Shown here one piece after another: positions 1-64,000 of a stretch of 64,000 nucleotides of DNA (positions are counted from its first letter, which is position 1; the number at the start of each line of letters is the position of its first letter). The notes beneath the pieces were generated by a model, which was not told the DNA's origin, did not search any database, and saw nothing but the letters and a program-made list of their open reading frames with translations. The DNA comes from Neobacillus mesonae (GTDB taxonomy: Bacteria; Bacillota; Bacilli; Bacillales; Cytobacillaceae): NCBI RefSeq assembly GCF_001636315.1, contig NZ_KV440949.1, positions 5,412,084-5,476,083 of the forward strand, given 5' to 3'. A program made the translations under genes and the position numbers.

Positions 1-1520
1 GAGAGCACGGCTAATGGTGTATCGCTCCCCATGGAACCAATTGGATCTTTGCCTTCCACGGCCATTGGTGTAATTTGTTTCATGACTTCTTCTGTTGTAA
101 AACCAAATGCCTGCTGGAATTGTAAAACTTGAATTTCATCAGTGAATTCCGTAGTTGTGACATCTGGTAAATCTTTGATGGAAAAACTTTGTTCGGTCAA
201 CCATTTGCGATATGGATGAACACTGGCCATTTGCTGTTTTACTTCTTCATCTTTTATAATGCGCCCTGCCTGTAAATCAACCAGCAGTATGGATCCGGGA
301 CTTAACCGCCCTTTTTCAATAACCTTTTCAGGCTCTATATCCAAAACACCCGCTTCTGATGAAAGAATAATCGTATCATCATCAGTGACATAATACCGTG
401 CTGGGCGAAGACCGTTGCGATCAAGCATGGCGCCAATCTGTTTCCCATCACTGAAGCCCAATGCTGCTGGACCATCCCACGGCTCCATGACATGACTGTG
501 ATATTCATAGAAAGCTTTTACAGCATCATCCATCGTCTCGTCATGTTCCCATGCAGGTGGAACCATCATCATCGCCGCATGCGCTAACGGCCTGCCGGTC
601 AAGTATAGAAATTCAAGTACGTTATCGAAAGAAGTGGAATCACTTCCATCCTTATCGATAATCGGTAAAAGCTCTTCTGCATTTGCTCCTAAGTCCGAAA
701 ATTCAATCACTTTTTCGCGTGCTGACATCCAGTTCACGTTGCCCTGCAGCGTATTGATTTCGCCATTATGAATTAAATAGCGATTTGGATGGGCTCTTTC
801 CCAGCTTGGAAAGGTATTGGTACTGTATCGGGAGTGAACCATGGCAAAAGCAGATTGCAGCATTTCGTCCTGGAGATCGAGATAATACTCACCTAATTGT
901 TTTGCTGTTAACATCCCTTTGTATACAATGGTTTTTGTGGATAAACTTACGATATAAAAGGTTCTAATTTGTTGATGTTCACGAATGATTTTTTCTGTTC
1001 GTTTCCGAATTCTAAATAACTTTCGTTCAAATTCAAGTGTCTCTTTAATGTCTGGAGACTTTTTTATAAAAATCTGTCGGATAAAGAGCTGGCTTTGTTT
1101 TGCTGTTTCGCCAATTTCGCTGTCATCAGTCGGAACCGTTCGCCAACCTAATAGTGACTGTCCTTCTTCTTCAATTATTCGCTGAATTACTTGTTCGCAT
1201 TTGTTTCGTTTTTCAAGATCTTGCGGCAGGAATATCATACCCACAGCATAGTTCCCTGCTTGTTGTTTGTTCAACAGTGAACATTCTCGCTGGAAAAATT
1301 CATGTGGAATCTGGATCATCACCCCGGCGCCATCGCCGGTATTAGGATCACTTCCATTGCCGCCTCTATGTTCAAGGCGACAAAGCATCGATAAACCTTG
1401 TTGAATAATATGGTGTGATTTTGCTCCTTTATAATTGGCCACAAATCCAATCCCACATGCATCATGTTCATGTTTGGGATCATATAGCCCTTGCTTTACT
1501 GGAAGTTGGAATGGTTCCAT
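1..1520 (-). CDS. gltA: Glutamate synthase large subunit, N-terminal part (partial)
   Basis: NADPH-dependent glutamate synthase alpha subunit, which moves the amide of glutamine onto 2-oxoglutarate; the gene runs off the left edge, so about 506 residues are visible. The translation opens with a short propeptide ending HDA just before Cys22-Gly-Ile-Gly, the N-terminal nucleophile of class II glutamine amidotransferases, followed by LEHRGG and TGDGAG, both typical of this family. The ATG at 1518-1520 is preceded by an AAGAAAGGGTG ribosome site and no better start exists. In Bacillus subtilis this gene is gltA (gltB elsewhere) and lies next to its activator gltC; here the upstream neighbour is an aldehyde dehydrogenase gene instead. 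Identification is firm from the N-terminal domain. Confidence 0.95.
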   Translation of the reverse strand, partial: MEPFQLPVKQGLYDPKHEHDACGIGFVANYKGAKSHHIIQQGLSMLCRLEHRGGNGSDPNTGDGAGVMIQIPHEFFQRECSLLNKQQAGNYAVGMIFLPQDLEKRNKCEQVIQRIIEEEGQSLLGWRTVPTDDSEIGETAKQSQLFIRQIFIKKSPDIKETLEFERKLFRIRKRTEKIIREHQQIRTFYIVSLSTKTIVYKGMLTAKQLGEYYLDLQDEMLQSAFAMVHSRYSTNTFPSWERAHPNRYLIHNGEINTLQGNVNWMSAREKVIEFSDLGANAEELLPIIDKDGSDSTSFDNVLEFLYLTGRPLAHAAMMMVPPAWEHDETMDDAVKAFYEYHSHVMEPWDGPAALGFSDGKQIGAMLDRNGLRPARYYVTDDDTIILSSEAGVLDIEPEKVIEKGRLSPGSILLVDLQAGRIIKDEEVKQQMASVHPYRKWLTEQSFSIKDLPDVTTTEFTDEIQVLQFQQAFGFTTEEVMKQITPMAVEGKDPIGSMGSDTPLAVL

Positions 1521-1663
1521 GATTTCACCCTTTCTTGCAGATTATTTGGAACATGAAATACATCTAAATTCATAACATTTTGAGTTTATTTGGGATGTAA
1601 TGTTCTTGTTTTTTATATTATGTTAAAAATTCCATCTGAACAATATTAGTTTTATATAAAATC

Positions 1664-1680
1664 AATCTCATTTTGAGATT
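1664..1680 (-). promoter_or_regulatory. GltC-box-like palindrome upstream of gltA
   Basis: A perfect inverted repeat, AATCTCA-TTT-TGAGATT, lies about 145 bp upstream of the gltA start codon. It contains ATCTC-N5-GAGAT, which resembles the dyad bound by the LysR-type activator GltC in front of B. subtilis gltAB. The palindrome is seen directly; the binding role is inferred from position and resemblance. Confidence 0.5.
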
Positions 1681-1760
1681 AATCAGAAGTTCATACTAAA
1701 ATAAAGATAAGTGTAGAGTGCATGGACTATGAAAAAATAGTGGGTTAGTTTACTAGTGGG

Positions 1761-1861
1761 TCTATGTGACCGAGGTTAGTGGAAAGGTTGTATTTGGGGT
1801 ACGTAGAAACCGTCTACGTGACCGAAGTTTGCTGAAAAATTGTATTTGGTCACGTAGGAGG
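1761..1861. repeat. Two 52-bp-spaced hairpin repeats
   Basis: Two related 37-nt blocks begin at 1761 and 1813, exactly 52 bp apart, and a weaker third start (TCTAGG) sits near 1864. The second block carries a perfect 10-bp inverted repeat, CTACGTGACC with GGTCACGTAG, separated by 24 nt; the first block has a degraded version. No ORF with a ribosome site covers it. The same spacing and GACC/GGTC arms occur in the long array at 38.1-38.8 kb. Confidence 0.7.
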
Positions 1862-1947
1862 AGTCTAGGCGCGAACTCAGGATAAAAAAAGCATCCATAT
1901 GAGCTTTTTAATAGTTTCTTAAACACTCAATCCTTTTAAATAACAAA

Positions 1948-1974
1948 GGGAACGAGGTTTAAACGCCTCATCCC
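1948..1974 (-). terminator. Terminator of the dehydrogenase-complex operon
   Basis: Read on the minus strand, GGGA-GAGG pairs with CCTC-TCCC around an A/T-rich loop and is followed by TTTGTTATTT. It lies 9 bp past the aldehyde dehydrogenase stop codon. Confidence 0.55.
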
Positions 1975-1982
1975 CATGTCCA

Positions 1983-3404
1983 TTATTCTTGATTCCAAAC
2001 CACTAATTTCAATTCAGTCATTTCTTCTATCGTATATTTTAATCCTTCACGAGCATTTCCACTTTCTTTAACACCGCCATAAGGCATTTGATCTACCCGG
2101 TATGTCGGAATATCATTAATCATAACACCGCCCACATGTAACCGCTTAGAGACTTTGAATGCTGTTTGGATATCATTCGTAAAAATTCCTGCCTGTAGTC
2201 CATATCTCGAATTATTTACATGATCAATACCTTCATCTACATCTTTAATTGAATTAATCGTTACGATTGGGGCAAATACCTCTTGGCAAGAAACTTTTAA
2301 ATGAGCTGCGGCATCAACGATAATGGTTGGTAATAATACATTATTTTCAATCCGGCTGCCTGTAATAAGAGTTCCTCCTTCATTAACTGCCTCATCAATC
2401 CAAGCCTTAGCTCTTTCAAGATCTTTCAGAGAGATGAGCGATGATAGATCGGTGTTTACATCCAATGGATCACCTATTACTAGTTTTTCTGTTGCCTCTT
2501 TGAATTTTGCAACAAAAGCATCCAAAATATTTTCATGAACATAAATTCTTTGCAAGGAAATACATACTTGACCTTGGTTTGAAAAAGCCCCAATGACACA
2601 CTTTGGAATAATTTTATCTAAATTTACCTTGTCATCTAAGATGAGGCCTGCATTAGAACCAAGTTCTAATGCAACTTTCTTCAAACCCGCTTTGTTTCTA
2701 ATCCCAATTCCTACTTCTGGGCTGCCGGTAAAAGTGACCATACTGACTTTGTCACTATTGACAAGTCTGTCACCAACAATCCGACCGCTTCCCGTCACCA
2801 CATTGAAAGCACCCTTTGGTACACCAGATTCATCCAAAAGTTCTGCTAAGAAAAAGGCAGACAACGGTGTTTGTGACGCAGGCTTTAAAACGATTGTATT
2901 CCCCGCCGCAATCGCGGGTCCTACTTTATGCGCCACCAGATTCATCGGAAAATTAAATGGAGTAATTGCAGCAACAACACCAATCGGCTCTCTTACAGTG
3001 TAGCCCAATCTATTGGCTCCATTTTTCGCAGCATCCATCGGAATCATTTCACCATGAATCCGTTTTGCTTCTTCTGCTGCAAATTTATACGTTTCAATGG
3101 TTCGATCTACTTCTGCCAAAGAGAATTTTAACGGCTTAGAAGATTCCAAAGAAATAATTTGAGCCGCTTGTATTCTTTTTTCTTGGAATAAACGAACTAA
3201 TTTTTCAAGAATTTCAGCTCTCTCATAAGAAGTTAACTGAGCCATTGCTTCTCGTGCATTGTAAGCAGCATTAATTGCTTCATCCACTTGATTTTCTGAA
3301 GCTTGAGGGATTTCAGCAATCTTTTCCTGGCTATATGGAGAAAATAGATTTGCATATTGTTCAGCCTGAATCCATTCTCCATTAATATATAATTTCTTTT
3401 TCAT
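1983..3404 (-). CDS. NAD(P)+-dependent aldehyde dehydrogenase
   Basis: Non-acylating aldehyde dehydrogenase superfamily member, 473 aa from the ATG at 3404. Visible catalytic features are Asn151 in TPFNFP, Lys174 in VLKPA, Glu247 in LELGSN and the nucleophile Cys281 in NQGQVC. The overall sequence is nearest to the GAPN/lactaldehyde dehydrogenase branch as I recall it, so a small hydroxy- or oxo-aldehyde is a fair guess for substrate. A GTG four codons upstream would leave no spacing to the AAGGAAG site, so the ATG is preferred. It is last in the operon E1a-E1b-E2-E3-SDR-ALDH, 29 bp after the SDR stop, and could oxidise an aldehyde released by the upstream complex. Exact substrate is unknown. 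Confidence 0.85.
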   Translation of the reverse strand: MKKKLYINGEWIQAEQYANLFSPYSQEKIAEIPQASENQVDEAINAAYNAREAMAQLTSYERAEILEKLVRLFQEKRIQAAQIISLESSKPLKFSLAEVDRTIETYKFAAEEAKRIHGEMIPMDAAKNGANRLGYTVREPIGVVAAITPFNFPMNLVAHKVGPAIAAGNTIVLKPASQTPLSAFFLAELLDESGVPKGAFNVVTGSGRIVGDRLVNSDKVSMVTFTGSPEVGIGIRNKAGLKKVALELGSNAGLILDDKVNLDKIIPKCVIGAFSNQGQVCISLQRIYVHENILDAFVAKFKEATEKLVIGDPLDVNTDLSSLISLKDLERAKAWIDEAVNEGGTLITGSRIENNVLLPTIIVDAAAHLKVSCQEVFAPIVTINSIKDVDEGIDHVNNSRYGLQAGIFTNDIQTAFKVSKRLHVGGVMINDIPTYRVDQMPYGGVKESGNAREGLKYTIEEMTELKLVVWNQE

Positions 3405-3433
3405 ACCAGCCTTCACTTCCTTTTATACAATTT

Positions 3434-4186
3434 CTATCTTGCAAGTACACCGCCGTCTACCGGAATTAATGTGCCTGTTACATAGTTAGATGCAGGGGAT
3501 GCTAAAAATAAAGCAACACCCGCTACATCTTCGGCCGTTCCCCATCTTTTCGCCGGAATTCTCGCCTCAATTTGCGGTGCTCTCACTGGATCGTTCATGA
3601 GGTCATCATTCATCGTTGTTAACATATAGCCCGGTGCAATCGCATTTACTTGAATACCAAACTCAGCCCATTCATTCGATAAAGATTTCGTTAATTGTAA
3701 AATGGCTCCCTTACTCGTTGAATAAGCAGCCGCATTATAGCCGCCTAATACAGAAAGAATGGAACCCATATTAATGATTTTTCCTGAGCCTTGTTTTTTC
3801 ATTTCAACAGCTGCTAATCTAGATAATTCAAAAACAGAAGTCACATTCAATCCAAGGATTCGATTCCAAGTCTCAATTGAAAATTCAAGGGCAGGTTTTC
3901 TTTGTATCAGTCCTGCATTGTTGATTAAAATATCAACTTTGCCTCCTAGCTTTTCTAAAGCCTCACTAAAGGAATCTTTTAATTGATCTAGGTTTAGTAA
4001 ATTTCCTTTAACAGCGTGGACCGAAACGTTAGTTTCATTTAATTTAGCAGGGACATTATAGACTTCATCTGAAATATCAATAACCGCAACTTCGGCACCC
4101 ATTTTGTGAAAGGTCACCGCCATGGTAAGCCCTAACCCTTGGGCACCGCCTGTAATAATTGCTTTTTTACCCGTAATATCAAACAT
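3434..4186 (-). CDS. Short-chain dehydrogenase/reductase (first copy)
   Basis: Classical SDR of 250 aa. The nucleotide-binding TGGAQGLG sits at residues 12-19, NNAG at 89-92, and the catalytic set is Ser142, Tyr155 and Lys159 (YxxxK). It resembles gluconate 5-dehydrogenase and 2-deoxygluconate 3-dehydrogenase types, which oxidise or reduce a sugar-acid hydroxyl or keto group; that family resemblance does not fix the substrate. It is 21 bp downstream of the E3 gene, with a GAAGGTG ribosome site. A clear paralogue of identical length, with catalytic residues at identical positions, is encoded at 13881-14633 in a separate operon of the same apparent sigma-54 regulon. Confidence 0.88.
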   Translation of the reverse strand: MFDITGKKAIITGGAQGLGLTMAVTFHKMGAEVAVIDISDEVYNVPAKLNETNVSVHAVKGNLLNLDQLKDSFSEALEKLGGKVDILINNAGLIQRKPALEFSIETWNRILGLNVTSVFELSRLAAVEMKKQGSGKIINMGSILSVLGGYNAAAYSTSKGAILQLTKSLSNEWAEFGIQVNAIAPGYMLTTMNDDLMNDPVRAPQIEARIPAKRWGTAEDVAGVALFLASPASNYVTGTLIPVDGGVLAR

Positions 4187-4207
4187 CTTTACACCTTCTT
4201 ATAAAAT

Positions 4208-5590
4208 TTAAGAATGTATCCCTTTGCCAATAAGCGAATTGGCAGATTCCATTAATACTTCCGAGAGTGATGGATGCGGCTGGACCATGCTGGCAAGCTC
4301 ATCGACTGTACCTTCCAAAACCATATAAGCAGTCGATTGACTAATCATTTCCGTAACGTGGGAACCGACCATCACAACACCGAGTATTTCTCCATACTTT
4401 TCATCAATCATCACTTTTGAAAATCCATCAGTTTCGCCTGATGACAAAGCCTTTCCATTTCCTGAAAAAGAGAATTTGTTCACCTTAAATTTAACCCCTT
4501 TTTCCTTCAGCTCTGGTTCACTCATCCCTACACTGGCCACCTGCGGGTTTGTGTAAATACAGCGCGGCATTATCTTGTAATTCATTTTTTCCTTTTTACC
4601 ATCTAAATTTTCAACAGCTGTTAATCCTTCTGCACTGGCGACATGGGCCAGCTGTAATCCGCCAATAACATCACCAATTGCGAAATAATCCTTTTTGCTT
4701 GTTTCTAAATACTCATCTACCGCAATATGTCTGCCGTTCATATTTAAATCTAGTTCTGAAACAGCAGAGAGATTCGGTTTACGGCCAACCGCTAATAGTA
4801 TTTCTTTAGCAGCAAGACTTTCTGTTTGCCCTTTTTCAGAAGTAATATGGACCGTTTTCTTCTGATCGCATTCTTCAATTGATGTTACTTGACAATTTGT
4901 TAAAACCTTTATACCTTTTTTCTTCAGACTTTTTAGTAAGGTTTTCGAGGCGTCCTCATCTTCAGTTGGAATGATTCGATTACCAAGTTCAACAATAGTT
5001 ACCTCAGTTTTTAAACTTGTAAAAATATTGGCAAACTCTACACCAATAACCCCTCCGCCGACAATTACGATCGATTGAGGAATCTCGGTGATGTTAAAAA
5101 TGGTGTCAGTTGTGTGAAACTTTACCGAATCTAATCCATTTATGGGCGGCACAGCAGGTTGACTGCCTGTTGCAATAATAATTTTTTCGCCACGAATGGA
5201 ATAGCTCTCATTCCCATTTACCACCGTAACAGATTTATCTTTGTGAATTTTGCCGAAACCGTTATGGACATCAATTTTTCCAGCATTCAATAAATGTTCG
5301 ATGCCGCTTCTTAAGGTAGCAATCACCTGGTCTTTTCGGGCAAACATCTCTTTTAAGGAAAAGCTCAAATTCTCAGTTTTTATTCCCCAGCTTTTTGCTT
5401 TCTCGATACTTTCGATAATTTCCGAATGTTTTAAGAGAGTTTTAGAAGGGATACATCCTCTATTTAGACATGTCCCACCTAAATAATCTACTTCTACAAG
5501 CGCTATTTTTTTGCCATTCTTAGCTGCTCTTAAGGCGGCAACATATCCGCCAGGCCCGCCGCCGACAACTATTACATCATAAGACGTCAT
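4208..5590 (-). CDS. Dihydrolipoyl dehydrogenase (E3)
   Basis: Flavoprotein that reoxidises the dihydrolipoyl group of the E2 component and reduces NAD+; 460 aa, usual length. FAD-binding GGGPGG is at residues 10-15, the redox pair is Cys41-Cys46 in GGTCLNRGCIPSK, a second GGGVIG nucleotide fold follows mid-protein, and the C-terminal HPSLSE carries the active-site His-Glu. There is no fused lipoyl domain. It follows the E2 gene by 12 bp, so it is the dedicated E3 of this complex rather than the housekeeping pdhD product. The name lpd or acoL would be by analogy only. Confidence 0.95.
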   Translation of the reverse strand: MTSYDVIVVGGGPGGYVAALRAAKNGKKIALVEVDYLGGTCLNRGCIPSKTLLKHSEIIESIEKAKSWGIKTENLSFSLKEMFARKDQVIATLRSGIEHLLNAGKIDVHNGFGKIHKDKSVTVVNGNESYSIRGEKIIIATGSQPAVPPINGLDSVKFHTTDTIFNITEIPQSIVIVGGGVIGVEFANIFTSLKTEVTIVELGNRIIPTEDEDASKTLLKSLKKKGIKVLTNCQVTSIEECDQKKTVHITSEKGQTESLAAKEILLAVGRKPNLSAVSELDLNMNGRHIAVDEYLETSKKDYFAIGDVIGGLQLAHVASAEGLTAVENLDGKKEKMNYKIMPRCIYTNPQVASVGMSEPELKEKGVKFKVNKFSFSGNGKALSSGETDGFSKVMIDEKYGEILGVVMVGSHVTEMISQSTAYMVLEGTVDELASMVQPHPSLSEVLMESANSLIGKGIHS

Positions 5591-5602
5591 TCTGTTACCA
5601 CC

Positions 5603-6919
5603 TTATACTATTAATTTAAATGGATTTTCTAAAGTCTCTTTTAAGTCCGTTAAGAAAGCAGCTGCAGGTGCACCATCAATAATACGGTGATCAAATGATA
5701 GACTTAATACCATCATCGACCGAATGGCGATTTCTCCATTGACCACAACCGGCTTCTCTTTAATGGTTCCGACACCAAGAATAGCTGATTCAGGTTGATT
5801 AATAATTGGGGTGAACCCATCCACCGCATACATTCCCAGGTTACTGATGGTGAAAGTGCCATTTTGCATCTGTTCAGGCAATAATTTTCCTTCTCTTGCA
5901 CGTTTGCCCAAGGCCTTACACTTTTCGGTCACCGCCGCAAGTCCTATTTGATTAGCATTTTTAACAACTGGAACAACTAAACCATTCGGTACCGCTACTG
6001 CCATCCCAACATTGACATTTGTATGATAAACAATTTCATCCTTAACCAAAGAAACATTGATATCAGGATGACGCTGCAATGTGTGAGCTGTTGCTTTAAA
6101 AATAATTTCGTTAAACGAAAGTCGGTAGCCGTTGAGTTTTTCAATAACCGGCAGCAGTTCTTTGCGCAGACGGACACAATTTGTCATATCCACTTCACTC
6201 GTTAATGTCACGTGTGGAGCGGTGTTGGCACTTTGCACCATACGATCCGCAATAACTTTGCGAATTCCTTTAAACGGCACCCGTTTTTCGGCCTGCTGAA
6301 CGGCTGGTTGAACATTTGATTCATTTATTGAATTCGATGTAAGAAGATCCGCTTTAACGATTTTACCATTTGAACCTGTTCCCGATACATTCTTATAATC
6401 AATGCCTTGATCAGCAGCAATCTTCTGGGCTAATGGCGTAATTCTCTTTGTATTTTCTACTAAGTAGTTTTCCACATCGTTTTTTTGGATACGTCCTTTT
6501 GGTCCGGAACCTGATACCCTACGTAAGTCAATATGATTAACTTCAGCCAATTTTCTGGCCGCCGGTGTTCTTCTCACTTTGTTTTTGTTTACAAAAGATT
6601 TCTCTTGAATAACACTATCTTCAGCTGCTGCTGGCTGAGAAGCGCTAAATGATTTATGGTCAATGCCATCTGCACTTTCGCCTTCCTCACCAAGGTAAGC
6701 GACCACTTCCTGTACCTTTACAGTCGAACCTTCATCATATAACGTTTTTAATAATACACCTGTCGTTTCTGCTTCAATCTCTAAGACAATCTTATCTGTC
6801 TGAACTTCTGCAATCGCGTCCCCTTCTTCAACTACTTCGCCCACTTGGACTAACCAAGAAACGATCGTTCCTTCCTCCATTGTGGCGCCAAGTTTAGGCA
6901 TAACTACTTCTGTTGCCAT
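5603..6919 (-). CDS. Dihydrolipoyl acyltransferase (E2) with two E3-binding domains
   Basis: Core subunit of the complex, 438 aa. A lipoyl domain occupies about residues 1-80 with the acceptor Lys43 in TDKIV. Two peripheral-subunit-binding domains follow in tandem, about 116-152 (RRTPAARKLA to GRIQKNDV) and 159-194 (RITPLAQKIA to GKIVKADL). The catalytic domain runs from about 215 to the end, with His411 in DHRIIDG. Most Bacillus E2 proteins have one binding domain, so the pair is unusual. The gene sits 12 bp after E1-beta. It transfers the acyl or aldehyde-derived unit from E1 to CoA; whether that unit is acetyl is not shown by the sequence. Confidence 0.92.
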   Translation of the reverse strand: MATEVVMPKLGATMEEGTIVSWLVQVGEVVEEGDAIAEVQTDKIVLEIEAETTGVLLKTLYDEGSTVKVQEVVAYLGEEGESADGIDHKSFSASQPAAAEDSVIQEKSFVNKNKVRRTPAARKLAEVNHIDLRRVSGSGPKGRIQKNDVENYLVENTKRITPLAQKIAADQGIDYKNVSGTGSNGKIVKADLLTSNSINESNVQPAVQQAEKRVPFKGIRKVIADRMVQSANTAPHVTLTSEVDMTNCVRLRKELLPVIEKLNGYRLSFNEIIFKATAHTLQRHPDINVSLVKDEIVYHTNVNVGMAVAVPNGLVVPVVKNANQIGLAAVTEKCKALGKRAREGKLLPEQMQNGTFTISNLGMYAVDGFTPIINQPESAILGVGTIKEKPVVVNGEIAIRSMMVLSLSFDHRIIDGAPAAAFLTDLKETLENPFKLIV

Positions 6920-6931
6920 GATGCCACCTCC

Positions 6932-7912
6932 TTACTTGTTCATTAACTTTTGACATTCTTTGATAATATCATTTACTTGTGGCACGGCAGCTTTCTCTAA
7001 TTCCGGATTATACGGAATAGGGGCAGCGGCGCCACCTAAACGTCTAATTGGAGCATCTAAGTAATCAAAGGCATCACTTTCTGCAATCATACTAGCAATT
7101 TCTGCACCATATCCGCCTCTTTTAACAGCTTCATAGACTACTAATACACGGCTGGTTTTCTTAACCGATTCTAAGATCGTTTCTGTATCTAATGGCACTA
7201 ATGTACGAGGGTCAATGACTTCTACATTAATTCCTTCGTTTTCAAGTTCTGCTGCTGCTTCCATGGCTCTATTCACCATGATCCCAGTAGCAACAATACT
7301 GATATCAGTTCCTGATTTTTTGATATCTGCTTTCCCAAGAGGAATTTCATAGTCCTCTTCAGGTACTTCACCTTTCACAGGATATAGCATCTTGTGCTCA
7401 TAAAATAAAACCGGGTTATCATCTTTAATGGCTGCTTTCATTAAGCCTTTCGCATCATATGCATTTGAAGGCTGCACCACTTTCAAGCCAGGAATATGTG
7501 TCATCCAAGCTTCTAAACTTTGCGAATGCTGTGCGGCAAATCCTGCACCGGAACCTCCTGGCAGTCTCACAACAACTGGAACTTTCGCCTTACCGCCAAA
7601 CATATAGCGGTTCTTTGCTGCTTGGTTGACGATGTTATCCATCGCAATCATAATGAAATCCGAAAACTGAATTTCTAAAATAGGCCGCATTCCTGTCATT
7701 GCCGCACCTACTGCGCAACCACTGATTGCCGCTTCGGAAATTGGAGTGATTCTTACCCGCTCTGGTCCGAATTCTTCTATCATCCCGTTTGTTAAGCCGA
7801 ATGCTCCTCCATAAACCCCAATATCTTCACCCATAATAAAAACATCTTGATCTTTGCGCATCTCTTGACTCATTGCTTCTCTTATTGCTTCTGAATATGT
7901 TATCTCTCTCAT
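6932..7912 (-). CDS. TPP-dependent dehydrogenase E1 component, beta subunit
   Basis: Transketolase-like beta subunit of a 2-oxo-acid or acetoin-type dehydrogenase, 326 aa from the ATG at 7912 ([10 protein letters not shown]). The [18 protein letters not shown] and FAAQHSQ segments are typical of this family. Two upstream in-frame ATGs overlap the AAAGGTG ribosome site or the preceding gene; only the third lies at a normal distance. It begins 19 bp after the E1-alpha stop. With the divergent AcoR-like activator, the arrangement recalls the acoABCL-acoR acetoin locus of Bacillus, but the accompanying TRAP transporter and SDR genes argue for a different substrate. Confidence 0.93.
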
Positions 7913-7931
7913 TTTCGTCATCACCTTTCGC

Positions 7932-8921
7932 TTAGGCATAAATATCTGTCATTAAAGTGTTTAAATCTGGCGCTTTACTATTTACGGCAAATTCAACTGC
8001 ATTATCCATCAATGCCTGGACTTTATTCTCCATTTCGCCATATTCTTCTTCAGTAAGAATGCTATCTTCGATTAATTTTTGCTTTAATAACGCAATTGGA
8101 TCTCTATTTTTCTTCCATTCTTTTTCTTCTTCTCTTGTTCTATATTTTCTAGCGTCACTACGAGAATGACCTTCCCATCTGTAAGTATGTGCCTCTATGA
8201 GTGTTGGACCGTCACCATTTCTGGCTCTTTCTACCGCTCTATCAACAGCCTCAACCACAGTTAAAATTTCATTTCCGCTAATTGTTTCACTTGGAATACC
8301 GTATGCAGCCCCGCGTTCTGCAATATTTTCAATATTGGTCATTTCTTTAATTGACCCTGACATTCCGTATAAATTATTTTCACAGAAGAAAATGACAGGT
8401 AACTTCCAAACAGATGCTAGGTTAAGAGATTCGTGGAAAGCCCCCTCATTGGTAGCACCGTCACCGAAGAAACATAAGACAACATAACCTAAGTTCTTCA
8501 TTTTCGATGTTAGTGCTGCCCCTGTTCCTAAAGGAAGACCTGCACATACAATCCCGTTTGCACCAAGATTACCAACATCAAGGTCAGCAATATGCATGGA
8601 GCCTCCTTTACCCTTACAAGTACCAGTCTCTTTTCCAAGTAATTCGGCCATCATTTTCATGACATCGGTTCCTTTTGCAATACTGTGACCATGTCCTCGG
8701 TGAGTGCTGGTAATTTTGTCTTCCTTCGTTAAAGGTACACACGCTCCAACTGCAGTTGCCTCTTGCCCAATACATAAATGCATGGTCCCGTGAATTTTTC
8801 CTTGTTGATATAACTTCTTCAAAGTTTCTTCAAAATTTCTAATTACCATCATGTCATATAACATGGATTTTAATTTTCCAGATGTTAATGATGAGTTTTT
8901 CAAAGTTGCTGTTTTTGACAT
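7932..8921 (-). CDS. TPP-dependent dehydrogenase E1 component, alpha subunit
   Basis: Alpha subunit, 329 aa from the ATG at 8921, of a thiamine-diphosphate enzyme that decarboxylates or cleaves a 2-oxo acid or alpha-hydroxyketone. The TPP motif starts with GDG at residues 153-155 and ends with ENN at 181-183; the IGQEA and GHGHS segments fit the AcoA/PdhA family. The reading frame is open up to 9179, but AGGAGGT lies just before 8921, and the sigma-54 promoter at 8969-8984 would fall inside any longer protein, so the short form is chosen. It is the first gene of the six-gene operon. AcoA-like is the closest description; substrate unproven. Confidence 0.93.
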
Positions 8922-8968
8922 ATATTTACCTCCTAGATTGTTTTGGTAGTATTTACAAATATAAATAT

Positions 8969-8984
8969 GCAATTTTTGTGCCAA
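8969..8984 (-). promoter_or_regulatory. Sigma-54 promoter of the dehydrogenase-complex operon
   Basis: Minus strand reads TTGGCAC-AAAAA-TTGC, a full match to the -24/-12 consensus (TGGCAC-N5-TTGC). It lies 48 bp upstream of the E1-alpha start and next to a gene for a sigma-54 activator. Confidence 0.92.
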
Positions 8985-9034
8985 CTCAAAAAACACGCAA
9001 TCTCCAATGAATTCATACTTTTCTACAAACAAAA

Positions 9035-9061
9035 TGATGTACAATTGATTAGTATGATGTA
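9035..9061. promoter_or_regulatory. Putative activator-binding site (UAS), complex operon
   Basis: TGATGTA occurs at 9035 and 9055, 20 bp apart, starting 50 bp upstream of the -24 box; a further TGATGCA is at 9085. Similarly placed TGATGCA pairs precede the other two sigma-54 promoters in the window, so these are likely binding sites for the activator encoded at 9103. TACAA at 9024 may be part of it. Confidence 0.6.
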
Positions 9062-9102
9062 AAATATCATCATCAAGGAAATTATGATGCAAGGAGGTAC
9101 CA

Positions 9103-10764
9103 ATGGAAAAACTACTGTCTAAAATTAACATCATCGGTGTTCTTATTTTAAATAAACAAGGAGATATCCTATTTACCAATTCAATTGCTAAAAAATATAG
9201 CTATTATTTTGAAAATATGATTGAGGCAGTCATGAATCATGCTGATTTCTTCTGTACATTAAAATATCCTGCAGAAATCAGCGCTTTTTCGCAAGATAAC
9301 CAAATTGTTGTTTTAATCAATCCTACAAACGAATTAGTACGATTAAAAAAAGAAAAAGAATCACTGCAAAATTTACAAAATGAATTGAACGGAGTCATTA
9401 ATTCGTCATTTGACGGTATCGTTATTTCCGATCATGAAGGAATCATCATTCATCAGAATCCGGCATACGAACAAATTACAGGTCTTTCTGCCAAAGATTG
9501 TATTGGACGAAATTTAAAAGAATTGGAAGAAGAAGGTGTAATCGATGCGTCCGCTACATTAAAAGCATTAGAAGAAAAGAAAGCGGTCACAATTATCCAA
9601 AAAATCAATACCGGATCTACCGTTCTTGTTTCAGCTGTACCAATACGAAATACATTTGGAGAAATTGTAAAGGTAGTTAATAATGTCAGAGATTTAACCC
9701 ATCTGAATACGCTTGAGGCTGAGATACAACAGCTCGAAAAACAAAATAAACAGATTCATGATGAATTAGAGTTATTAAAAGAGCAAAACGATCCAAAGCT
9801 TTCCTTTATTGCTAATTCCGACATCATGAAAGATGTACTGGACAGAGCTTTACGTGTATCACAAATCGATTCGGGTGTCCTTATTCAAGGTCCGTCTGGA
9901 GTAGGTAAAGAAATGATTGTGGATTTAGTGCATCGCCATAGCTTTAGAAAAGATAATCCTTTAATTAAGATTAACTGCGGTGCAATCCCAGAATCATTAT
10001 TAGAATCGGAGCTATTTGGTTATGAATCTGGCTCCTTTACAGGGGCTAATCAGAAAGGCAAAGCTGGTTTATTTGAAGCGGCTAATCGTGGAACCATTTT
10101 CTTAGATGAAATTGGTGAAATGCCGCTTCCGTTACAGGTTAAATTGTTGCGCGTCCTGCAAGAACGTGAAATTACTCGTGTTGGCGGCACACGTCCGATC
10201 CCTGTTGATATTCGAATAATAGCTGCAACCCACCGTGATTTAACAGAAATGATAAAAAGCGGAAAGTTCAGGGAAGATCTATATTATCGCTTAAATGTAA
10301 TTCCAATCAAAATACCTTCTTTAAAGGATCGAAAAGATGACATTATCCCGCTTATCTATCATTTCTTAAACCGTATTAATCATAAATATGGGATTAATCG
10401 AAAATTTTCAAATGATGCCTTACATGCCTTTATAAATTATGATTGGCCAGGAAATGTACGTGAATTGCAAAATATCGTCGAAAGAGTTGCCTTAATGAGT
10501 CTGAATCCGGAAATTGATATACACGAATTACAAAAGGAATTACAATTCACTGATGACATAAAATTTAACATTAAAGCACCACAAACGGAATCAGCTATTG
10601 ATTCAAAAATGGAACCATTAAAAGATCAGCTTGATTCCTTTGAGGCGAAACTGATCCGCGAAGCGATTAACCACTTCCCGAGTATTAGAAAAGCTGCAAC
10701 TGCATTAAAAGTTGATCAATCAACATTAGTGCGGAAAATGCAAAAGTATAAAATCGAGAAATAG
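9103..10764 (+). CDS. Sigma-54-dependent transcriptional activator with PAS domain
   Basis: Enhancer-binding protein of 553 aa that should drive the nearby -24/-12 promoters. An N-terminal region of about 95 residues without a clear family is followed by a PAS domain (about 98-200), a coiled linker (200-230), and the AAA+ domain with Walker A GPSGVGKE at 263-270, the sigma-54-contacting loop GSFTGA at 310-315 and Walker B TIFLDE at 331-336. A Fis-type helix-turn-helix ends the protein (about 525-548). There is no receiver domain, so it probably senses a ligand directly, as AcoR-type proteins do. Ribosome site AAGGAGG. It is divergent from the E1-E3 operon and convergent with the TRAP operon, and may control its own promoter because the paired half-sites lie just upstream. 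Confidence 0.93.
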   Translation: MEKLLSKINIIGVLILNKQGDILFTNSIAKKYSYYFENMIEAVMNHADFFCTLKYPAEISAFSQDNQIVVLINPTNELVRLKKEKESLQNLQNELNGVINSSFDGIVISDHEGIIIHQNPAYEQITGLSAKDCIGRNLKELEEEGVIDASATLKALEEKKAVTIIQKINTGSTVLVSAVPIRNTFGEIVKVVNNVRDLTHLNTLEAEIQQLEKQNKQIHDELELLKEQNDPKLSFIANSDIMKDVLDRALRVSQIDSGVLIQGPSGVGKEMIVDLVHRHSFRKDNPLIKINCGAIPESLLESELFGYESGSFTGANQKGKAGLFEAANRGTIFLDEIGEMPLPLQVKLLRVLQEREITRVGGTRPIPVDIRIIAATHRDLTEMIKSGKFREDLYYRLNVIPIKIPSLKDRKDDIIPLIYHFLNRINHKYGINRKFSNDALHAFINYDWPGNVRELQNIVERVALMSLNPEIDIHELQKELQFTDDIKFNIKAPQTESAIDSKMEPLKDQLDSFEAKLIREAINHFPSIRKAATALKVDQSTLVRKMQKYKIEK

Positions 10765-10802
10765 CAAAAGAACATCGCTTTCCATAAGGCGATGTTCTTT
10801 TG
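10765..10802. terminator. Bidirectional terminator between activator and dctM
   Basis: Perfect 14-bp stem (CAAAAGAACATCGC with its complement) around a 10-nt loop, A-rich on one side and T-rich on the other. It separates the convergent activator and TRAP permease genes, whose stop codons are only 43 bp apart. Confidence 0.9.
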
Positions 10803-10807
10803 CATCA

Positions 10808-12130
10808 TTATCCTCCTATTAAATGCGGGAGGAATAAGGTAATGGATGGTACATACGTAATAATCAATAATACAACCAATAAGGCACCAAATATTGGCGC
10901 AACATATCTAAAGGTTTTCTCAAATGGAATATTAGCAATGTTACTTCCAATAAATAAATTGATACCTAATGGAGGAGTAATTAGTCCCAAACTTAAATTT
11001 AAGCATATAATCATTCCGAAATGAATTGGATCAATTCCTAAAGGAAGAACAATTGGAAGCAATAACGGTACAAAAATTAATACCGCTGCTACTGTTTCCA
11101 TAAACATACCAACAATTAATAAGAAGATATTAATGATGAGCAGGATAATAATCGGGTTCGTTGTTATGCCCTGAATCGTATCTGCTAAAAATTGCGGAAT
11201 TCTTTCAATCGATAATACTTGTCCGAAAAATGTGGCCGCACTAACAAAGATTAAAACAGATCCGGTTGTACGGGCAGATTGTAAAAAGGTTTCCATCAAT
11301 TCATTCATGGTAAATTCGCGATAAATAAAGATACAAATGACTAAGCTATATACCACTGCAACAACCGCTGCTTCAGTAGGTGTTACTACACCGCCATATA
11401 TTCCACCGAGAATTAAAATTGGCGCTAACAATGCCCATTTTGCTTCATTTAACGCTTTCCAAAAGCTGACCTTTTCGTTTTCAACTGCTGTCGTAGCTGT
11501 TTCTAAAACTGTTTTTTTGTTTAACAAGCCGAAGCCTTCTTTTTTGGAAATAAAATAATTGACGATTAATAACGCAACAGCAACTAAAACACCTGGAAAA
11601 ATCCCAGCAATAAACAAATCACTGATTGATGAATTGGACATTACCCCATATAGGATAAATACAATACTAGGGGGAACAATAGGTCCCAAAGCCCCAGCAC
11701 TGGCAGATATCGATGCTGCATAGCCCGGAGCATAGCCGTTCTTCAGCATGTAAGGAATCAGAATAGCCCCAATACTAGCAACGGTCGCTGCACCAGACCC
11801 TGAAATTGCCGCAAAAATAAAACTAGCAATAATTGTAATAATACCTAAACTACCAGTTAACGAACCAACAAAACTTTGGATAAATTCAACTAGTCGTCTG
11901 GCCATACCGCCTCTGCTCATTATGTCACCCGCCAAAATGAAGAACGGGATTGCGACTAACGGGAATGAATCCATTGAACTAAACGACGTTTGAATAAACA
12001 ATGTTAATGGAACGGTACCTTCAATTATTACAACCAATAGACTTGCAGTTGCTAGGGCAATGGCGATTGGAACCTGAAGAATAACCAGAATAGCTAAAAA
12101 TCCAAAAAGCATTAGTGTGACTGTACCCAT
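10808..12130 (-). CDS. TRAP transporter large permease (DctM type)
   Basis: Large membrane subunit of a tripartite ATP-independent periplasmic-type transporter, 440 aa with about twelve hydrophobic segments. The PFFILAGDIMSRGG, ISGSGAATVASIG and GALGPIVPPS stretches are hallmarks of the DctM family. It carries the ion-coupled transport step, most often for carboxylates or sulfonates. It begins 14 bp after dctQ, with a GGGGGGAAG ribosome site, and ends at the bidirectional terminator. Third gene of the dctP-dctQ-dctM operon. Confidence 0.93.
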   Translation of the reverse strand: MGTVTLMLFGFLAILVILQVPIAIALATASLLVVIIEGTVPLTLFIQTSFSSMDSFPLVAIPFFILAGDIMSRGGMARRLVEFIQSFVGSLTGSLGIITIIASFIFAAISGSGAATVASIGAILIPYMLKNGYAPGYAASISASAGALGPIVPPSIVFILYGVMSNSSISDLFIAGIFPGVLVAVALLIVNYFISKKEGFGLLNKKTVLETATTAVENEKVSFWKALNEAKWALLAPILILGGIYGGVVTPTEAAVVAVVYSLVICIFIYREFTMNELMETFLQSARTTGSVLIFVSAATFFGQVLSIERIPQFLADTIQGITTNPIIILLIINIFLLIVGMFMETVAAVLIFVPLLLPIVLPLGIDPIHFGMIICLNLSLGLITPPLGINLFIGSNIANIPFEKTFRYVAPIFGALLVVLLIITYVPSITLFLPHLIGG

Positions 12131-12144
12131 GAATACTTCCCCCC

Positions 12145-12633
12145 TTACAACATGATCTCTTGATTTGATGTATTTGTAATTTTTTTGAACATCTGAAAAA
12201 TTAAACGGACCGACATGCCTAAATAGCCTAGAGGAATGCCCAGATAAATGATCCCTTTTGCTAAACCTAATCCCGGTGAATCCCCACCGAATTGAATCAT
12301 GGTGAAAGAATAGTTAAATCCAATAAAAGTTATGACAATTGAAAAAATCAACCAAATAAGTATGCCGATCTTTAATATTACCGGCCGTATCTTTTTAGGA
12401 AATATTGCAATTGCCGCGTCCACCTTAATGTGAGATTGTGTAGCTGTAACATAGGCTGCGCTTATAAATGTTAACCAGATAAATAAATATCGTGTTAATT
12501 CTTCAATCCAAATAAATGAAGTACCGAAAATATATCTAGCAACAACTTCTGTAAACATAAGAACCGTCATAATCAGCATTAATAGAACACAAAATAAACC
12601 TTCGATTCTGATATTCGTCTTCTCCTCTTTCAA
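12145..12633 (-). CDS. TRAP transporter small permease (DctQ type)
   Basis: Small membrane subunit with four predicted transmembrane segments; 162 aa from TTG at 12633. The SFIWIEELTRYLFIW segment is the typical DctQ signature. A GTG at 12642 would also be in frame but overlaps the GAGGTGA ribosome site, whereas the TTG lies about 7 nt from it; no ATG is suitable. DctQ bridges the binding protein and the large permease. Lies between dctP and dctM in the operon. Confidence 0.88.
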   Translation of the reverse strand: MKEEKTNIRIEGLFCVLLMLIMTVLMFTEVVARYIFGTSFIWIEELTRYLFIWLTFISAAYVTATQSHIKVDAAIAIFPKKIRPVILKIGILIWLIFSIVITFIGFNYSFTMIQFGGDSPGLGLAKGIIYLGIPLGYLGMSVRLIFQMFKKITNTSNQEIML

Positions 12634-12675
12634 AATGCTCACCTCTAATTTCTAGTATGAATATGAATTCCTGCC

Positions 12676-13722
12676 TTACTCGGTTTTCCCTAAGAGCTTT
12701 AAAGCCGTTTCATAGTTTTCTTTACCTACTCTATCAATGTTTTTATCAATTGCTGGCTGTACAGATTTTTTAAATAATTCTAGCTCTTCAGGCGTTAGCT
12801 CTACTACCTTAACACCTTTCTTTTCCATGCCTTCTATAGCTTTCTTTTCTGCTTTAACAGCTAGTTCCCTGGCATATTTAATTTGTTCATTTGCTGCTTT
12901 ATCTACGACTCGTTTCAGCTCATCGGTTAAGCCATCATAAAAATCTTTATTGACCATCAAAATATGAGGAAGCGGAAAATGTCTTGTTAGCGTCAAATTA
13001 TCCGCCACTTCATAAAATCTATCTGCATGTATTAATGGCGTTGTAGTTTGGACACCGTCGATTGTCCCTTGCTGTAGTGAGGTGAAAATTTCCCCATATG
13101 AAATTGGCGTTGGATTTGCTCCCATGGCAGCAATGGTCCCTGCTTGAAGCGGTGTAGTTGTACTTCTGATTTTTAACCCTTTTAAATCAGATGGTTCTCG
13201 TACTTCGTGTTTATTGTTAGCGATTGCAAATGAGCCAATACTAAACGTTCCTAAAAAATAGGCATTCGATTTTTCTTCTAAATCCTTCTTAAGGATTTCT
13301 CCGTATTCCCCATCTGTTAATTTGTACATTTCTTCTTCATTTGAAAATAAGAAAGGAACATCAAAAATGCTATAGGAAGGTGCATGTGCGTTACTTGCGA
13401 CAACAAACCCTGCATTTGTTACAACATCCAGTACACCGGTTTGAAGCATTTCATATTCCATATCTTCAGAAGGAGTTAGAGTTCCATTGTTATAGATTTG
13501 CACCTCAATTTGACCGTTACTTTCTTTTTCAGCTACTTCTTTAAATTTTTTATAACCTGTATGGAGAAAGTTGTTGTCAGATACTAAATTTGCCATTCTA
13601 ATGACAACTTTCTTTCCATCTGCACCAACAGTTCCAGCTTTCTTTCCAGCACTACACCCTGAAAGGATTAAAACGATGGAAACGATTGTGAAAAAGATAA
13701 CCTTTAGCCTAAATTTCCCCAA
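12676..13722 (-). CDS. TRAP transporter substrate-binding lipoprotein (DctP type)
   Basis: Extracytoplasmic solute receptor of 348 aa. A signal peptide ends in the lipobox LSGC, giving lipid-anchored Cys23. Arg186 in GLKIRS is at the place of the conserved arginine that pairs with the carboxylate of the ligand in DctP proteins, so an organic acid (or sulfonate) is the probable substrate. The start is a TTG at 13722 with AAGGGGGA about 9 nt upstream. First gene of the TRAP operon, 38 bp downstream of a consensus sigma-54 promoter. The substrate cannot be read from sequence. Confidence 0.92.
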   Translation of the reverse strand: MGKFRLKVIFFTIVSIVLILSGCSAGKKAGTVGADGKKVVIRMANLVSDNNFLHTGYKKFKEVAEKESNGQIEVQIYNNGTLTPSEDMEYEMLQTGVLDVVTNAGFVVASNAHAPSYSIFDVPFLFSNEEEMYKLTDGEYGEILKKDLEEKSNAYFLGTFSIGSFAIANNKHEVREPSDLKGLKIRSTTTPLQAGTIAAMGANPTPISYGEIFTSLQQGTIDGVQTTTPLIHADRFYEVADNLTLTRHFPLPHILMVNKDFYDGLTDELKRVVDKAANEQIKYARELAVKAEKKAIEGMEKKGVKVVELTPEELELFKKSVQPAIDKNIDRVGKENYETALKLLGKTE

Positions 13723-13760
13723 AGTAAGTCCCCCTTAAATTTTTAATATTTTTATTTCAT

Positions 13761-13776
13761 GCAAGCTTCGTGCCAA
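13761..13776 (-). promoter_or_regulatory. Sigma-54 promoter of the TRAP operon
   Basis: Minus strand reads TTGGCAC-GAAGC-TTGC, again a full -24/-12 match, directly upstream of dctP. Confidence 0.92.
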
Positions 13777-13826
13777 TTTATTTTTATTGAAAAAACACTC
13801 ATAATTACCGTAATTATCAGTAATTT

Positions 13827-13862
13827 TGATGCACTTTTACAATTGGTGATGCAAAACTACAA
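13827..13862. promoter_or_regulatory. Putative activator-binding site (UAS), TRAP operon
   Basis: Two copies of TGATGCA-N4-TACAA start at 13827 and 13847, exactly 20 bp (two helical turns) apart, 50 bp upstream of the -24 element. These are the cleanest copies of the motif. They end 18 bp before the stop codon of the neighbouring SDR gene. Confidence 0.68.
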
Positions 13863-13880
13863 GCGTTAACTAAAAAACTA

Positions 13881-14633
13881 CTATCTGCCTAGAAATCCAC
13901 CATCAACCGGAATAATTGCTCCATTTATATAATCTGATTTAGCAGAAGAAAGAAATTCTACGGTCCCAGCTAGTTCCTCCGGTTTGCCCAAACGGCCTGC
14001 CGGAATTCGGGAAACTAGTGAATTTAGTCTTTCTTGATCGTTTAGGATATGCCGATTTAATTCGGTTACATAATAGCCCGGAGCAATCGCATTGACATTA
14101 ATCCCTTCACTTGACCACTCATTCGATAAAGATTTCGTTAATTGTGCTACAGCACCTTTACTAGCCGAATACGCAGCTGCATTAAATCCACCTATATAAC
14201 TGAGGACGGAGGCAATATTAATAATTTTTCCCTTGCCTTTCTTTTTCATTTCCTCTGCTGCAAGTCTGCATAATTGGAAAACCGTCGTTACATTCACGTC
14301 CAAAATTCTTTGAAAATCTTTGACAGGCAGTTCAATAGCCGGCATTGGTTTGTGGATACCAGCGTTGTTAACTAGAATATCTAACTCTCCGCCAAGCAAT
14401 TTCACAGCTTGTTGAAAAACATTGGCAAGCTGGTCTTGGTCAGACAAATCCGCATGAAGACCTGTTACATCATAATCTTGTTTTCTTAATTCCTCTACTA
14501 CTTGTTCCAAATTTGGTGAAATGTCTAAAATGCAAACTTTGACACCATTTGAACAAAGCCCTTTAGCCATTGCTAAGCCCAGTCCTTGCGCAGCACCTGT
14601 AACAATTGCTTTTTTACCTTTTAAATCTATCAT
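13881..14633 (-). CDS. Short-chain dehydrogenase/reductase (second copy)
   Basis: 250-aa SDR paralogous to the one at 3434-4186: TGAAQGLG at residues 12-19, NNAG at 89-92, Tyr155 and Lys159 at identical positions and the same length. It has the same KduD/gluconate 5-dehydrogenase look. AGAGGTG lies 7 nt before the ATG. It is the second gene of a two-gene operon with a vicinal-oxygen-chelate protein, behind its own sigma-54 promoter. Having two related SDRs in one regulon suggests two successive redox steps, or interconversion of two epimers, on the imported compound; that is inference. Confidence 0.88.
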   Translation of the reverse strand: MIDLKGKKAIVTGAAQGLGLAMAKGLCSNGVKVCILDISPNLEQVVEELRKQDYDVTGLHADLSDQDQLANVFQQAVKLLGGELDILVNNAGIHKPMPAIELPVKDFQRILDVNVTTVFQLCRLAAEEMKKKGKGKIINIASVLSYIGGFNAAAYSASKGAVAQLTKSLSNEWSSEGINVNAIAPGYYVTELNRHILNDQERLNSLVSRIPAGRLGKPEELAGTVEFLSSAKSDYINGAIIPVDGGFLGR

Positions 14634-14663
14634 TTAAATACACCTCTCATGGTTTCTGTTATT

Positions 14664-15125
14664 TTAAGACAATTTCTTTTCCATTAACTCGATAATATAA
14701 CCATCAGGATCAAGCATATAGATAGCTTTTGACCCCTTATTTGCACCCGCATTGATATTCGCTACTTTTTTTGACTTAAATTGAACCCCTTTGGCTTGTA
14801 ATTCATTAAACATTACTTCCAAATTTTCAACCATCAAACAAATATGTCCAGTACCATAATCACATGAACGTGCACTTCCTGAGTACGTATCAATCCCAAC
14901 ATATTCTAATAATTCAATCACCTGACCGCCTGGAATTTGAACAAAAGCTATTTTTATTTCTTTTAACCCCGGGATTTCTACAATATCAAAAATATAGTCA
15001 CTATTTGCTACTTGTGTAGATAAAAGTTCAAAACCTAAAGTATTTACATAGAAATCAAGTGCGCTTTCTAAATTTTTTACAGTTATACCACTATGAATAA
15101 ACCCAATAACTCTGCCTTCAGCCAT
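14664..15125 (-). CDS. Vicinal oxygen chelate (glyoxalase/epimerase fold) protein
   Basis: VOC-superfamily protein of 153 aa with two beta-alpha-beta-beta-beta modules. Possible metal ligands are the His of FIHSGITV, the Glu of QVIELLEY, the His of GHICLMV and the Glu of GYIIELME, so a metal-dependent enzyme (glyoxalase, epimerase or dioxygenase type) is plausible. The ATG at 15125 is chosen because GAGGAGG sits about 7 nt upstream; an in-frame ATG at 15140 overlaps that site. First gene of the VOC-SDR operon. In this context it may epimerise or rearrange a keto acid. Function unassigned. Confidence 0.82.
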   Translation of the reverse strand: MAEGRVIGFIHSGITVKNLESALDFYVNTLGFELLSTQVANSDYIFDIVEIPGLKEIKIAFVQIPGGQVIELLEYVGIDTYSGSARSCDYGTGHICLMVENLEVMFNELQAKGVQFKSKKVANINAGANKGSKAIYMLDPDGYIIELMEKKLS

Positions 15126-15164
15126 ACTAATCCTCCTCATTTATCTTTCTAATAAATTTATTAT

Positions 15165-15180
15165 GCAATATTCATGCCAA
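15165..15180 (-). promoter_or_regulatory. Sigma-54 promoter of the VOC-SDR operon
   Basis: Minus strand reads TTGGCAT-GAATA-TTGC. It differs from the other two only at the last base of the -24 element and keeps the invariant GG and GC at the correct spacing. Confidence 0.88.
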
Positions 15181-15228
15181 ATTTTTTACTTATTTCTCAC
15201 TTATTGTGACGATTTTTCTACAAAATTT

Positions 15229-15254
15229 TGATGCAATTCTACAATGCTGATGCA
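15229..15254. promoter_or_regulatory. Putative activator-binding site (UAS), VOC-SDR operon
   Basis: TGATGCA at 15229 (followed by N4-TACAA) and again at 15248, 19 bp apart and 48 bp upstream of the -24 box. Same layout as at the other two sigma-54 promoters. Confidence 0.62.
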
Positions 15255-15358
15255 AAATTAATGCAAAAGGGGTATAAAGATGATTCCTCACTCTTCGAAA
15301 TCATCATTTAGAACAGGGTTCTTATTTCTCTTTATAAGAATTTTGAACAAATAAAAAA

Positions 15359-15385
15359 TAGCTGATGGATATAATCCATCAGCTA
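15359..15385. terminator. Terminator between FAD oxidoreductase and VOC operon
   Basis: Perfect 12-bp stem TAGCTGATGGAT / ATCCATCAGCTA with a 3-nt loop, flanked by an A run and a T run, so it can act in both directions. It most likely ends the FAD oxidoreductase transcript and insulates the sigma-54 promoter. Confidence 0.85.
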
Positions 15386-15493
15386 CTTTTTATTTTGCAT
15401 TAAACCTTTCAGGAACTCTATTATTTTTTTCAATTATTAATAATATATAATTTAAAAATTACCGCTTAACTGAAAAATTATCTATAGCTACAG

Positions 15494-16720
15494 CTACGGC
15501 TGAATAATATTTTTCATTTCCCTTTCCAAATCCGCGGGTTCATTTGCATAATTGTAAATTCCTAAAAACTTTTGTATCAATCCTGGATGTGAACGAATGA
15601 GTTTGTACATCGCTGCTTGTTGCTTGGTTATCGGTTCATTCTTTGAGATTTGACAGCCCATTTGAAATCGAATCATAAACTCCTTTTCCATTAGTTGTTG
15701 ATATTCATCAGCCATGATCTCCCACTGACTGTTCCAATCACGATGATTTGATAAAACAGTCGATAAAATTCTAGCCCCATAAATTGCATCATGCATTCCT
15801 TGAGCCATGCTGGGATCTTTAAAGCTTATTGCATCTCCTACCAACGCCCAGCCTTTTCCCATTCCTTGATACCAGTAATTTTCATATCCTACGATTCCTT
15901 TGATTGCTTCCTTTAATTGTGCAGACCGCAAATGCTCTGGAATCGTTGTATTTTTAAAATTACCCATTAAATAGTCGTAAAGACCACTTTTAGGATTTGT
16001 TCTTATCCTCTCAATCCATGCTTTGTTTTGCAATGGAAGTATACCGATTACCACATATAAATCATCGCTTGTCGGAAAAAGAATCGCAGTATGTTCTTTT
16101 ATTTTATAAACCTCAAATTTCGGTACATCCTCTTTTTGAAAGTTTGCGTAATAACCATAAAAAATAGCAGCATTTGCTTTCTCCGCTGCTTTCAATTTAC
16201 TTTTTGCTAATTTGCAAATAGTTGAAGAACGGCCATCCGCTCCAACGACAATTTTCGCCCGGAACTGTTGTTCGATGCCGAGAGTATCTAACCCTTTAAC
16301 ACCGATAATGGTATCGCCATCATAGAGACCACCCGTCACACGAAACTTCTCCAAAATGGTTACGTTTTGTTCAGAACGGGCTTTCTCAATCATTACGTGA
16401 TCAAAATATGTACGTCTGATACAGTAACAGTTGTCCTCTCCATGAACCATTGGAATGACTCCTTCGATAACGGTATCATCAAACTGAAATTTTATATCCC
16501 GTACCGATGGTGTATTGGTTTCTAATAATTGATCCATCACTCCGAGCTCACGAAGAATCGCTGTAGTATTGTTAAAAAAAGTATGAGTGGATAACGTATC
16601 ACTAGGAAACTCTGTACGATCAACTAATAACACCCTATAACCCGCTCTCGAAAGATATATGGCTAGAGTGGTACCTGCACACCTGGCACCAGTAATGATT
16701 ACATCATATATTTTAGACAT
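15494..16720 (-). CDS. FAD-dependent oxidoreductase (geranylgeranyl-reductase/monooxygenase type)
   Basis: 408-aa flavoprotein of the group A monooxygenase/geranylgeranyl reductase-like family. The dinucleotide motif is GARCAG at residues 11-16, with Arg in place of the second small residue as in many members of this family. VVGADGRSS mid-protein and GDAISFKDPSMAQGM near residue 280 are the other FAD and pyrophosphate contacts. It stands alone, bounded by terminators, between the catabolic regulon and a secreted endonuclease-fold gene. The substrate, a lipid or an aromatic compound, cannot be inferred. Confidence 0.8.
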   Translation of the reverse strand: MSKIYDVIITGARCAGTTLAIYLSRAGYRVLLVDRTEFPSDTLSTHTFFNNTTAILRELGVMDQLLETNTPSVRDIKFQFDDTVIEGVIPMVHGEDNCYCIRRTYFDHVMIEKARSEQNVTILEKFRVTGGLYDGDTIIGVKGLDTLGIEQQFRAKIVVGADGRSSTICKLAKSKLKAAEKANAAIFYGYYANFQKEDVPKFEVYKIKEHTAILFPTSDDLYVVIGILPLQNKAWIERIRTNPKSGLYDYLMGNFKNTTIPEHLRSAQLKEAIKGIVGYENYWYQGMGKGWALVGDAISFKDPSMAQGMHDAIYGARILSTVLSNHRDWNSQWEIMADEYQQLMEKEFMIRFQMGCQISKNEPITKQQAAMYKLIRSHPGLIQKFLGIYNYANEPADLEREMKNIIQP

Positions 16721-17025
16721 AATGTCACCTCATTTTATTTATTAAAGTTCTTCCAGAGTCTTCGGGAACTCATGTAGGGAGGCTTAAGGCTTTTATTTAT
16801 ACTCAATATTTTTAAATTTATAAAATTCTCCCCTTTCGAATACATAAAGCTAGTAAAAAAACAAAACTTGCACAAATATATTATGAAAATAGAAATTAAT
16901 TAATTACATTTAATCAATTCAAGCAGATATTTTCTTCTAAGCTCATTCAGCTCGTAATAATTTCTTAGTAGTTCCCATTGGAAGGCGTGAAAAAAAAACC
17001 TCCGCAAGAAGCGAAGGAATCAGAA
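16721..17025. other. Intergenic stretch without a recognised gene
   Basis: A/T-rich; it holds the promoter region of the FAD oxidoreductase and, at 16990-17017, the terminator of the downstream-encoded endonuclease gene. No ORF with a ribosome site was found. Confidence 0.6.
16990..17017 (-). terminator. Terminator of the endonuclease/phosphatase gene
   Basis: On the minus strand CCTTCGC pairs with GCGGAGG across a short loop and is followed by nine T. It lies 9 bp past the stop codon. Confidence 0.9.
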
Positions 17026-17880
17026 TTACTTATTTCCGTTGTTAAAAGGATCGTTACGTTCTAATACTAGCTCAGTCATTATTGGAAGATGATCCGATGC
17101 AAGCGTATTAATGACTCTGGCCACTTTTGTTTCTAAATTATTGGAGCTGAAAATATAATCGATTCTTTTTGTAGGATTTATTGCAGGGTACGTATTTGCT
17201 TTGTTTTCTTCAGCAAAAGTATCTTGATAATTAGAATACAACAACTTCATTTCGTTGCTTTCAGGTGTTGCGTTTAGATCACCTAAAATTACTTTTGGGC
17301 CTTCTGACCTACTCGCAATATTAATTATTTCCTCAATTTGGATTTGGCGTTCTGCTGAAGTTAAAGCTAAGTGCGTATTGTAAACATGAAAGTGGTTTCC
17401 TTTCACGTTAATAGAAGCTTCCAGTAATCCCCTCTGCTCAGTATTTCCGATTTTTGAAAGTTGGTGATTTACCGATTTTAAAATTGGATATTTACTTAAA
17501 ATCGCTGTCCCATACTGACGGCGGGGCTCCCCTGGATTTATCGGCTCCAGGTCAAGATTTGCGGCATAAGTATAGAACATTCCAAGCCGGTCTGCCAGCT
17601 TTTTTGCCTGATCTTGAAAATCACTACGGCTTGACCAGTGATTATCCACTTCCTGCAGCCCAATAATATCTGCATTTGCCTCCTCGATCATTTGAGCAAT
17701 TCGTCCTAAATCCAAAACTCCGTCTTCCCCAACACCGTGATGAATGTTATAAGACATAACCTTTACACCAACCGATTCTCCTCGTGGGAATTCCTGTTCT
17801 TCTGCAAAAGCACTGCTTCCCAACGAAGTAAGTGAGACAATCAAAAACATCACCGCCAATATAATTGGTACTTTTCTCAT
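17026..17880 (-). CDS. Secreted endonuclease/exonuclease/phosphatase-fold protein
   Basis: Member of the DNase I-like metal-dependent hydrolase superfamily, 284 aa from the ATG at 17880. A signal peptide of about 27 residues ends near SSAFAEEQ. Core motifs are SYNIHHG, LQEVDNHW, GDLNATPES and SDHLPIM, which supply the Mg-binding Glu, the catalytic Asp/Asn and the terminal Asp-His. The 30-nt upstream extension to 17910 contains the AAAGGTG ribosome site and is therefore excluded. Substrates in this family range from nucleic acids to phosphoinositides and sphingomyelin; nothing here decides. Single-gene unit. Confidence 0.85.
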   Translation of the reverse strand: MRKVPIILAVMFLIVSLTSLGSSAFAEEQEFPRGESVGVKVMSYNIHHGVGEDGVLDLGRIAQMIEEANADIIGLQEVDNHWSSRSDFQDQAKKLADRLGMFYTYAANLDLEPINPGEPRRQYGTAILSKYPILKSVNHQLSKIGNTEQRGLLEASINVKGNHFHVYNTHLALTSAERQIQIEEIINIASRSEGPKVILGDLNATPESNEMKLLYSNYQDTFAEENKANTYPAINPTKRIDYIFSSNNLETKVARVINTLASDHLPIMTELVLERNDPFNNGNK

Positions 17881-18350
17881 CTTATCCACACCTTTCTTTA
17901 ATATCAACAACTATTTTATAGGCCAACTTTATAGAATCTATTAAATTATCGTAAAAAGGATATTTGATTGTTGTTAATATTTTGTAAATTCTAATGACTT
18001 ACTAGGCATACATCCAAAACTAATGATTATGGAAAAGAAGGTGTCAAAGGATATCTAGATAACTAAAATGAAAGGAGAAAGTGACCAAAAAAGCGAATCA
18101 AATAATTATAAAGTGTTTTACAAATAAAAAAGTATTTGTGCTTAGACATTTTTTTCAAGTAGGTCTCCTGGTCTAGAAAAAAGTGATTCTATTTTCTCGC
18201 ATCCTCACCTTTTTATCTTTTATAGGAATCAAGTCAACGTCGCTTCTGATACTTTTCTACTTTTTTAAAAGTTTTAGTAGGAATACGCATATAATTGTCG
18301 AAATATTTAATCTTTAACACTATTATTTAAACGAAAGGAGAATTTTTTTA
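17881..18350. other. Divergent promoter region, no gene
   Basis: About 470 bp between the endonuclease gene and the carboxypeptidase gene. It should contain both promoters; TATAAT at about 18290 is a possible -10 for the carboxypeptidase but has only a poor -35. Short ATG-initiated frames are present without convincing ribosome sites. No repeat or RNA structure was recognised. Confidence 0.4.
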
Positions 18351-21185
18351 ATGAATCGATGGAAAGTAAGGAATTGTGCAGTCCTTTTAACTCTCTTGCT
18401 CGTGATTTCCATTGTTATGCCAGTACAAGCAGAGACGACTCAGGAGGAAATACTAAGCCATCTGCTACAGTCGTATGTTCAACCGTTAAGCAGCAACCCC
18501 AATAGTGAAGGAATGTCTGTTGGGTATGAAGTGTATTCGCTTGATGATGACAATACTCTCGCCTCTTACCATGCTGACAAAACATTTGTACCGGCATCAA
18601 TCTTTAAGCTTCTGATCACTGCTGCAGCGGTAACCAAATGGCCTAAAGATATGACCATCCCTACTAAAGTGTTTACTACTGGAAATTTAAGTAATTCCGG
18701 TGTGCTTAACGGGGATGTTATCTTAAAAGGCTACGGCGATCCGACACTAACAATTGAAAAACTAGAAACATTAGCTCATAGCCTGGCTGATCAAAATATA
18801 CATAAGGTGAATGGCAACATCATCGTAGATGAAAGTTATTTTGATGACCAGCGGTTAGGTGAAGAATGGATGTGGGATGATGAGCCTTACAGCTATACTA
18901 CGCAAATGAGCGCCCTATCCGTAAAAGAAAACACTGTGAATGTTAACGTTCGACCGGGCAAACAAATTGGCGATACTCCATCAGTTACCATTGCTCCTGC
19001 ACCTGACTATGTGACCGTTGTTAACAAGGCAAAAACGGTAGATGGAAATAAAGTATCGTTAACCATTGACCGAACCCTTGGAAAAAATGAAATCGCCATC
19101 AGCGGGACAATTGGGAAGGATTATTCAGCAATCGGCTACACCGTTACACGCACCATCCATGACCCGGCACCATTTACAGGCACTGTATTTCGGGATTTAC
19201 TCGTAAAACATGGCATTACTTTTAAAAATAATTCTGCTGTTAAAAAAGGTACAGCGGCTGATAATGCACGTTTAGCTGGATCTGTAGAATCAGCAAAATT
19301 AGATGATATTTTAACCCTGATGGTGAAAGACAGTAATAATTTTTACGCAGAAATGTTCACCAAGCTGCTTGGTGCCAAAGAAGCCGGTACGGGCTCAACA
19401 GCTGCAGGGATCGACGTGATTCATCGTTTCCTAGTAAAGGATTTAGGTCTTGAGGATGATTTTATCCAAAAGGACGGATCTGGTCTGACTCGCATGGATC
19501 ATATCTCCCCTCATGCCTATATTCAATTGCTGAACAGCATGTATAACGGGCCGGAACGAGACCGTTTTATTTCATTTCTGCCGATTGCCGGTAAAGATGG
19601 CACATTGAAAAATCGCATGAAGGGCACCGCTGCAGAAGGAAATGTAAAGGCTAAGACAGGCAGTATGAGCGGAGTCAACTCGCTTGCAGGTTATGTGACG
19701 GCGAAAAACGGAAAAACCTTTGCGTTTTCAATTTTACTCAATGGCATTTATAAAAGTGCTTTCGCAACCACTTTACAAAATCAAATCGCGATTGCATTAG
19801 CACAATATCCGGAGCTGCCAAATCCGCCGGCCAGCAATCCTGATCCGCAAAATTATCCTTTGGCTAAAGAATTTGATCCAATTTTGGATGATCCGGCATT
19901 TAAAGGGATTATCAAAGGTGCCGCGATCTATTCGACGAAGAACAAGGAAGTTCTTTATGCCCGAAATCCGCAATCCCTGCTGACGCCGGGAGCCAGTGTC
20001 AAGTTATTAACATCGGCAAGTGCCTTTGAAAATCTTGGGCAAAACTACCGCTTTAAAACAGAGCTTTATACATCTGGAACTATCACAGATGGAGTATTGA
20101 ACGGGGACATTATTGTCAAAGGATATGGTGACCCAACCATCGCATCTGACAGCAAACGGCAAGATCTAAATGGTCCTACGGTTGAAGGATTCGCAGAAGA
20201 CATAAAGAATGCGGGCATTCATCTTGTGAAAGGAAACATTATGGTCAATCATCAATTTTTCACGGAGGATGTGTATCCAGCGGGATGGACATGGGACTAT
20301 GAAAGTGAACCATTCCAGCCGCAAATTACGGCACTTTCCGTCAATCAGGGCACAGTCAGGCTCCAATACGAACCTGGAAAAATTGGTAAAAACATTTCCA
20401 TAACCGTGGAGCCCAACTTAAAGGAAATCAAAATTGTGAATACAGCCATAACCGGAGGGTCCTCAAGTGAAAATACGCTAGCATTCAAACGAGTGCGCGG
20501 TGAAAACACCATAGAAATTTCGGGAACACTGCCTGCGGGAACTGAAAAAGGCTTTAAAGATGTTTCAATCGATGCTCCTCATCTTTATACAGGTTACGTT
20601 TTAAAAAATAAGTTAAAAGAGACTGGAGTTAACGTCAGCCCTCATAGTCAAGTTGTAAGTGCGGCAATGCCTTCAAATGCCAGCCTTGTAAAAACCTATG
20701 AGTCTCCAACCTTAGCTGAAATCGTCAAGTATATGAATCACCATAATGATAATTTCACCGCAGAAATGATCATTCGAACACTTGGCGGCTTGATCCATGG
20801 TAAAGGAACATTTGATGACGGAATTGATACTGTTCATACGATGATGAACAAAGTCATTTCCACTCCATTTGACATGATGGATGGTTCTGGATGGACTAAA
20901 TATACACAAATATCAGCTGAACAAGTGGCGACTTTATTAGCAGCGCAAACTGGAAAACCAACGTTCCAAGTATTTTATGACTCTCTGAAAAATACACATG
21001 AAGACAACAGATTTATAACCGGAATGATGGAAAACCGCGAAGACATGCCAGGACTTTCAGGATACATCAAAACAAAAGATGGCGACCTGCTAGCCTTCTC
21101 CCTACTACTAAACGGCTACAGCAAAGCGGACAGCAAGCAGCTCATAAATAACTTTGCCAAGAAACTTGTTGATTTAGCTCAATAA
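18351..21185 (+). CDS. Double-domain D-Ala-D-Ala carboxypeptidase (peptidase S13/DacB) with inactive second domain
   Basis: Exported penicillin-binding protein of 944 aa, about twice the usual DacB length, made of two homologous S13 domains. The signal peptide ends near residue 27. Domain 1 (about 35-485) is intact: Ser83-x-x-Lys86 in PASIFK, Ser328-Asn-Asn330 and Lys435-Thr-Gly437. Domain 2 (about 505-944) keeps the fold markers (LNGDIIVKGYGDPT, DGSGWT) but the nucleophile is Ala548 (AxxK), the SxN motif is Asn799-Asp-Asn801 and the KTG segment is missing. Domain 1 should trim peptidoglycan stem peptides or act as an endopeptidase; domain 2 looks like a pseudoenzyme used for binding or scaffolding. 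Ribosome site AAAGGAG. Single gene closed by a strong terminator. Confidence 0.93.
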   Translation: MNRWKVRNCAVLLTLLLVISIVMPVQAETTQEEILSHLLQSYVQPLSSNPNSEGMSVGYEVYSLDDDNTLASYHADKTFVPASIFKLLITAAAVTKWPKDMTIPTKVFTTGNLSNSGVLNGDVILKGYGDPTLTIEKLETLAHSLADQNIHKVNGNIIVDESYFDDQRLGEEWMWDDEPYSYTTQMSALSVKENTVNVNVRPGKQIGDTPSVTIAPAPDYVTVVNKAKTVDGNKVSLTIDRTLGKNEIAISGTIGKDYSAIGYTVTRTIHDPAPFTGTVFRDLLVKHGITFKNNSAVKKGTAADNARLAGSVESAKLDDILTLMVKDSNNFYAEMFTKLLGAKEAGTGSTAAGIDVIHRFLVKDLGLEDDFIQKDGSGLTRMDHISPHAYIQLLNSMYNGPERDRFISFLPIAGKDGTLKNRMKGTAAEGNVKAKTGSMSGVNSLAGYVTAKNGKTFAFSILLNGIYKSAFATTLQNQIAIALAQYPELPNPPASNPDPQNYPLAKEFDPILDDPAFKGIIKGAAIYSTKNKEVLYARNPQSLLTPGASVKLLTSASAFENLGQNYRFKTELYTSGTITDGVLNGDIIVKGYGDPTIASDSKRQDLNGPTVEGFAEDIKNAGIHLVKGNIMVNHQFFTEDVYPAGWTWDYESEPFQPQITALSVNQGTVRLQYEPGKIGKNISITVEPNLKEIKIVNTAITGGSSSENTLAFKRVRGENTIEISGTLPAGTEKGFKDVSIDAPHLYTGYVLKNKLKETGVNVSPHSQVVSAAMPSNASLVKTYESPTLAEIVKYMNHHNDNFTAEMIIRTLGGLIHGKGTFDDGIDTVHTMMNKVISTPFDMMDGSGWTKYTQISAEQVATLLAAQTGKPTFQVFYDSLKNTHEDNRFITGMMENREDMPGLSGYIKTKDGDLLAFSLLLNGYSKADSKQLINNFAKKLVDLAQ

Positions 21186-21194
21186 AACATGTAG

Positions 21195-21238
21195 ACGGTT
21201 CTATTGGTTCATTCCTACTGAAGGAGCAATAGAACCGT
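21195..21238 (+). terminator. Terminator of the carboxypeptidase gene
   Basis: 12-bp stem ACGGTTCTATTG with its exact complement, 20-nt loop, then a T run; 10 bp after the stop codon. Confidence 0.88.
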
Positions 21239-21327
21239 TTTTAATCTAAATAATCTTTTTCAAATTACACAAAATCCATTTAACTTCCTAGTTTGAAATT
21301 CCTTAAAGTATAATTTAGAACCAACTA

Positions 21328-21981
21328 CTATTCCCCATAGCTTTCAATCATGTTCGCAATGTGGGTATATGCCCCACCGGCCAATAATGCAGAAGTAATT
21401 AATATGGCTTCTGATAACTCCTCATGCGTCGCTTCAAGTTTTTGCGCATTTTTCGTATGTACATCAATGCAATAAGGACATTCGGTAGCATGAGCGACTG
21501 CAACAGCGATAATTTCTTTCAATTTGGCACTTAGTTTTCCTGCTTTCATAACAACAGAGCTGAATCCTAAATACCCTTTGAAGCCTTCAGAAGCATATTT
21601 ACTTAAACGTCCTAATTTTTTTAGATTCGATCGTTTATAAAGGGTATCGTCTCCTTCAGCATCCATAGCATTTTGCATGTGTGTGCTATGGGTAACCGCT
21701 CCCCCCGCTTCAACCCCAGCTGTCACAAACGCTGCTTCTACCAATTCCTCAAGTGTAGCACCCTCCGCTTTAGCGCTGCGTGTATGGGAATTAATACAAT
21801 AAGGGCACTCCGTGACGTGCGCAATCGCTACTGCAATGATTTGTTTTTCCTTTTTTGTAAGGGCTCCTTCTTTAAATACGGCTGCGTTAAAGTCAGAGAA
21901 AGCTTGAAACTGTTCGGGAGCATATTGTTTTAACTGATTAAAATAATGGATATTTTCTTTTGGATAAAAACTGTTGTTCAA
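21328..21981 (-). CDS. Tandem AhpD-like (carboxymuconolactone decarboxylase fold) protein
   Basis: Protein of 217 aa made of two CMD/AhpD-like repeats, each with a redox-type motif: ECPYCINSHT in the first half and ECPYCIDVHT in the second (CxxC plus His). Such proteins are usually single-repeat oligomers with peroxidase or thiol-disulfide activity; a fused tandem form is less common. The in-frame ATG at 22002 has no ribosome site, whereas AAAGGAAG lies 7 nt before a TTG at 21981, so that start is chosen. Stands alone. Role in oxidative or electrophile stress is inferred from the fold. Confidence 0.85.
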   Translation of the reverse strand: MNNSFYPKENIHYFNQLKQYAPEQFQAFSDFNAAVFKEGALTKKEKQIIAVAIAHVTECPYCINSHTRSAKAEGATLEELVEAAFVTAGVEAGGAVTHSTHMQNAMDAEGDDTLYKRSNLKKLGRLSKYASEGFKGYLGFSSVVMKAGKLSAKLKEIIAVAVAHATECPYCIDVHTKNAQKLEATHEELSEAILITSALLAGGAYTHIANMIESYGE

Positions 21982-22160
21982 CTTGTAACTTCCTTTCGCC
22001 ATTTCATCATTCTATTAGCATTAATCTTTTAATGTTATTCCCAATAATTTAGTAAAAATTTATGGTCAATTTTCATATTCAAAAATCTTTTAAAAAGCGG
22101 GATCTTTTTACTAGTTCGGGCAAAATATAATAAACTTTTTATCAAAGAGGTGTATACACG

Positions 22161-22361
22161 GTGAAAAAAGAGAATGAAGCGATTGAAGCCAATCAACAAA
22201 TGGACGAAATATTTAATGACAATGATTCAAGGCATTTTCGAGGGGATTCCGAGGTAGAAACGGCAAATCATCAAATCAATGAGCAGTTTTATGAAAATAA
22301 AAAAGAAATCAATTCTCTTCCATTTCAAATAGAAAGTAACATTCCGCCGATCAAAAAATAA
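22161..22361 (+). CDS. Small hydrophilic protein of unknown function
   Basis: 66-aa, highly charged, Asn- and Glu-rich, no hydrophobic segment. It starts at a GTG with AAAGAGGTG about 8 nt upstream and is followed by a good terminator at 22435. The composition resembles small proteins made during sporulation, but no family is recognised. Confidence 0.65.
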   Translation: MKKENEAIEANQQMDEIFNDNDSRHFRGDSEVETANHQINEQFYENKKEINSLPFQIESNIPPIKK

Positions 22362-22434
22362 GAATTCTTGAATATGTTTTTTGGTCTCGGTTACTCCTTA
22401 GCTGGCAGCATGTGTTTCCGAAATTTGCGAAATG

Positions 22435-22468
22435 AAAATAATCCACCCAATCTTAGGTGGATTATTTT
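22435..22468 (+). terminator. Terminator with the AATAATCCACC stem
   Basis: Stem AAAATAATCCACC with its complement around an 8-nt loop. Almost the same stem is used at 35817-35860 and 56600-56638. Confidence 0.85.
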
Positions 22469-22640
22469 ATATCCAGTATTCTTGAACACCATCGTTCCTA
22501 TACAAATTTAATTTAGTAATCAAGACATGTGACTGGTTTAAGGGTTCTAAGGATTTCAATGATGAGGTTAGGAACTCCAATATAGCGTGATTGTAAATCT
22601 GCTTTTACTGCAGATCACACTAAAATGTACAACGAGCAGG

Positions 22641-23234
22641 TCAAGCCCCTTCTTTTGGGACGCTCTCCTTATAATGTGCCCCTCTTTGCTCAAGCAAAGA
22701 AGTAATCTGTTCAAGCTGAGCTGCGGTCCTCACGACAATGATTTCAGGCTGAAAAATGGTCCTTTTCAGTTTAAATGTTAATTTATAGGCATTGTTTACC
22801 TTTTCATCAAGACCATACAAGTGGTGCCAACGGACAATTTGTTCTGTCTCAAAATGTTTAATCTCATGAAAAAACACAAATTTACCATTAAGTATAATCC
22901 CTTTTGGTAAAATATAAAGGCTGCCTGGATGACGAACTGCATTCAGAACCAGGAAAAACAATGAAGCTAAACTTATATAGGATTCCTTCAGCCAATCGGT
23001 TGTTAAGGCTATCACCAATAAAACAATTAGCGTACAAAGGACTGCGATAGTCCCCCATTTTACATATCGGTAAGACTTTGATTTCTTGGAAATCGGCTCC
23101 ATTTCTTTCCATTCATTTGGAATAATCATCCCTGAAAAGTCTTCTTCATTTTTAGGATACAGGGCATCTTTAGAGATAGCCGCCGTCATTTTCAAATTTA
23201 CTAGATTTCGTACTAAATAAAAAATTCCAATCAT
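22641..23234 (-). CDS. Membrane protein of unknown function with PH-like C-terminal part
   Basis: About 197 aa counted from the ATG at 23234. Hydrophobic segments sit at the very N-terminus and at about 60-80 and 85-100; the C-terminal half (ILPKGIILNGKFVFFHEIKHFE) has the feel of a YcxB/PH-like domain, a guess. The ATG has no ribosome site. The frame stays open upstream for 13 more codons, all hydrophobic or small, which would complete the first membrane helix, but no ATG, GTG or TTG is present there; only an ATT lies at a sensible distance from AAAGGA. Either an ATT start or a one-base frameshift near 23275 is possible. Confidence 0.6.
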   Translation of the reverse strand: MIGIFYLVRNLVNLKMTAAISKDALYPKNEEDFSGMIIPNEWKEMEPISKKSKSYRYVKWGTIAVLCTLIVLLVIALTTDWLKESYISLASLFFLVLNAVRHPGSLYILPKGIILNGKFVFFHEIKHFETEQIVRWHHLYGLDEKVNNAYKLTFKLKRTIFQPEIIVVRTAAQLEQITSLLEQRGAHYKESVPKEGA

Positions 23235-23445
23235 AAATACCGCAGCATAAAGGATAGTAAGAAAAATGACCTGTCATTCCTTTCTAATATGTTATAAATA
23301 TTATATAAAACTAAACTAATTGATTGCAAAAAATGTCACCTTCTTTAAAATGAGGAAAATTTTATAAATTATAAATTTAAGGTTGACGATTGGCCAATAA
23401 TTAAATAGAATTTTCTTACAGTAAAGGAAAGATGAGGACAAATCG

Positions 23446-24462
23446 ATGGAAGAATCAGTTTCAAGATTATTTACGGAAGATCTTTTAAAAAAAGCTTTAT
23501 CTTTATTTGATGCATCAGAAAAAGAACCCAAAAAGCTTGGGGATTTTGAAAATTATGTGTTCGAGGTTGATCGAAATGGAACCCCTTTTGTGCTTCGATT
23601 AACCCACAGCTCCCACCGTTCAAAGGATCAAATTGAATCAGAACTGGATTGGCTGAATTTTTTGGCGAATCAAAAGGTAAACGTATGTCGTGCCCATCCA
23701 TCCATCAATGGAAAATATGTCGAGGTTTTACCTGCCGAAGACACCTTCTTCTTCGCCTGTCTGTTTAAAAAAGCAGACGGGCAAAAGGTTCAAACTGACG
23801 ATTTCAATGATGCCTTGTTTTATGAATGGGGAAAGTTAGTTGGGAAAATGAATCATGCCACTAAAACCTATCAAAAACCAGACCATATCACCAAAAGGCC
23901 TGAATGGGATGAGGATGATATACTTTTACTAGAATCATATTTACCTGCTGATGATCAAGAGCTGATTGAAAAAGGGAAAGAGTTGCTTCAACAGTTTCAG
24001 AACCTTGAAAAAGGTCCCGACTCCTATGGTTTAATCCATTCGGATATTCATTCAGGAAATTTTTTTATAGATAACAACAAAATCGAGGTATTTGATTTCG
24101 ATGATTGCTCCTATCATTGGTTTGCCAGCGATATTGCGATTCCCATTTATTATGCGGTGTGGTTCCAAACGAAATTGAAAACTAAGGAAGAACGTTCACG
24201 GTTTGCCCAAAACTTTGCATCGCATTTTTTAAAAGGATATTACGAAGAGAATGAACTTGATCCCTATTGGATTCAACAAATACCATTGTTTTTCAAGCTT
24301 CGTGACCTTACGTTATATTCTGTCTTCCATAAAAAAGAAGATTTATCAAATGCTAGTGAAAGATTGCAAAATTTAGTTAGTGAGATTAAATATCGTTTTC
24401 TATTGGATGAGGCGATTGCTGATATAAATTTCGAAATAATTATAAATGAATTGAAAAAATAG
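23446..24462 (+). CDS. Aminoglycoside phosphotransferase/choline kinase-fold protein
   Basis: 338-aa phosphotransferase-family enzyme. The kinase signature is HSDIHSGN with catalytic Asp200 and Asn205, and VFDFDD with Mg-binding Asp217. The N-lobe NYVFEVDRNGTPFVLRLT fits the nucleotide-binding sheet. Members phosphorylate small hydroxyl compounds (aminoglycosides, homoserine, sugars); chromosomal Bacillus members such as YerI-like proteins are mostly uncharacterised, and nothing points to resistance. Start preceded by GAGG at 8 nt. Lone gene convergent with the sortase gene. Confidence 0.85.
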   Translation: MEESVSRLFTEDLLKKALSLFDASEKEPKKLGDFENYVFEVDRNGTPFVLRLTHSSHRSKDQIESELDWLNFLANQKVNVCRAHPSINGKYVEVLPAEDTFFFACLFKKADGQKVQTDDFNDALFYEWGKLVGKMNHATKTYQKPDHITKRPEWDEDDILLLESYLPADDQELIEKGKELLQQFQNLEKGPDSYGLIHSDIHSGNFFIDNNKIEVFDFDDCSYHWFASDIAIPIYYAVWFQTKLKTKEERSRFAQNFASHFLKGYYEENELDPYWIQQIPLFFKLRDLTLYSVFHKKEDLSNASERLQNLVSEIKYRFLLDEAIADINFEIIINELKK

Positions 24463-24476
24463 AAGGTGATGGGACT

Positions 24477-25157
24477 TCATGAAGCGGAAGTCCCATTATA
24501 GCCCCAGTTAATATTTCCTTTCAAAACAGTCTTACCAGACTCTTCCTTATATAACAAATCTGCTTCAATAATATATCTTTTTGGAGCGTTTCCTACGTAA
24601 TTAAAAGGGTAACAAGTTGTTATGGTCAATGTAGGGGCTTCTTTTTCGACAATAACTGTTCGGTCTTGTGGATCCGTAATCCATATTTTTTTGATTTTAT
24701 AGGTGAATAAAGAGCCAGCATATTCAAGCTTTAGGATCTCATTTTCCTTTAACTCATCAAGCCGGTAAAACACGGTATCACGATGACCGCTTAGGACTGT
24801 ATGCCCGCCGCCATTTGGAGTTGTAGTGAATGGACTTATATACATACCGACACCTTTTTTTAAGACCTTTTGATCAGCTCCCCAGTAGACGGAAAACTTT
24901 TGTCCAACGGTTGGAACCACTAACATCGCTACTTTTTCCCCCTGAATATGATGAACCTGCGAGCTCGGCTTTTGCTCTATGATATTGGATTCAGGGAACT
25001 TGGCCTGAACTTGTTCATCTCCTTCTTTATACTGCTTTATCTCGTCTTTTGTCATTTCTTTTGCCGCAGACCGGCCGACCCGCCACTCGAGATAGTTGAA
25101 GCTCCCAATTATAACACCTGCTAATATGAAACAAATCCCAATCCATCGGTTTACCAC
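24477..25157 (-). CDS. Class D-type sortase
   Basis: Membrane-anchored cysteine transpeptidase that attaches surface proteins to the cell wall; 226 aa. One N-terminal transmembrane segment is followed by the sortase barrel with catalytic His in LSGHRD, Cys in TITTCYPF and Arg in APKRYI. The preferred start is a GTG at 25157, 6 nt after GAGGTG; an ATG two codons upstream abuts the ribosome site, and the frame opens at 25175. The likely substrate is encoded divergently at 25308 and ends in MPETA, close to the LPNTA-type signal recognised by class D enzymes. Confidence 0.9.
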   Translation of the reverse strand: MVNRWIGICFILAGVIIGSFNYLEWRVGRSAAKEMTKDEIKQYKEGDEQVQAKFPESNIIEQKPSSQVHHIQGEKVAMLVVPTVGQKFSVYWGADQKVLKKGVGMYISPFTTTPNGGGHTVLSGHRDTVFYRLDELKENEILKLEYAGSLFTYKIKKIWITDPQDRTVIVEKEAPTLTITTCYPFNYVGNAPKRYIIEADLLYKEESGKTVLKGNINWGYNGTSAS

Positions 25158-25307
25158 AAACATCACCTCAAGCATTATACAATCCTATTATCTCATTCCA
25201 ATTTATGAATATTCCCCCTATCAAAACAATTTTTGGAATAAAAATAGAAGAAATGGAGGAAAGTAATCATTGAAGATGGAGTAAGAACTACATAGGAGGA
25301 TAACGAA

Positions 25308-25718
25308 ATGAAAAAAGCGTTACTTTCATTATTAATGACTAGTTTTGTCTTTGTATTTGGATTACAAAATGTAAGTGCCCAAGGTGATAAGAATTGTCCT
25401 GATTTTTCTACATGGAATGAAGCACAGACGTATTTCGAACAAAAAGGTGGAAGTCCAACTAATAATGTAGATGATTTGGATCGGGATGGAGACGGATTAG
25501 CTTGTGAAGATCTAACTGGTGCACCAGATAAAACAACTTGGAATTGGGCCACAGATCGTTTATTACCAGCAACTGATGGAGGAACTGTTGGCGATGGTGA
25601 AAATGCAGGCGGACAAATGCCAGAAACCGCTACCAACAATGTAAATGGCATTATTGCTGGAGTTATGATTATGGCGGCAGGCTTTTTATTCTTTATTCGT
25701 AAAAGGAAAGCGAATTAA
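25308..25718 (+). CDS. Sortase-anchored surface protein with Excalibur calcium-binding domain
   Basis: 136-aa exported protein: signal peptide to about residue 24 (NVSA-QG), then an Excalibur module with DLDRDGDGLACE, the DxDxDGxxCE calcium loop, and a second Cys in KNCPDF that may form a disulfide. The C-terminus is a cell-wall sorting signal: MPETA, a hydrophobic stretch, then RKRKAN. Lies divergently next to the class D sortase, a natural enzyme-substrate pair. Strong AGGAGG ribosome site. Function at the surface is unknown. Confidence 0.88.
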   Translation: MKKALLSLLMTSFVFVFGLQNVSAQGDKNCPDFSTWNEAQTYFEQKGGSPTNNVDDLDRDGDGLACEDLTGAPDKTTWNWATDRLLPATDGGTVGDGENAGGQMPETATNNVNGIIAGVMIMAAGFLFFIRKRKAN

Positions 25719-25746
25719 CAACTAATAAAGATGCTTACTCCATCAA

Positions 25747-25775
25747 AAAGGACAGGTTATACGGACCTGTCCTTT
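25747..25775 (+). terminator. Terminator of the Excalibur gene
   Basis: 11-bp stem AAAGGACAGGT / ACCTGTCCTTT with a 7-nt loop, 28 bp after the stop. Confidence 0.85.
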
Positions 25776-25828
25776 CCAATTACATAAAATTACAGCTGGA
25801 AAAATGCTTAGCCTTCTTACATTGAATT

Positions 25829-26404
25829 CTAAGGTCGGGGCAATACAGTATAGGTATTCGATTGCCCTTCCGTTACGACATTAAAATAAGTCATTTCGAT
25901 ATTAGGAAATTTAACGGCGTAAGAGATTCCCCCTCCCTTGTCTTTCACTCCGCTAACGGTCACTTTACTAGGTACAAGGATGCTAATCGCTGCAGCCTTG
26001 TCTGATAGTATCAATTTTTCTTTTATAGGGACACCATTAATCGTTATGGCTACTTCATCCAAGTCCACTTTGTTAAAATCCCAAATCAACATCCGCGCCT
26101 CCCCGTCATCTGGTCCAGCGTTTGACACTTTAAAATCTCTTGCTTGAATATTTGCATTGGTTTCATCCTCAAATAATGTCTCTTCAGCAATAGTTGCTTT
26201 ACTGATTCGATTTGCCACCACTTCATCTGCCTTACCTTCATCACTGAAACTGGCAGTAAGGAAACTGCCAAGTATAGCCACCGCAATAATTATCATTGTG
26301 GCCCAACCGAGCGATTTACGGATGAACGAAAGTAAAAAACAGCCGCTGTAGTATGCAGCTGTTTTTTGTTCTAAAGTTTTTCTACTTTTTATTGATAAGA
26401 TCAT
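25829..26404 (-). CDS. Membrane-anchored protein of unknown function
   Basis: Up to 191 aa; one transmembrane segment (about residues 35-52) preceded by FIRKSLGW, then an extracellular-type domain with no recognised family. The first 36 codons are doubtful: they contain the terminator hairpin of the upstream MFS gene (26339-26362), the AGG ahead of the 26404 ATG is weak, and an internal ATG at 26296 has no ribosome site. The domain itself reads as real coding sequence. Confidence 0.6.
   Translation of the reverse strand: MILSIKSRKTLEQKTAAYYSGCFLLSFIRKSLGWATMIIIAVAILGSFLTASFSDEGKADEVVANRISKATIAEETLFEDETNANIQARDFKVSNAGPDDGEARMLIWDFNKVDLDEVAITINGVPIKEKLILSDKAAAISILVPSKVTVSGVKDKGGGISYAVKFPNIEMTYFNVVTEGQSNTYTVLPRP
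26339..26362 (-). terminator. Terminator-like hairpin after the MFS gene
   Basis: ACAGCTGC pairs with GCGGCTGT (one G-U), flanked by six A and six T. It lies inside the N-terminal part of the annotated ORF at 25829-26404. Confidence 0.65.
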
Positions 26405-26409
26405 TTAAC

Positions 26410-27699
26410 CTAAATTTGACTTGATATATCCGTCCCATGATGTTCGGTTTCATCTTCCAATTTTTTGGACGGGTCAATCGTTAGTGTTACAAATACACCG
26501 ATTAACAATAACAAGACAGACATAATAAATGGAACCTGCCAGTTACCGGAAAGGGAAATTAAAAATCCAAATGCAACCGGGGACAACATACCGGCCACAC
26601 CAAATCCGGTGTTCATCATCCCGCTTGCTGTTCCTGAATAATTTGGTGCGATATCCATGGGAATCGCCCATAGATTTGCATTACAAAGCTCAAGGAAAAA
26701 GAAAGCTAAACTCATTGAGATGGCAATCAACGTAAGATTATGCACAAATAATGTCGGTAATAAAAAGATAAAGGAACCGGTTAAACCTACTACAAGTATG
26801 GAACGGCGGGCAAGCTTCAGGTTATTTGTCCTCACGTAAATCTTGTCTGATAATACCCCTCCAAGTGTATCTCCAATGACGCCAGACAAAAGAATACCTG
26901 CGGCAAATAAAGCCGATTTCTTAATATCCAAATTATAAGCAGTAAATAAAAACGACGGTAGCCAGGTTAAATATACCCATAGGGTCCATCCGTAACAAAA
27001 ATCGACAAAGGTAACGGGGAGAATTCGTTTGCATAGTTTTTTCCAAGGAATAATCTTCTTGCTTTGCTGGCTCTTCTCTTCATAAACAGGTAATTGGGCT
27101 AATTCCTCTTGAGTTATTTTGGGATGGTCTTTTGGATTATCCTTAAAATACCAATGCCAGACCACCATCCACAAAATACTAATGGCACCCATGATAAAAA
27201 ATGATTCTCTCCAGCCGAAGGCCACGATGAGTAAGGCGATAACTGGAGGTGCTACTGCATTTCCAAGCCGTGATGCTGAATGGACAATCCCTTGGGCAAA
27301 CCCGAATTTCTCTTTTGGCAGCCATTGTGCCATTGCCTTTGTGGCTGTAGGAAATGCGGCTCCTTCTCCAAAACCAAGACCTATTCTTACTAAAACAGCA
27401 CTAACCATTCCTGTTACCAGCCCAGTTAATGCAGTAGTAATAGACCAAATGAGTCCTACAAATGTAAGGGTCTTCTTAGCCCCTGTCTTATCCCCAATCC
27501 AGCCGCCAAATATCTGAAGAAGTGCATAAGGATAGGCAAAGGCAGATAAAACCAATCCCATTTGAGTTGTCGATAAACCTAAATCTTCTTTCATAAATGG
27601 AGCTGCTGTGGCAATATTAACCCGATCGATATAGGTAATGAAGTACATAGCACATAAAAGAAATAACACCTTATTTCCAACCGTGATTTTTTTCTTCAT
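26410..27699 (-). CDS. MFS transporter, anion:cation symporter type (SauU-like)
   Basis: 429-aa major-facilitator protein with 12 predicted helices. FITYIDRVNIATAAPFM and the GGWIGDKTGAKK loop between helices 2 and 3 are typical of the anion:cation symporter family that imports hexuronates, tartrate, phthalate and, in sulfoacetate users, sulfoacetate (SauU). It lies 132 bp downstream of an acyl-CoA ligase pair and an acylating aldehyde dehydrogenase, so an acid substrate of that pathway is likely. A cre-like site and a small hairpin in the gap suggest its own promoter. Strong GGGGGAAAGG ribosome site. Confidence 0.82.
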   Translation of the reverse strand: MKKKITVGNKVLFLLCAMYFITYIDRVNIATAAPFMKEDLGLSTTQMGLVLSAFAYPYALLQIFGGWIGDKTGAKKTLTFVGLIWSITTALTGLVTGMVSAVLVRIGLGFGEGAAFPTATKAMAQWLPKEKFGFAQGIVHSASRLGNAVAPPVIALLIVAFGWRESFFIMGAISILWMVVWHWYFKDNPKDHPKITQEELAQLPVYEEKSQQSKKIIPWKKLCKRILPVTFVDFCYGWTLWVYLTWLPSFLFTAYNLDIKKSALFAAGILLSGVIGDTLGGVLSDKIYVRTNNLKLARRSILVVGLTGSFIFLLPTLFVHNLTLIAISMSLAFFFLELCNANLWAIPMDIAPNYSGTASGMMNTGFGVAGMLSPVAFGFLISLSGNWQVPFIMSVLLLLIGVFVTLTIDPSKKLEDETEHHGTDISSQI

Positions 27700-27743
27700 A
27701 CCTTTCCCCCTATAATTGGATTCGCCTTACTTAACAGCCGAAA

Positions 27744-27759
27744 ATTAAAACGCTTACAT
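27744..27759 (-). promoter_or_regulatory. cre-like site upstream of the MFS gene
   Basis: Minus strand ATGTAAGCGTTTTAAT matches the CcpA consensus WTGNNARCGNWWWCAW at 15 of 16 positions. It lies 45 bp before the MFS start codon. A weaker relative sits at 27817-27831 near the end of the ligase gene. Confidence 0.5.
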
Positions 27760-27831
27760 TCCATCTATTAAAAAGGAAGGTAATATTCCTTTCAAAAGGA
27801 TCTGGAATACCACCCTCTTAAGCGCTTACAA

Positions 27832-28722
27832 CTAAATCTTTGACGTCAAAACAGATTCTAATAGGATACCAACCTGTCTTGGCCTTTCTGCAACAAGTGC
27901 CCCAGCATTTTTTAAGGCAAATATTTTGTCTTTTACCGTTCCTTTCCCGGCTGTGATAATGGCTCCGGCATGCCCCATTTTTTTCCCTTTTGGAGCCGTT
28001 CTTCCCCCTAAAAAGGCTACTAACGGTTTCGTGAAAATTTTCTTTTCTATCGCTTCCGCCACTTCTTCTTCCATTGTTCCGCCAAGTTCCCCAATCAAAA
28101 CAACCGCATCCGTATCCGGGTCCTCCTGAAATAATGGGAGCACCTCGGCAAATCGGGTTAATGGCACAGGGTCGCCGCCGATTCCAATCAGTGAGGAGGC
28201 TCCAAAGCCAGTCCTTACTACCTCGGCTGTTATTTCATTTGTCAAAGAACCGCTTCGTGTCATGATACCGATTCGCCCCGGACGATAAACACGTTCTAAC
28301 CAATATGGAAAAAATCCCATCATGGCCTGACCCATGGAAATGATACCGGAAGTGTTTCCGCCTATAACCATAGCACCAGCATTTAAAGCCGCTTTCCTCA
28401 TTTGGATGGCATCGTGCAGTGGAATGCCGTCACACAAAATAACTACTTTTTTTATCCCAGCTTCAAGTGCTTCCAATAAGGCTTCCTTCGCAAAACGAGG
28501 GGGTACAAACAGAAGTGATGCGTCAACCGGAATATTTCTTACAGCTCTTTTAACAGTATGAAAAACTGGAACCCCCGCAACATTCTGTCCTTCTCTTCCC
28601 GGGGTCACTCCTGCGACAACATTTGTTCCGTAATCCATCATATGCTTTGTCCAGAAGCTCCCTTCCTTCCCGGTAATCCCCTGAACTAATACACGTGTGG
28701 ACTGATCCAAGATAATACTCAC
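27832..28722 (-). CDS. ADP-forming acyl-CoA ligase, alpha subunit (SauD/SucD-like)
   Basis: 296-aa homologue of succinyl-CoA synthetase alpha: an N-terminal CoA-binding Rossmann domain (VQGITGKEGSFWTKHM) and a ligase domain with the phospho-accepting His251 in MGHAGAIITAGKG. With the beta subunit upstream it should activate an acid to its CoA thioester, or run in reverse. The start is a GTG whose GTGA overlaps the beta-subunit stop, so the two are translationally coupled. Housekeeping sucCD normally stands elsewhere; with the acylating dehydrogenase, MFS anion carrier and LysR gene here, sulfoacetate-CoA ligase is the best guess, with malate or another acid as alternatives. Confidence 0.72.
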   Translation of the reverse strand: MSIILDQSTRVLVQGITGKEGSFWTKHMMDYGTNVVAGVTPGREGQNVAGVPVFHTVKRAVRNIPVDASLLFVPPRFAKEALLEALEAGIKKVVILCDGIPLHDAIQMRKAALNAGAMVIGGNTSGIISMGQAMMGFFPYWLERVYRPGRIGIMTRSGSLTNEITAEVVRTGFGASSLIGIGGDPVPLTRFAEVLPLFQEDPDTDAVVLIGELGGTMEEEVAEAIEKKIFTKPLVAFLGGRTAPKGKKMGHAGAIITAGKGTVKDKIFALKNAGALVAERPRQVGILLESVLTSKI

Positions 28723-29843
28723 TGTTTCATACCTCCTGATAGGGCAATGGCTTTAATAACCGCTTGTTCAGTATCAATTAATGGCTCAATGTTCATACTT
28801 CGCAGCAGTTCATGTGCTTTTTCTTCCCCCGTTCCTCGCACAGCAGCAACTATTGGAAACGGTGGCTTCAGTTCTTTAATGGCTTCCACGATTCCTTCGG
28901 CCATGACATCAGCTCTGGCAATCGTCCCAAACGTGACAATTAACAAGACATTAATATCATTTTTCATCATAATTTCCATTGCTTTTTTGGCTTTATGATA
29001 ATTAGGACCGCCAAACTCCAGGTAGTTAGCTACACTTCCACCGTAATCATTTACGAGATCAAACACAGTGTTTGTTAATCCGGCACCGGCACACATTAAC
29101 CCAATATTGCCATCAAATTGAATGTAGGGAATCCCTTCTTCAGCCGCTTCATATTCTGCATCGTTTTCGTAATAAGCTCTTGTCACCTGAAATTGGGGAT
29201 GTCTAAACAAAGCATTATCATCAATACTTATTTTCCCGTCTCCGGCTATTAATCTTCCATCTTTTGTAACGATCAATGGATTAATTTCCACCAATTCCGC
29301 TTCGTGGTTTCTAAATACATGATATAAATCTGTTAAAATCTTTGTCCCAGCACTCATTAATTGATCATCTAGTCCCATCTCATAAAGCAGTCCACGAACC
29401 TGATAGGTCTGGATGCCTTCTGAGAGGTCAATATAGGTTTTATGGATTTTTTCCGGGATGTTTTTGGCAATCTCCTCTATATCTATTCCCCCTTCTGCAC
29501 ATGCCATTATCATCGCGGTGCCTGACACCGGGTCTGCCGTAATGGAGACGTAGAGCTCCTTGTCGATTTGAAGGGCTTCTTCAATTAGCAGTCCAGACAT
29601 ATTTTTCGCTTTTGAAAAAATAGCTTCTGCTTGACTGTGCGCCTCCTCCGGATTAGAAACAAGCTTGATTAGTCCCGCTTTTCCTCTTCCCCCTTGCAGC
29701 ACTTGGGCTTTTAGAACACAGGGAAATCCTATCTGATTGACTGCTTCTCCAATTTCATCGGGACTTTCAATGAACGTACGATGTGGAACTGGCATTTGAA
29801 TTTGTTCAAACAGTTCTTTTGCTTGGTATTCAAATAATTTCAT
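28719..29843 (-). CDS. ADP-forming acyl-CoA ligase, beta subunit (SauC/SucC-like)
   Basis: 374-aa ATP-grasp subunit from the ATG at 29843; an in-frame GTG two codons upstream is closer to the GAGGTG ribosome site and is less likely. KLFEYQAKELF at the N-terminus, LKAQVLQGGRGKAGLI for nucleotide binding, VEINPLIVT for Mg binding and GAGLTNTVFD near the C-terminus are standard for the succinyl-CoA synthetase beta family. It couples ATP hydrolysis to thioester formation with the alpha subunit. Second gene of the operon, 14 bp after the acylating dehydrogenase. Confidence 0.75.
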   Translation of the reverse strand: MKLFEYQAKELFEQIQMPVPHRTFIESPDEIGEAVNQIGFPCVLKAQVLQGGRGKAGLIKLVSNPEEAHSQAEAIFSKAKNMSGLLIEEALQIDKELYVSITADPVSGTAMIMACAEGGIDIEEIAKNIPEKIHKTYIDLSEGIQTYQVRGLLYEMGLDDQLMSAGTKILTDLYHVFRNHEAELVEINPLIVTKDGRLIAGDGKISIDDNALFRHPQFQVTRAYYENDAEYEAAEEGIPYIQFDGNIGLMCAGAGLTNTVFDLVNDYGGSVANYLEFGGPNYHKAKKAMEIMMKNDINVLLIVTFGTIARADVMAEGIVEAIKELKPPFPIVAAVRGTGEEKAHELLRSMNIEPLIDTEQAVIKAIALSGGMKQ

Positions 29844-29857
29844 TGTCACACCTCACT

Positions 29858-31294
29858 TTATTTGCCGTATTTATTCCAATAATTGCCCCACAAGTCTTCT
29901 TCTGTTGGAATGACTTCCGGAATAATTCGGGAGACCCTGGTGATATTTAGAAAATGTTTATAGGATAAATTTTCTCCGATGTTATTACCGCCCCACGAGC
30001 CACCGCCCATTGAAAGGGTGAAATTTAACCCGTTATTAAAATTACCGCCATTGCCAAACACTTGGACCTGGTTAATTAACAGCCTGCAAACATCCATTTC
30101 ATATCCAATTTGCTCAATATGCTTTTCATCAGTAGAATGCAGACCGCAAGAATGCCCCCTTCCTTGATAATTTAAAATTTCCTTTGAAATTTTAATTGCT
30201 TCTTGAAAGTCGGCTGCTTTATACACTGTTAACACAACGGCTAATTTTTCACCGGAAAAAGGATAATCCTTTCCGATTCCCGTCTCCTCCACCATAAAGA
30301 AATTTGCCGTTTGAGCATCCGGATGATTCAGTCCAGCCTCTTGGGCAATGACAATAGGGTCTTTTGCTAATGTACGGGAATTTCTTTTTCCATCTACCCA
30401 CATCGCTTGTTGTAATCGATGTTTTTCCTCAGCATTACAAAGATATCCACCTTGTCTTTTTAGTGCATTAATCATTTGATCATAAACCGCAGCTTCAATC
30501 ACAACTGAGTTATCGTTGGAGCAGCTCGTGGCATTGTCGAAAGTTTTACTTAGGAAAATTTTACGTGCAGTCTCTTCGATATTGGCTGTAAGGTCGACTA
30601 TTGACACGACGTTGCCGGCTCCTACACAGGCATTGGGTTTTCCGCTTGTCTGTCCATTATGAACGTTATTAGCAGAACCAGTTACCGTTACAAAATCAGC
30701 CTGACTCATTAATTCCTTTGTAATTGCTTTATTCACTGGGGCAGGGAGTATTTGGAATAGATCTTTAGGTGCACCGATTTTTTCGAATTCTTCATGAATA
30801 TAGTTGAGAAGTAGTTGACTTGTGGAATGTCCTTTAGGTGATGGAGCGATGATAATGGCATTGCGTCCTTTTAGTGCCATCATCGCGATATTGGCTGGTG
30901 TAGCGCCTGGGTTAGTGGAAGGTACGACCGCAGCTACCACTCCAACCGGTTTGGCGATTTCCGTGATCCCCTTTGCAACGTCAGTATTTATGATTCCGAC
31001 AGACTTAGCTCCTTTAAGGTCCCTCAGTGTCCCCATTGTTTTGCGTCGCTTTTTGAGGACCTTATCTTCATAACGGCCTAAACCTGTATCTCTTAAGGCT
31101 AATTCAGCCAGTGATTCTGCATGTCCGGGTTTATAGATTGCCCAAGCAACCGCTTGAACTACCTCATCGACTTGCTCTTGGCTGTAATGATAAAAAATCT
31201 TCATCGCTTCTCTTGCTTTTTTAACCATTTCTCCAACTGTTTCTTGAACGCTAACCTCGGATGATTGCTTTTCTCGATTTTTTACTTCCTCCAT
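29858..31294 (-). CDS. CoA-acylating aldehyde dehydrogenase (SauS-like)
   Basis: 478-aa member of the acylating aldehyde dehydrogenase group (EutE, PduP, AdhE N-domain, SauS). The nucleophile is Cys258 in DNATSCSNDNS; VPSTNPGATPANIA at about 124-137 and GGGSWGGNN near the C-terminus are typical. There is no microcompartment targeting peptide or shell gene nearby, which argues against EutE/PduP roles. Together with the ADP-forming ligase pair, the SauU-like carrier and a LysR regulator, it fits reduction of sulfoacetyl-CoA to sulfoacetaldehyde. No xsc gene is in the window, so that fate is unconfirmed. GGAGGG ribosome site; first gene of the operon. Confidence 0.72.
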   Translation of the reverse strand: MEEVKNREKQSSEVSVQETVGEMVKKAREAMKIFYHYSQEQVDEVVQAVAWAIYKPGHAESLAELALRDTGLGRYEDKVLKKRRKTMGTLRDLKGAKSVGIINTDVAKGITEIAKPVGVVAAVVPSTNPGATPANIAMMALKGRNAIIIAPSPKGHSTSQLLLNYIHEEFEKIGAPKDLFQILPAPVNKAITKELMSQADFVTVTGSANNVHNGQTSGKPNACVGAGNVVSIVDLTANIEETARKIFLSKTFDNATSCSNDNSVVIEAAVYDQMINALKRQGGYLCNAEEKHRLQQAMWVDGKRNSRTLAKDPIVIAQEAGLNHPDAQTANFFMVEETGIGKDYPFSGEKLAVVLTVYKAADFQEAIKISKEILNYQGRGHSCGLHSTDEKHIEQIGYEMDVCRLLINQVQVFGNGGNFNNGLNFTLSMGGGSWGGNNIGENLSYKHFLNITRVSRIIPEVIPTEEDLWGNYWNKYGK

Positions 31295-31400
31295 GGATTT
31301 CCCTCCATCTAGTTCATGGTTTACTTACTCAGCTTTAAAGGTTGAGCTTGTAGTTTTAATATTACTGGATGGAGTTCAATAATTTCAACGAATTTCAAAC

Positions 31401-31438
31401 ATTCAATATATTCAGATATAATATCCGATTTATCTGAA
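31401..31438 (-). promoter_or_regulatory. Putative LysR operator upstream of the SauS-like gene
   Basis: ATTCAATATATTCAGAT (31401-31417) is repeated exactly in front of the LysR gene at 32513-32529. At this site it continues into an inverted repeat TTCAGAT-N14-ATCTGAA ending at 31438. Position is 107-144 bp upstream of the start codon. Confidence 0.65.
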
Positions 31439-31478
31439 ATATTTATGAATCGTTCCTGACTGACCAATAGATCTAACA

Positions 31479-31511
31479 ACAAAAAAGAGACCCACTAAAA
31501 AAGCTGGTCCC
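31479..31511 (-). terminator. Terminator of the LysR gene
   Basis: On the minus strand GGGACC pairs with GGTCTC-type bases (one G-U) and is followed by six T; 23 bp after the LysR stop. Confidence 0.65.
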
Positions 31512-31533
31512 AATGTCATTTATTGTCCTATCT

Positions 31534-32439
31534 TCACGATGGACATTCCTTATGGATAAATGATAGAAATGTTTCGCCGGCGGGTGTTAATTTTTTCTCA
31601 TCATATACTGAATAAAAGTATCTCTTTAAATTTAACCCTTGAATCGATATTTGTCGGAGTGTTTTTAATGACAGTTCGTGTTGGACTGACGCTTTGGAAA
31701 TGATCGAAAGACCAAATCCAGCTTCTACGGCTGATTTGATGGATTGGGTATTATCAAGTTCAAAGATAATATTTAATTTGGCAGGATCAATATGATTTTT
31801 GATTAATTGTTCTTCAAATAATTGTCTCGTTCCCGAGCCTGCTTCGCGGCAAATAAAGGGTAAGCTATAAATCTGATCAAGGCGTAAGCTGCTACTTTGA
31901 TCCATCACGTGATGAAGGGCAAAATCATTCGCCGCAATAATGATTAATTCGTCTTCAAAAAAGATACGCTGACGATATTCAGGGTAGTTTATCGTGGATT
32001 GAACAAATCCCATCTGAATTTTCCCATTAATCAGCTTTTCAATTACCTGATCTGAATTATTAATGTCCAATACAATTTGTACGTGAGGAAATTCCTTTTT
32101 GAAATTTCCTATCAACTGAGGTAAAATATGCTCTCCCAACGTCATACTGGCACCAATATTTAATACACCATGCGTAGAGTTAGAAAGCAAGGTTAAATCT
32201 TTCTGGGTTTGATGAATAATAGTAAATATTTTTTCAGCCGATTGATATAAAATCTCTCCAGCTTGGGTTAAATCTACTTTTCTAGTCGTTCTCTTAAATA
32301 GTTTTGTTTGAACTGATTCTTCTAGCTGCCGAATTTGAAGGCTGATATTTGGCTGAGACATATGCAGGTTTTTTGCTGCTTTTGAAAAACTCTTTTCCCG
32401 TGCTACCATATGGAATACTTTCAGATGTTCAAAATTCAT
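31534..32439 (-). CDS. LysR-family transcriptional regulator
   Basis: 301-aa LysR regulator from the ATG at 32439, the usual family start (MNFEHLKVFHMVAREKSFSKAA) preceded by AAAGGATT; the frame opens at 32499. An N-terminal winged helix-turn-helix with SQPNISLQIRQLEE is followed by a periplasmic-binding-like effector domain. It lies on the same strand upstream of the acylating dehydrogenase/acyl-CoA ligase operon but is separated from it by a terminator. A 17-nt sequence shared between its own promoter region and that of the operon suggests it controls both. The effector is unknown; the pathway acid or its CoA ester is likely. Confidence 0.88.
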   Translation of the reverse strand: MNFEHLKVFHMVAREKSFSKAAKNLHMSQPNISLQIRQLEESVQTKLFKRTTRKVDLTQAGEILYQSAEKIFTIIHQTQKDLTLLSNSTHGVLNIGASMTLGEHILPQLIGNFKKEFPHVQIVLDINNSDQVIEKLINGKIQMGFVQSTINYPEYRQRIFFEDELIIIAANDFALHHVMDQSSSLRLDQIYSLPFICREAGSGTRQLFEEQLIKNHIDPAKLNIIFELDNTQSIKSAVEAGFGLSIISKASVQHELSLKTLRQISIQGLNLKRYFYSVYDEKKLTPAGETFLSFIHKECPS

Positions 32440-32512
32440 CCCTTGTAATCCTTTCTTGTGTATTAACGATAAATATAGATGATAGTAACATTTTAACAAC
32501 CATTATTTTATT

Positions 32513-32529
32513 ATTCAATATATTCAGAT
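32513..32529 (-). promoter_or_regulatory. Putative autoregulatory LysR site
   Basis: Exact second copy of ATTCAATATATTCAGAT, 74-90 bp upstream of the LysR start codon. A chance 17-nt match between two neighbouring promoters is unlikely even in A/T-rich DNA. Confidence 0.6.
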
Positions 32530-32746
32530 CATTACTTAGGTTGATTGCTTTTTCCCAATACATTATACTTTAATCCCATCTGACATTCTGACAGATGCAG
32601 CAGATTTTAAATTAGCAATATTTTTTACATCAAAATAGCAGCCTCAGCAGATTTCGACAACATACGCTGTATAAAAATTCAAACTCTTATGATATATTTT
32701 CTTTATAATAGCTTGTTATGTATGATTCTATCAGGAATAAAACCAT

Positions 32747-33925
32747 ATGCTTAAAAATCCCATGTTTTTTCAAACAGAAAGCGGGCTTGTTATGGAGGTA
32801 AAACTACAAAAAGTCAACGGTTATAATACATTGGTACATATACTTAAAACCAATGAACAAGCATTTTTAGAATTATGGGAAGAACAAATCATTGTCCACA
32901 AAAATCAAGATAAAATTGAATTGATTAGAAAAAACGGCCGTTTAATGTATGAGTTAATAACGAATTCAATTATAGACAATATGTCAAAGAATGATCTTAA
33001 AATATTGGCTTTCAAAGTGGCTAAGGAGCGAGTTGAAGCCGGTATCAACATTGGGGAATTTGTTTATAATGTGAATCTTGGCAGGAGTATTATTGTAAGA
33101 TGTGTAAATCATTCTGGAATCGCAATGAAAGAGTTACAATCAATCGTCGACTTAATTAATAACCAGTTTGATTTATTCTGTTATTATGCTGTTTCAAAAT
33201 ACACTGAATTAAAAGATATGAAACTAAAAGAAAAAAACGTATATATTTCACAAACCCATAAGGACCGATTATCCATTCTTGGACAAATGTCTTCTAGCTT
33301 TGTTCATGAATTCCGAAACCCTCTTACTTCGGTGATTGGATTTATCAAGCTATTAAAAAACGATCATCCACGATTACCATATTTGGATGTTATTAGTAAA
33401 GAGCTTGACCAGCTGAAATTTAGAATAACTCAATTCCTTCACACCTCAAAAATGAATACCGTAAATGAAAGTAAAAACGAAGAGATTAAGATTAAATTTT
33501 TAATAGAAGAAGTAATTGATTTCTTATATCCAAGTATTGTTAATAGTAATATTCAAGTGACTTCTAATATTGATGCCAATACCAAAGTAACCGGTGATAG
33601 AAATGAATTAAAGCAAGTTTTCCTAAACCTATTAATGAATGCTGTTGATGCAGTAAGTGAAGAAGAAAACCAGAGAAAAATTAGCATCCATACAAATGTT
33701 GATGATGATCAAATCAGAATTGTTATTTCTAACAATGGTCCTACTATAAATGAAGATGCTGTCAAATTTATTTTTGAACCATTTTATACTACAAAGAAGT
33801 TAGGTACGGGAATCGGCTTATTCGTTGTTAAGAATATTGTAGAAAGACACAGCGGAAAAATCACATGCGAATCTAATGATGATTTAACAACGTTTCAAAT
33901 CACTTTACCAATATATTATAAGTAA
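32747..33925 (+). CDS. Orphan sensor histidine kinase
   Basis: 392-aa soluble histidine kinase. The N-terminal 160 residues form an all-helical region without membrane segments, possibly an RsbR-type sensor module. The H-box is SSSFVHEFRNPLTSVIGF, very like Bacillus KinA-E sporulation kinases, followed by N-box NLLMNAVDAV, FEPFYTTK and GTGIGLFVVKNIV of the ATPase domain. No response regulator gene is adjacent, so it may feed the Spo0 phosphorelay or another shared partner. Start at 32747 has AGGAA at 9 nt; an internal ATG 15 codons on is possible. Confidence 0.88.
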   Translation: MLKNPMFFQTESGLVMEVKLQKVNGYNTLVHILKTNEQAFLELWEEQIIVHKNQDKIELIRKNGRLMYELITNSIIDNMSKNDLKILAFKVAKERVEAGINIGEFVYNVNLGRSIIVRCVNHSGIAMKELQSIVDLINNQFDLFCYYAVSKYTELKDMKLKEKNVYISQTHKDRLSILGQMSSSFVHEFRNPLTSVIGFIKLLKNDHPRLPYLDVISKELDQLKFRITQFLHTSKMNTVNESKNEEIKIKFLIEEVIDFLYPSIVNSNIQVTSNIDANTKVTGDRNELKQVFLNLLMNAVDAVSEEENQRKISIHTNVDDDQIRIVISNNGPTINEDAVKFIFEPFYTTKKLGTGIGLFVVKNIVERHSGKITCESNDDLTTFQITLPIYYK

Positions 33926-34070
33926 GTTGAATATTATTTTAGCTAATTAGTTTGCATTTGCTACTAATTGATTTGGTTTATCTGCCAATATTTACGATAA
34001 TAAACAAAAAGGTTTGCATATGTACACCGTTTTGTTGTCATATGCAGACCTAATGAAACAAGTTTTTTAT

Positions 34071-34112
34071 GAAATTAAAGAAAAAAGACCGAACATACAG
34101 CAAAATGTCCGG
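34071..34112 (-). terminator. Terminator of the DUF4317 gene (short copy of the repeated element)
   Basis: On the minus strand ACCGGACAT pairs with ATGTTCGGT (one mismatch), followed by TTTTTTC. The segment matches the terminator end of the elements at 35742 and 44541. Confidence 0.7.
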
Positions 34113-34178
34113 TAAGAAGATAAATGCTGCATTGTTTTCCCTATTTACATAATGAATAAACTCAGTAATTAATATGGA

Positions 34179-35348
34179 TTAATTACCATTAAATAGTGTC
34201 TGTGATTCTAGTCTAAATCCTTCAACGACGACCTCTTCATCTACCTCTAGGAGCAAGCATCGTTTTCCTTCGTATGTAATATATTTGACATTTTTCAACT
34301 CTTTCGGGTTGATGGTTACATCTGCTATCTTGGTCTCGATTTTTATAGATTTAGGGACCAAACTGGTGGCCTTAAATTCATGCTTTTCATCCGTGACCAC
34401 ACTTTTGAATGCATGCTCCACTTTTGCAGCTTCCACATTTTCGACGCCGCTGACCTTTAGGATGCGTTCGATGTCACGATGATCGATTGTCGGGACTTCA
34501 CTTTCTTCTTTTTCCTGACTCTCTTGGACCACTCGATCGATTTCCTCATAAACATTAGATATAACCTTGGAGTCCACTTCGTCCCCGATTACTTCTTTTA
34601 AAATAAAACCAAAGCAGTCCTTATCATCCTGTGCCGTAAAAATATCTTCACAGTCCAGAACCTTTTCAATAAAGGTGTAATCCGGCTGATTCACCTTTCC
34701 CGCACAATAAAGAATATGATTTACATCTGCCGCATTGTCGTTAAACGCTGGGAATAGGAATCCTGACATAGGCGAGTCTAAATTTATTATGGGATCGACC
34801 ATATGATAGGACTTGTATTCTTTTTCGATATAATCAAATAACAAGGCTTTTTTCGGAAGGTCGGTTTTATTAAGGCTGCAAAGGATAAACGGGTTGGCGT
34901 AAACTTCATCATCCCCGCCCTCTTCGGATTCCTGATTTCGTTTCTTCGTCGGTTTGCGATATTCTCCCCGAATAAATGTAACCACTGTATCAAATTCATA
35001 CACGGCATGAGCAAACATTTTTCCGACGATGTCAATCATGTTATCCTGCCAATCCTCCGATTCAGCTTGAATTCCTTCAAAGAGAATCGTTTGTGTAGTG
35101 TAGTCCTCATCCCGCCTAAACTTCAGCTCAAATAATTTGGCGTCAAGATGGCCGGTCAACACCTTTTTAAAGTTGGCCAAAAACAGCTCCTGTGTTTCCT
35201 GTTCTAACATTTGAAACGGCTGGCAAACCTGATGATAAATTTCTCCTGATTCTTTCTTTACGTAAACATTGAAGATTTCTCGGATATTCATTCGATAATT
35301 GTCTAGCTTAAATTCCTTGCGGATATTTGCGATGTCTTTTTTGTTCAT
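34179..35348 (-). CDS. DUF4317 family protein
   Basis: 389-aa cytoplasmic protein matching, by overall pattern (MNKKDIANIRKEFKLDNYRM at the start, CSLNKTDLPKKALLFDYIEKEY mid-protein), the DUF4317 family of Firmicutes. Members are of unknown function. No membrane segment or catalytic motif is seen; an acidic linker, EESEEGGDDE, is near residue 140. Single gene closed by a terminator. Confidence 0.8.
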   Translation of the reverse strand: MNKKDIANIRKEFKLDNYRMNIREIFNVYVKKESGEIYHQVCQPFQMLEQETQELFLANFKKVLTGHLDAKLFELKFRRDEDYTTQTILFEGIQAESEDWQDNMIDIVGKMFAHAVYEFDTVVTFIRGEYRKPTKKRNQESEEGGDDEVYANPFILCSLNKTDLPKKALLFDYIEKEYKSYHMVDPIINLDSPMSGFLFPAFNDNAADVNHILYCAGKVNQPDYTFIEKVLDCEDIFTAQDDKDCFGFILKEVIGDEVDSKVISNVYEEIDRVVQESQEKEESEVPTIDHRDIERILKVSGVENVEAAKVEHAFKSVVTDEKHEFKATSLVPKSIKIETKIADVTINPKELKNVKYITYEGKRCLLLEVDEEVVVEGFRLESQTLFNGN

Positions 35349-35526
35349 TTATTTCAACTCCCATTCCTGATTATACTGGTTTGGCTGGAAAATCTCTATT
35401 TTGTTTTTCAAAATTTTCTAGAATGGACTATCTTTGTTTTTGTTGAATAAATGATAGAAGAACTTGTACACATTAAGAGTTGAGTAACATTCCTTCGATA
35501 TATTAATTAACAGGGAGGTATTTCAT

Positions 35527-35691
35527 TTGGAAAAAGAAAATTTTGATCATGTTCAAAATCAAACAAGCGGCAGCTTAAAGGGCAAAGAAAATGAGCAAGT
35601 GCTGGAAATTAGTTCTACTGGATATGGATTAGAATCGGTTTCAAACGAAAATTCAGAAAAACTGCAGTCCATTAAAAGTGATCTAAAATAG
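35527..35691 (+). CDS. Small hydrophilic protein with TTG start
   Basis: 54-aa ORF starting at TTG with AGGGAGGT 8 nt upstream, a near-ideal ribosome site. The product is hydrophilic, rich in Ser, Glu, Asn and Lys (MEKENFDHVQN at the start), with no recognised domain. Similar size and composition to the product at 22161. Confidence 0.6.
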   Translation: MEKENFDHVQNQTSGSLKGKENEQVLEISSTGYGLESVSNENSEKLQSIKSDLK

Positions 35692-35741
35692 TTTCTTTTT
35701 CACATACATCGGTTATAGTAAACATAAGAAATTCATAAATT

Positions 35742-35831
35742 AAAAAAGACTAAAGAATGCAGCAACATGTTCGGTCCAGCAATAGACGGTTCCCTCAAAG
35801 GGGATCGACTGTGGTGAAAATAATCCACCTG
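35742..35831 (-). ncRNA. Repeated non-coding element, copy 1
   Basis: About 90 bp nearly identical to 44541-44635. On the minus strand both copies contain a hairpin built on GATCCCC / GGGAACC, then a hairpin with loop TTGCT, then a TTTTTT tract (CTTTTTTAAT here), as in a small RNA with an intrinsic terminator. No coding potential is seen. RNA status is inferred from the structure. Confidence 0.45.
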
Positions 35832-35860
35832 AGCTATGAATCTCAAGGGTGGATTATTTT
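35817..35860. terminator. Bidirectional terminator with the AATAATCCACC stem
   Basis: AAAATAATCCACC-TGAG pairs with CTCA-(AG)-GGTGGATTATTTT, T run on the plus strand and A run before it. Ends the 35527 transcript on the plus strand. Confidence 0.75.
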
Positions 35861-36141
35861 TTATTGTGAAATGACTGAATTGCTATGATTAAACTAACCA
35901 TATCCCCCTTCCAGTCCCTTCAGCCTCATCAACGTAGTCTATAACAATATTCTAGATATTACCCATTTATAAAATCCTGTGCACTATCCTGTTGTGGCAA
36001 TTATATAAGAAATTTAACAATCTATTTACAAATAGGTTAATGTTGGTTGTTTCGACATATTTTTAAGAATCTCTTGTTATAATGGCTTTATCTTAGAAGG
36101 GGTGCATTGAAATTCATTTGAAAATGGAATGAGGAGGAAAT
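35861..36141. other. Intergenic, nothing recognised
   Basis: A/T-rich stretch leading to the small membrane protein at 36142; apart from that gene's ribosome site no structure, repeat or ORF was identified. Confidence 0.4.
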
Positions 36142-36237
36142 ATGGCAGAAATATTACTTTATATTGGTACATATCTAACAATTGCACTTGCTCTTGGCTG
36201 GCTGATTTCAATCACTTTTGATCAATTTTTTCAATAA
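36142..36237 (+). CDS. 31-residue single-pass membrane protein
   Basis: ATG at 36142 with GAGGAGG about 5 nt upstream. The peptide starts MAEILLYIG, is hydrophobic through residue 26 and ends DQFFQ. Such tiny membrane proteins are common in Bacillus but usually unannotated. No partner gene is evident. Confidence 0.6.
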   Translation: MAEILLYIGTYLTIALALGWLISITFDQFFQ

Positions 36238-36424
36238 GCTTTTAAAGAAAATATTACGGAAAAACGGTAGCTAATTAAGTGCTGAAAATGAAGGATTTCT
36301 TATAGCTTTAGTTGCATCCCTCTCAACAACCTTAATAACAACTGAACATTTTGTATTGTGGCGTGTTTCTTGAAAATATTGAGTGATTAATTACTTTATC
36401 TTAATACTCAAGGAGGAAGATAAT

Positions 36425-36565
36425 GTGTGGATTTTAACACTTTATTTAAAAGATAGTATCAAAATGTTCGAATATGATAATAAGGATGAGGCTTGGGAGG
36501 AATATAAAAAAGCAAATGGGTGTAAAATCCTCTCAGAGGTTATTTATTTTACGGATTTTGAATAG
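36425..36565 (+). CDS. Small protein of unknown function
   Basis: 46 aa (MWILTLYLKDSIKMFEYDNK at the start) from a GTG 8 nt after AAGGAGG; the frame is open 14 codons further upstream but without a ribosome site. A mix of hydrophobic and acidic residues suggests a compact alpha/beta fold. No family recognised. Followed by a terminator. Confidence 0.6.
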   Translation: MWILTLYLKDSIKMFEYDNKDEAWEEYKKANGCKILSEVIYFTDFE

Positions 36566-36580
36566 CTAAAAATAATCAAC

Positions 36581-36614
36581 AAAAAACGTCATTCTCTATT
36601 GAATGGCGTTTTCT
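36581..36614 (+). terminator. Terminator after the 46-aa gene
   Basis: Stem AAACGTCATTC / GAATGGCGTTT (one G-U) followed by TTTCTTTC. Confidence 0.7.
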
Positions 36615-36664
36615 TTCTATTAGGATGATGGTATTCCCGTACAGTTTATCAGGTAGATGTGATT

Positions 36665-37099
36665 CTATATATTCGTTAATTTCCCATTAATTAGAGTTTT
36701 ATCCAATTCGCGTACTTGATCATATGAACTTAACAATTGCTCAGGAACCAATGTTCTTCCGTATTCCCATGCATTCGTCTCTATTATAGTTTTAAGCTTT
36801 TTAATTTCATCGTCTTCACCATACATTAAAATCCTAAGATCATGTTTATTTTTCTTAAAATCAAAATAATAACCTAACACACGATACAGAATAATTTTAA
36901 CAAAGTTTTCATCTGTCTCATTAATCCTGAATTTATTAATATAACTATTAACTTGAAGATAATTAAATTTAATTGTATTTGTCGAGACATTATAACTCAT
37001 AGGTACGGCAAGTTTATTGTTTATTTCATAGTTAATATTTAAATTGTGCTTTTCTAAAGTATCATCAATGATTTTCTCTATATTCCAAATATACAGCAT
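36665..37099 (-). CDS. Hypothetical protein
   Basis: 144 aa, Asn-, Lys- and Ile-rich with lower GC than its neighbours, which may indicate transfer. No membrane segment, signal peptide or motif recognised. The AAAGGAAGTG ribosome site is good. Stands alone between a small gene and the DUF429 gene. Confidence 0.6.
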   Translation of the reverse strand: MLYIWNIEKIIDDTLEKHNLNINYEINNKLAVPMSYNVSTNTIKFNYLQVNSYINKFRINETDENFVKIILYRVLGYYFDFKKNKHDLRILMYGEDDEIKKLKTIIETNAWEYGRTLVPEQLLSSYDQVRELDKTLINGKLTNI

Positions 37100-37281
37100 C
37101 TTTCTATCACTTCCTTTATGAGCTTCTATGTATCAGAATTTCCCTTTACTCTACTATTTTACAAATAATTTATTTCTCTTTAAAGTAATAAATCCGTTAC
37201 AAATATTACTACATCGAAAAGATGGCCGAGCACCGATTGCTTAAATTATTTTATACAACTGAAAACCGCCACTATATTAAT

Positions 37282-37941
37282 CTAACAACTATAATCAAAA
37301 GGATGCAGCGGGGGATTGGCAGGATAGAGCCACTTTGGTTCAAGTGATTCATCCTTCCAATGCCAGGCGCCTAATGCGGCTGCGCAGGCATCAATGGAAT
37401 GACTTTCTTCTTGAACAACATCAGGAAGATTGGTCAAATTTTGTTCCTTAAACCAGTTTCGGATAAACATCCTGGCTGTTACATCCTGCTTATAGGTTAA
37501 AACATAATTCAAATCCTCTGATAAAAGCCTTGATCCAATAATTGCTCCAGGATGAACTTCCACAACGGAAACGGAATTTCTGGTTTCAAGATTTTCAATT
37601 TCACGAGTAAGTTTAATCCCTCTCAAGGTTAGATAGACCATTCGATTGAGAGTCGGTGCCATAATGGACCCTGGCTTCATCCCTAATGTGACAATAAATT
37701 GCCTCAGCTGTTTATCCCCCGGTCTGTCTCCCCCGCCATCCTGATAAGACAAAGGTGCATCGATTCCAATCACAACTTCATCAATCTGACTTTGATATTT
37801 AATTTCATTTAAGATATCCATGTCACTGATGTAGCTCAAAAGTTTGATGAACGTTAATTGACCAGCTTGCCGTTTGAAAACAGTTAATACGGTATCTTTA
37901 TGATTACTGGGTCCGGAAAGATCTATGCCGATTATTCTCAT
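37282..37941 (-). CDS. DUF429 family protein (RNase H-like fold)
   Basis: 219 aa from ATG at 37941. IIGIDLSGPSNHKDTVLTV at the N-terminus and VVIGIDAPLS follow the pattern of DUF429, with acidic residues at the tips of the strands as in RNase H-like nucleases; HSIDACAAALGA near residue 180 carries a third conserved Asp. Activity untested in the family. The frame extends ten codons upstream, but MRIIGIDLSG is the natural start though its ribosome site is weak. Confidence 0.75.
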   Translation of the reverse strand: MRIIGIDLSGPSNHKDTVLTVFKRQAGQLTFIKLLSYISDMDILNEIKYQSQIDEVVIGIDAPLSYQDGGGDRPGDKQLRQFIVTLGMKPGSIMAPTLNRMVYLTLRGIKLTREIENLETRNSVSVVEVHPGAIIGSRLLSEDLNYVLTYKQDVTARMFIRNWFKEQNLTNLPDVVQEESHSIDACAAALGAWHWKDESLEPKWLYPANPPLHPFDYSC

Positions 37942-38135
37942 TCTTATCAACTCGCTTAAAATAGTTTTCAACTCTTATTTATATTGCGATTTACATAGTT
38001 ATTATTTCACCAAATTATTTCATATGTCATATGCTCTATACCTTGATAATACTATATTTAAGAAAGATTGGACTAACGTAAATGGATACGGGACCATTTT
38101 TATGTAAAAATATGACTAAAAAAATACAAGTGGAT

Positions 38136-38805
38136 TGCATTGACCAAAAAAGAGGATAATCCTCAAAAAGGTCAATGCGAGCAGGGTCCATTGACCAAAA
38201 GAGAGGAAACCCTTCAAAAAAGGTCAATGCAAGCAGGTTCCTTTGACCAAAAGAGAGGAAACCCTTCAAAAAAGGTCAATGCAAGCAGGCTCCTTTGACC
38301 AAAAGTGAGAAAACCCTTCAAAAAAGGTCAATGCAAGCAGGCTCCATTTACCAAAAGAGAGGAAACCCTTCAAAAATGGTCAATGCAAGCAGGGTCCATT
38401 GACCAAAAGAGAGGAAACCCTTCAAAAAAGGTCAATGCAAGCAGGTTCCTTTGACCAAAAGAGAGGAAACCCTTCAAAAAAGGTCAATGCAAGCAGGCTC
38501 CTTTGACCAAAAGTGAGAAAACCCTTCAAGAAAAGGTCAATGCAAGCAGGCTCCATTTACCAAAAGAGAGGAAACCCTTCAAAAAAGGTCAATGCAAGCA
38601 GGCTCCATTGACCAAAAGAGAGGAAACCCTTCAAAAAAGGTCAATGCAAGCAGGGTCCTTTGACCAAAAGTGAGAAAACCCTTCAAAAAAGGTTAATGCA
38701 AGCAGGGTCCATTGACCAAAAGTGAGGAAACCCAGTCAAAAATGGGTAATGCGAACAGCTTCTCCTTTGACCAAAAGAGAGGAATCTCCTCAAAAGTGGT
38801 ATTTT
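38136..38805. repeat. Thirteen tandem 52-bp repeats with hairpin arms
   Basis: GACC (or TACC) anchors fall at 38142, 38193, 38245, 38297, 38349, 38401, 38453, 38505, 38558, 38610, 38662, 38714 and 38769: spacing 52 bp with small deviations at the ends. Most units read TTGACC, 25 A/G-rich nt, GGTCAA, then AATGCAAGCAGG; TTGACC and GGTCAA can pair. Units 2-5 and 6-9 share the same variant order, so a 208-bp block was duplicated. The period is not a multiple of three and no ORF spans it. Confidence 0.93.
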
Positions 38806-38879
38806 AAAGAGATGACTCAAGCGACCAAATACTCGTTTGAAAAAGAATATGGCAAAATAAAAATGAATCAATAAAAAAG

Positions 38880-38907
38880 CCAATCGATCACTAAATCGAT
38901 TGACTCT
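38880..38907 (-). terminator. Terminator after the 70-aa gene
   Basis: AGTCAATCGAT pairs with ATCGATTGGCT around TTAGTG; the minus strand continues with six T. Confidence 0.8.
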
Positions 38908-38958
38908 TTTTCTTTATTGTGATGCATCACGAATACTCGAGCAAAACCTTTAAGATTA

Positions 38959-39171
38959 TTACATTCCCGTTCTATACTTTTTTTCACTTGAGGATGTCGT
39001 TTTTGAATTGTGCTTCGCTTTTTCTTCAAGTTTTTCTTCGTTTAAATCCTCTACTGGTATAGGGTCAACTGTTTGCTCACTTTTGAATTTGTCAAATAGA
39101 CTCTCTTTCTCTGTTGCGTATTGTTCAGGGGAGTCCATGTTTCCTTTAGATTTAGTTTTATTTTTGTCCAT
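38959..39171 (-). CDS. Small charged protein of unknown function
   Basis: 70 aa, strongly hydrophilic, no hydrophobic core, Lys/Glu/Ser rich (MDKNKTKSKGNMDSPEQYAT at the start). Good GAGGTGAGAGG ribosome site and own terminator. Likely disordered; spore-associated proteins look like this, but the family is not recognised. Confidence 0.65.
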   Translation of the reverse strand: MDKNKTKSKGNMDSPEQYATEKESLFDKFKSEQTVDPIPVEDLNEEKLEEKAKHNSKTTSSSEKKYRTGM

Positions 39172-39278
39172 ATCCTCTCACCTCATTACTATCAATACCC
39201 TAGATCTCCAGATTAAAAACCAGTTTTTACTTCCCTTTATCAAAAACTGTTAATAAAAATGTACGAAAGGACAAAAGG

Positions 39279-40772
39279 TTAAATGCTTACATCTTCCGTT
39301 TTTCCTTGCTTCAGCTGGGTTCGGTAGAGTCTAAATTCCTCCTGTATTTGTTTGGAAGGAGCTTTACCTATAAGACTGACAATAAGGATGGCAAGAGTAC
39401 CAAATAGGAAACCGGGTGCCAGCTCATATATATCGAAAAGCCCGCCGGACAGCTGCGCCCAAACAATAACCGTTACCGCGCCAACCACGATTCCGGCCAA
39501 AGCGCCATTTCTTGTCATTCTCTTCCAAAACAAACTTAAGATTATAACTGGTCCAAATGCCGCTCCAAATCCTGCCCAAGCGTAGCTTACTAATTCCAAC
39601 ACCTTGCTTTCAGGATTGTACCCTAAGAAGATGGCAATAACGGCAATGCCGAGAACAGCCATTCTGCCAACAATCATTTCTTCCTTTTGGGAAGCGTTTC
39701 TTCTAAAGATCGATTTATAAAAATCTTGGGCTAACGCACTTGAAGAAACAAGTAACTGAGAATCAACAGTACTCATGATTGCTGAGAGAATGGCTGCGAG
39801 TAAAAAGCCGGCAACCCATGGATTAAACAGGACCTGAGAAAACATGATAAAAACAGTTTCTGAATTTTCCAAAGGTGAGTGGGCAAAGTAGGCTATACCT
39901 GCGAAACCAATAAATATCGCCCCAAATAAGGAAACAATCATCCAGATCATCCCAATCATCCGCGCCTTTGGAATTTCTTTGGTTGACTTGATCCCCATAA
40001 AGCGGACAATAATATGCGGCTGTCCGAAATAACCCAATCCCCATGCCAGCAAGGAAATAACACCAATGGATGTGGCGCCTGAGTAAACATTTAAAAAGGA
40101 TGAATCGATGCTTCCGATTTTGTGAATCGTCTCCTTCCAGCCGCCAAGTTCATGGATGGCCACAATCGGAATGATGATCAGGGCTAAGAACATCAGAATT
40201 CCTTGGATAAAATCCGTCCAGCTGGCAGCTAAAAAACCACCAAAGAATGTGTACGATAAAATCACCGCCGCTCCAACCCAAAGAGCTAAAATATAGTTCA
40301 TTCCAAATGATTTCTCTAAAAGAATGGCCCCACCAACAAGACTCGACGAGGTGTAGAAGGTAAAAAACACGAGAATTACAATCGCGGAAATAATCCGTAG
40401 TATTTTTGAAGAATCATGGAATCGATTTTCAAAGAAATCTGGTACTGTGATCGAATCGCTGGCGACTTTGGTATAAACCCGCAGCGGCTTCGCGATAAAT
40501 TGCCAGTTTAAGTATGCCCCTATGGACAAACCAATCGGCAGCCATATGGACCCCATTCCGGTGAGATAGACGGCTCCTGGAAGACCGAGCATTAGCCAGC
40601 CGCTCATATCAGAACTTCCTGCACTTAAAGCAGCCACTCCGGCACCTAGCTGTCTGCCTCCAAGTACATAATCCTTCAAGTCTTTTGTCATTCTAGCAGC
40701 CATAACGCCAATAATCAACATGGCTAGTAAATACATTATGATGGATGTTAACGTGGGTAAATTTATACTCAT
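39279..40772 (-). CDS. Sodium:proline symporter (PutP/OpuE type)
   Basis: 497-aa sodium:solute symporter family protein with 13 predicted helices. ALSAGSSDMSGWLMLGLPGAVYLTG is the characteristic PutP/OpuE stretch, and SAIMSTVDSQLLVSSSALAQDF follows in helix 8. It imports proline with Na+. It is last in a unit with proC, proB and proA, which points to an osmoprotective role (OpuE-like) rather than catabolism, since no putB or putC gene is present. Its ATG overlaps the stop codon of a 37-codon accessory ORF. Confidence 0.92.
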   Translation of the reverse strand: MSINLPTLTSIIMYLLAMLIIGVMAARMTKDLKDYVLGGRQLGAGVAALSAGSSDMSGWLMLGLPGAVYLTGMGSIWLPIGLSIGAYLNWQFIAKPLRVYTKVASDSITVPDFFENRFHDSSKILRIISAIVILVFFTFYTSSSLVGGAILLEKSFGMNYILALWVGAAVILSYTFFGGFLAASWTDFIQGILMFLALIIIPIVAIHELGGWKETIHKIGSIDSSFLNVYSGATSIGVISLLAWGLGYFGQPHIIVRFMGIKSTKEIPKARMIGMIWMIVSLFGAIFIGFAGIAYFAHSPLENSETVFIMFSQVLFNPWVAGFLLAAILSAIMSTVDSQLLVSSSALAQDFYKSIFRRNASQKEEMIVGRMAVLGIAVIAIFLGYNPESKVLELVSYAWAGFGAAFGPVIILSLFWKRMTRNGALAGIVVGAVTVIVWAQLSGGLFDIYELAPGFLFGTLAILIVSLIGKAPSKQIQEEFRLYRTQLKQGKTEDVSI

Positions 40773-40882
40773 GAATGAATCCTCCCCTTTTCAGCAAAAT
40801 AACTAATGATAGATAATACAATTAATATCGGCATGGGGATCATTAACCATGCCCAAGTAGCATCCGTTAAACTGATGTCCAT
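40769..40882 (-). CDS. Symporter small accessory protein
   Basis: 37-aa single-pass membrane protein: MDISLTDATWAWLMIPMP at the start, hydrophobic to residue 28, tail FAEKGRIHS. The ATG at 40882 follows GGGAGGTGA, and its TGA overlaps the symporter ATG as ATGA, so the two are translationally coupled. Small accessory proteins of this size are known just upstream of sodium:solute symporter genes. Too short for most gene callers. Confidence 0.75.
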   Translation of the reverse strand: MDISLTDATWAWLMIPMPILIVLSIISYFAEKGRIHS

Positions 40883-40924
40883 GTCATCACCTCCCTTTAG
40901 TTTTTTTACATGTAAATAGGATGA

Positions 40925-42190
40925 TCAACTGCGGATTTGGCCGTCCCCAGTCATGATATATTTATAAGTTGTTAAAGCAGGTAATCCCATCGGTCCTCTG
41001 GCATGAAGCTTTTGGGTGGAGATGCCGATTTCCGCTCCCAGGCCGAGAGCCCCGCCATCCGTGAAACGCGTTGAGGCATTATGATAAATGGCGGAAGCAT
41101 CTACGAACTTCATAAAATGCTGTGCGGTATACTCGTTTTCAGTTAAAATCGCTTCCGAGTGCTTTGTTCCATATTGTTCAATATGAGCAATAGCTTCATC
41201 CACATCCTTCACGACCTTGATTGCGATGTGTAAGTTTAAATACTCATTAGCCCAATCCTCTTCCACCGCCGCTACTGCATTTGGAACAACCTCTAAAGCG
41301 GCTTCATCAGCGTGTACCGTAATGGAATGGACAGAAAATGTCCGGGCGAGGGCCTCATGATGTTCAGCAAGCCATTTCTCATGGACGAGGACGGTTTCAA
41401 TCGCATTGCAAACAGCAGGACGGCTAGTTTTGCCATTAACAAGGATTGATAATGTTTTTTCAAGATCTGCTTCAGCATCAATATATAGGTGACAATTACC
41501 AATACCAGTCTCAAGTACTGGAACTGTCGCATTGCTTGCAACCGTGTTAATTAATCCTGCTCCACCGCGAGGAATCAGAACATCGATATGTTCCTTCATC
41601 GTAAACAATTGCTGGGAGGCTTCTCGATTCGTGCTTTCAATCAATTGAACAGCCTCTTTTGGTATGTTTGTTTCCATTAGCGCCTTATGCATGACAGAAA
41701 CAATCGCTTTATTAGTATGAATAGCCGATGACCCTCCTTTTAGAACAATGGCGTTTCCTGCTTTTAGAGCAAGGCCCGCTGCGTCCACCGTCACATTAGG
41801 TCTTGCTTCATAAATCATTCCGATAACACCCAATGGAACAGATATTTTGGTTATCTTCAATCCATTATCTAACCTGCTGTCCATCATGACTTTCCCAACT
41901 GGGTCCTCCAGCTCTGCTACCTGGCGCAGTCCATCAGTAAATTGAGCGATTCGTTCTTTTGACAAAGCTAATCGATCTAAAAAGGCATTATTCAATTCCT
42001 GTTTACGGCCATTTTTCAAGTCTTTTTCATTTTCTTCGAGAAGCATCTCAGCATGGGTCTCTAGCGTAGAAGCCAGTCTATACAGAGCCTCGTTTTTCTC
42101 TTCGGTGGACAACACCGCTACATGTTTTGCTGCCTGCTTTGCTAAGATCGCCTGTTCCCTAACTGTTACTTTTTTTTTAATCGGTCCCAT
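40925..42190 (-). CDS. proA: Gamma-glutamyl phosphate reductase
   Basis: Second step of proline synthesis: reduces glutamyl-5-phosphate to glutamate semialdehyde with NADPH. 421 aa, usual length. ALDH-like fold with catalytic Cys in TSRPAVCNAIET, plus MIYEARPNVTVDA, VLKGGSSAIHTNKA and GAEIGISTQKLHARGPMG, all diagnostic of ProA. It begins 36 bp after proB. Forms the proC-proB-proA unit. Confidence 0.97.
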   Translation of the reverse strand: MGPIKKKVTVREQAILAKQAAKHVAVLSTEEKNEALYRLASTLETHAEMLLEENEKDLKNGRKQELNNAFLDRLALSKERIAQFTDGLRQVAELEDPVGKVMMDSRLDNGLKITKISVPLGVIGMIYEARPNVTVDAAGLALKAGNAIVLKGGSSAIHTNKAIVSVMHKALMETNIPKEAVQLIESTNREASQQLFTMKEHIDVLIPRGGAGLINTVASNATVPVLETGIGNCHLYIDAEADLEKTLSILVNGKTSRPAVCNAIETVLVHEKWLAEHHEALARTFSVHSITVHADEAALEVVPNAVAAVEEDWANEYLNLHIAIKVVKDVDEAIAHIEQYGTKHSEAILTENEYTAQHFMKFVDASAIYHNASTRFTDGGALGLGAEIGISTQKLHARGPMGLPALTTYKYIMTGDGQIRS

Positions 42191-42226
42191 AAAGTCCTCC
42201 TTGATAATTTTTAATTTTTTCTAACC

Positions 42227-43363
42227 CTAGGACGTTACCTCAATGAATCTTGACAAATCGAGATGACAAACAAAATTGTCCCATTCGATGATGGTTGTGA
42301 ATGACAGGCTGCAATTGGACTCAGAATCTAGGAATCTAGTTAATTCCTTTGATGACATTTTCACCACACCAAGCCCGATTTCGCTTCCGTTTAGATTTAA
42401 GACACGGATTACAGCACCGTTTTTGAATTGTCCATTTACTTGACTAATTCCACCCAACAGAAAACTCCTGCCCTCTGCGATTAACCTTTGCGCCTCTTGA
42501 TCAATTACAATCTCCCCTTCCGGCCCAGAATTAAAGGCAATCCATTTTTTCTTTTGATTAAGATGCATCGTACGGTCTAAACATTTGAAATAGGTTCCTT
42601 GTGCCTTCCCTAAACAGGCATCACGAACAATGTTTGGTTTGGCAGCATTTCCTAAAAATGTGGTAATTCCCGAGGCCATTGAAATTTTGGCCGCCTCGAT
42701 TTTCGATCTCATGCCGCCGGTTCCTACCGAACTGGATGAACCGCCTGCTGCCGCTTCAATTTCTGGGGTGATTGCGGTGACTAAGTCCATTTTTTGGGCA
42801 TGGCTGTTTTTCAAGGGGTCAGTATTATACAAGCCATCGATATCCGATAACATGATAAGCATTTCTGCATCAATTAAACCCGCAACTTTGGCAGAAAGTG
42901 TATCATTGTCGCCAAACTTCAACCGATTGATCGTAACCGTGTCGTTTTCATTAACGATGGGGACAATCCCCCTATCTAATAAAACATTCAATGTATTACG
43001 GACATTCTTGTAGCGACGTTCATCTAAGAAATCACTTCTCGTAATTAAAATTTGCGAAGCTACATAGCCATGCGATAAAAACTGCTTCGAATACGATTCC
43101 ATTAGTAAGCCCTGGCCAATGGAAGCCGCCGCTTGTTTCTCGGGTAATGTTCGAGGACGCTCTGAGCATCCCAGTTTACGATAGCCGGCCGCAACAGCGC
43201 CAGATGAAACCAGGACCACATCAAAGCCTGCGTCTTTCAGATTAACAATTTCGGTGGTTAATTTTTCAAGTTTTCTTTGGCTGATTTCACCGTGGCGGCT
43301 AGTTAAAGAACTGCTACCAATTTTTATGACTACCCGCTGTTGACAATCAGGGGTCGGGATCAT
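42227..43363 (-). CDS. proB: Glutamate 5-kinase
   Basis: First, normally feedback-inhibited step of proline synthesis, 378 aa from the ATG at 43363 with GGAGTG 7 nt upstream (the frame opens at 43402). Amino-acid-kinase domain with VVIKIGSSSLT, VSSGAVAAGY, NENDTVT and GTGGMRSKIEAA, followed by a C-terminal PUA domain (about 275-365). B. subtilis has a biosynthetic ProB and an osmoadaptive ProJ; the nearby proline symporter suggests the ProJ role, but sequence alone cannot decide. The C-terminal 20 residues look unusual for the family. Confidence 0.95.
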   Translation of the reverse strand: MIPTPDCQQRVVIKIGSSSLTSRHGEISQRKLEKLTTEIVNLKDAGFDVVLVSSGAVAAGYRKLGCSERPRTLPEKQAAASIGQGLLMESYSKQFLSHGYVASQILITRSDFLDERRYKNVRNTLNVLLDRGIVPIVNENDTVTINRLKFGDNDTLSAKVAGLIDAEMLIMLSDIDGLYNTDPLKNSHAQKMDLVTAITPEIEAAAGGSSSSVGTGGMRSKIEAAKISMASGITTFLGNAAKPNIVRDACLGKAQGTYFKCLDRTMHLNQKKKWIAFNSGPEGEIVIDQEAQRLIAEGRSFLLGGISQVNGQFKNGAVIRVLNLNGSEIGLGVVKMSSKELTRFLDSESNCSLSFTTIIEWDNFVCHLDLSRFIEVTS

Positions 43364-43440
43364 GCAATCACTCCATAACAAATTTTTGTTTAATACTTTC
43401 ACCGGAATTGCTTCTTAGCTATACACTGTTGGGTAAATAT

Positions 43441-44307
43441 CTAAATTTCTATGGCTGTGGGGATGTTCATGTTCTGAATAGAATTTTCAAGCTGCCGACT
43501 AATTTCTTTTGAACGATTGGATGCCTGGTGTACAGCCTGGGTTATCGCTTCACCGCCGCAGTACTCACGTAAAGCCAGCAGTCCGGCCGCTGTAGTACCA
43601 TTTGGTGATGTGATGTTCTGCCTAAGTATTGCCGGAGATTCTTCCTGTTCCTGAATCATTTTTGCCGCACCCAAAAGTGTCTGGGCAAGAATCTCACGTA
43701 CGGTTCCTTTGGTTAAACCTGCCTTGACTGCTTCCTTTTCCATGTGCTCGATCAGGAAATAAAAATAGGCGGGACCGCTGCCGGCGATACCTGTAAAGAT
43801 ATCCATTTGTTCTTCGCGGATGACGTACACTTCCCCTATACATTCGAACAAGTGTTTTGCCCATGAAAGATTTTGTTTGGTGGTATGTTGGCCCTTGGCT
43901 AAGGCTGTGGCCGATTCCCCAATTTTACTTGATGTATTTGGCATCACCCTGATGACCTGCTGTCCTGCTGGTACCAAGTGTTCAATTAATGATGTCGTCA
44001 CGCCGGCTAGGACTGATAGGATTAGCTGATGGGGTTTAATTATCTGTCTTATTGATTGTAATGAAGTGGCTGCATCTTTTGGTTTCATTGCGAGGATGAT
44101 CACATCAACTTGGTCTAACTGTAATTCCCCATTTGGTATTCCGTTTATCCCGTATTGATCTTGAAGTTGTTTTAAGCGGCTTGTGTTTGTTCGGTTCGTA
44201 ACAAAGATATGTTCCGGAGAAATGGTTTGAGCGGCAACAATGCCCGAAATCATAGCTTCTGCCATCGCTCCAGCACCAATAAATACTATTTTTTTATTAT
44301 CCAGCAT
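43441..44307 (-). CDS. proC: Pyrroline-5-carboxylate reductase
   Basis: Final step of proline synthesis, 288 aa from the ATG at 44307 with GGGAGAG upstream; the open frame extends to 44418 but begins with an unrelated hydrophobic stretch. Nucleotide-binding IVFIGAGAMAEAMISG at the N-terminus, VIRVMPNTSSKIGESATAL, and SGPAYFYFLIEHM with the conserved C-terminal LREY-type end. First gene of the proline unit. No T-box leader was found upstream, unlike B. subtilis proBA. Confidence 0.96.
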   Translation of the reverse strand: MLDNKKIVFIGAGAMAEAMISGIVAAQTISPEHIFVTNRTNTSRLKQLQDQYGINGIPNGELQLDQVDVIILAMKPKDAATSLQSIRQIIKPHQLILSVLAGVTTSLIEHLVPAGQQVIRVMPNTSSKIGESATALAKGQHTTKQNLSWAKHLFECIGEVYVIREEQMDIFTGIAGSGPAYFYFLIEHMEKEAVKAGLTKGTVREILAQTLLGAAKMIQEQEESPAILRQNITSPNGTTAAGLLALREYCGGEAITQAVHQASNRSKEISRQLENSIQNMNIPTAIEI

Positions 44308-44692
44308 GCAATCTCTCCCTGTTCGTATTTTGTTCTGCTTTTTTAGCAATGATCTTATACTAACATGCTTATAAAGAATATCAAGGAAAAAAAGGAAAAT
44401 TATGTGTATATGGGTCAATTAGTTAGCAACCTGCAATATCCCGCAGGTCATTTGCCGCAATCAGCTCTCAAGGCGAAATTTCAGCTCTCAGCGCTAAATA
44501 CGGGAGTTAATTATTAATAAAAGTTATGAACTATTTTAGGAAATTAATAAAAAAGACCAAACATGAGCAACATGTTCAGTCCAGTAATAGAAGGTTCCCT
44601 CTATGGGGATCGAGGGTAGTGAAAAGAATCCATCTGTACTCGCTAACTCAGTGACACGAGACTTTTCGGACAATGACAACAGCGGGAGATAT
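44308..44692. other. proC upstream region
   Basis: Contains the proC promoter (a TTGATA and a TATAAG on the minus strand lie near 44360-44390, spacing 19, weak), a short direct repeat TCAGCTCTCA at 44461 and 44481, and the repeated non-coding element at 44541-44635. No gene. Confidence 0.4.
44541..44635 (-). ncRNA. Repeated non-coding element, copy 2
   Basis: About 80% identical over 90 bp to the element at 35742-35831. On the minus strand: GATCCCC / GGGAACC hairpin, then GACTGAACATG-TTGCT-CATGTTTGGTC, then TTTTTTATT. It lies just past the dinB stop codon and could be either that gene's terminator carrying extra sequence or an independent small RNA. Confidence 0.45.
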
Positions 44693-45196
44693 TTAAATGC
44701 TTGGAGCCTCCATCCCTATCTGCACCCATTCTTCTCTGGCGGGACCATAAATCCCTGGAACTCTTACCCCGGCCTGGCGCATGAGAACGGTCATTTGCCC
44801 GCGATGATGAATGATATGTTTAACTAGCAATGTGAGCGTAGTGCCCTTCGTCATGGTCCTTCCAAATACATTCACTTCTTCCTTTAGTGCCGCGTCAGTC
44901 CATTGTTCTTTTACGGCGTGGGCTGTGTCGGTACTGACTCTCCGAAAAATCCCTGCAATCTCCTTCGCTGATTGTGGCACGTAATCAGCGTTTTCTACTT
45001 GCGGTACATTAATACCAAACTCGCTTAACATTCCGGGTGTACTGGTCACAATATGCCAAGCGATTCTCCCTAATGTCCGGTCGTCGGATGAAACTTCCTG
45101 CTGTAATGAATCATTTGTTAACGCATCCAAAACGTTTTGAGTTGAAACAGCTTCCTGATTCCAATCCTCGATAAACTCAGCTATTGAAGAATACAT
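44693..45196 (-). CDS. DinB family protein
   Basis: 167-aa four-helix-bundle protein of the DinB/YfiT-like metal-binding family: His in LGRIAWHIV and paired His in LVKHIIHHRGQM make the usual three-His site. Many act in bacillithiol-dependent or stress reactions; the substrate is unknown. The ATG at 45196 (MYSSIAEF) is chosen; the open frame to 45259 begins at a TTG that would add 21 unrelated residues, though that TTG is also preceded by AAGG. Confidence 0.82.
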   Translation of the reverse strand: MYSSIAEFIEDWNQEAVSTQNVLDALTNDSLQQEVSSDDRTLGRIAWHIVTSTPGMLSEFGINVPQVENADYVPQSAKEIAGIFRRVSTDTAHAVKEQWTDAALKEEVNVFGRTMTKGTTLTLLVKHIIHHRGQMTVLMRQAGVRVPGIYGPAREEWVQIGMEAPSI

Positions 45197-45349
45197 AAAT
45201 CCATTTCCTCCACTTTTTGAAATTTTATTGGCTTCTTGGTCCCAATCATTATCCTTCAACCTTGTAGTAGAAAGACACTTCTAGGCTTCCCTTCCAAGTA
45301 TTTTCTTTTAACCAATGATAAATGCATGGTTGTTTTCATAAAAAACAAA

Positions 45350-45394
45350 AACTGCACATCAATTTGTATGAAAGCATACAGTTGGTGTGCAGTT
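45350..45394 (-). terminator. Terminator of the HxlR-type regulator
   Basis: Long stem (about 20 bp with two mismatches; AACTGCACA with its complement at the base) followed on the minus strand by TTTTTGTTTTTT. Confidence 0.85.
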
Positions 45395-45405
45395 AATTAT
45401 CATTT

Positions 45406-45762
45406 TTATTCCATACTTTCCCTATTTTTAACCCAATCAAAGATCGAGGTAATGACGGTTTCAAGCTGTTTGCCAGCAGGTGTTAATTCATATTCTACTT
45501 TCCTTTGAGATGGGACTAGGGCTTTTTTGATGATTAAACCTTCGTTTTCCAGATCACGCAGCCTTTCGGTCAACAGCCTGTCGGAAATACTAGGGATAGA
45601 CTCCATCAGCTCATAATAGCGTTTGGGCCCTGACAGCAACTGATAGATAATCATTCCCATCCACCGTTTTCCAATAAATTCAATGGTCCTATGGAAATTG
45701 GTACAGAATTTACTCATCTCTTGCTCATTAAAGTTACAGTTCGTTCCCTTTGCTTTTTCCAT
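45406..45762 (-). CDS. HxlR/DUF24-family transcriptional regulator (HypR/YodB type)
   Basis: 118-aa winged-helix regulator. ISDRLLTERLRDLENEGLI is the DNA-recognition segment of the DUF24 family. Cys9 and Cys20 in the N-terminus are placed like the redox cysteines of B. subtilis YodB, CatR and HypR, which sense quinones or disulfide stress through thiol chemistry. It is divergent from a nitroreductase gene, the same pairing as hypR-hypO and yodB-yodC. Two palindromes between the genes are likely operators. Confidence 0.88.
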   Translation of the reverse strand: MEKAKGTNCNFNEQEMSKFCTNFHRTIEFIGKRWMGMIIYQLLSGPKRYYELMESIPSISDRLLTERLRDLENEGLIIKKALVPSQRKVEYELTPAGKQLETVITSIFDWVKNRESME

Positions 45763-45838
45763 TTCATAACCTCATTTGTACATGACAGCTTTTTTTCATT
45801 ATACCACAAACGGCATTACTTTCCGCTTGACTCATTAA

Positions 45839-45880
45839 CTTACTAATAGTAAGCTATAAAATGTACTTACTTTAAGTAAG
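45839..45880. promoter_or_regulatory. Paired operator of the HxlR-type regulator
   Basis: CTTAC-N5-GTAAG occurs at 45839-45853 and again at 45866-45880, centres 27 bp apart, just upstream of the nitroreductase ribosome site. They resemble the TACT-N6-AGTA boxes of DUF24 regulators. Confidence 0.7.
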
Positions 45881-45904
45881 GTAATGGATTAGGAGGAAAA
45901 ATTC

Positions 45905-46534
45905 ATGTCAACTACTATGGCACAAACTTTCAGCGATATTATCAGAGAACGCCACTCTGTTCGAAAATATGATCCTACATTTAAAATTTCACGTGATGAA
46001 ATTGAAGATATCTTAAATGATGCCATTTTGGCTCCTTCTTCAAGCAATCTTCAGCCCTGGCGTTTTATTGTCATTGATGACCAAGAAACAAAGAAAGAAC
46101 TTCGTTTGATTGCCAATAATCAAGAGCAGGTCGAAACCTCCTCCGCTGTGATTGCGGTTTTAGGAGATAAAGAAATGTATCGAAATATCGAAAAGGTATA
46201 CAGAAGTAATTATGAAGCTGGATATATGGATGAAGCTACGATGCAGCTTATGATCGAAAATTCTAATCGGCTATATCCTAATGTACCTGAAGAAATTCGA
46301 AAAAGTATTGCGGCTTTTGATACTGGATTAGTTTCGATGCAGCTCATGCTGGCAGCAAAAGCAAAAGGCTATGACACAGTTCCAATGGGCGGATTCGATA
46401 AACAAAAATTTACCGAGAAGTTTCAAGTATCCGATCGATACATGCCAATGCTTTTACTTGCTTTAGGAAAAGCAGCAGCTCCTGCACACAAAACGACTCG
46501 TATTCCGCTGAAGGATATTGTTGACTTCATCTAA
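45905..46534 (+). CDS. Nitroreductase family protein
   Basis: 209-aa FMN-dependent oxidoreductase. ERHSVRKYDPTF carries the Arg/Ser FMN contacts, ILAPSSSNLQPWRFIVI the second, and VPMGGFDKQKF the third. It probably reduces quinones or nitro compounds as a detoxification step, as HypO and YodC do. Controlled, by arrangement, by the divergent DUF24-family regulator. AGGAGG ribosome site; strong terminator downstream. Confidence 0.9.
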   Translation: MSTTMAQTFSDIIRERHSVRKYDPTFKISRDEIEDILNDAILAPSSSNLQPWRFIVIDDQETKKELRLIANNQEQVETSSAVIAVLGDKEMYRNIEKVYRSNYEAGYMDEATMQLMIENSNRLYPNVPEEIRKSIAAFDTGLVSMQLMLAAKAKGYDTVPMGGFDKQKFTEKFQVSDRYMPMLLLALGKAAAPAHKTTRIPLKDIVDFI

Positions 46535-46540
46535 AATTAC

Positions 46541-46593
46541 GAAGGCTCACTCACATTAGAACCCTTAATAGGAATGAATGTGAGTGAGCCTTC
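46541..46593 (+). terminator. Terminator of the nitroreductase gene
   Basis: 17-bp perfect stem GAAGGCTCACTCACATT with its complement, 19-nt loop, followed by ATTTTG. Confidence 0.85.
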
Positions 46594-46631
46594 ATTTTGT
46601 TAAATTACTAAAATAAATGGATAAACACAGG

Positions 46632-46757
46632 CTATTCACTTGTTAATAGTAACTTTCGGGTTTTGACATCATATATTTTATAACTAATTTCAAACATATG
46701 ATCTTCGTGCAAATATTCATATTCAGACAATTTTTGAGGAAAAACAAAAAAATGCAC
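46632..46757 (-). pseudogene. Possible gene remnant
   Basis: A 41-codon frame from a GTG at 46757 to TAG at 46632 reads like protein (LSEYEYLHEDHMFEISYKIY and onward), but it begins inside a terminator stem and has no ribosome site. Could be the 3' end of a decayed gene or chance. Confidence 0.25.
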
Positions 46758-46792
46758 GCCAATTGTAGCGAATGACTACAATCCGGCGCGCA
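46753..46792 (-). terminator. Terminator of the 40-aa gene
   Basis: Stem of about 16 bp (TGCACGCC-AATTGTAG with near complement, a G-U and mismatches) and 7-nt loop, flanked by A and T runs; on the minus strand TTTTTTTG follows. Confidence 0.8.
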
Positions 46793-46808
46793 ATTTTTTT
46801 TCTTAATG

Positions 46809-46931
46809 TTACTTTTTCTTTTTTTCCTGAGACTGTAATGCTACTCTTTCAAGTCCATCTTTCGCAAATTCCACATCCTGTTTTGGCATGGCAGGATTAT
46901 TCCTAATTTCCTTATTCTTCTGTTTGGACAT
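46809..46931 (-). CDS. Small conserved-looking Lys-rich protein
   Basis: 40 aa, MSKQKNKEIRNNPAMPKQDV at the start, DVEFAKDGLERV in the middle and a QEKKKK end. GGGTG lies 7 nt before the ATG and a strong terminator follows, so it looks like a real gene. The DVEFA stretch recalls YfhD-like small Bacillus proteins, a weak resemblance. Confidence 0.6.
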   Translation of the reverse strand: MSKQKNKEIRNNPAMPKQDVEFAKDGLERVALQSQEKKKK

Positions 46932-47055
46932 GTTTACACCCACTTTCCAGTTTACATTTTTATTTGGCAACCCTCTTTTTTAGTTTGGATTCTTTTTTGC
47001 AGGCTATACAATACTGTTCTGGGGGGATGCATTTTTTTGAATATCTAACAGGAAA

Positions 47056-47079
47056 AAGACCTTCGTTTTTGAAGGTCTT
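47056..47079 (-). terminator. Terminator downstream of the GerPF-like gene
   Basis: 9-bp perfect stem AAGACCTTC / GAAGGTCTT, 6-nt loop, then TTTCC on the minus strand. Confidence 0.7.
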
Positions 47080-47190
47080 GGAAATCTATCAGTTATTTAG
47101 TTAAGCATTTTTTATATAAAGTCCAACGCAGTAAAAGTCATGTCTCATAATAGGGCTGCCGATCGTATAACGGAGTCCCTTACGACTTTT

Positions 47191-47409
47191 CTATTTATTT
47201 CCGGAAATTGGCTGGTCAATTACATTAGGATCAAAAGCGTTGGTAATGCTTATCCCATTTTTGACAATAACAATCCCACCTGTGTTAGATCCACCAGCAC
47301 CTGAAAACGACTTTGACGCATCTTTGGGTGATATAAACAGACTATCTCCAAATTGGGTAATACCGCCGCTTATGTTAACAATTCGAATTGGTCCGACAAT
47401 CGCTGGCAA
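47191..47409 (-). CDS. GerPF/GerPA-like spore germination protein
   Basis: 72-aa protein matching the small GerPA/GerPF family: MPAIVGPIRIVNISGGITQFGDSLFISPK at the N-terminus with the Gly- and Asn-rich middle. These coat-associated proteins help germinants pass to the inner spore membrane; B. subtilis also has lone paralogues (YdgA/YdgB). Start is a TTG with AAAGGGGGG about 7 nt upstream. Monocistronic here, not within a gerPABCDEF operon. Confidence 0.85.
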   Translation of the reverse strand: MPAIVGPIRIVNISGGITQFGDSLFISPKDASKSFSGAGGSNTGGIVIVKNGISITNAFDPNVIDQPISGNK

Positions 47410-47573
47410 TAATAACCCCCCTTTCCATTAAGCTATAGGATAAGATATGAGCTTATCCCTTTTGCTGTAATCAGTTGAAAGCCTAAAAGGAGAAAGAGAT
47501 TCCATATAGTCAACCCATTTTGTATTATGTCAAATTATTTTAGAAGGAAATAAGGGACACGGACCTACATTCA

Positions 47574-47762
47574 TTAAAAGATTTCTTTATGAAAAATAAA
47601 ATACTTAAGAAGTTCGCTTTCATTGATTGAGAACCTATGCGTTAAATCCTCCGTTCTTAAAACAAACTCTTTAACACCGATAAATTCCGATTCACTAACC
47701 AAGTAAAACTGTGTTCCTCTTCTATATCCATTAAACTGCTTTTTTAGTTTGTATACCTTCAT
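47574..47762 (-). CDS. Small protein of unknown function
   Basis: 62 aa, basic N-terminus (MKVYKLKKQFNGYRRGTQFY), beta-rich pattern, no cysteine. AAGAGG ribosome site is adequate. Lies just downstream of the Wadjet operon on the same strand but after its terminator, so it is probably separate. Confidence 0.6.
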   Translation of the reverse strand: MKVYKLKKQFNGYRRGTQFYLVSESEFIGVKEFVLRTEDLTHRFSINESELLKYFIFHKEIF

Positions 47763-47780
47763 TGAATAACCTCTTAGAAA

Positions 47781-47818
47781 AAACTTGCTCTATGAATTTC
47801 GTTTCATAAAGCAAGTTT
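47781..47818 (-). terminator. Terminator of the Wadjet operon
   Basis: AAACTTGCT-TATGAA pairs with TTCATA-AGCAAGTTT (one mismatch) around a short loop, followed by TTTTTTC on the minus strand; 28 bp after the jetC stop. Confidence 0.85.
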
Positions 47819-47844
47819 ATCAAAAAATGAAAGATAAGTTTATC

Positions 47845-50800
47845 CTATTGTGTAACTTCTTCCCCCTGATAGATCCGGAATGCCGGAACAATGGTATCAG
47901 AAACGATTTCTTTTCCTTTTTCACGAATAAAGTCTAATTTATAGTAGGCATCGAATCGTTGGCTGATTTCTGTTTTTACCAGTTCAGGCGGTGTGACGAC
48001 GATAAATTGAAATTTCAGTTTGTCAGCAACAGCGAAGATTGGGTCTAGAACATGGGCTGATGCAGCTTGTCCAAATGGATTATCACAGATTAATGGGACC
48101 CAGCTTTGATCGGTTTCGCTTTTCACTGACAATAACATCATCATCACGACCATGCGAGCGGAAAGCTTTTGACCGCCGCTTCCGTCCGATTTTGTCTTAG
48201 AGCCTTGATTAATCGTCTGCCAGGTCGAATAATGCTCCCTTTTAGGTTTTCCATACATAAAGGCGTTATCCGTCCGCATGTTATAAACAAGCAGCTCTGG
48301 GTAACGGTTCCTGAGCGAAACAAATAAAATTTGCTCATCACTTATGAGCTGTTTGATTTCTTGGTCTAATGATAAATTATTGGTATCAATTACATCAAAC
48401 TGTTTCGTAATTTTGTTAATGGCCGTGACAAAATGCTGCTTCAGTAATGGCTCGATCTCTTCAGCCCTTTTCGGTAAAATGTCCTCTTTGAGCTGGACAA
48501 GCGGGAACGTTCCTCGTTCATTTTTCAGCTTCATTTTCGCCATCATCGATCGAATCGACTCTGAAATACTCATCACCTTCATGCTGGCACGGCTGGCCCA
48601 GAAGTTTTGCGCCTTTTCAGCTCGTTCTTTGTCACGTTCTAGCTGCTCTAATCCGCTTTGTGAAAAACGCTTCATATTTTTAACGATGGTTTGAACATGT
48701 GAATAATGCCTTGTATCCATATGATCAAGTGTGGTTAACACTTCATTTTTAAAACGAATCTCCCAATCTTTTCCTTCAATCGCGAGCTTTAAATTACGCA
48801 AGGATTGTTCAATTCTCGCATGCTTCTCTTGGCCTTCGTCCTGAATGGCTTGATGTTCTTCACACCAGGACAAGATGCAGGATTTTCCTTGATTCTTAAT
48901 TTTTTCAACATCCTGATCCGCGAATACTGCTGCTTCCTCTTTTAAGATAACGGATAAGGTTAACAAATCCCCTTCATAACCTGAAATACTGGCTTCCGTT
49001 TCCTTAAGGAGTTTTTCCGACTTCTTTACTTCATCCTTAGCGACTTTCGTTTGGTCATTAATTTCGACAGCCTTTACTTCTAGGTCAAGTTCTTCCCATT
49101 CTTCAGGCTGTTTTTCATGCTTAGCGACTTTCTTTCCTAACTTTTCACGCTGTCCTTTCGCATGCTTTAAGGAGGTTTCTGCTACTGTTACAGCAGTACC
49201 TTGTTCACGCTCTTCTTTTTCCGCCGACTTTGCTTCCTTCTGGGCTGTTTGCAGCATATTTTCTAATATACTAATTGGTTCATCTGGTTCAAGAGCTTCC
49301 TTCCAATCGTTATCCTGAGTCACCAGCTTTTTCTCTAATTTCTTTTGCTGTTTTTGTTCGGATTCTTTTGTCGCTTGAATCACCAATAATTCACTAGCTT
49401 GCTCTTCTTTTGATTTTTGCAGCTGCTTTAACTCTTTCATTCTCGCATAAATCTCTTCTAAAAGATGTGGAGAAAGACGCGGAACCTCTTCACTTAGGTC
49501 TGCCTTTTCTTCGGGAGGAAACGCCGCTTCCTCTATAAAGACAGCAATTTCTTTGATCGTTTGTTCAGTGGTTAATTTCCATTCAAAATACGTTTGGTTC
49601 CACTTGCCTTGCAATTCAACGATCGTTTGATGTTCATTACTTATTTCCTGCTGCCTGATAGTCAAGGCTTCCTTTTGCTTCTCTTTCTCAAGCTTCTCCT
49701 GTTTATTTTCTTGATGAAACGTTTTTTCTTCAGCAAATTTAGCCAACGTTTCTACATTCGCAGTAAGCTCTTTTTGTTTTTGTTTCGTTTTTTCCAGCTG
49801 TTCTTGTAACTGCAGCTGCAATTCCCTCTCTTTTCCCTCTAGCGTTATGATTTCTTGTAGTTTTGTTTTCTGAGAAAGAAGAGCATTCTGTTCCTGAATG
49901 AGCGTTCTTTCAAGATCAATAGAAAGCTCACTTGCTAGGAATCGGTCGATTTCTTTTAAAATACGACGGTAGGACCCTTCTGTTTTTTCAATTTCGACAA
50001 GCGTTTCTTGCTTTTCTTCTATTTGTTTAGCAATACTAATTTTCCAGCTGGTGAATTGATTTTTATCCGTTAATAGCGCTTTTTCGGTTCCGTTAATAAT
50101 GACAAAGGAAGCCTGATCCCTTTCTTGGTTCATTTCCTCACGCAGGAAGATCGGAACAGGACTATGAAACAATCTTCCGGAAAGAACCTGCTGATTAATT
50201 TTCTCCCATTGATGGCGGCTGACGACCAAACCAAATGGAAGGAGCGGATAGGTCAAAAGATATTTTGCCAGTTCATCGGGAGTTAAGGATTGCAGGAATT
50301 GGGAGCCATAAAACACATCAATTCCGGTTTTCTCATCAATCCATTCCTTTAACTCTTTCACATCCTTATTGGCAACCCAGAAAGGCTCATCATTTAAGGA
50401 ATGGTCGAGCTGTGTTTCCCAAAGCTCTTTTTTCATCTGTTCGCCTTGTTGCTTATTCTGGCCCAGCAGCTCTTCAATCTGAAGGGCATACTTGGATAAA
50501 AGGGCGTGACTTAACGGGACCGTGACATCATCTAGTAAACCATGAAGCTTCTCTACTAGTTTTGCTTCTTTTTGCGATTGTGCTTTCATTGCTTGCTTTA
50601 ACTTTTCACACTTTTCTTCTAAAAATGTAATAGATTGAGCAAGTGTACCGTGTGATGCAGCTAGCTGCTTTTGCTTTTCCGTAGATTCATGATCTTTTGC
50701 ATTCAATTCTCCTACCAAGGCTTTTTTGGTTTCCATTTGTTTCGATAGGCTTTCGATATAACCATTTAAATCATAGGTAATACGGTCGCCAAACTCTTTA

Positions 50801-52308
50801 ATCAGCGCTTCTTCCCTAGACTCGAACGTATGGATTTCCGTGTAAAGACGATCAATTTCCGCACCAAGCTGGGCAAGCTCCTTTGTCTTTTGTTTATCCT
50901 GCTGCGAAAGTTCAGTTTCTTTTTTCTTTAGGAACTTTTGGTAGCCAGCATACTGCTTCATGGCCGCTTGTATAGATTGGTAAGAGGTCTGCCACTTTTC
51001 TAAGGCTTCTTTTTTGACTTCATCCATTCTTTGATTAACCTGTATTAAGCCGCTGTTTTGTTCCAATTTCGCAATTTGCTGGGAAAGCGAGCGGATATTT
51101 TGTTCATATTCATACCACTCTTTTAAGATTGTCTGAAAGGCCAGCTTTTCTTTTCGTTCCTGTTTTTCTTTTACATGTTCTTGTAAGGATGCGTGCTTCT
51201 TCTTTTCTTCTTCTAATTTCTTTTCCCAATCAAGTACTTCCCTATGCGCTTTTGCATACTCCAAGTTATCTTTTTGGAAGCGTAAATCTGCTTGTTTAAT
51301 CGTTAGTTTTTCGATGTCTTTTTCTAAGGTTAGGAGCATTTCTTCTTCTGTTTTTTTCAAATGCTCTAATGCTCCAAGCAGCTGACGGCCCACCTTAATG
51401 CTGTCTTCTACAATTTCCTTATGTTCAATCCCTTTTGCCAGATGGTCTTCAAAGGGGATAATATCCTCTAAGAACTCCTTATGTGCTTGCTCTCGTTTTA
51501 AAAGCACAGGCAGATCCTTCGCAATACTTGCCTGACTCTTGAAGATTTCTACTAGATCGTTCTTTTGTTGTTCTGTTCGATGCAGGACTTGGCTAACCGT
51601 TGGGATAATCCGTTTTTGGAACAAGGAATGGTCATCCTCTGCTCCCTCAAAATATTTTCCTACACCGCCTTCATCCTTGTTAATATCCTTCAAGATATCC
51701 CAGTCTTTCCGGTTAATTCCGTATGTATCCAGAATGCGATAATGCTTTTTCGTGTCTCGGTAAACATCATATCCGTTCCATTTTAAATAATCCTTCAAGA
51801 CTTCAGTGTCGGCAACTTCCTCATTTTCATAAAGCGGGATATGCTCAAGGGCTGCTTCTTCTTTGCGTTCAAACTCTCTTGTATAGAACGTAAAAACAGG
51901 GAGGATTTTGGCTTCCTGTTCCAGTGTTCTGCTTTCATTGCCGCTTTCTTCATTGATTGCTAGCCGCTGTTCGGCTGAGAACATTCCACCGGTGACAAGA
52001 TGACGGCGGTCCGCCCCATCTAATTCCCACTGAATCACCACATGAAAGGTATAAGGAATAAATTGCTCCTTGTTATTAAAGAAGAACTGCTGATAATACC
52101 GATTGTTTTGTTTTCCCCACGCCGTTCCAGGCTTGAGAATTTGGAAGATGGTCTGAAGAAACACCCCTTTCCCGCCGCCGTTCATCATCGAAATGAGACC
52201 ATTTGTCGACGTTTCCTCATTATGGAAGTTAAACGTGGTATCTTTGTATTGCTTTTGCATGCCATCATACTTCAGGCCAACAATTCTAATTCGATGAATC
52301 TTCGGCAT
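47845..52308 (-). CDS. jetC: Wadjet system SMC-like ATPase JetC
   Basis: 1487-aa SMC/MukB-type ATPase, motor of an anti-plasmid defence complex that extrudes DNA loops and has circular plasmids cut. The head N-part carries Walker A with NGGGKG at residues 43-48; two very long Glu/Lys/Gln-rich coiled coils (about 250-560 and 770-1250) flank a hinge region; the C-part has the signature SDGSGGQKLSAR and Walker B LICDNPFGQA, where Asn takes the place of the usual catalytic Glu. Start overlaps the end of jetB by 23 bp, with GGAGG 6 nt before the ATG. It fits the Wadjet type II pattern as I recall it; the subtype is less sure than the system. Confidence 0.88.
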   Translation of the reverse strand: MPKIHRIRIVGLKYDGMQKQYKDTTFNFHNEETSTNGLISMMNGGGKGVFLQTIFQILKPGTAWGKQNNRYYQQFFFNNKEQFIPYTFHVVIQWELDGADRRHLVTGGMFSAEQRLAINEESGNESRTLEQEAKILPVFTFYTREFERKEEAALEHIPLYENEEVADTEVLKDYLKWNGYDVYRDTKKHYRILDTYGINRKDWDILKDINKDEGGVGKYFEGAEDDHSLFQKRIIPTVSQVLHRTEQQKNDLVEIFKSQASIAKDLPVLLKREQAHKEFLEDIIPFEDHLAKGIEHKEIVEDSIKVGRQLLGALEHLKKTEEEMLLTLEKDIEKLTIKQADLRFQKDNLEYAKAHREVLDWEKKLEEEKKKHASLQEHVKEKQERKEKLAFQTILKEWYEYEQNIRSLSQQIAKLEQNSGLIQVNQRMDEVKKEALEKWQTSYQSIQAAMKQYAGYQKFLKKKETELSQQDKQKTKELAQLGAEIDRLYTEIHTFESREEALIKEFGDRITYDLNGYIESLSKQMETKKALVGELNAKDHESTEKQKQLAASHGTLAQSITFLEEKCEKLKQAMKAQSQKEAKLVEKLHGLLDDVTVPLSHALLSKYALQIEELLGQNKQQGEQMKKELWETQLDHSLNDEPFWVANKDVKELKEWIDEKTGIDVFYGSQFLQSLTPDELAKYLLTYPLLPFGLVVSRHQWEKINQQVLSGRLFHSPVPIFLREEMNQERDQASFVIINGTEKALLTDKNQFTSWKISIAKQIEEKQETLVEIEKTEGSYRRILKEIDRFLASELSIDLERTLIQEQNALLSQKTKLQEIITLEGKERELQLQLQEQLEKTKQKQKELTANVETLAKFAEEKTFHQENKQEKLEKEKQKEALTIRQQEISNEHQTIVELQGKWNQTYFEWKLTTEQTIKEIAVFIEEAAFPPEEKADLSEEVPRLSPHLLEEIYARMKELKQLQKSKEEQASELLVIQATKESEQKQQKKLEKKLVTQDNDWKEALEPDEPISILENMLQTAQKEAKSAEKEEREQGTAVTVAETSLKHAKGQREKLGKKVAKHEKQPEEWEELDLEVKAVEINDQTKVAKDEVKKSEKLLKETEASISGYEGDLLTLSVILKEEAAVFADQDVEKIKNQGKSCILSWCEEHQAIQDEGQEKHARIEQSLRNLKLAIEGKDWEIRFKNEVLTTLDHMDTRHYSHVQTIVKNMKRFSQSGLEQLERDKERAEKAQNFWASRASMKVMSISESIRSMMAKMKLKNERGTFPLVQLKEDILPKRAEEIEPLLKQHFVTAINKITKQFDVIDTNNLSLDQEIKQLISDEQILFVSLRNRYPELLVYNMRTDNAFMYGKPKREHYSTWQTINQGSKTKSDGSGGQKLSARMVVMMMLLSVKSETDQSWVPLICDNPFGQAASAHVLDPIFAVADKLKFQFIVVTPPELVKTEISQRFDAYYKLDFIREKGKEIVSDTIVPAFRIYQGEEVTQ

Positions 52309-53032
52309 GCTGATCCTCCTCTGTTGTTATTAATTGTTTCAATAATTCATAGCGATCATAATCGTGATACAGATATTCAATCCGTTCAAACAACTCTTGC
52401 TTTGGGATCACCTTTGGAATATCATCCCGATCCAGAATCACCACTAACCGTTCTGTCTCCAATAAGCGCATGGCACTGGCAATTAATCCGATTCTTGTTC
52501 GTCGATTCGCTTTTTTAGCCCCATAATCTTCCGTTTCGACTTCCATGTATTTCCACGTACTAACAACTTCCTTCATATCAATGCGCTCTTCCTCACCGAA
52601 GTCAGGCTTATGTTTAAGAATGCTCTCCCAATTCGTGATCAGATCATTGACTTGCCGCTCTAATGTGTAGTAGCTAATCCCTTCCCGCTGCGAGCGGATT
52701 TTGGCTGCCTGATTGCGGTCAATGCTGGCTAAAAAAGACATTATCACAATGCTAATGAGATGGAAATGGCGTTTCGTCTCGATTTGCTTATGCTTTTCCT
52801 TCATATGTGTAAAATTGGTCGCAAAGACGGATCCGGTTGGCTGGACAACCAACTGAATGCGTTTAGGTGATTCAATGATAAATGTGCCTGATTGGTCTGC
52901 CAATAAAAGGACGGTCTGTCTTACCTCCGGCTCAAAATAGGTTTGAAAGTGTTCACTATATTCATCGATCACTTTATCTTTTAATAGAGTAAAATAGACA
53001 GCTGCAGCTCTCTTGGTGTTTTCTGCACTCAT
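52286..53032 (-). CDS. jetB: Wadjet system MukE-like subunit JetB
   Basis: 248-aa protein, mostly helical with winged-helix character, at the position and size of JetB, the kite-type subunit of Wadjet. RLVVILDRDDIPKVIPKQELFERIEYLYHDYDRYELL at the C-terminus is conserved-looking. Assignment rests mainly on its place between the JetA-like and JetC genes: its ATG directly abuts the jetA stop, and its end overlaps jetC. Confidence 0.82.
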   Translation of the reverse strand: MSAENTKRAAAVYFTLLKDKVIDEYSEHFQTYFEPEVRQTVLLLADQSGTFIIESPKRIQLVVQPTGSVFATNFTHMKEKHKQIETKRHFHLISIVIMSFLASIDRNQAAKIRSQREGISYYTLERQVNDLITNWESILKHKPDFGEEERIDMKEVVSTWKYMEVETEDYGAKKANRRTRIGLIASAMRLLETERLVVILDRDDIPKVIPKQELFERIEYLYHDYDRYELLKQLITTEEDQHAEDSSN

Positions 53033-54538
53033 TTATATGGCCTCCTGGATACAAAGTTTAAAAGGGGTTATTTTCGTACGCTGCCACAGGATCGGCTCTG
53101 CACGATGATCAAACATGGTATAGATCTTCATGCCTTCAAATATTTGAAATTGCGGGTACTCGTTCATTAATTTATAAAGAAGGATTTCCCTTTCATCGCT
53201 TAAGGCTTCTTCCTTCCTATGCATCACTTGAACCTTCAGCGGCTTCCTATCAAACATCATCCATAAATCAATTGTTTCCGATTCCTCCAGCCATAGATCC
53301 TGCACTTCTAATGGGAATGTGGAAAGTTCCGCCAATGAAAACTCTCCAGATGCTTGTAAATGTTGAAATACATAACTCCAAGCCTTACATACTGAATCCC
53401 AGTTCGTCACGCGTACGTGAGTAAGGCTTTCCTCTGCCTCCTCCTCGACAACCACATCGTCTACTTGTTTTTCATCGAATTCCTGTTCACCCCAAATCCA
53501 ATCAAGCGGCAGAATAAATTCATTCTTTGGTGAAAATAAAGGTGACAGTACGGTTTCAATTTCTGTAAGAGAACGAACCCCTTCCTTCATGAACATGTTT
53601 TCATAGAAATGCTCTCGGAATGAAACCAGGCTATTTTCCCAAAACAAGGATGGGTTTTCGGCTTTTAATTTCATCTCATAGGAAATGTTTTGAATAACGA
53701 GCTTCGCAAAACGATCATGCAATTGCCTAGTATGACCTACTTTTTCCTGAAGAAGATGCAATTCTTTTTGTACAGCATCGTCTTCTTCATTTCTTCGTTT
53801 TGTTTTTTCAATCATACTCGTAATGGTCCGGAAGTGCGTTTTTTCCTCTTCAAATTGTTTTTCGATTTCAGCACGATTGTCTGCCCGTTGCATTTCTTCT
53901 TCCATTAATAAAATTTTGGGATTGTTGATCATTTCCTTTTGAAAGGAGAATTCTTTTGCCATTAAGCGGTTGACGCGTGAAATGAGGTGATCGAGGTTTC
54001 GAGTCGCTTTACGGAAATTACCGTTTTTGATCAGCTGCATACTGTAGAGCTGTTCGATGGTGATAGAGAATTCCTCCGCCATTTCCCTGCTCATAAAAAT
54101 CATTTCCTGAGAAACCTCGGTTAGTTTATACACAATGGATCCGCCCATCTCTAAATTCGTGTATAACTCATCCATTGTGACATAGCGGAAAACCTGAGTC
54201 TCCCAAGCCTGCCTGATTTCATCGTAATATAACGCTTCAAACGGCTGGCTGTACTCTTCTTTTCCTGAATATAAAAGTCCGCTCGTAATCCGCTCAATTT
54301 GCTTATCATCGGCCAAAAGCTTCATTTGTTTAATCGCATCTTCTACCATATTCTTAATATCATACTTTTTTCTTCCATCATCATCATTCAATTCCCGGTA
54401 AAAGATGGTGAGGAGCACTTGCATGAGAATACTTTGAACATAAGGCTTCAGCTCCCCTACATCCATGCCCCTCCCAAGCTCGAACAATGGATTTAATCGC
54501 TGCATTCTTCCTGCGAAGCCTTCCCATGATTCGTTCAC
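53033..54538 (-). CDS. jetA: Wadjet system kleisin-like subunit JetA
   Basis: 501-aa protein, largely helical, with a coiled segment at about residues 205-290 (EEEMQRADNRAEIEKQFEEE), as expected for the MukF/kleisin-like JetA that links the JetC heads. The GTG at 54538 is preferred: it overlaps the jetD stop as GTGA and lies 8 nt after GGAGG, whereas the ATGs at 54553 and 54544 sit on the ribosome site. Assigned by size, structure and operon position. Confidence 0.82.
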   Translation of the reverse strand: MNESWEGFAGRMQRLNPLFELGRGMDVGELKPYVQSILMQVLLTIFYRELNDDDGRKKYDIKNMVEDAIKQMKLLADDKQIERITSGLLYSGKEEYSQPFEALYYDEIRQAWETQVFRYVTMDELYTNLEMGGSIVYKLTEVSQEMIFMSREMAEEFSITIEQLYSMQLIKNGNFRKATRNLDHLISRVNRLMAKEFSFQKEMINNPKILLMEEEMQRADNRAEIEKQFEEEKTHFRTITSMIEKTKRRNEEDDAVQKELHLLQEKVGHTRQLHDRFAKLVIQNISYEMKLKAENPSLFWENSLVSFREHFYENMFMKEGVRSLTEIETVLSPLFSPKNEFILPLDWIWGEQEFDEKQVDDVVVEEEAEESLTHVRVTNWDSVCKAWSYVFQHLQASGEFSLAELSTFPLEVQDLWLEESETIDLWMMFDRKPLKVQVMHRKEEALSDEREILLYKLMNEYPQFQIFEGMKIYTMFDHRAEPILWQRTKITPFKLCIQEAI

Positions 54539-55617
54539 ATCCATCGCCTCCATGTTTCGATTGTCAGGACTTCCTGTGGAATCCGCTTATTTTCCTTCCA
54601 TAACTCCATAAGTAATGCTTGCTCCTCTTCGGTAAACCATTGAAAGAAGGCATCACGATAGGAAAGAGTTTGTGCTAGACGTGTTTGACCAAGTTTTTGA
54701 TCATTTTTTTGTTCCAGACATTCCAGCATTTTGCGATAAATCTTTAAGGCAGGCTGAATACAACAGTCTGGATATTTCTCCATCAGCCGGATAAGGATTC
54801 CGTACCCTGCCGCATCCAGGTCACCTGCGTAATAAAAAAGATAGTTGCCTTTAGGAAACATACGAAAGAAAAACGAAAAGCTTCGTTCTATTTTCGAGCC
54901 TTCCCCATAAATAAGTAAATCTGGCTCATAATCCAGCTGACCCGATTCTACTAATTGAACCGAAGTATGGAAGAATGATAGATTTTCGACGATGAGGACC
55001 CGCTGGATTTCATGGATGGCTTTCCCTTGTTTCAGCCAAAACACAAATGGCTCCCCGTAGTTTACCATTTTCAGCTGTTCTTCTGTGATGCCAATTCTCA
55101 TTAAAAAGCCTTTGCCATCCGGAAACTGTTCGCCATCCAACAGAAATTTTTCATGGCCGAATAGCTCCAGGCTTCTTTCTTCAACTGACACACATTCCCG
55201 CTGATGGCAACATTGTATAAAGGAATAGACATTCTGGATTCGATTCCATTCCTCCAACGTTTGCCATTCGGGGTGCCGTTCATAATAGGAAAAATCAAAC
55301 TGATCACTTAATTTCATCATCTCAAGACGATCCCATTTGGCTGCTTGAGATTTGATATTTACCCAGTAATATAAAGCAAGCGATGGTGTTTTCCCGTTGT
55401 ATTGATTATTTAGGATAGGGATCAGGAGACCTTCACCTTGCAACGTTTGAATGGCATTAAAAAAGAGCGAATATCCATCCATTTCAAAATAATCATCCAT
55501 CAGCTTGCGTAATTGGAATTCTAAATCATTTATATTAAGTTTCTTTTTTTGACTAGGGTGTTGGATATCGGAAATAAACCCTCTCACCCGCGCTTCAATG
55601 ATGTCGATTGTGGTCAC
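54535..55617 (-). CDS. jetD: Wadjet system Toprim nuclease JetD
   Basis: 360-aa protein. The C-terminal half is Toprim-like: VLIVENLSFF with the conserved Glu, LLIYGEGSKI, and YYAGDLDAAGYGIL with the DxD pair (DUF2399/DUF2220-type). In Wadjet systems JetD cleaves plasmid DNA after loop extrusion stalls. Start is a GTG at 55617. First gene of the operon, so the order is D-A-B-C, unlike the A-B-C-D order of type I. Confidence 0.88.
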   Translation of the reverse strand: MTTIDIIEARVRGFISDIQHPSQKKKLNINDLEFQLRKLMDDYFEMDGYSLFFNAIQTLQGEGLLIPILNNQYNGKTPSLALYYWVNIKSQAAKWDRLEMMKLSDQFDFSYYERHPEWQTLEEWNRIQNVYSFIQCCHQRECVSVEERSLELFGHEKFLLDGEQFPDGKGFLMRIGITEEQLKMVNYGEPFVFWLKQGKAIHEIQRVLIVENLSFFHTSVQLVESGQLDYEPDLLIYGEGSKIERSFSFFFRMFPKGNYLFYYAGDLDAAGYGILIRLMEKYPDCCIQPALKIYRKMLECLEQKNDQKLGQTRLAQTLSYRDAFFQWFTEEEQALLMELWKENKRIPQEVLTIETWRRWM

Positions 55618-55674
55618 CTGCTTACATTTTCCAAAGTCATAATTAAACGACTGCTTTTTTATTCGTATCTTTCT

Positions 55675-55705
55675 ATTATAAACTAGTTCCGCGGCTGCTT
55701 GTAAA
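55675..55705 (-). promoter_or_regulatory. Possible Wadjet operon promoter
   Basis: TTTACA (55700-55705) and TATAAT (55675-55680) on the minus strand with a 19-bp spacer, about 60 bp upstream of jetD. The spacer is longer than optimal. Confidence 0.4.
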
Positions 55706-55805
55706 AGAATTAATTTTGGTGCAGGCCGTTCCGAAAAATCTTTTTTCAGGAAATTTATCTTATTCCTGTTTGAACGGGTACTTACGTTTTGTTTTTAGCA
55801 AAGTA

Positions 55806-55842
55806 AAAGACAGACTCTAAAATAAAATAAGAGTCTGTCTTT
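55806..55842 (-). terminator. Terminator of the cold-shock gene
   Basis: 13-bp perfect stem AAAGACAGACTCT with its complement, 11-nt A/T loop; flanked by A/T-rich tails on both sides, 18 bp after the stop. Confidence 0.85.
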
Positions 55843-55859
55843 ATTCGTTCAACTAAAAA

Positions 55860-56060
55860 TTATGCTTTTTGAACATTTGTAGCTTGGGGACCACGTTGGC
55901 CTTGCTCTATGTCAAAGGTAACATCTTGTCCTTCTTCAAGTGATTTATACCCTTCGCCTTGGATCGCTGAGAAATGAACGAATACATCCTCTCCGCCTTC
56001 ACGTTCGATGAACCCGAATCCTTTTTCACTGTTAAACCATTTTACTTTACCTTTTTCCAC
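55860..56060 (-). CDS. Cold-shock protein (CspB/CspD family)
   Basis: 66-aa single-domain nucleic-acid chaperone. RNP1 KGFGFI at residues 13-18 and RNP2 VFVHF at 26-30 are intact; [15 protein letters not shown] opens the OB fold. Binds single-stranded RNA/DNA and melts structures in the cold or stationary phase. AGGAGG ribosome site. A perfect 8-bp hairpin about 56 bp upstream fits a structured csp leader. Confidence 0.96.
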
Positions 56061-56369
56061 TTTCTTTGCCTCCTATTGTGTAAAATGTACACAATTATTG
56101 ATGGATTGTAACACCACCAAGATTTTTAAGAGATCTTGGTATGGTCATAGTATTTCCAAAATAATTGAAAGTTTATTCAGTTTATTATTTTATACGAAAC
56201 CACCAATGAGCTAATCGTTAGGGTGTATCATTGATTTCCCTTAGAAGCAAGTACAATAATGTAAGCTGGGTAAAATAAGAGGACTAGTCAAATATAAATG
56301 ATAATGTATGCTACAATTGAAGATGAACATTGTTAAAATCTAAATTTTCTTATTAGAAAGGGTGATTGA
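56061..56369. other. Divergent region between csp and the 56-aa gene
   Basis: Holds both promoters and, at 56116-56140, the perfect inverted repeat ACCAAGAT-N9-ATCTTGGT, probably in the csp 5' untranslated region since no T run follows on the minus strand. No gene seen. Confidence 0.45.
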
Positions 56370-56540
56370 ATGAAGAAAAGTCTTTTTACTATTGGGGATG
56401 AAGTAATAATCAAAGCTTCCGGTAAATCGGCAACAATTTTTAAATGCGAGTATATCAAAAACATGAAAAGGTACTCTTACGTTGTAAATGAATACCCAAA
56501 CACCTTTTTCTTTGAAGAAGAAATACAAACGAAAGAATAA
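56370..56540 (+). CDS. Small basic beta-rich protein
   Basis: 56 aa (MKKSLFTIGDEVIIKASGKS at the start), with the FTIGDEV and SGKSATI pattern of an SH3-like barrel. AGAAAGGGTG lies about 5 nt before the ATG and a clear terminator follows 60 bp later. No family name can be given; an antisense frame over it is a shadow. Confidence 0.65.
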   Translation: MKKSLFTIGDEVIIKASGKSATIFKCEYIKNMKRYSYVVNEYPNTFFFEEEIQTKE

Positions 56541-56599
56541 TTTTGCTTATGGGTGTGATTATCCTCCATTATTATTTTGTTTCAATGGCTATTAGAAGG

Positions 56600-56638
56600 A
56601 ATAATTCACCCTTGCCTTTAACTCAAGGGTGGATTATT
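56600..56638 (+). terminator. Terminator with the AATAATNCACC stem
   Basis: AATAATTCACCCTTG pairs with CAAGGGTGGATTATT (one G-U), followed by a T run. Third relative of the stems at 22435 and 35817. Confidence 0.85.
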
Positions 56639-56743
56639 TTTTTATAACACTAAATTTCATCATGAGAATATAATGGGAGCTTATTGCCGGCGACCCCCGA
56701 ACTTTATACCATCCGATGAAAATTCGTAATGGAGAGACTAATT

Positions 56744-57451
56744 TTAACACCTTACATACTTGCGTTTAAAACCAAGCCTTCCTTTATCGACTTCTTTTTG
56801 AATACTTTCGTATGCATTCAGGAAACTGCTTTTTTTCTTTTCCCGTTTGATTTCTACTGGACCTACTGCCTTTGCTGTCTCGACAGCCTTTTCATGGAGA
56901 GGTAAATAGGAAATTCCCACGGTGTATAGAAAATTATTCATAGCGGATTTCGTTCGTTCTGGGGAATCATAAATCGTATTTTTTACCATATCAAGCATAT
57001 TGGAAATCTTGCTTTCTGAAAATTCTACGTCTTGTCGATTCCCTAAAAGCCAACAGTAGCAGCTCCAGCCAGCTGACATTCTCAGCTCATCACCGCTTGA
57101 AATCCAATTATCAGCCACTTCTTGAGCAATGTCTGCTTCCGCTAAAGTGACTGCTACTACATAATCGGACAGCATATAAAAATACGCCCCATCCATCCAA
57201 CGATCAAAATCGGACTCCGTCATCACTTTTGGATCTGCAATAATGCCGGCAAAGTACATCGCATCGTAGTTCCCTGTGGCATAAAGTTCATCAGCTAAAG
57301 GCTGATTTATTTTTATTTTCTTTGCGATTGGTTTCATAGCTCCTGTAGCCACGCCAAAAAGCGGCTCATGTGCACCATTGGATATGTACATTTTTTTGGT
57401 TCGTTCCTTGCCAAGGGCTTCAAGCTCCTGCATAACCATTTCTAAATTCAA
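56744..57451 (-). CDS. DNA alkylation repair protein (AlkD-like)
   Basis: 235-aa HEAT-like-repeat protein of the AlkC/AlkD family, which flips out or accommodates alkylated bases. KPIAKKIKINQPLADELYAT, DNWISSGDELRMSAGWSCYCW and the basic C-terminus fit the family. Monocistronic, with no ada or alkA next to it. Whether the glycosylase activity is retained cannot be told from these segments. Confidence 0.85.
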   Translation of the reverse strand: MNLEMVMQELEALGKERTKKMYISNGAHEPLFGVATGAMKPIAKKIKINQPLADELYATGNYDAMYFAGIIADPKVMTESDFDRWMDGAYFYMLSDYVVAVTLAEADIAQEVADNWISSGDELRMSAGWSCYCWLLGNRQDVEFSESKISNMLDMVKNTIYDSPERTKSAMNNFLYTVGISYLPLHEKAVETAKAVGPVEIKREKKKSSFLNAYESIQKEVDKGRLGFKRKYVRC

Positions 57452-57610
57452 ATGTTAACACTTCCTTCTTTTGAAGTTTTCCCTTACTATTTTGCTCTTC
57501 ATATACATTCCATTATCTTATAACAAACATCCATTTGTCAGCAAAACTAATCGGGCCCTGCACTTGTACGATTAGTTTTTTTGGGAATAATAACTTTGAG
57601 GTGACGGATT

Positions 57611-57781
57611 ATGAAGCTAAATCGGGTAAAAGAAATACTTGCTTCAAAGGATGAGATTCGTGTTCACTATCATGGTGTACCGGTTTGGATTGAAAACGTT
57701 GATGATGCTTCCGGGATGGCGTTCGTTTCACAACGGGGAATCCATGACGAAAGGAGACTTGTTGCTATTGAAGGGGAGTAA
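57611..57781 (+). CDS. sspH: H-type small acid-soluble spore protein
   Basis: 56-aa protein of the SspH family: MKLNRVKEILASKDEIRVHYHGVPVWIENVDD follows the family pattern RAKEI-x(n)-V-x-Y-x-x-x-PV-x-I-x-x-VD. Minor SASPs are made in the forespore under SigG and coat or stabilise spore contents. GAGGTGA ribosome site 8 nt before the ATG; hairpin terminator downstream. Shows the host is an endospore former. Confidence 0.85.
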   Translation: MKLNRVKEILASKDEIRVHYHGVPVWIENVDDASGMAFVSQRGIHDERRLVAIEGE

Positions 57782-57832
57782 CCAGTGGCTTAATATAGGG
57801 AAGTAAAAATTGAGTAGTATGAGACCATAAAA

Positions 57833-57850
57833 GCTCGCTAATACGCGAGC
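57833..57850 (+). terminator. Terminator of sspH
   Basis: GCTCGC-TAATAC-GCGAGC, then CGCTTTATTTT; 51 bp after the stop. Confidence 0.7.
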
Positions 57851-57916
57851 CGCTTTATTTTGCCTGTCAGAAAACAACATCCATTTTAAGACTGAATTGA
57901 TGTTGAAAAAGAAGAG

Positions 57917-58195
57917 TCAAGACTTTCCTAATTTCCCCTCTTGAAATTGATTATAGTTTCTCATTTCTTTGATGGTCTCTTCAATTTCTCTAATATAAAG
58001 ATTAAATATTTGACTATTTCCTGAATCATTGAAATTTTGTTGATCAATGGAATTTAATAACGCGATGACCGCTTTAAACTTTAAATCATCAAAAAATGGA
58101 ATTTGGCTTTCCCCGTAAATTTCACCTTTTACTTCAACATCTCCATTATCGTTTTCGAATTTAAAATTAACTTTCTGGGTATGATTCATATCCAA
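57917..58195 (-). CDS. Hypothetical protein
   Basis: 92 aa, acidic, with a KVNFKFENDNGDVEVKGEIYGE beta-hairpin-like start and a helical C-terminus (YIREIEETIKEMRNYNQF). No domain recognised, no signal peptide. AAAAGGAGTAATT precedes the ATG at 58195. Confidence 0.6.
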   Translation of the reverse strand: MDMNHTQKVNFKFENDNGDVEVKGEIYGESQIPFFDDLKFKAVIALLNSIDQQNFNDSGNSQIFNLYIREIEETIKEMRNYNQFQEGKLGKS

Positions 58196-58607
58196 TGATA
58201 ATTACTCCTTTTTAATAAATGCAAATTGTTTTTCCTTTTCATTCAAACTTTTAAATAAAATATCCAAAATAATGAATTTAAATCCCCCGCAGGCAATATT
58301 AATATATTTGCCAATTACCGAGTAAGTTATAAATAGAGGTCCAAGAACCGTCCCCCCGCTTAAGCACAGATATGTACTTCTTCCCTTCGATGACAGTAAA
58401 AAAATCCAATAAATTGGACTAGCGCCTTGTCAAATGTAAAAAGAAATAGCTTTTGTAAATTATTAGTAAATTTTGAATGTAAACTATTAAAGAAATCTTT
58501 TGATATGGTTAACTTGTGTTAAGAAATGGATAATTGGCTTCTTATTTCCTTGAAAGCTTGTATGATAAGACTGTAATACAAAATGCAACATTCAAGGAGG
58601 AAGAAAA
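58196..58607. other. Intergenic region upstream of the lipoprotein gene
   Basis: About 410 bp, A/T-rich. A TTGAAA around 58550 with TAATAC 18 bp on is a possible promoter for the lipoprotein. Nothing else identified. Confidence 0.35.
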
Positions 58608-58784
58608 ATGAAATCTTTTAAAAAATGGTTTTTTGCTTTGATGTCCGCATTCATGTTACTCGGAGCTGCGACCGCATGCTCAGATACTAGTTCAAAAACA
58701 GATGATTCGAACGCTGAACAAACAGACGATAGCACCCAAAATGATGGGTCACAAACTGAAGAAAATAGTAAATCTGGACAATAA
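58608..58784 (+). CDS. Small Ser/Asp/Gln-rich lipoprotein
   Basis: 58 aa: Lys-rich n-region, hydrophobic core and ATAC lipobox (Cys24), then an acidic, Ser/Thr/Gln-rich tail without fold. Good AAGGAGG ribosome site and strong terminator. Probably a spacer-like membrane-anchored peptide; no function recognised. Confidence 0.7.
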   Translation: MKSFKKWFFALMSAFMLLGAATACSDTSSKTDDSNAEQTDDSTQNDGSQTEENSKSGQ

Positions 58785-58808
58785 GCAGAATGTACGATTA
58801 AAAATGAA

Positions 58809-58857
58809 AAAACTGACTCGAAAGATCGTTGAAGGACGACTGAATCGGGTCAGTTTT
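58809..58857 (+). terminator. Terminator of the small lipoprotein gene
   Basis: AAAACTGACTCG pairs with CGGGTCAGTTTT (one G-U), then a T run; 24 bp after the stop. Confidence 0.8.
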
Positions 58858-58973
58858 TTTACTGAACATTTGCTGTCGAATACTTCCATAAAAGGTAGCA
58901 GCTAACACAAACACATAGTTCAGCCAAATCTCGAACTAATGTTTTTTTATTTCCTTTTTTATATGCCTGCCTG

Positions 58974-61289
58974 TTATGTCTCGTAATGCAAAGAGTCCGC
59001 CCTATTTAATAAAAAGTCAGATGGTTTTTCCCCATATAAATACAATCGATGCATTGGTCGTGTCATCGATACGTACAACAATTTGATGTCCAGATCCACT
59101 TGTGAGTATGGTTCCTCCAAGCAAACGAGCATAACAGCATCAAATTCCAGGCCTTTGGATAAATAAGAAGGTAAAATTACGATATGACCCTTCTTCATTT
59201 CTTGTTTTTCTTCTAATAACTGAATCGGAAGAGGACTATTTTCCAAGAGCTGTTGAATTTTCAGACAGTCTCTGTCGGTCCGTCCAATTATCGCGATGGA
59301 GTGGAGCTCCTCATCTTTGAGTAAGGATATATCTTGTTCAAGCTGCAGCGTAACCTGATCTAGATTCATAGGATCAATCATCCTATAACGGGGTTTATGA
59401 CCATGACGAATGACGGGTTGGACCTTTGGTAAGTCCTGGTCAATCAACAACAGGATATCGTTTGCTAAATTCATGATTTCGACAGTTGTTCTGTAGCTTT
59501 TTTGCAGGGCTTGATAATTCGCATTCGGGAAGATATCCTTCAATACCGGTACCCAGCTATTCAGGCCGCGATAGGAATGAATTCCTTGAGCTAAATCCCC
59601 CACAATGGTGAACAAGTCTGTTTCAAAGCCTTCTTTTAATGCCGAGAATTGAAAATAGCTGTAATCCTGCGCTTCATCAATGAAAACACTGCGCATTTTA
59701 TATTTTTCCTCGATGCCCTCCAGCTTTGCCTTCATATAAAAAATCGGGGCTAAATCCTCAAGTTCGTATGCACCTCGATGAAAGATTCGCTGACAATATT
59801 TACTTAGAACCTTGCATTCTTGATTTGAAAGTGCTGTGGAATATTGTTGGATCTTTTCAGGAGAAGTCATGAGTTCCTTATACAAGGTAAAGATATCTTT
59901 CATATCAAACGCTTCCATATATTTTTTTACAGCAACCTTTGACTCCTGCTCAATCCTCTTTTTTCGTTGTTCTTTCTTCTCCATCAAGGCAACTACTTTT
60001 TGCTTTCTTTTTTCCGGGTCCATCCTTCGGTTATAAAGGAGTTTATCGAGTGCAACTTCATATTTCTTGTTCAAATTTGTTAACATCATCGATTTCTTCT
60101 TTTTAACATCATCTTCTAATAAACTTTTGATTTTTCCAAGCCTTTTATAGATTGGTAAGTAGGTATATTCTTTCAAAAATAAGGTGGTGAGCCTAATCCC
60201 CTTTATTAGAATGGAATTTTCAAGAACAAAGTCCTCTCTTGGGGCAAGATTATTTTCCAAGTCATTTACATATCGGTTTATTAATTCCTTGAATTGGAGT
60301 GAACCCTTATAGCTGGAAACCCATTGAATCGTTTTATTGGTTCCATTACCATCAAGGAGCTTCATCAGCTTGGAATTGGGGGAAAATAGTTTTATTTTCT
60401 GACCCAGGCAGCTTCTCATAAAATCGATATAGGTTGTTTGATTAATCTTATTGACCCCAAGTTCCGGTAAGACGGCCGATATATAATCAATAAACAGTCG
60501 GTTTGGTGCGAGTATCATTAATTTTTCTGGAGGAAATGTAAACCCAAAGGAATAGAGAAAGTAGGATATTCTATGGAGTGCGATGGTTGTTTTCCCGCTT
60601 CCCGCGGCCCCTTGAACAATAATGGGGGTTGTCAGTGACGCTCGGATCACTTCATTTTGCTCATTCTGAATCGTCGCCACGATTTCTGTCAGCCGATTGT
60701 CTGCTTTTCCTGACAAAGATTTCTGCAATAATTCATCGTGGGTGGTCAAATCGATGTCTCTGATTTCTTTTAATAATCCATCGACAATATCATATTGTCT
60801 CTTTAATGATAAGTAACCGGTTTGTGTCTCCCCATAGGCGTCATATGACACTTCTCCAAGGCGACCGTCGTAGTAGACATTGGCAATCGGTGACCTCCAA
60901 TCCACGATAATCGGCTGCTGCGTAACACGGTCAAACAAGGAAACTTTGCCTATATACAATGTTTCTTCTTTTTTCGTGCTATGGCTTGTAAAATCGATCC
61001 TTGAAAAGTATGGTTTACCAAGTACAGCTTCTAACCTTTTCAATTCGCTTTGTGCTAATTCAAGAAAACTTGCATTCGCGAGCAAATCCGTGTAGCTCGT
61101 ACTGCTATCCTTAGAATTTAGTTCGGCAAAAGATTGCCTCATATTTTCTACGAAAAATTCTTTATTCCCCTTGGATATGTCTAAAACAGTTCGGATATAT
61201 TCTTTGGAAAACTCTAAGCGCTCCACTTCTGCTTGATAGTCACTATGGTCACGGACTGAATTTTGATCTTTGGTACTCATTCGATACAC
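58974..61289 (-). CDS. helD: RNA polymerase recycling motor HelD
   Basis: 771-aa UvrD/Rep-like superfamily 1 NTPase that removes stalled RNA polymerase from DNA in Bacillus. N-terminal coiled-coil arm (about 1-100), then Walker A GAAGSGKTTIALHR, a long helical insertion with KKKKSMMLTNL, DEXX box FIDEAQDYSYFQ, and SMTRPMHRLYLYG near the end. Start GTG at 61289 follows AGAGGTGACGA; the ATG at 61280 (MSTKDQNS) is an alternative. Divergent from the TAXI-TRAP operon. Confidence 0.92.
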   Translation of the reverse strand: MYRMSTKDQNSVRDHSDYQAEVERLEFSKEYIRTVLDISKGNKEFFVENMRQSFAELNSKDSSTSYTDLLANASFLELAQSELKRLEAVLGKPYFSRIDFTSHSTKKEETLYIGKVSLFDRVTQQPIIVDWRSPIANVYYDGRLGEVSYDAYGETQTGYLSLKRQYDIVDGLLKEIRDIDLTTHDELLQKSLSGKADNRLTEIVATIQNEQNEVIRASLTTPIIVQGAAGSGKTTIALHRISYFLYSFGFTFPPEKLMILAPNRLFIDYISAVLPELGVNKINQTTYIDFMRSCLGQKIKLFSPNSKLMKLLDGNGTNKTIQWVSSYKGSLQFKELINRYVNDLENNLAPREDFVLENSILIKGIRLTTLFLKEYTYLPIYKRLGKIKSLLEDDVKKKKSMMLTNLNKKYEVALDKLLYNRRMDPEKRKQKVVALMEKKEQRKKRIEQESKVAVKKYMEAFDMKDIFTLYKELMTSPEKIQQYSTALSNQECKVLSKYCQRIFHRGAYELEDLAPIFYMKAKLEGIEEKYKMRSVFIDEAQDYSYFQFSALKEGFETDLFTIVGDLAQGIHSYRGLNSWVPVLKDIFPNANYQALQKSYRTTVEIMNLANDILLLIDQDLPKVQPVIRHGHKPRYRMIDPMNLDQVTLQLEQDISLLKDEELHSIAIIGRTDRDCLKIQQLLENSPLPIQLLEEKQEMKKGHIVILPSYLSKGLEFDAVMLVCLEEPYSQVDLDIKLLYVSMTRPMHRLYLYGEKPSDFLLNRADSLHYET

Positions 61290-61525
61290 TCGTCACCTCT
61301 TTAGACAATTTTGGAAGCATGGATATTTAGATTAAACCAAAATTTACATACTAGTCAAGTGGACCAAACTAGTAATAATGAAACTTTCTTCATAGCATAC
61401 ACCCCATACTTTTTATATGAGTAAGATTTCCTAAATGTACTATTTATTGCAATGCGTATTTAATATCTCTCATTTACAATATTTGGCTAATTAATAGTTA
61501 TATGGGATTATTTGGATTTTTATTA

Positions 61526-61572
61526 TTTACAAACTATTTGGAATATTATAAAGTTTATGTAAACGTTTACTA
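61526..61572 (+). promoter_or_regulatory. Promoter and near-consensus cre site of the TAXI-TRAP operon
   Basis: TTTACA at 61526 and TAAAGT 17 bp later make a plausible SigA promoter. At 61557-61572 ATGTAAACGTTTACTA contains the perfect palindrome GTAAACGTTTAC and matches the CcpA consensus at 15 of 16 positions, placed over the expected transcript start, so carbon catabolite repression is likely. Confidence 0.7.
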
Positions 61573-61653
61573 TTTTATTAAATAGCAGATGCTGAAATTA
61601 ACTGTTAAGGTTCGATTGCAATTAACGCCAAATTGCTTCCCTCGGACCATGCT

Positions 61654-61716
61654 GCCAGTTAAAAGCAAGTTGGATATATAACCTATCCGGCTTGGTTTCG
61701 ACTGGCTTTTTATTTT
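61654..61716 (+). promoter_or_regulatory. Terminator-like hairpin in the TRAP leader (possible attenuator)
   Basis: GCCAGT (61654-61659) pairs with ACTGGC (61701-61706), with an inner stem GTTGGATA / TATCCGGC, followed at once by TTTTTATTTTT. It lies between the promoter and the ribosome sites at 61723 and 61771, with no other plus-strand gene upstream that it could end. No known riboswitch class was recognised. Confidence 0.55.
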
Positions 61717-61784
61717 TAAACAGGGAGGTGACGATTGGAGAAATAAATTCTATCGATACTTACGATAAAAAAGGAGGAAAGCCA

Positions 61785-63752
61785 GTGGTAAAAGATACAA
61801 AAACCAAGATGCAAACACAAGAAATTGAAGAATTAGCCGAGATTGGAGAATCCCATTCGATTCGGTTTTACCTTGGTCCAATGGCCAAAATCATCTTTTC
61901 TTTAGCTATTATCTGGTCTATTTTCCAAATTTACGTTTCAAGCTTTGGAATAATGGAAGCAATTAAATCACGTGCATGGTTTTTTGGATTTTTAACGATT
62001 ATGATCTTTTTATTAATACCTGCAACTAAAAAAGCGGGACAACCTAGAAAACTGCCGACCATTTGGGACTGGGTGTGTATCACTGCCTCGATCGCATCTG
62101 TCGGTTTTCTATTATTAAACTATGACGGTTATGCTCAAACAGGATTACATATTCCGCTAGATTTCTGGTTTGGAGGCCTAGGTATTTTAGTAGCTTTCGA
62201 GGCTGCCAGAAGAGCCGCGGGGAATGTTATGACTGGTTTAGCTGCTATTTTTTTGGCCTACAATTTTCTCGGCAAATACATTCCCGGAGTTTTCGGGCAT
62301 TCTGGACTAAGCTTTGAACGTGTCATTGATACGATGTGGTGGGGGACTCAAGGGATTTTTGGGGTTGTCATCGGTGTTGCCGCAACTTATATTTATCTCT
62401 TCATATTATTCGGGGCTTTTTTACGAAAAAGTGGTTTTATTGATTTTATAAATGACTTAGCCCTCGCGATTGCAGGAAGATCTGCCGGAGGTCCAGCGAA
62501 AGTTGCTGTTATCGGCAGCGGATTTATGGGAATGATTAACGGCAGCGGTGTAGCGAATGCAGCAGCAGTCGGCACTGTAACCATTCCATTAATGAAAAAA
62601 GCCGGATTTAAAAGTCATTTCGCAGGCGCTGTGGAAGCAGTTGCTGGAACAGGCGGCGTTATTGCCCCGCCAATCATGGGTGCTGCTAGTTTTGTCATGG
62701 CAGAATTTTTAGGTATTCCCTATCGAACCATTATGTTAGCTGCGGCTATTCCAGCAATTTTATACTTTTTTATGTGTTTTATGTCTGTTCATTTTGAAGC
62801 AAAAAAAATGGGAATCAAAGGACTGCCTAAAGAAAAATTACCCAATATCATAAATGTCTTGAAAACAAGAGGTCATTTGATCATCCCGGTAATTGTAATT
62901 GTTGCCCTGCTTATAAGCGGTGTTACCCCACTTTATGCAGCAGTATGGTCCATGATTTCAACTGTCGTGGTTAGCTGGTTTAAAAAAGAAACTCGAATGG
63001 GGTTAAAGGAAATTGCTGCTGCCCTTGAAGAAGGTGCAAAAGGTGTCCTTACAGTGGGTGCCGCCTGTACGATTGTCGGGATCATCATTGGAACCATTTC
63101 GGTAACTAGCTTAGGACTAACTCTTGGCAACAATATTATCGCATTAGCAGGCAATAATCTCTACATTGTCGCCATTTTAACCATGCTCATTTGTATTGTT
63201 CTCGGAATGGGAGTCCCTGTAACGGCTTCCTACATTATTACGGCAACAATATCTGCACCATTACTGGCAGAAATGGGAGTCCCTTTGCTTGTTGCGCATA
63301 TGTTTGCCTTCTTCTTTGCTGCACTCTCGGATATTACACCGCCGGTAGCGCTTTCCGCAATGGTAGCATCCGGAATTGCCAAAGCACCATTTTTCAAAGT
63401 AGCTTTTACCGCGGTGCGGCTTGGAATCATTGGTTTCTTAATACCTTATTTCTTCTTGTTAAACCCTTCCCTATTATTTGCGGGAGGAAGTACGCTTGAA
63501 AGTATCGTTGCAGGTTTATTTGGAGCTGTGGGAGTGGTTGCGTTATCCGCTGGACTTTCTAATTGGTTCCTAACCAAGCTTAACATCATTCAAAGATTGC
63601 TATTAACTGCAGGCGGTTTGGCAATGATCTACCCTGGGATCTATACCGATCTTATTGGAATCGCGGTCCTTGTAGGTGTTTTCCTATGGCAAAAAGCAGA
63701 TATGGCGATATTAGCTAAGAAGCAGCTAGATGTTGATTCCATATCTAGTTAA
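61785..63752 (+). CDS. TRAP transporter fused permease (TAXI type, 4TM/12TM)
   Basis: Fused small and large permease of a TAXI-family TRAP transporter; 655 aa from a GTG at 61785 that follows AAGGAGG by 7 nt. A second ribosome site, GGGAGGTGA, at 61723 precedes a TTG that opens a four-codon dead end in another frame; the frame itself is open to 61692. About 16-18 helices; GSGFMGMINGSGVANAAAVGTVTIPLMKKAGF, GTGGVIAPPIMGAASFVMAEFLG and DITPPVALSAMVASG are typical. Forms an operon with the TAXI receptor downstream. Substrate unknown; TAXI members often carry dicarboxylates or glutamate. Confidence 0.92.
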   Translation: MVKDTKTKMQTQEIEELAEIGESHSIRFYLGPMAKIIFSLAIIWSIFQIYVSSFGIMEAIKSRAWFFGFLTIMIFLLIPATKKAGQPRKLPTIWDWVCITASIASVGFLLLNYDGYAQTGLHIPLDFWFGGLGILVAFEAARRAAGNVMTGLAAIFLAYNFLGKYIPGVFGHSGLSFERVIDTMWWGTQGIFGVVIGVAATYIYLFILFGAFLRKSGFIDFINDLALAIAGRSAGGPAKVAVIGSGFMGMINGSGVANAAAVGTVTIPLMKKAGFKSHFAGAVEAVAGTGGVIAPPIMGAASFVMAEFLGIPYRTIMLAAAIPAILYFFMCFMSVHFEAKKMGIKGLPKEKLPNIINVLKTRGHLIIPVIVIVALLISGVTPLYAAVWSMISTVVVSWFKKETRMGLKEIAAALEEGAKGVLTVGAACTIVGIIIGTISVTSLGLTLGNNIIALAGNNLYIVAILTMLICIVLGMGVPVTASYIITATISAPLLAEMGVPLLVAHMFAFFFAALSDITPPVALSAMVASGIAKAPFFKVAFTAVRLGIIGFLIPYFFLLNPSLLFAGGSTLESIVAGLFGAVGVVALSAGLSNWFLTKLNIIQRLLLTAGGLAMIYPGIYTDLIGIAVLVGVFLWQKADMAILAKKQLDVDSISS

Positions 63753-63785
63753 AACAATAATTCACTTAAATTGGAGGAAAAATGA

Positions 63786-64000
63786 ATGATGAAACGTTCA
63801 TATTTAATATTGATAACCATTTTAGTCCTATCCCTTTCTTTGCTTGGGTGTAATCGAAGCAGCAATGTATCATCTAACAGCTCAAAAAATGATAATAAAC
63901 GACATGAAAGCGCTGATGGAAAGCTTGAAGTAAACTTTGGTACGGGGACGACAACTGGTGTCTACTACCCTATGGGAGCTACATTAGCAAAGATTTGGAA
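63786..64000 (+). CDS. TAXI-family TRAP solute receptor lipoprotein (partial)
   Basis: Start of the substrate-binding protein for the preceding permease; 71 residues visible before the window ends. Signal peptide with lipobox LLGC, a Ser/Asn-rich linker, then FGTGTTTGVYYPMGATLAKIW, the family-defining TAXI start. ATG at 63786 is 8 nt after GGAGG; an ATG at 63782 leads into another frame. Confidence 0.92.
   Translation, partial: MMKRSYLILITILVLSLSLLGCNRSSNVSSNSSKNDNKRHESADGKLEVNFGTGTTTGVYYPMGATLAKIW

Follow-up and report, generated by a model that had tools for sequence, protein, structure and literature searches.

The window analysed here, a 64,000-nucleotide stretch of the Neobacillus mesonae genome, contains an ATG-initiated open reading frame encoding a secreted protein of 944 aa with two full S13 (PBP4/DacC-type) domains, one after the other, and this locus raises the question whether the second domain, which has no active site left, is maintained and, if so, for what role. 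PF02113 (Pfam) matched the protein in two stretches (590.5 bits over the whole protein), and its score for TIGR00666 PBP4 (NCBIfam, whole protein) was 487.6 bits, as compared to a cut-off of 107.8; the features of the gene are collected in Table 1. Neither a lipobox nor an anchor was seen upon inspection of the protein by eye. The region downstream of the stop codon (21186–21260) was predicted to fold with -23.7 kcal/mol; a terminator scan of positions 17900–21400 listed none, perhaps because of mismatches in the interior of the stem.

Table 1. Features of the tandem S13 gene, with positions in the window.
Feature	Position	Strand	Evidence
Tandem S13 (class C1 PBP-like) protein gene	18351..21185	+	ORF list, two PF02113 matches, TIGR00666
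AAAGGAG, likely ribosome binding site 5′ of the ATG	18334..18340	+	Sequence inspection
Sec-type signal peptide (putative), residues 1 to ~28	18351..18434	+	By eye; pLDDT <50 at residues 1–26
Domain 1, residues ~31–489, complete S13 domain	18441..19817	+	PF02113, motifs, model as compared to 1w5d
Proline-rich interdomain linker, residues ~490–503	19818..19859	+	Translation; mean pLDDT 70 at residues 491–500
Domain 2, residues ~504–944, full S13 fold, catalytically dead	19860..21182	+	Motif alignment, model as compared to 1w5d
Stem-loop followed by T-run, possible intrinsic terminator 3′ of the stop codon	21193..21240	+	RNA fold

The translation gives domain 1 a complete catalytic set (S83/K86, SNN at 328–330, and KTG at 435–437); PF02113 matches its residues 48–485, and its model superposes on B. 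subtilis PBP4a (1w5d) with Z = 47.1 and an rmsd of 2.0 over 445 aligned positions. Judging from the intact site, domain 1 is probably a working DD-carboxypeptidase/endopeptidase. In domain 2, the position of the SxxK serine is occupied by A548, K551 is kept, NDN (799–801) aligns with SxN such that N799 takes the position of the serine, and TGMMENREDMPGLSGY is found at the expected KTG place, with KTG replaced by a GMMENRED stretch. Modelled alone, domain 2 showed a complete predicted fold (pLDDT 93, pTM 0.92) that aligned with 1w5d over 430 positions (Z = 44.0, rmsd 1.7); because it superposes this well, the missing motifs do not reflect misalignment, and modelling shows the predicted fold of the dead half to be intact. 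Domain 2 is an S13 homologue and not an S13 enzyme. Residue by residue, these results bear out the sequence-only reading of the protein as a tandem fusion whose second domain has lost all three motifs and kept its fold. That reading also described a carboxypeptidase fused to a "copy of itself", which is correct in so far as both halves are S13 domains and loose as to "itself", the halves being ~33% identical to each other and the duplication being old, since each half clusters with its counterpart from other species. One role proposed for domain 2, that of a decoy trapping beta-lactams, has next to no probability, with nothing found in its favour: the serine that would be acylated is A548 here, and the resulting SxxK without an acylatable serine excludes a covalent decoy; an S62A variant of E. 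coli PBP4 likewise lacks Bocillin binding (excerpts of PMC9166362).

Each half resembles B. subtilis PBP4a (DacC), the Actinomadura R39 DD-peptidase, and E. coli PBP4 (DacB) in comprising a whole S13 fold and in having an insert between SxxK and SxN, and domain 1 shares with these S13 / class C1 PBPs the full catalytic set; however, each of the three has a single domain and a single active site, whereas two halves are present here, the second without any of the three motifs. A tree of 51 fusions, built by a quick method, placed all first domains in one clade (SH-aLRT 99) and all second domains in another (SH-aLRT 98), both separate from unfused Bacilli S13; the 51 treed fusions go back to one old fusion event. 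That the protein is an orthologue of unfused DacC/PBP4a is not supported, as its halves lie outside of unfused Bacilli S13 in this tree. Among the genomes searched, the fusion was found in class Bacilli only, and when an intact tandem was used to query a draw from across the phylum, the yield was 1 of 398, namely the window's own genome. One stretch in viral contigs matched a pattern, and none of these contigs encoded a relative; 64 plasmid records matched, all with <60% identity, and the best 20 of the 64 matches were ~1.2–1.7 kb each, the size of unfused S13.

After removal of near-copies (at least 97%; from 76 to 71), our census comprised 71 distinct fusions, including 37 with both domains intact, 24 with domain 2 lost, 10 with domain 1 lost (two of these differ by one residue only), and none with both lost. 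A domain was scored as lost upon any change in the Ser or Lys of SxxK, the Ser or Asn of SxN, or the Lys or Gly of KTG; KSG was scored as intact. The census omits L225 (genome G494), in which the two domains are in different frames and the domain 1 site is intact, L238/L239 (G815), which are fragments on two contigs, the first dead and the second intact, and L042–L044, in which both sites are intact by eye; L100 (N. niacini MER531) was scored as having lost domain 2 from A-xx-K, the first motif being the only one readable in the main frame, with the remaining domain 2 in another frame and not joined. G033 also carries two fragments of S13, whose open frames are 205 and 156 aa long. All 66 unfused S13 sequences compared were intact, suggesting that loss accompanies fusion; these 66 are open reading frames of at least 300 aa, a sample therefore without broken genes.

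Loss was repeated and one-sided. Loss of domain 2 corresponds to ~7 changes on the tree, six of them forced by well-supported branches, and domain 1 losses on that tree number two, one full (8 fusions) and one partial (L175/L177, with the SxN Ser changed to Gly and no other change); the full loss may represent one or two events, as L178 is not firmly placed relative to the other full losses in the domain tree. A dead first half is found in one order and a dead second half in several lineages; the loss of domain 1 instead, in another lineage, was beyond the reach of the sequence-only reading. For the absence of double loss, rate-based calculations gave P(0) = 0.007, 0.021, or 0.048, depending on the assumption, and placing the losses at random gave P(0) = 0.45; that the two halves are never both dead is only weakly significant. 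Of the 36 genomes searched with PF02113, 24 have a fully half-dead fusion, and for 11 of these no S13 match at E 1e-20 was found outside the fusion.

The window protein shares its architecture and fusion origin with tandem S13 fusions in which both halves are intact (many from Brevibacillus, Aneurinibacillus, and Gottfriedia, among them Brevibacillus massiliensis), but, unlike these, belongs to a clade (Neobacillus, Bacillus litorisediminis, Sporolactobacillus, Scopulibacillus daqui, and others) in which domain 2 is dead in all 11 members. The second half is likewise dead in some fusions from Brevibacillus (B. laterosporus). The refuting case proposed from the sequence, namely an intact domain 2 in close relatives, was looked for, and intact second domains were found only in other clades. 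A-xx-K is present in nine members of the clade, while L101 and L221 retain the SxxK Ser and have lost other motifs. Full-length identity within the clade goes down to 48%, and aligned relatives outside the clade are 36–46% identical over the full length. NG86 dN/dS was 0.07–0.14 for domain 2, as compared to 0.10–0.15 for domain 1, showing purifying selection on the dead half. At the former active site, N799 and G891 are found in 8 of 8 dead-clade rows and G547, A548, and S549 in 7 of 8; where KTG stood, 5 of 8 rows of dead clade A1 have an ENRxD stretch and two more have EHRED.

These data bear on whether domain 2 is merely a relict, decaying and with its deletion still to come, which we consider very unlikely. 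A split of domain 2 over two frames in one strain, N. niacini MER531, would fit decay, as would the somewhat faster change of dead domains (median D2/D1 distance ratio of 1.27 with domain 2 dead, 1.01 in intact pairs, and 0.74 with domain 1 dead); however, the dead state common to so divergent a clade, a dN/dS of ~0.1 similar to that of domain 1, the new residues fixed at the site, and the intact predicted fold argue against it, and recent decay is disfavoured by the same evidence. Dead halves evolve faster, though not freely. The shared loss, the low dN/dS, and the complete predicted fold support the proposal of a selected pseudoenzyme, that is, a domain that lost its catalytic residues and was kept over lineages. 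Equally improbable is a domain 2 with new or relocated chemistry, for example through Ser549 (PGASVK), one residue past the lost nucleophile; while this Ser is present in 7 of 8 clade rows, with Asn there in 17 active tandems compared, and K551 is retained, the site has also lost the Ser of SxN and the Lys of KTG, and in an ordinary helix the next residue would be expected to point away from the Lys.

We consider it reasonably probable that the protein is a secreted, covalently linked S13 "dimer" with one catalytic half, the other half being kept as a structural or positioning partner. E. coli PBP4 is mainly dimeric in solution, and its Ser62 mutants, which do not bind beta-lactams, still reach midcell, with S62G more diffuse (excerpts of PMC9166362). 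The full-length model (pLDDT 92, pTM 0.90) suggests a defined placement of the halves relative to each other, and the two halves of the window protein may pack in a dimer-like manner, with positioning or binding as the likely job of the dead half. The ancestral fusion would have had both sites active, as about half of present fusions have both; the fusion of two copies would have made the second active site dispensable while the second fold was still needed, and domain 2 would have lost catalysis long ago and been retained as a partner that holds and positions domain 1 and makes contacts with other proteins or the wall. The copy that died could presumably be either one, and both outcomes are found within the family. 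For the family as a whole, we regard as evenly balanced the broader proposition that, after one old fusion, the second site was dispensable and the second fold was not, with either half becoming a pseudoenzyme and never both being seen, in some cases in genomes for which no S13 protein besides the fusion was found.

It appears quite unlikely that domain 2 instead serves as a module for peptidoglycan binding, its dead cleft still capturing stem peptide and thereby delivering domain 1 to the substrate. The fold is kept, DGSG is present in 26 of 31 dead domains (DASG in the other five), and, in E. coli, PBP4 variants without activity still localise and PBP4 sediments together with sacculi (excerpts of PMC9166362), all of which would suit such a module. 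However, of the two E. coli PBP4 residues described there as important for endopeptidase activity and DAP binding, D155 and R361, the D155-equivalent Asp is found in 6 of 31 dead domains as compared to 101 of 108 active ones, which weakens stem-peptide binding as an explanation, and at the R361-equivalent position, 7 of the 10 second domains that could be read in the window's clade have K, T, or G instead. Arg at the latter position is not universal, with His in 62 and Gln in 4 of the unfused Bacilli S13 (n = 66), and its Arg is kept in 23 of 31 dead domains. Among the three roles initially proposed for domain 2, dimer-like scaffolding fits best, a covalent decoy is excluded, and the case for the old pocket binding stem peptide is weakened. 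The earlier interpretation is, overall, partly supported.

The conserved rebuilt site described above, with its recurring residues and its ENRxD or EHRED stretch, could also be read as a control surface through which domain 2 acts as an allosteric activator or inhibitor of domain 1. Precedents include the prozyme of trypanosome AdoMetDC, a dead paralogue (excerpts of PMC5201418), and inactive LytM domains, such as those of DipM and EnvC, by which wall hydrolases are activated (excerpts of PMC10336132); these resemble domain 2 in being dead folds that partner active enzymes; these are, however, separate proteins of other enzyme families, for which regulation was shown experimentally. As other lineages rebuild the dead site quite differently or have a dead domain 1 instead, no control surface is common to the family, and we consider this explanation unlikely. 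A further case of one dead domain in a tandem is metallocarboxypeptidase D, which belongs to a different enzyme family and has three tandem carboxypeptidase domains in one chain, of which the first two alone are predicted to be active and one is dead (excerpts of PMC5683605).

No tandem S13 protein or dead S13 domain was named among the matches listed in searches of the open-access literature, which is weak evidence of absence, and no tandem S13 structure was among the entries in the matches listed, which excludes nothing. To our knowledge, it is not settled which purpose dimerisation serves in E. coli PBP4 and other S13 enzymes. Fusions with both halves live, with a dead first half, and with a dead second half, all from one fusion, represent a natural separation-of-function series, and their comparison offers a direct test of the second subunit's non-catalytic role; if the broader proposition for the family is true, the series lends itself to asking which functions, apart from chemistry, the second subunit has in a dimeric penicillin-binding protein. 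The maintenance of the dead half suggests that it is kept for a structural or guiding job. Caution is also needed in annotation, as these proteins are named carboxypeptidases although half of the chain is often no enzyme; a fluorescent penicillin would be expected to label one site, not two.

The same genome has a separate, unfused S13 gene (C1:316862–318220), and the fusion is present in 5 of 61 Neobacillus genomes; as Neobacillus thus also has a normal single S13, the role of the fusion there is likely accessory. No neighbour gene common to the whole clade was found among the 15 loci compared, so that gene context points to no partner. Shared neighbours were pairwise only: a phosphotransferase-like gene (80%) for the window and N. 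rhizosphaerae, and a 419-aa gene (95%) for B. litorisediminis and G089; other neighbour matches were weak (25–45%) and to common families, and include TRAP transporter genes located close to the fusion both in B. litorisediminis and in the window. With the lysine cluster of PBP4a (excerpts of PMC4604126) as a model, the charge of the domain II/III insert gave no sign of wall or membrane binding, being net -5 in both domains of the window protein. In fusions with domain 1 lost, the dead insert has a mean charge of +2.0, as compared to -4.2 for the live partner.

In the translation of the tandem S13 gene, domain 1 (D1) carries S83/K86, SNN328-330 and KTG435-437, and domain 2 (D2) carries A548/K551 and NDN799-801, with KTG absent; the active-site residues that the sequence-only reading had named for both domains agree exactly with this translation. 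PF02113 (Pfam Peptidase_S13) matched the protein in two separate stretches, and the TIGR00666 (NCBIfam PBP4) score was well over the cut-off. Judging from its motifs, D1 is presumably an active enzyme. Because both flanking genes are on the opposite strand, the fusion gene probably stands alone as a single-gene unit; a terminator scan of the surrounding region listed none, despite a stem-loop and T-run 3′ of the stop codon.

Features of the window around the tandem S13 gene
Feature	Position	Strand	Evidence or remarks
Tandem S13 gene	18351-21185	+	ATG start, 944 aa, AAAGGAG upstream
Protein of 224 aa with a pair of AhpD/CMD-type domains	21328-22002	-	TIGR04169 in two stretches; CMD
Class D sortase (SrtD, LPxTATN-specific)	24477-25175	-	NCBIfam, 210 bits
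Small secreted Excalibur protein, MPETATN end and membrane anchor	25308-25718	+	

The full-length AlphaFold2 model (944 residues), for which 44 fusions were aligned (A2), had a pLDDT of 92 and a pTM of 0.90, with residues 1-26 as the sole segment below a pLDDT of 50; this pTM over two domains implies that the modelled halves are placed relative to each other with confidence. The D1 model matched B. subtilis PBP4a (1w5d) with Z 47.1 and rmsd 2.0 over 445 aligned residues. D2, modelled separately from 31 sequences (pLDDT 93, pTM 0.92), matched 1w5d with Z 44.0 and rmsd 1.7 over 430 residues, and is therefore predicted to be a complete S13 fold whose active site is blank.

Fusions were found in 5 of 61 Neobacillus genomes, including the window's own, and, at the level of the order, in at least 9 of 397 genomes among the matches listed; a named contig scan of the best 80 of 219 relatives gave 79 loci, 18 of them with a fusion. 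D2 reads A-xx-K in Neobacillus, B. litorisediminis, two further relatives and Sporolactobacillus sp. THM7-4, and where these domains are readable both the SxN Ser and the KTG Lys are absent; Scopulibacillus daqui D2 retains SxxK and has lost the SxN Ser and KTG Lys, so that the D2 losses among these relatives look like a graded series. In N. niacini MER531 (L100, also L233), D2 runs across two overlapping frames (open frames of 802 and 219 aa), which represents either a sequencing error or a first sign of decay.

With genomes sampled at one per species, tandem fusions (E 1e-90 or better) were present in 53 of 398 genomes of class Bacilli, 52 as a single open frame and one split. They occurred in 37 of 39 genomes of the order that includes B. 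laterosporus (split copy counted) and in 14 of 42 genomes of another order, where one copy is spread over two contigs; a phylum draw of 398 genomes gave no fusion besides that of the window's own genome. In a domain tree of 51 distinct fusions and 12 unfused S13s (SH-aLRT, quick method), every D1 fell in one clade (99) and every D2 in another (98), which means one origin for these 51 fusions. In a separate tree the fusion of B. litorisediminis, a member of another family, is placed beside that of N. muris within the Neobacillus fusions; this placement, the 5 carriers among 61 Neobacillus genomes and the lack of shared neighbours suggest horizontal transfer of the gene. In the split copy (L225), the reading frame changes where D1 meets D2, with SxxK intact in both, reflecting either a frameshift or a re-split into two genes. 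Unfused S13 genes also adjoin in pairs (L011; N. muris, C44:9989-12904), possibly a present-day picture of the pre-fusion state.

After copies at ≥97% were dropped, 71 of 76 extracted fusions remained, of which 37 had both active sites intact, 24 had lost D2, 10 had lost D1 and none had lost both; the full motif set was present in 66/66 unfused S13s from the same searches and in 7/7 farther ones (KSG in one). On a full-length tree built after masking the motif columns, loss of D2 required 7 changes, 6 of them imposed by well-supported branches, and loss of D1 required 2, one full (8 fusions) and one partial (L175/L177); these numbers depend on trees in which some forks are open and some branches (L207, L223) are long. 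A supported clade of 23 fusions contained 11 with D2 lost, 10 with D1 lost and 2 intact. Rates predicted 3.0-5.0 second losses versus 0 observed (P(0) 0.007-0.048), and random placement of the 7 + 2 losses gave no double loss in 45% of draws; a lack of double loss beyond chance is thus weakly supported. In L175 and L177 (family f76), two of the 10 D1-lost fusions, SxN Ser to Gly is the only change, SxxK and KTG being intact, and the intact sister L179 adjoins them in the tree, an apparent early step of loss.

PF02113 was searched (E 1e-20) in 36 genomes that carry a fusion. In 24 of them the fusion is fully half-dead, and 11 of these had no S13 match outside it at that threshold (nine with D2 dead, two with D1 dead). 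Neobacillus has an extra normal S13 besides the fusion.

According to PMC9166362, in solution E. coli PBP4 occurs chiefly as a dimer; its Ser62 mutants do not bind beta-lactams, and inactive PBP4 still reaches midcell, S62G more diffusely. Fusing two S13 copies would make such a dimer permanent; one active site would then suffice and the second fold would be retained. A permanent dimer would account for a single origin, for recurrent loss of one site only, on either side, and for an intact fold and constraint. Its rivals are allosteric control, wall binding, relocated chemistry, decay and a decoy.

Of 8 pairs from the window's clade, 7 gave usable NG86 values in both halves, with dN/dS of 0.10-0.15 for D1 and 0.07-0.14 for D2; for wider pairs dS is near saturation, and the L100 pair spans part of D2 only. 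The median D2/D1 ratio of Kimura distances was 1.01 with both domains intact (569 pairs), 1.27 with D2 lost (92 pairs), 0.74 with D1 lost (24 pairs) and 1.18 in the window's clade (28 pairs); dead halves change quicker than live halves, yet are far from free of constraint. Certain substitutions in the dead D2 domains of the window's clade have become fixed (N799 and G891 in 8/8 rows; G547, A548 and S549 in 7/8), with an ENRxD stretch at the former KTG place in 5/8 rows of alignment A1 and EHRED in 2.

D155 and R361 of E. coli PBP4 are important for binding the stem peptide (PMC9166362); their equivalents were located via the primers given there and structure alignments. The D155-equivalent is Asp in 101/108 active domains (Asn in 7), 66/66 unfused and 6/31 dead domains; the R361-equivalent is Arg in 108/108 active and 23/31 dead domains, His or Gln in unfused Bacilli S13s, and, in the window's clade, gone from 7 of the 10 D2 domains that could be read. 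The old substrate pocket of dead domains is thus mostly abandoned, an argument for a structural or interaction role rather than plain substrate binding.

The gene next to the fusion (AhpD/CMD-type) is likewise internally duplicated, with CPYC retained in both domains. The SrtD and Excalibur genes are likely a sortase-substrate pair, with Met replacing Leu in the signal.
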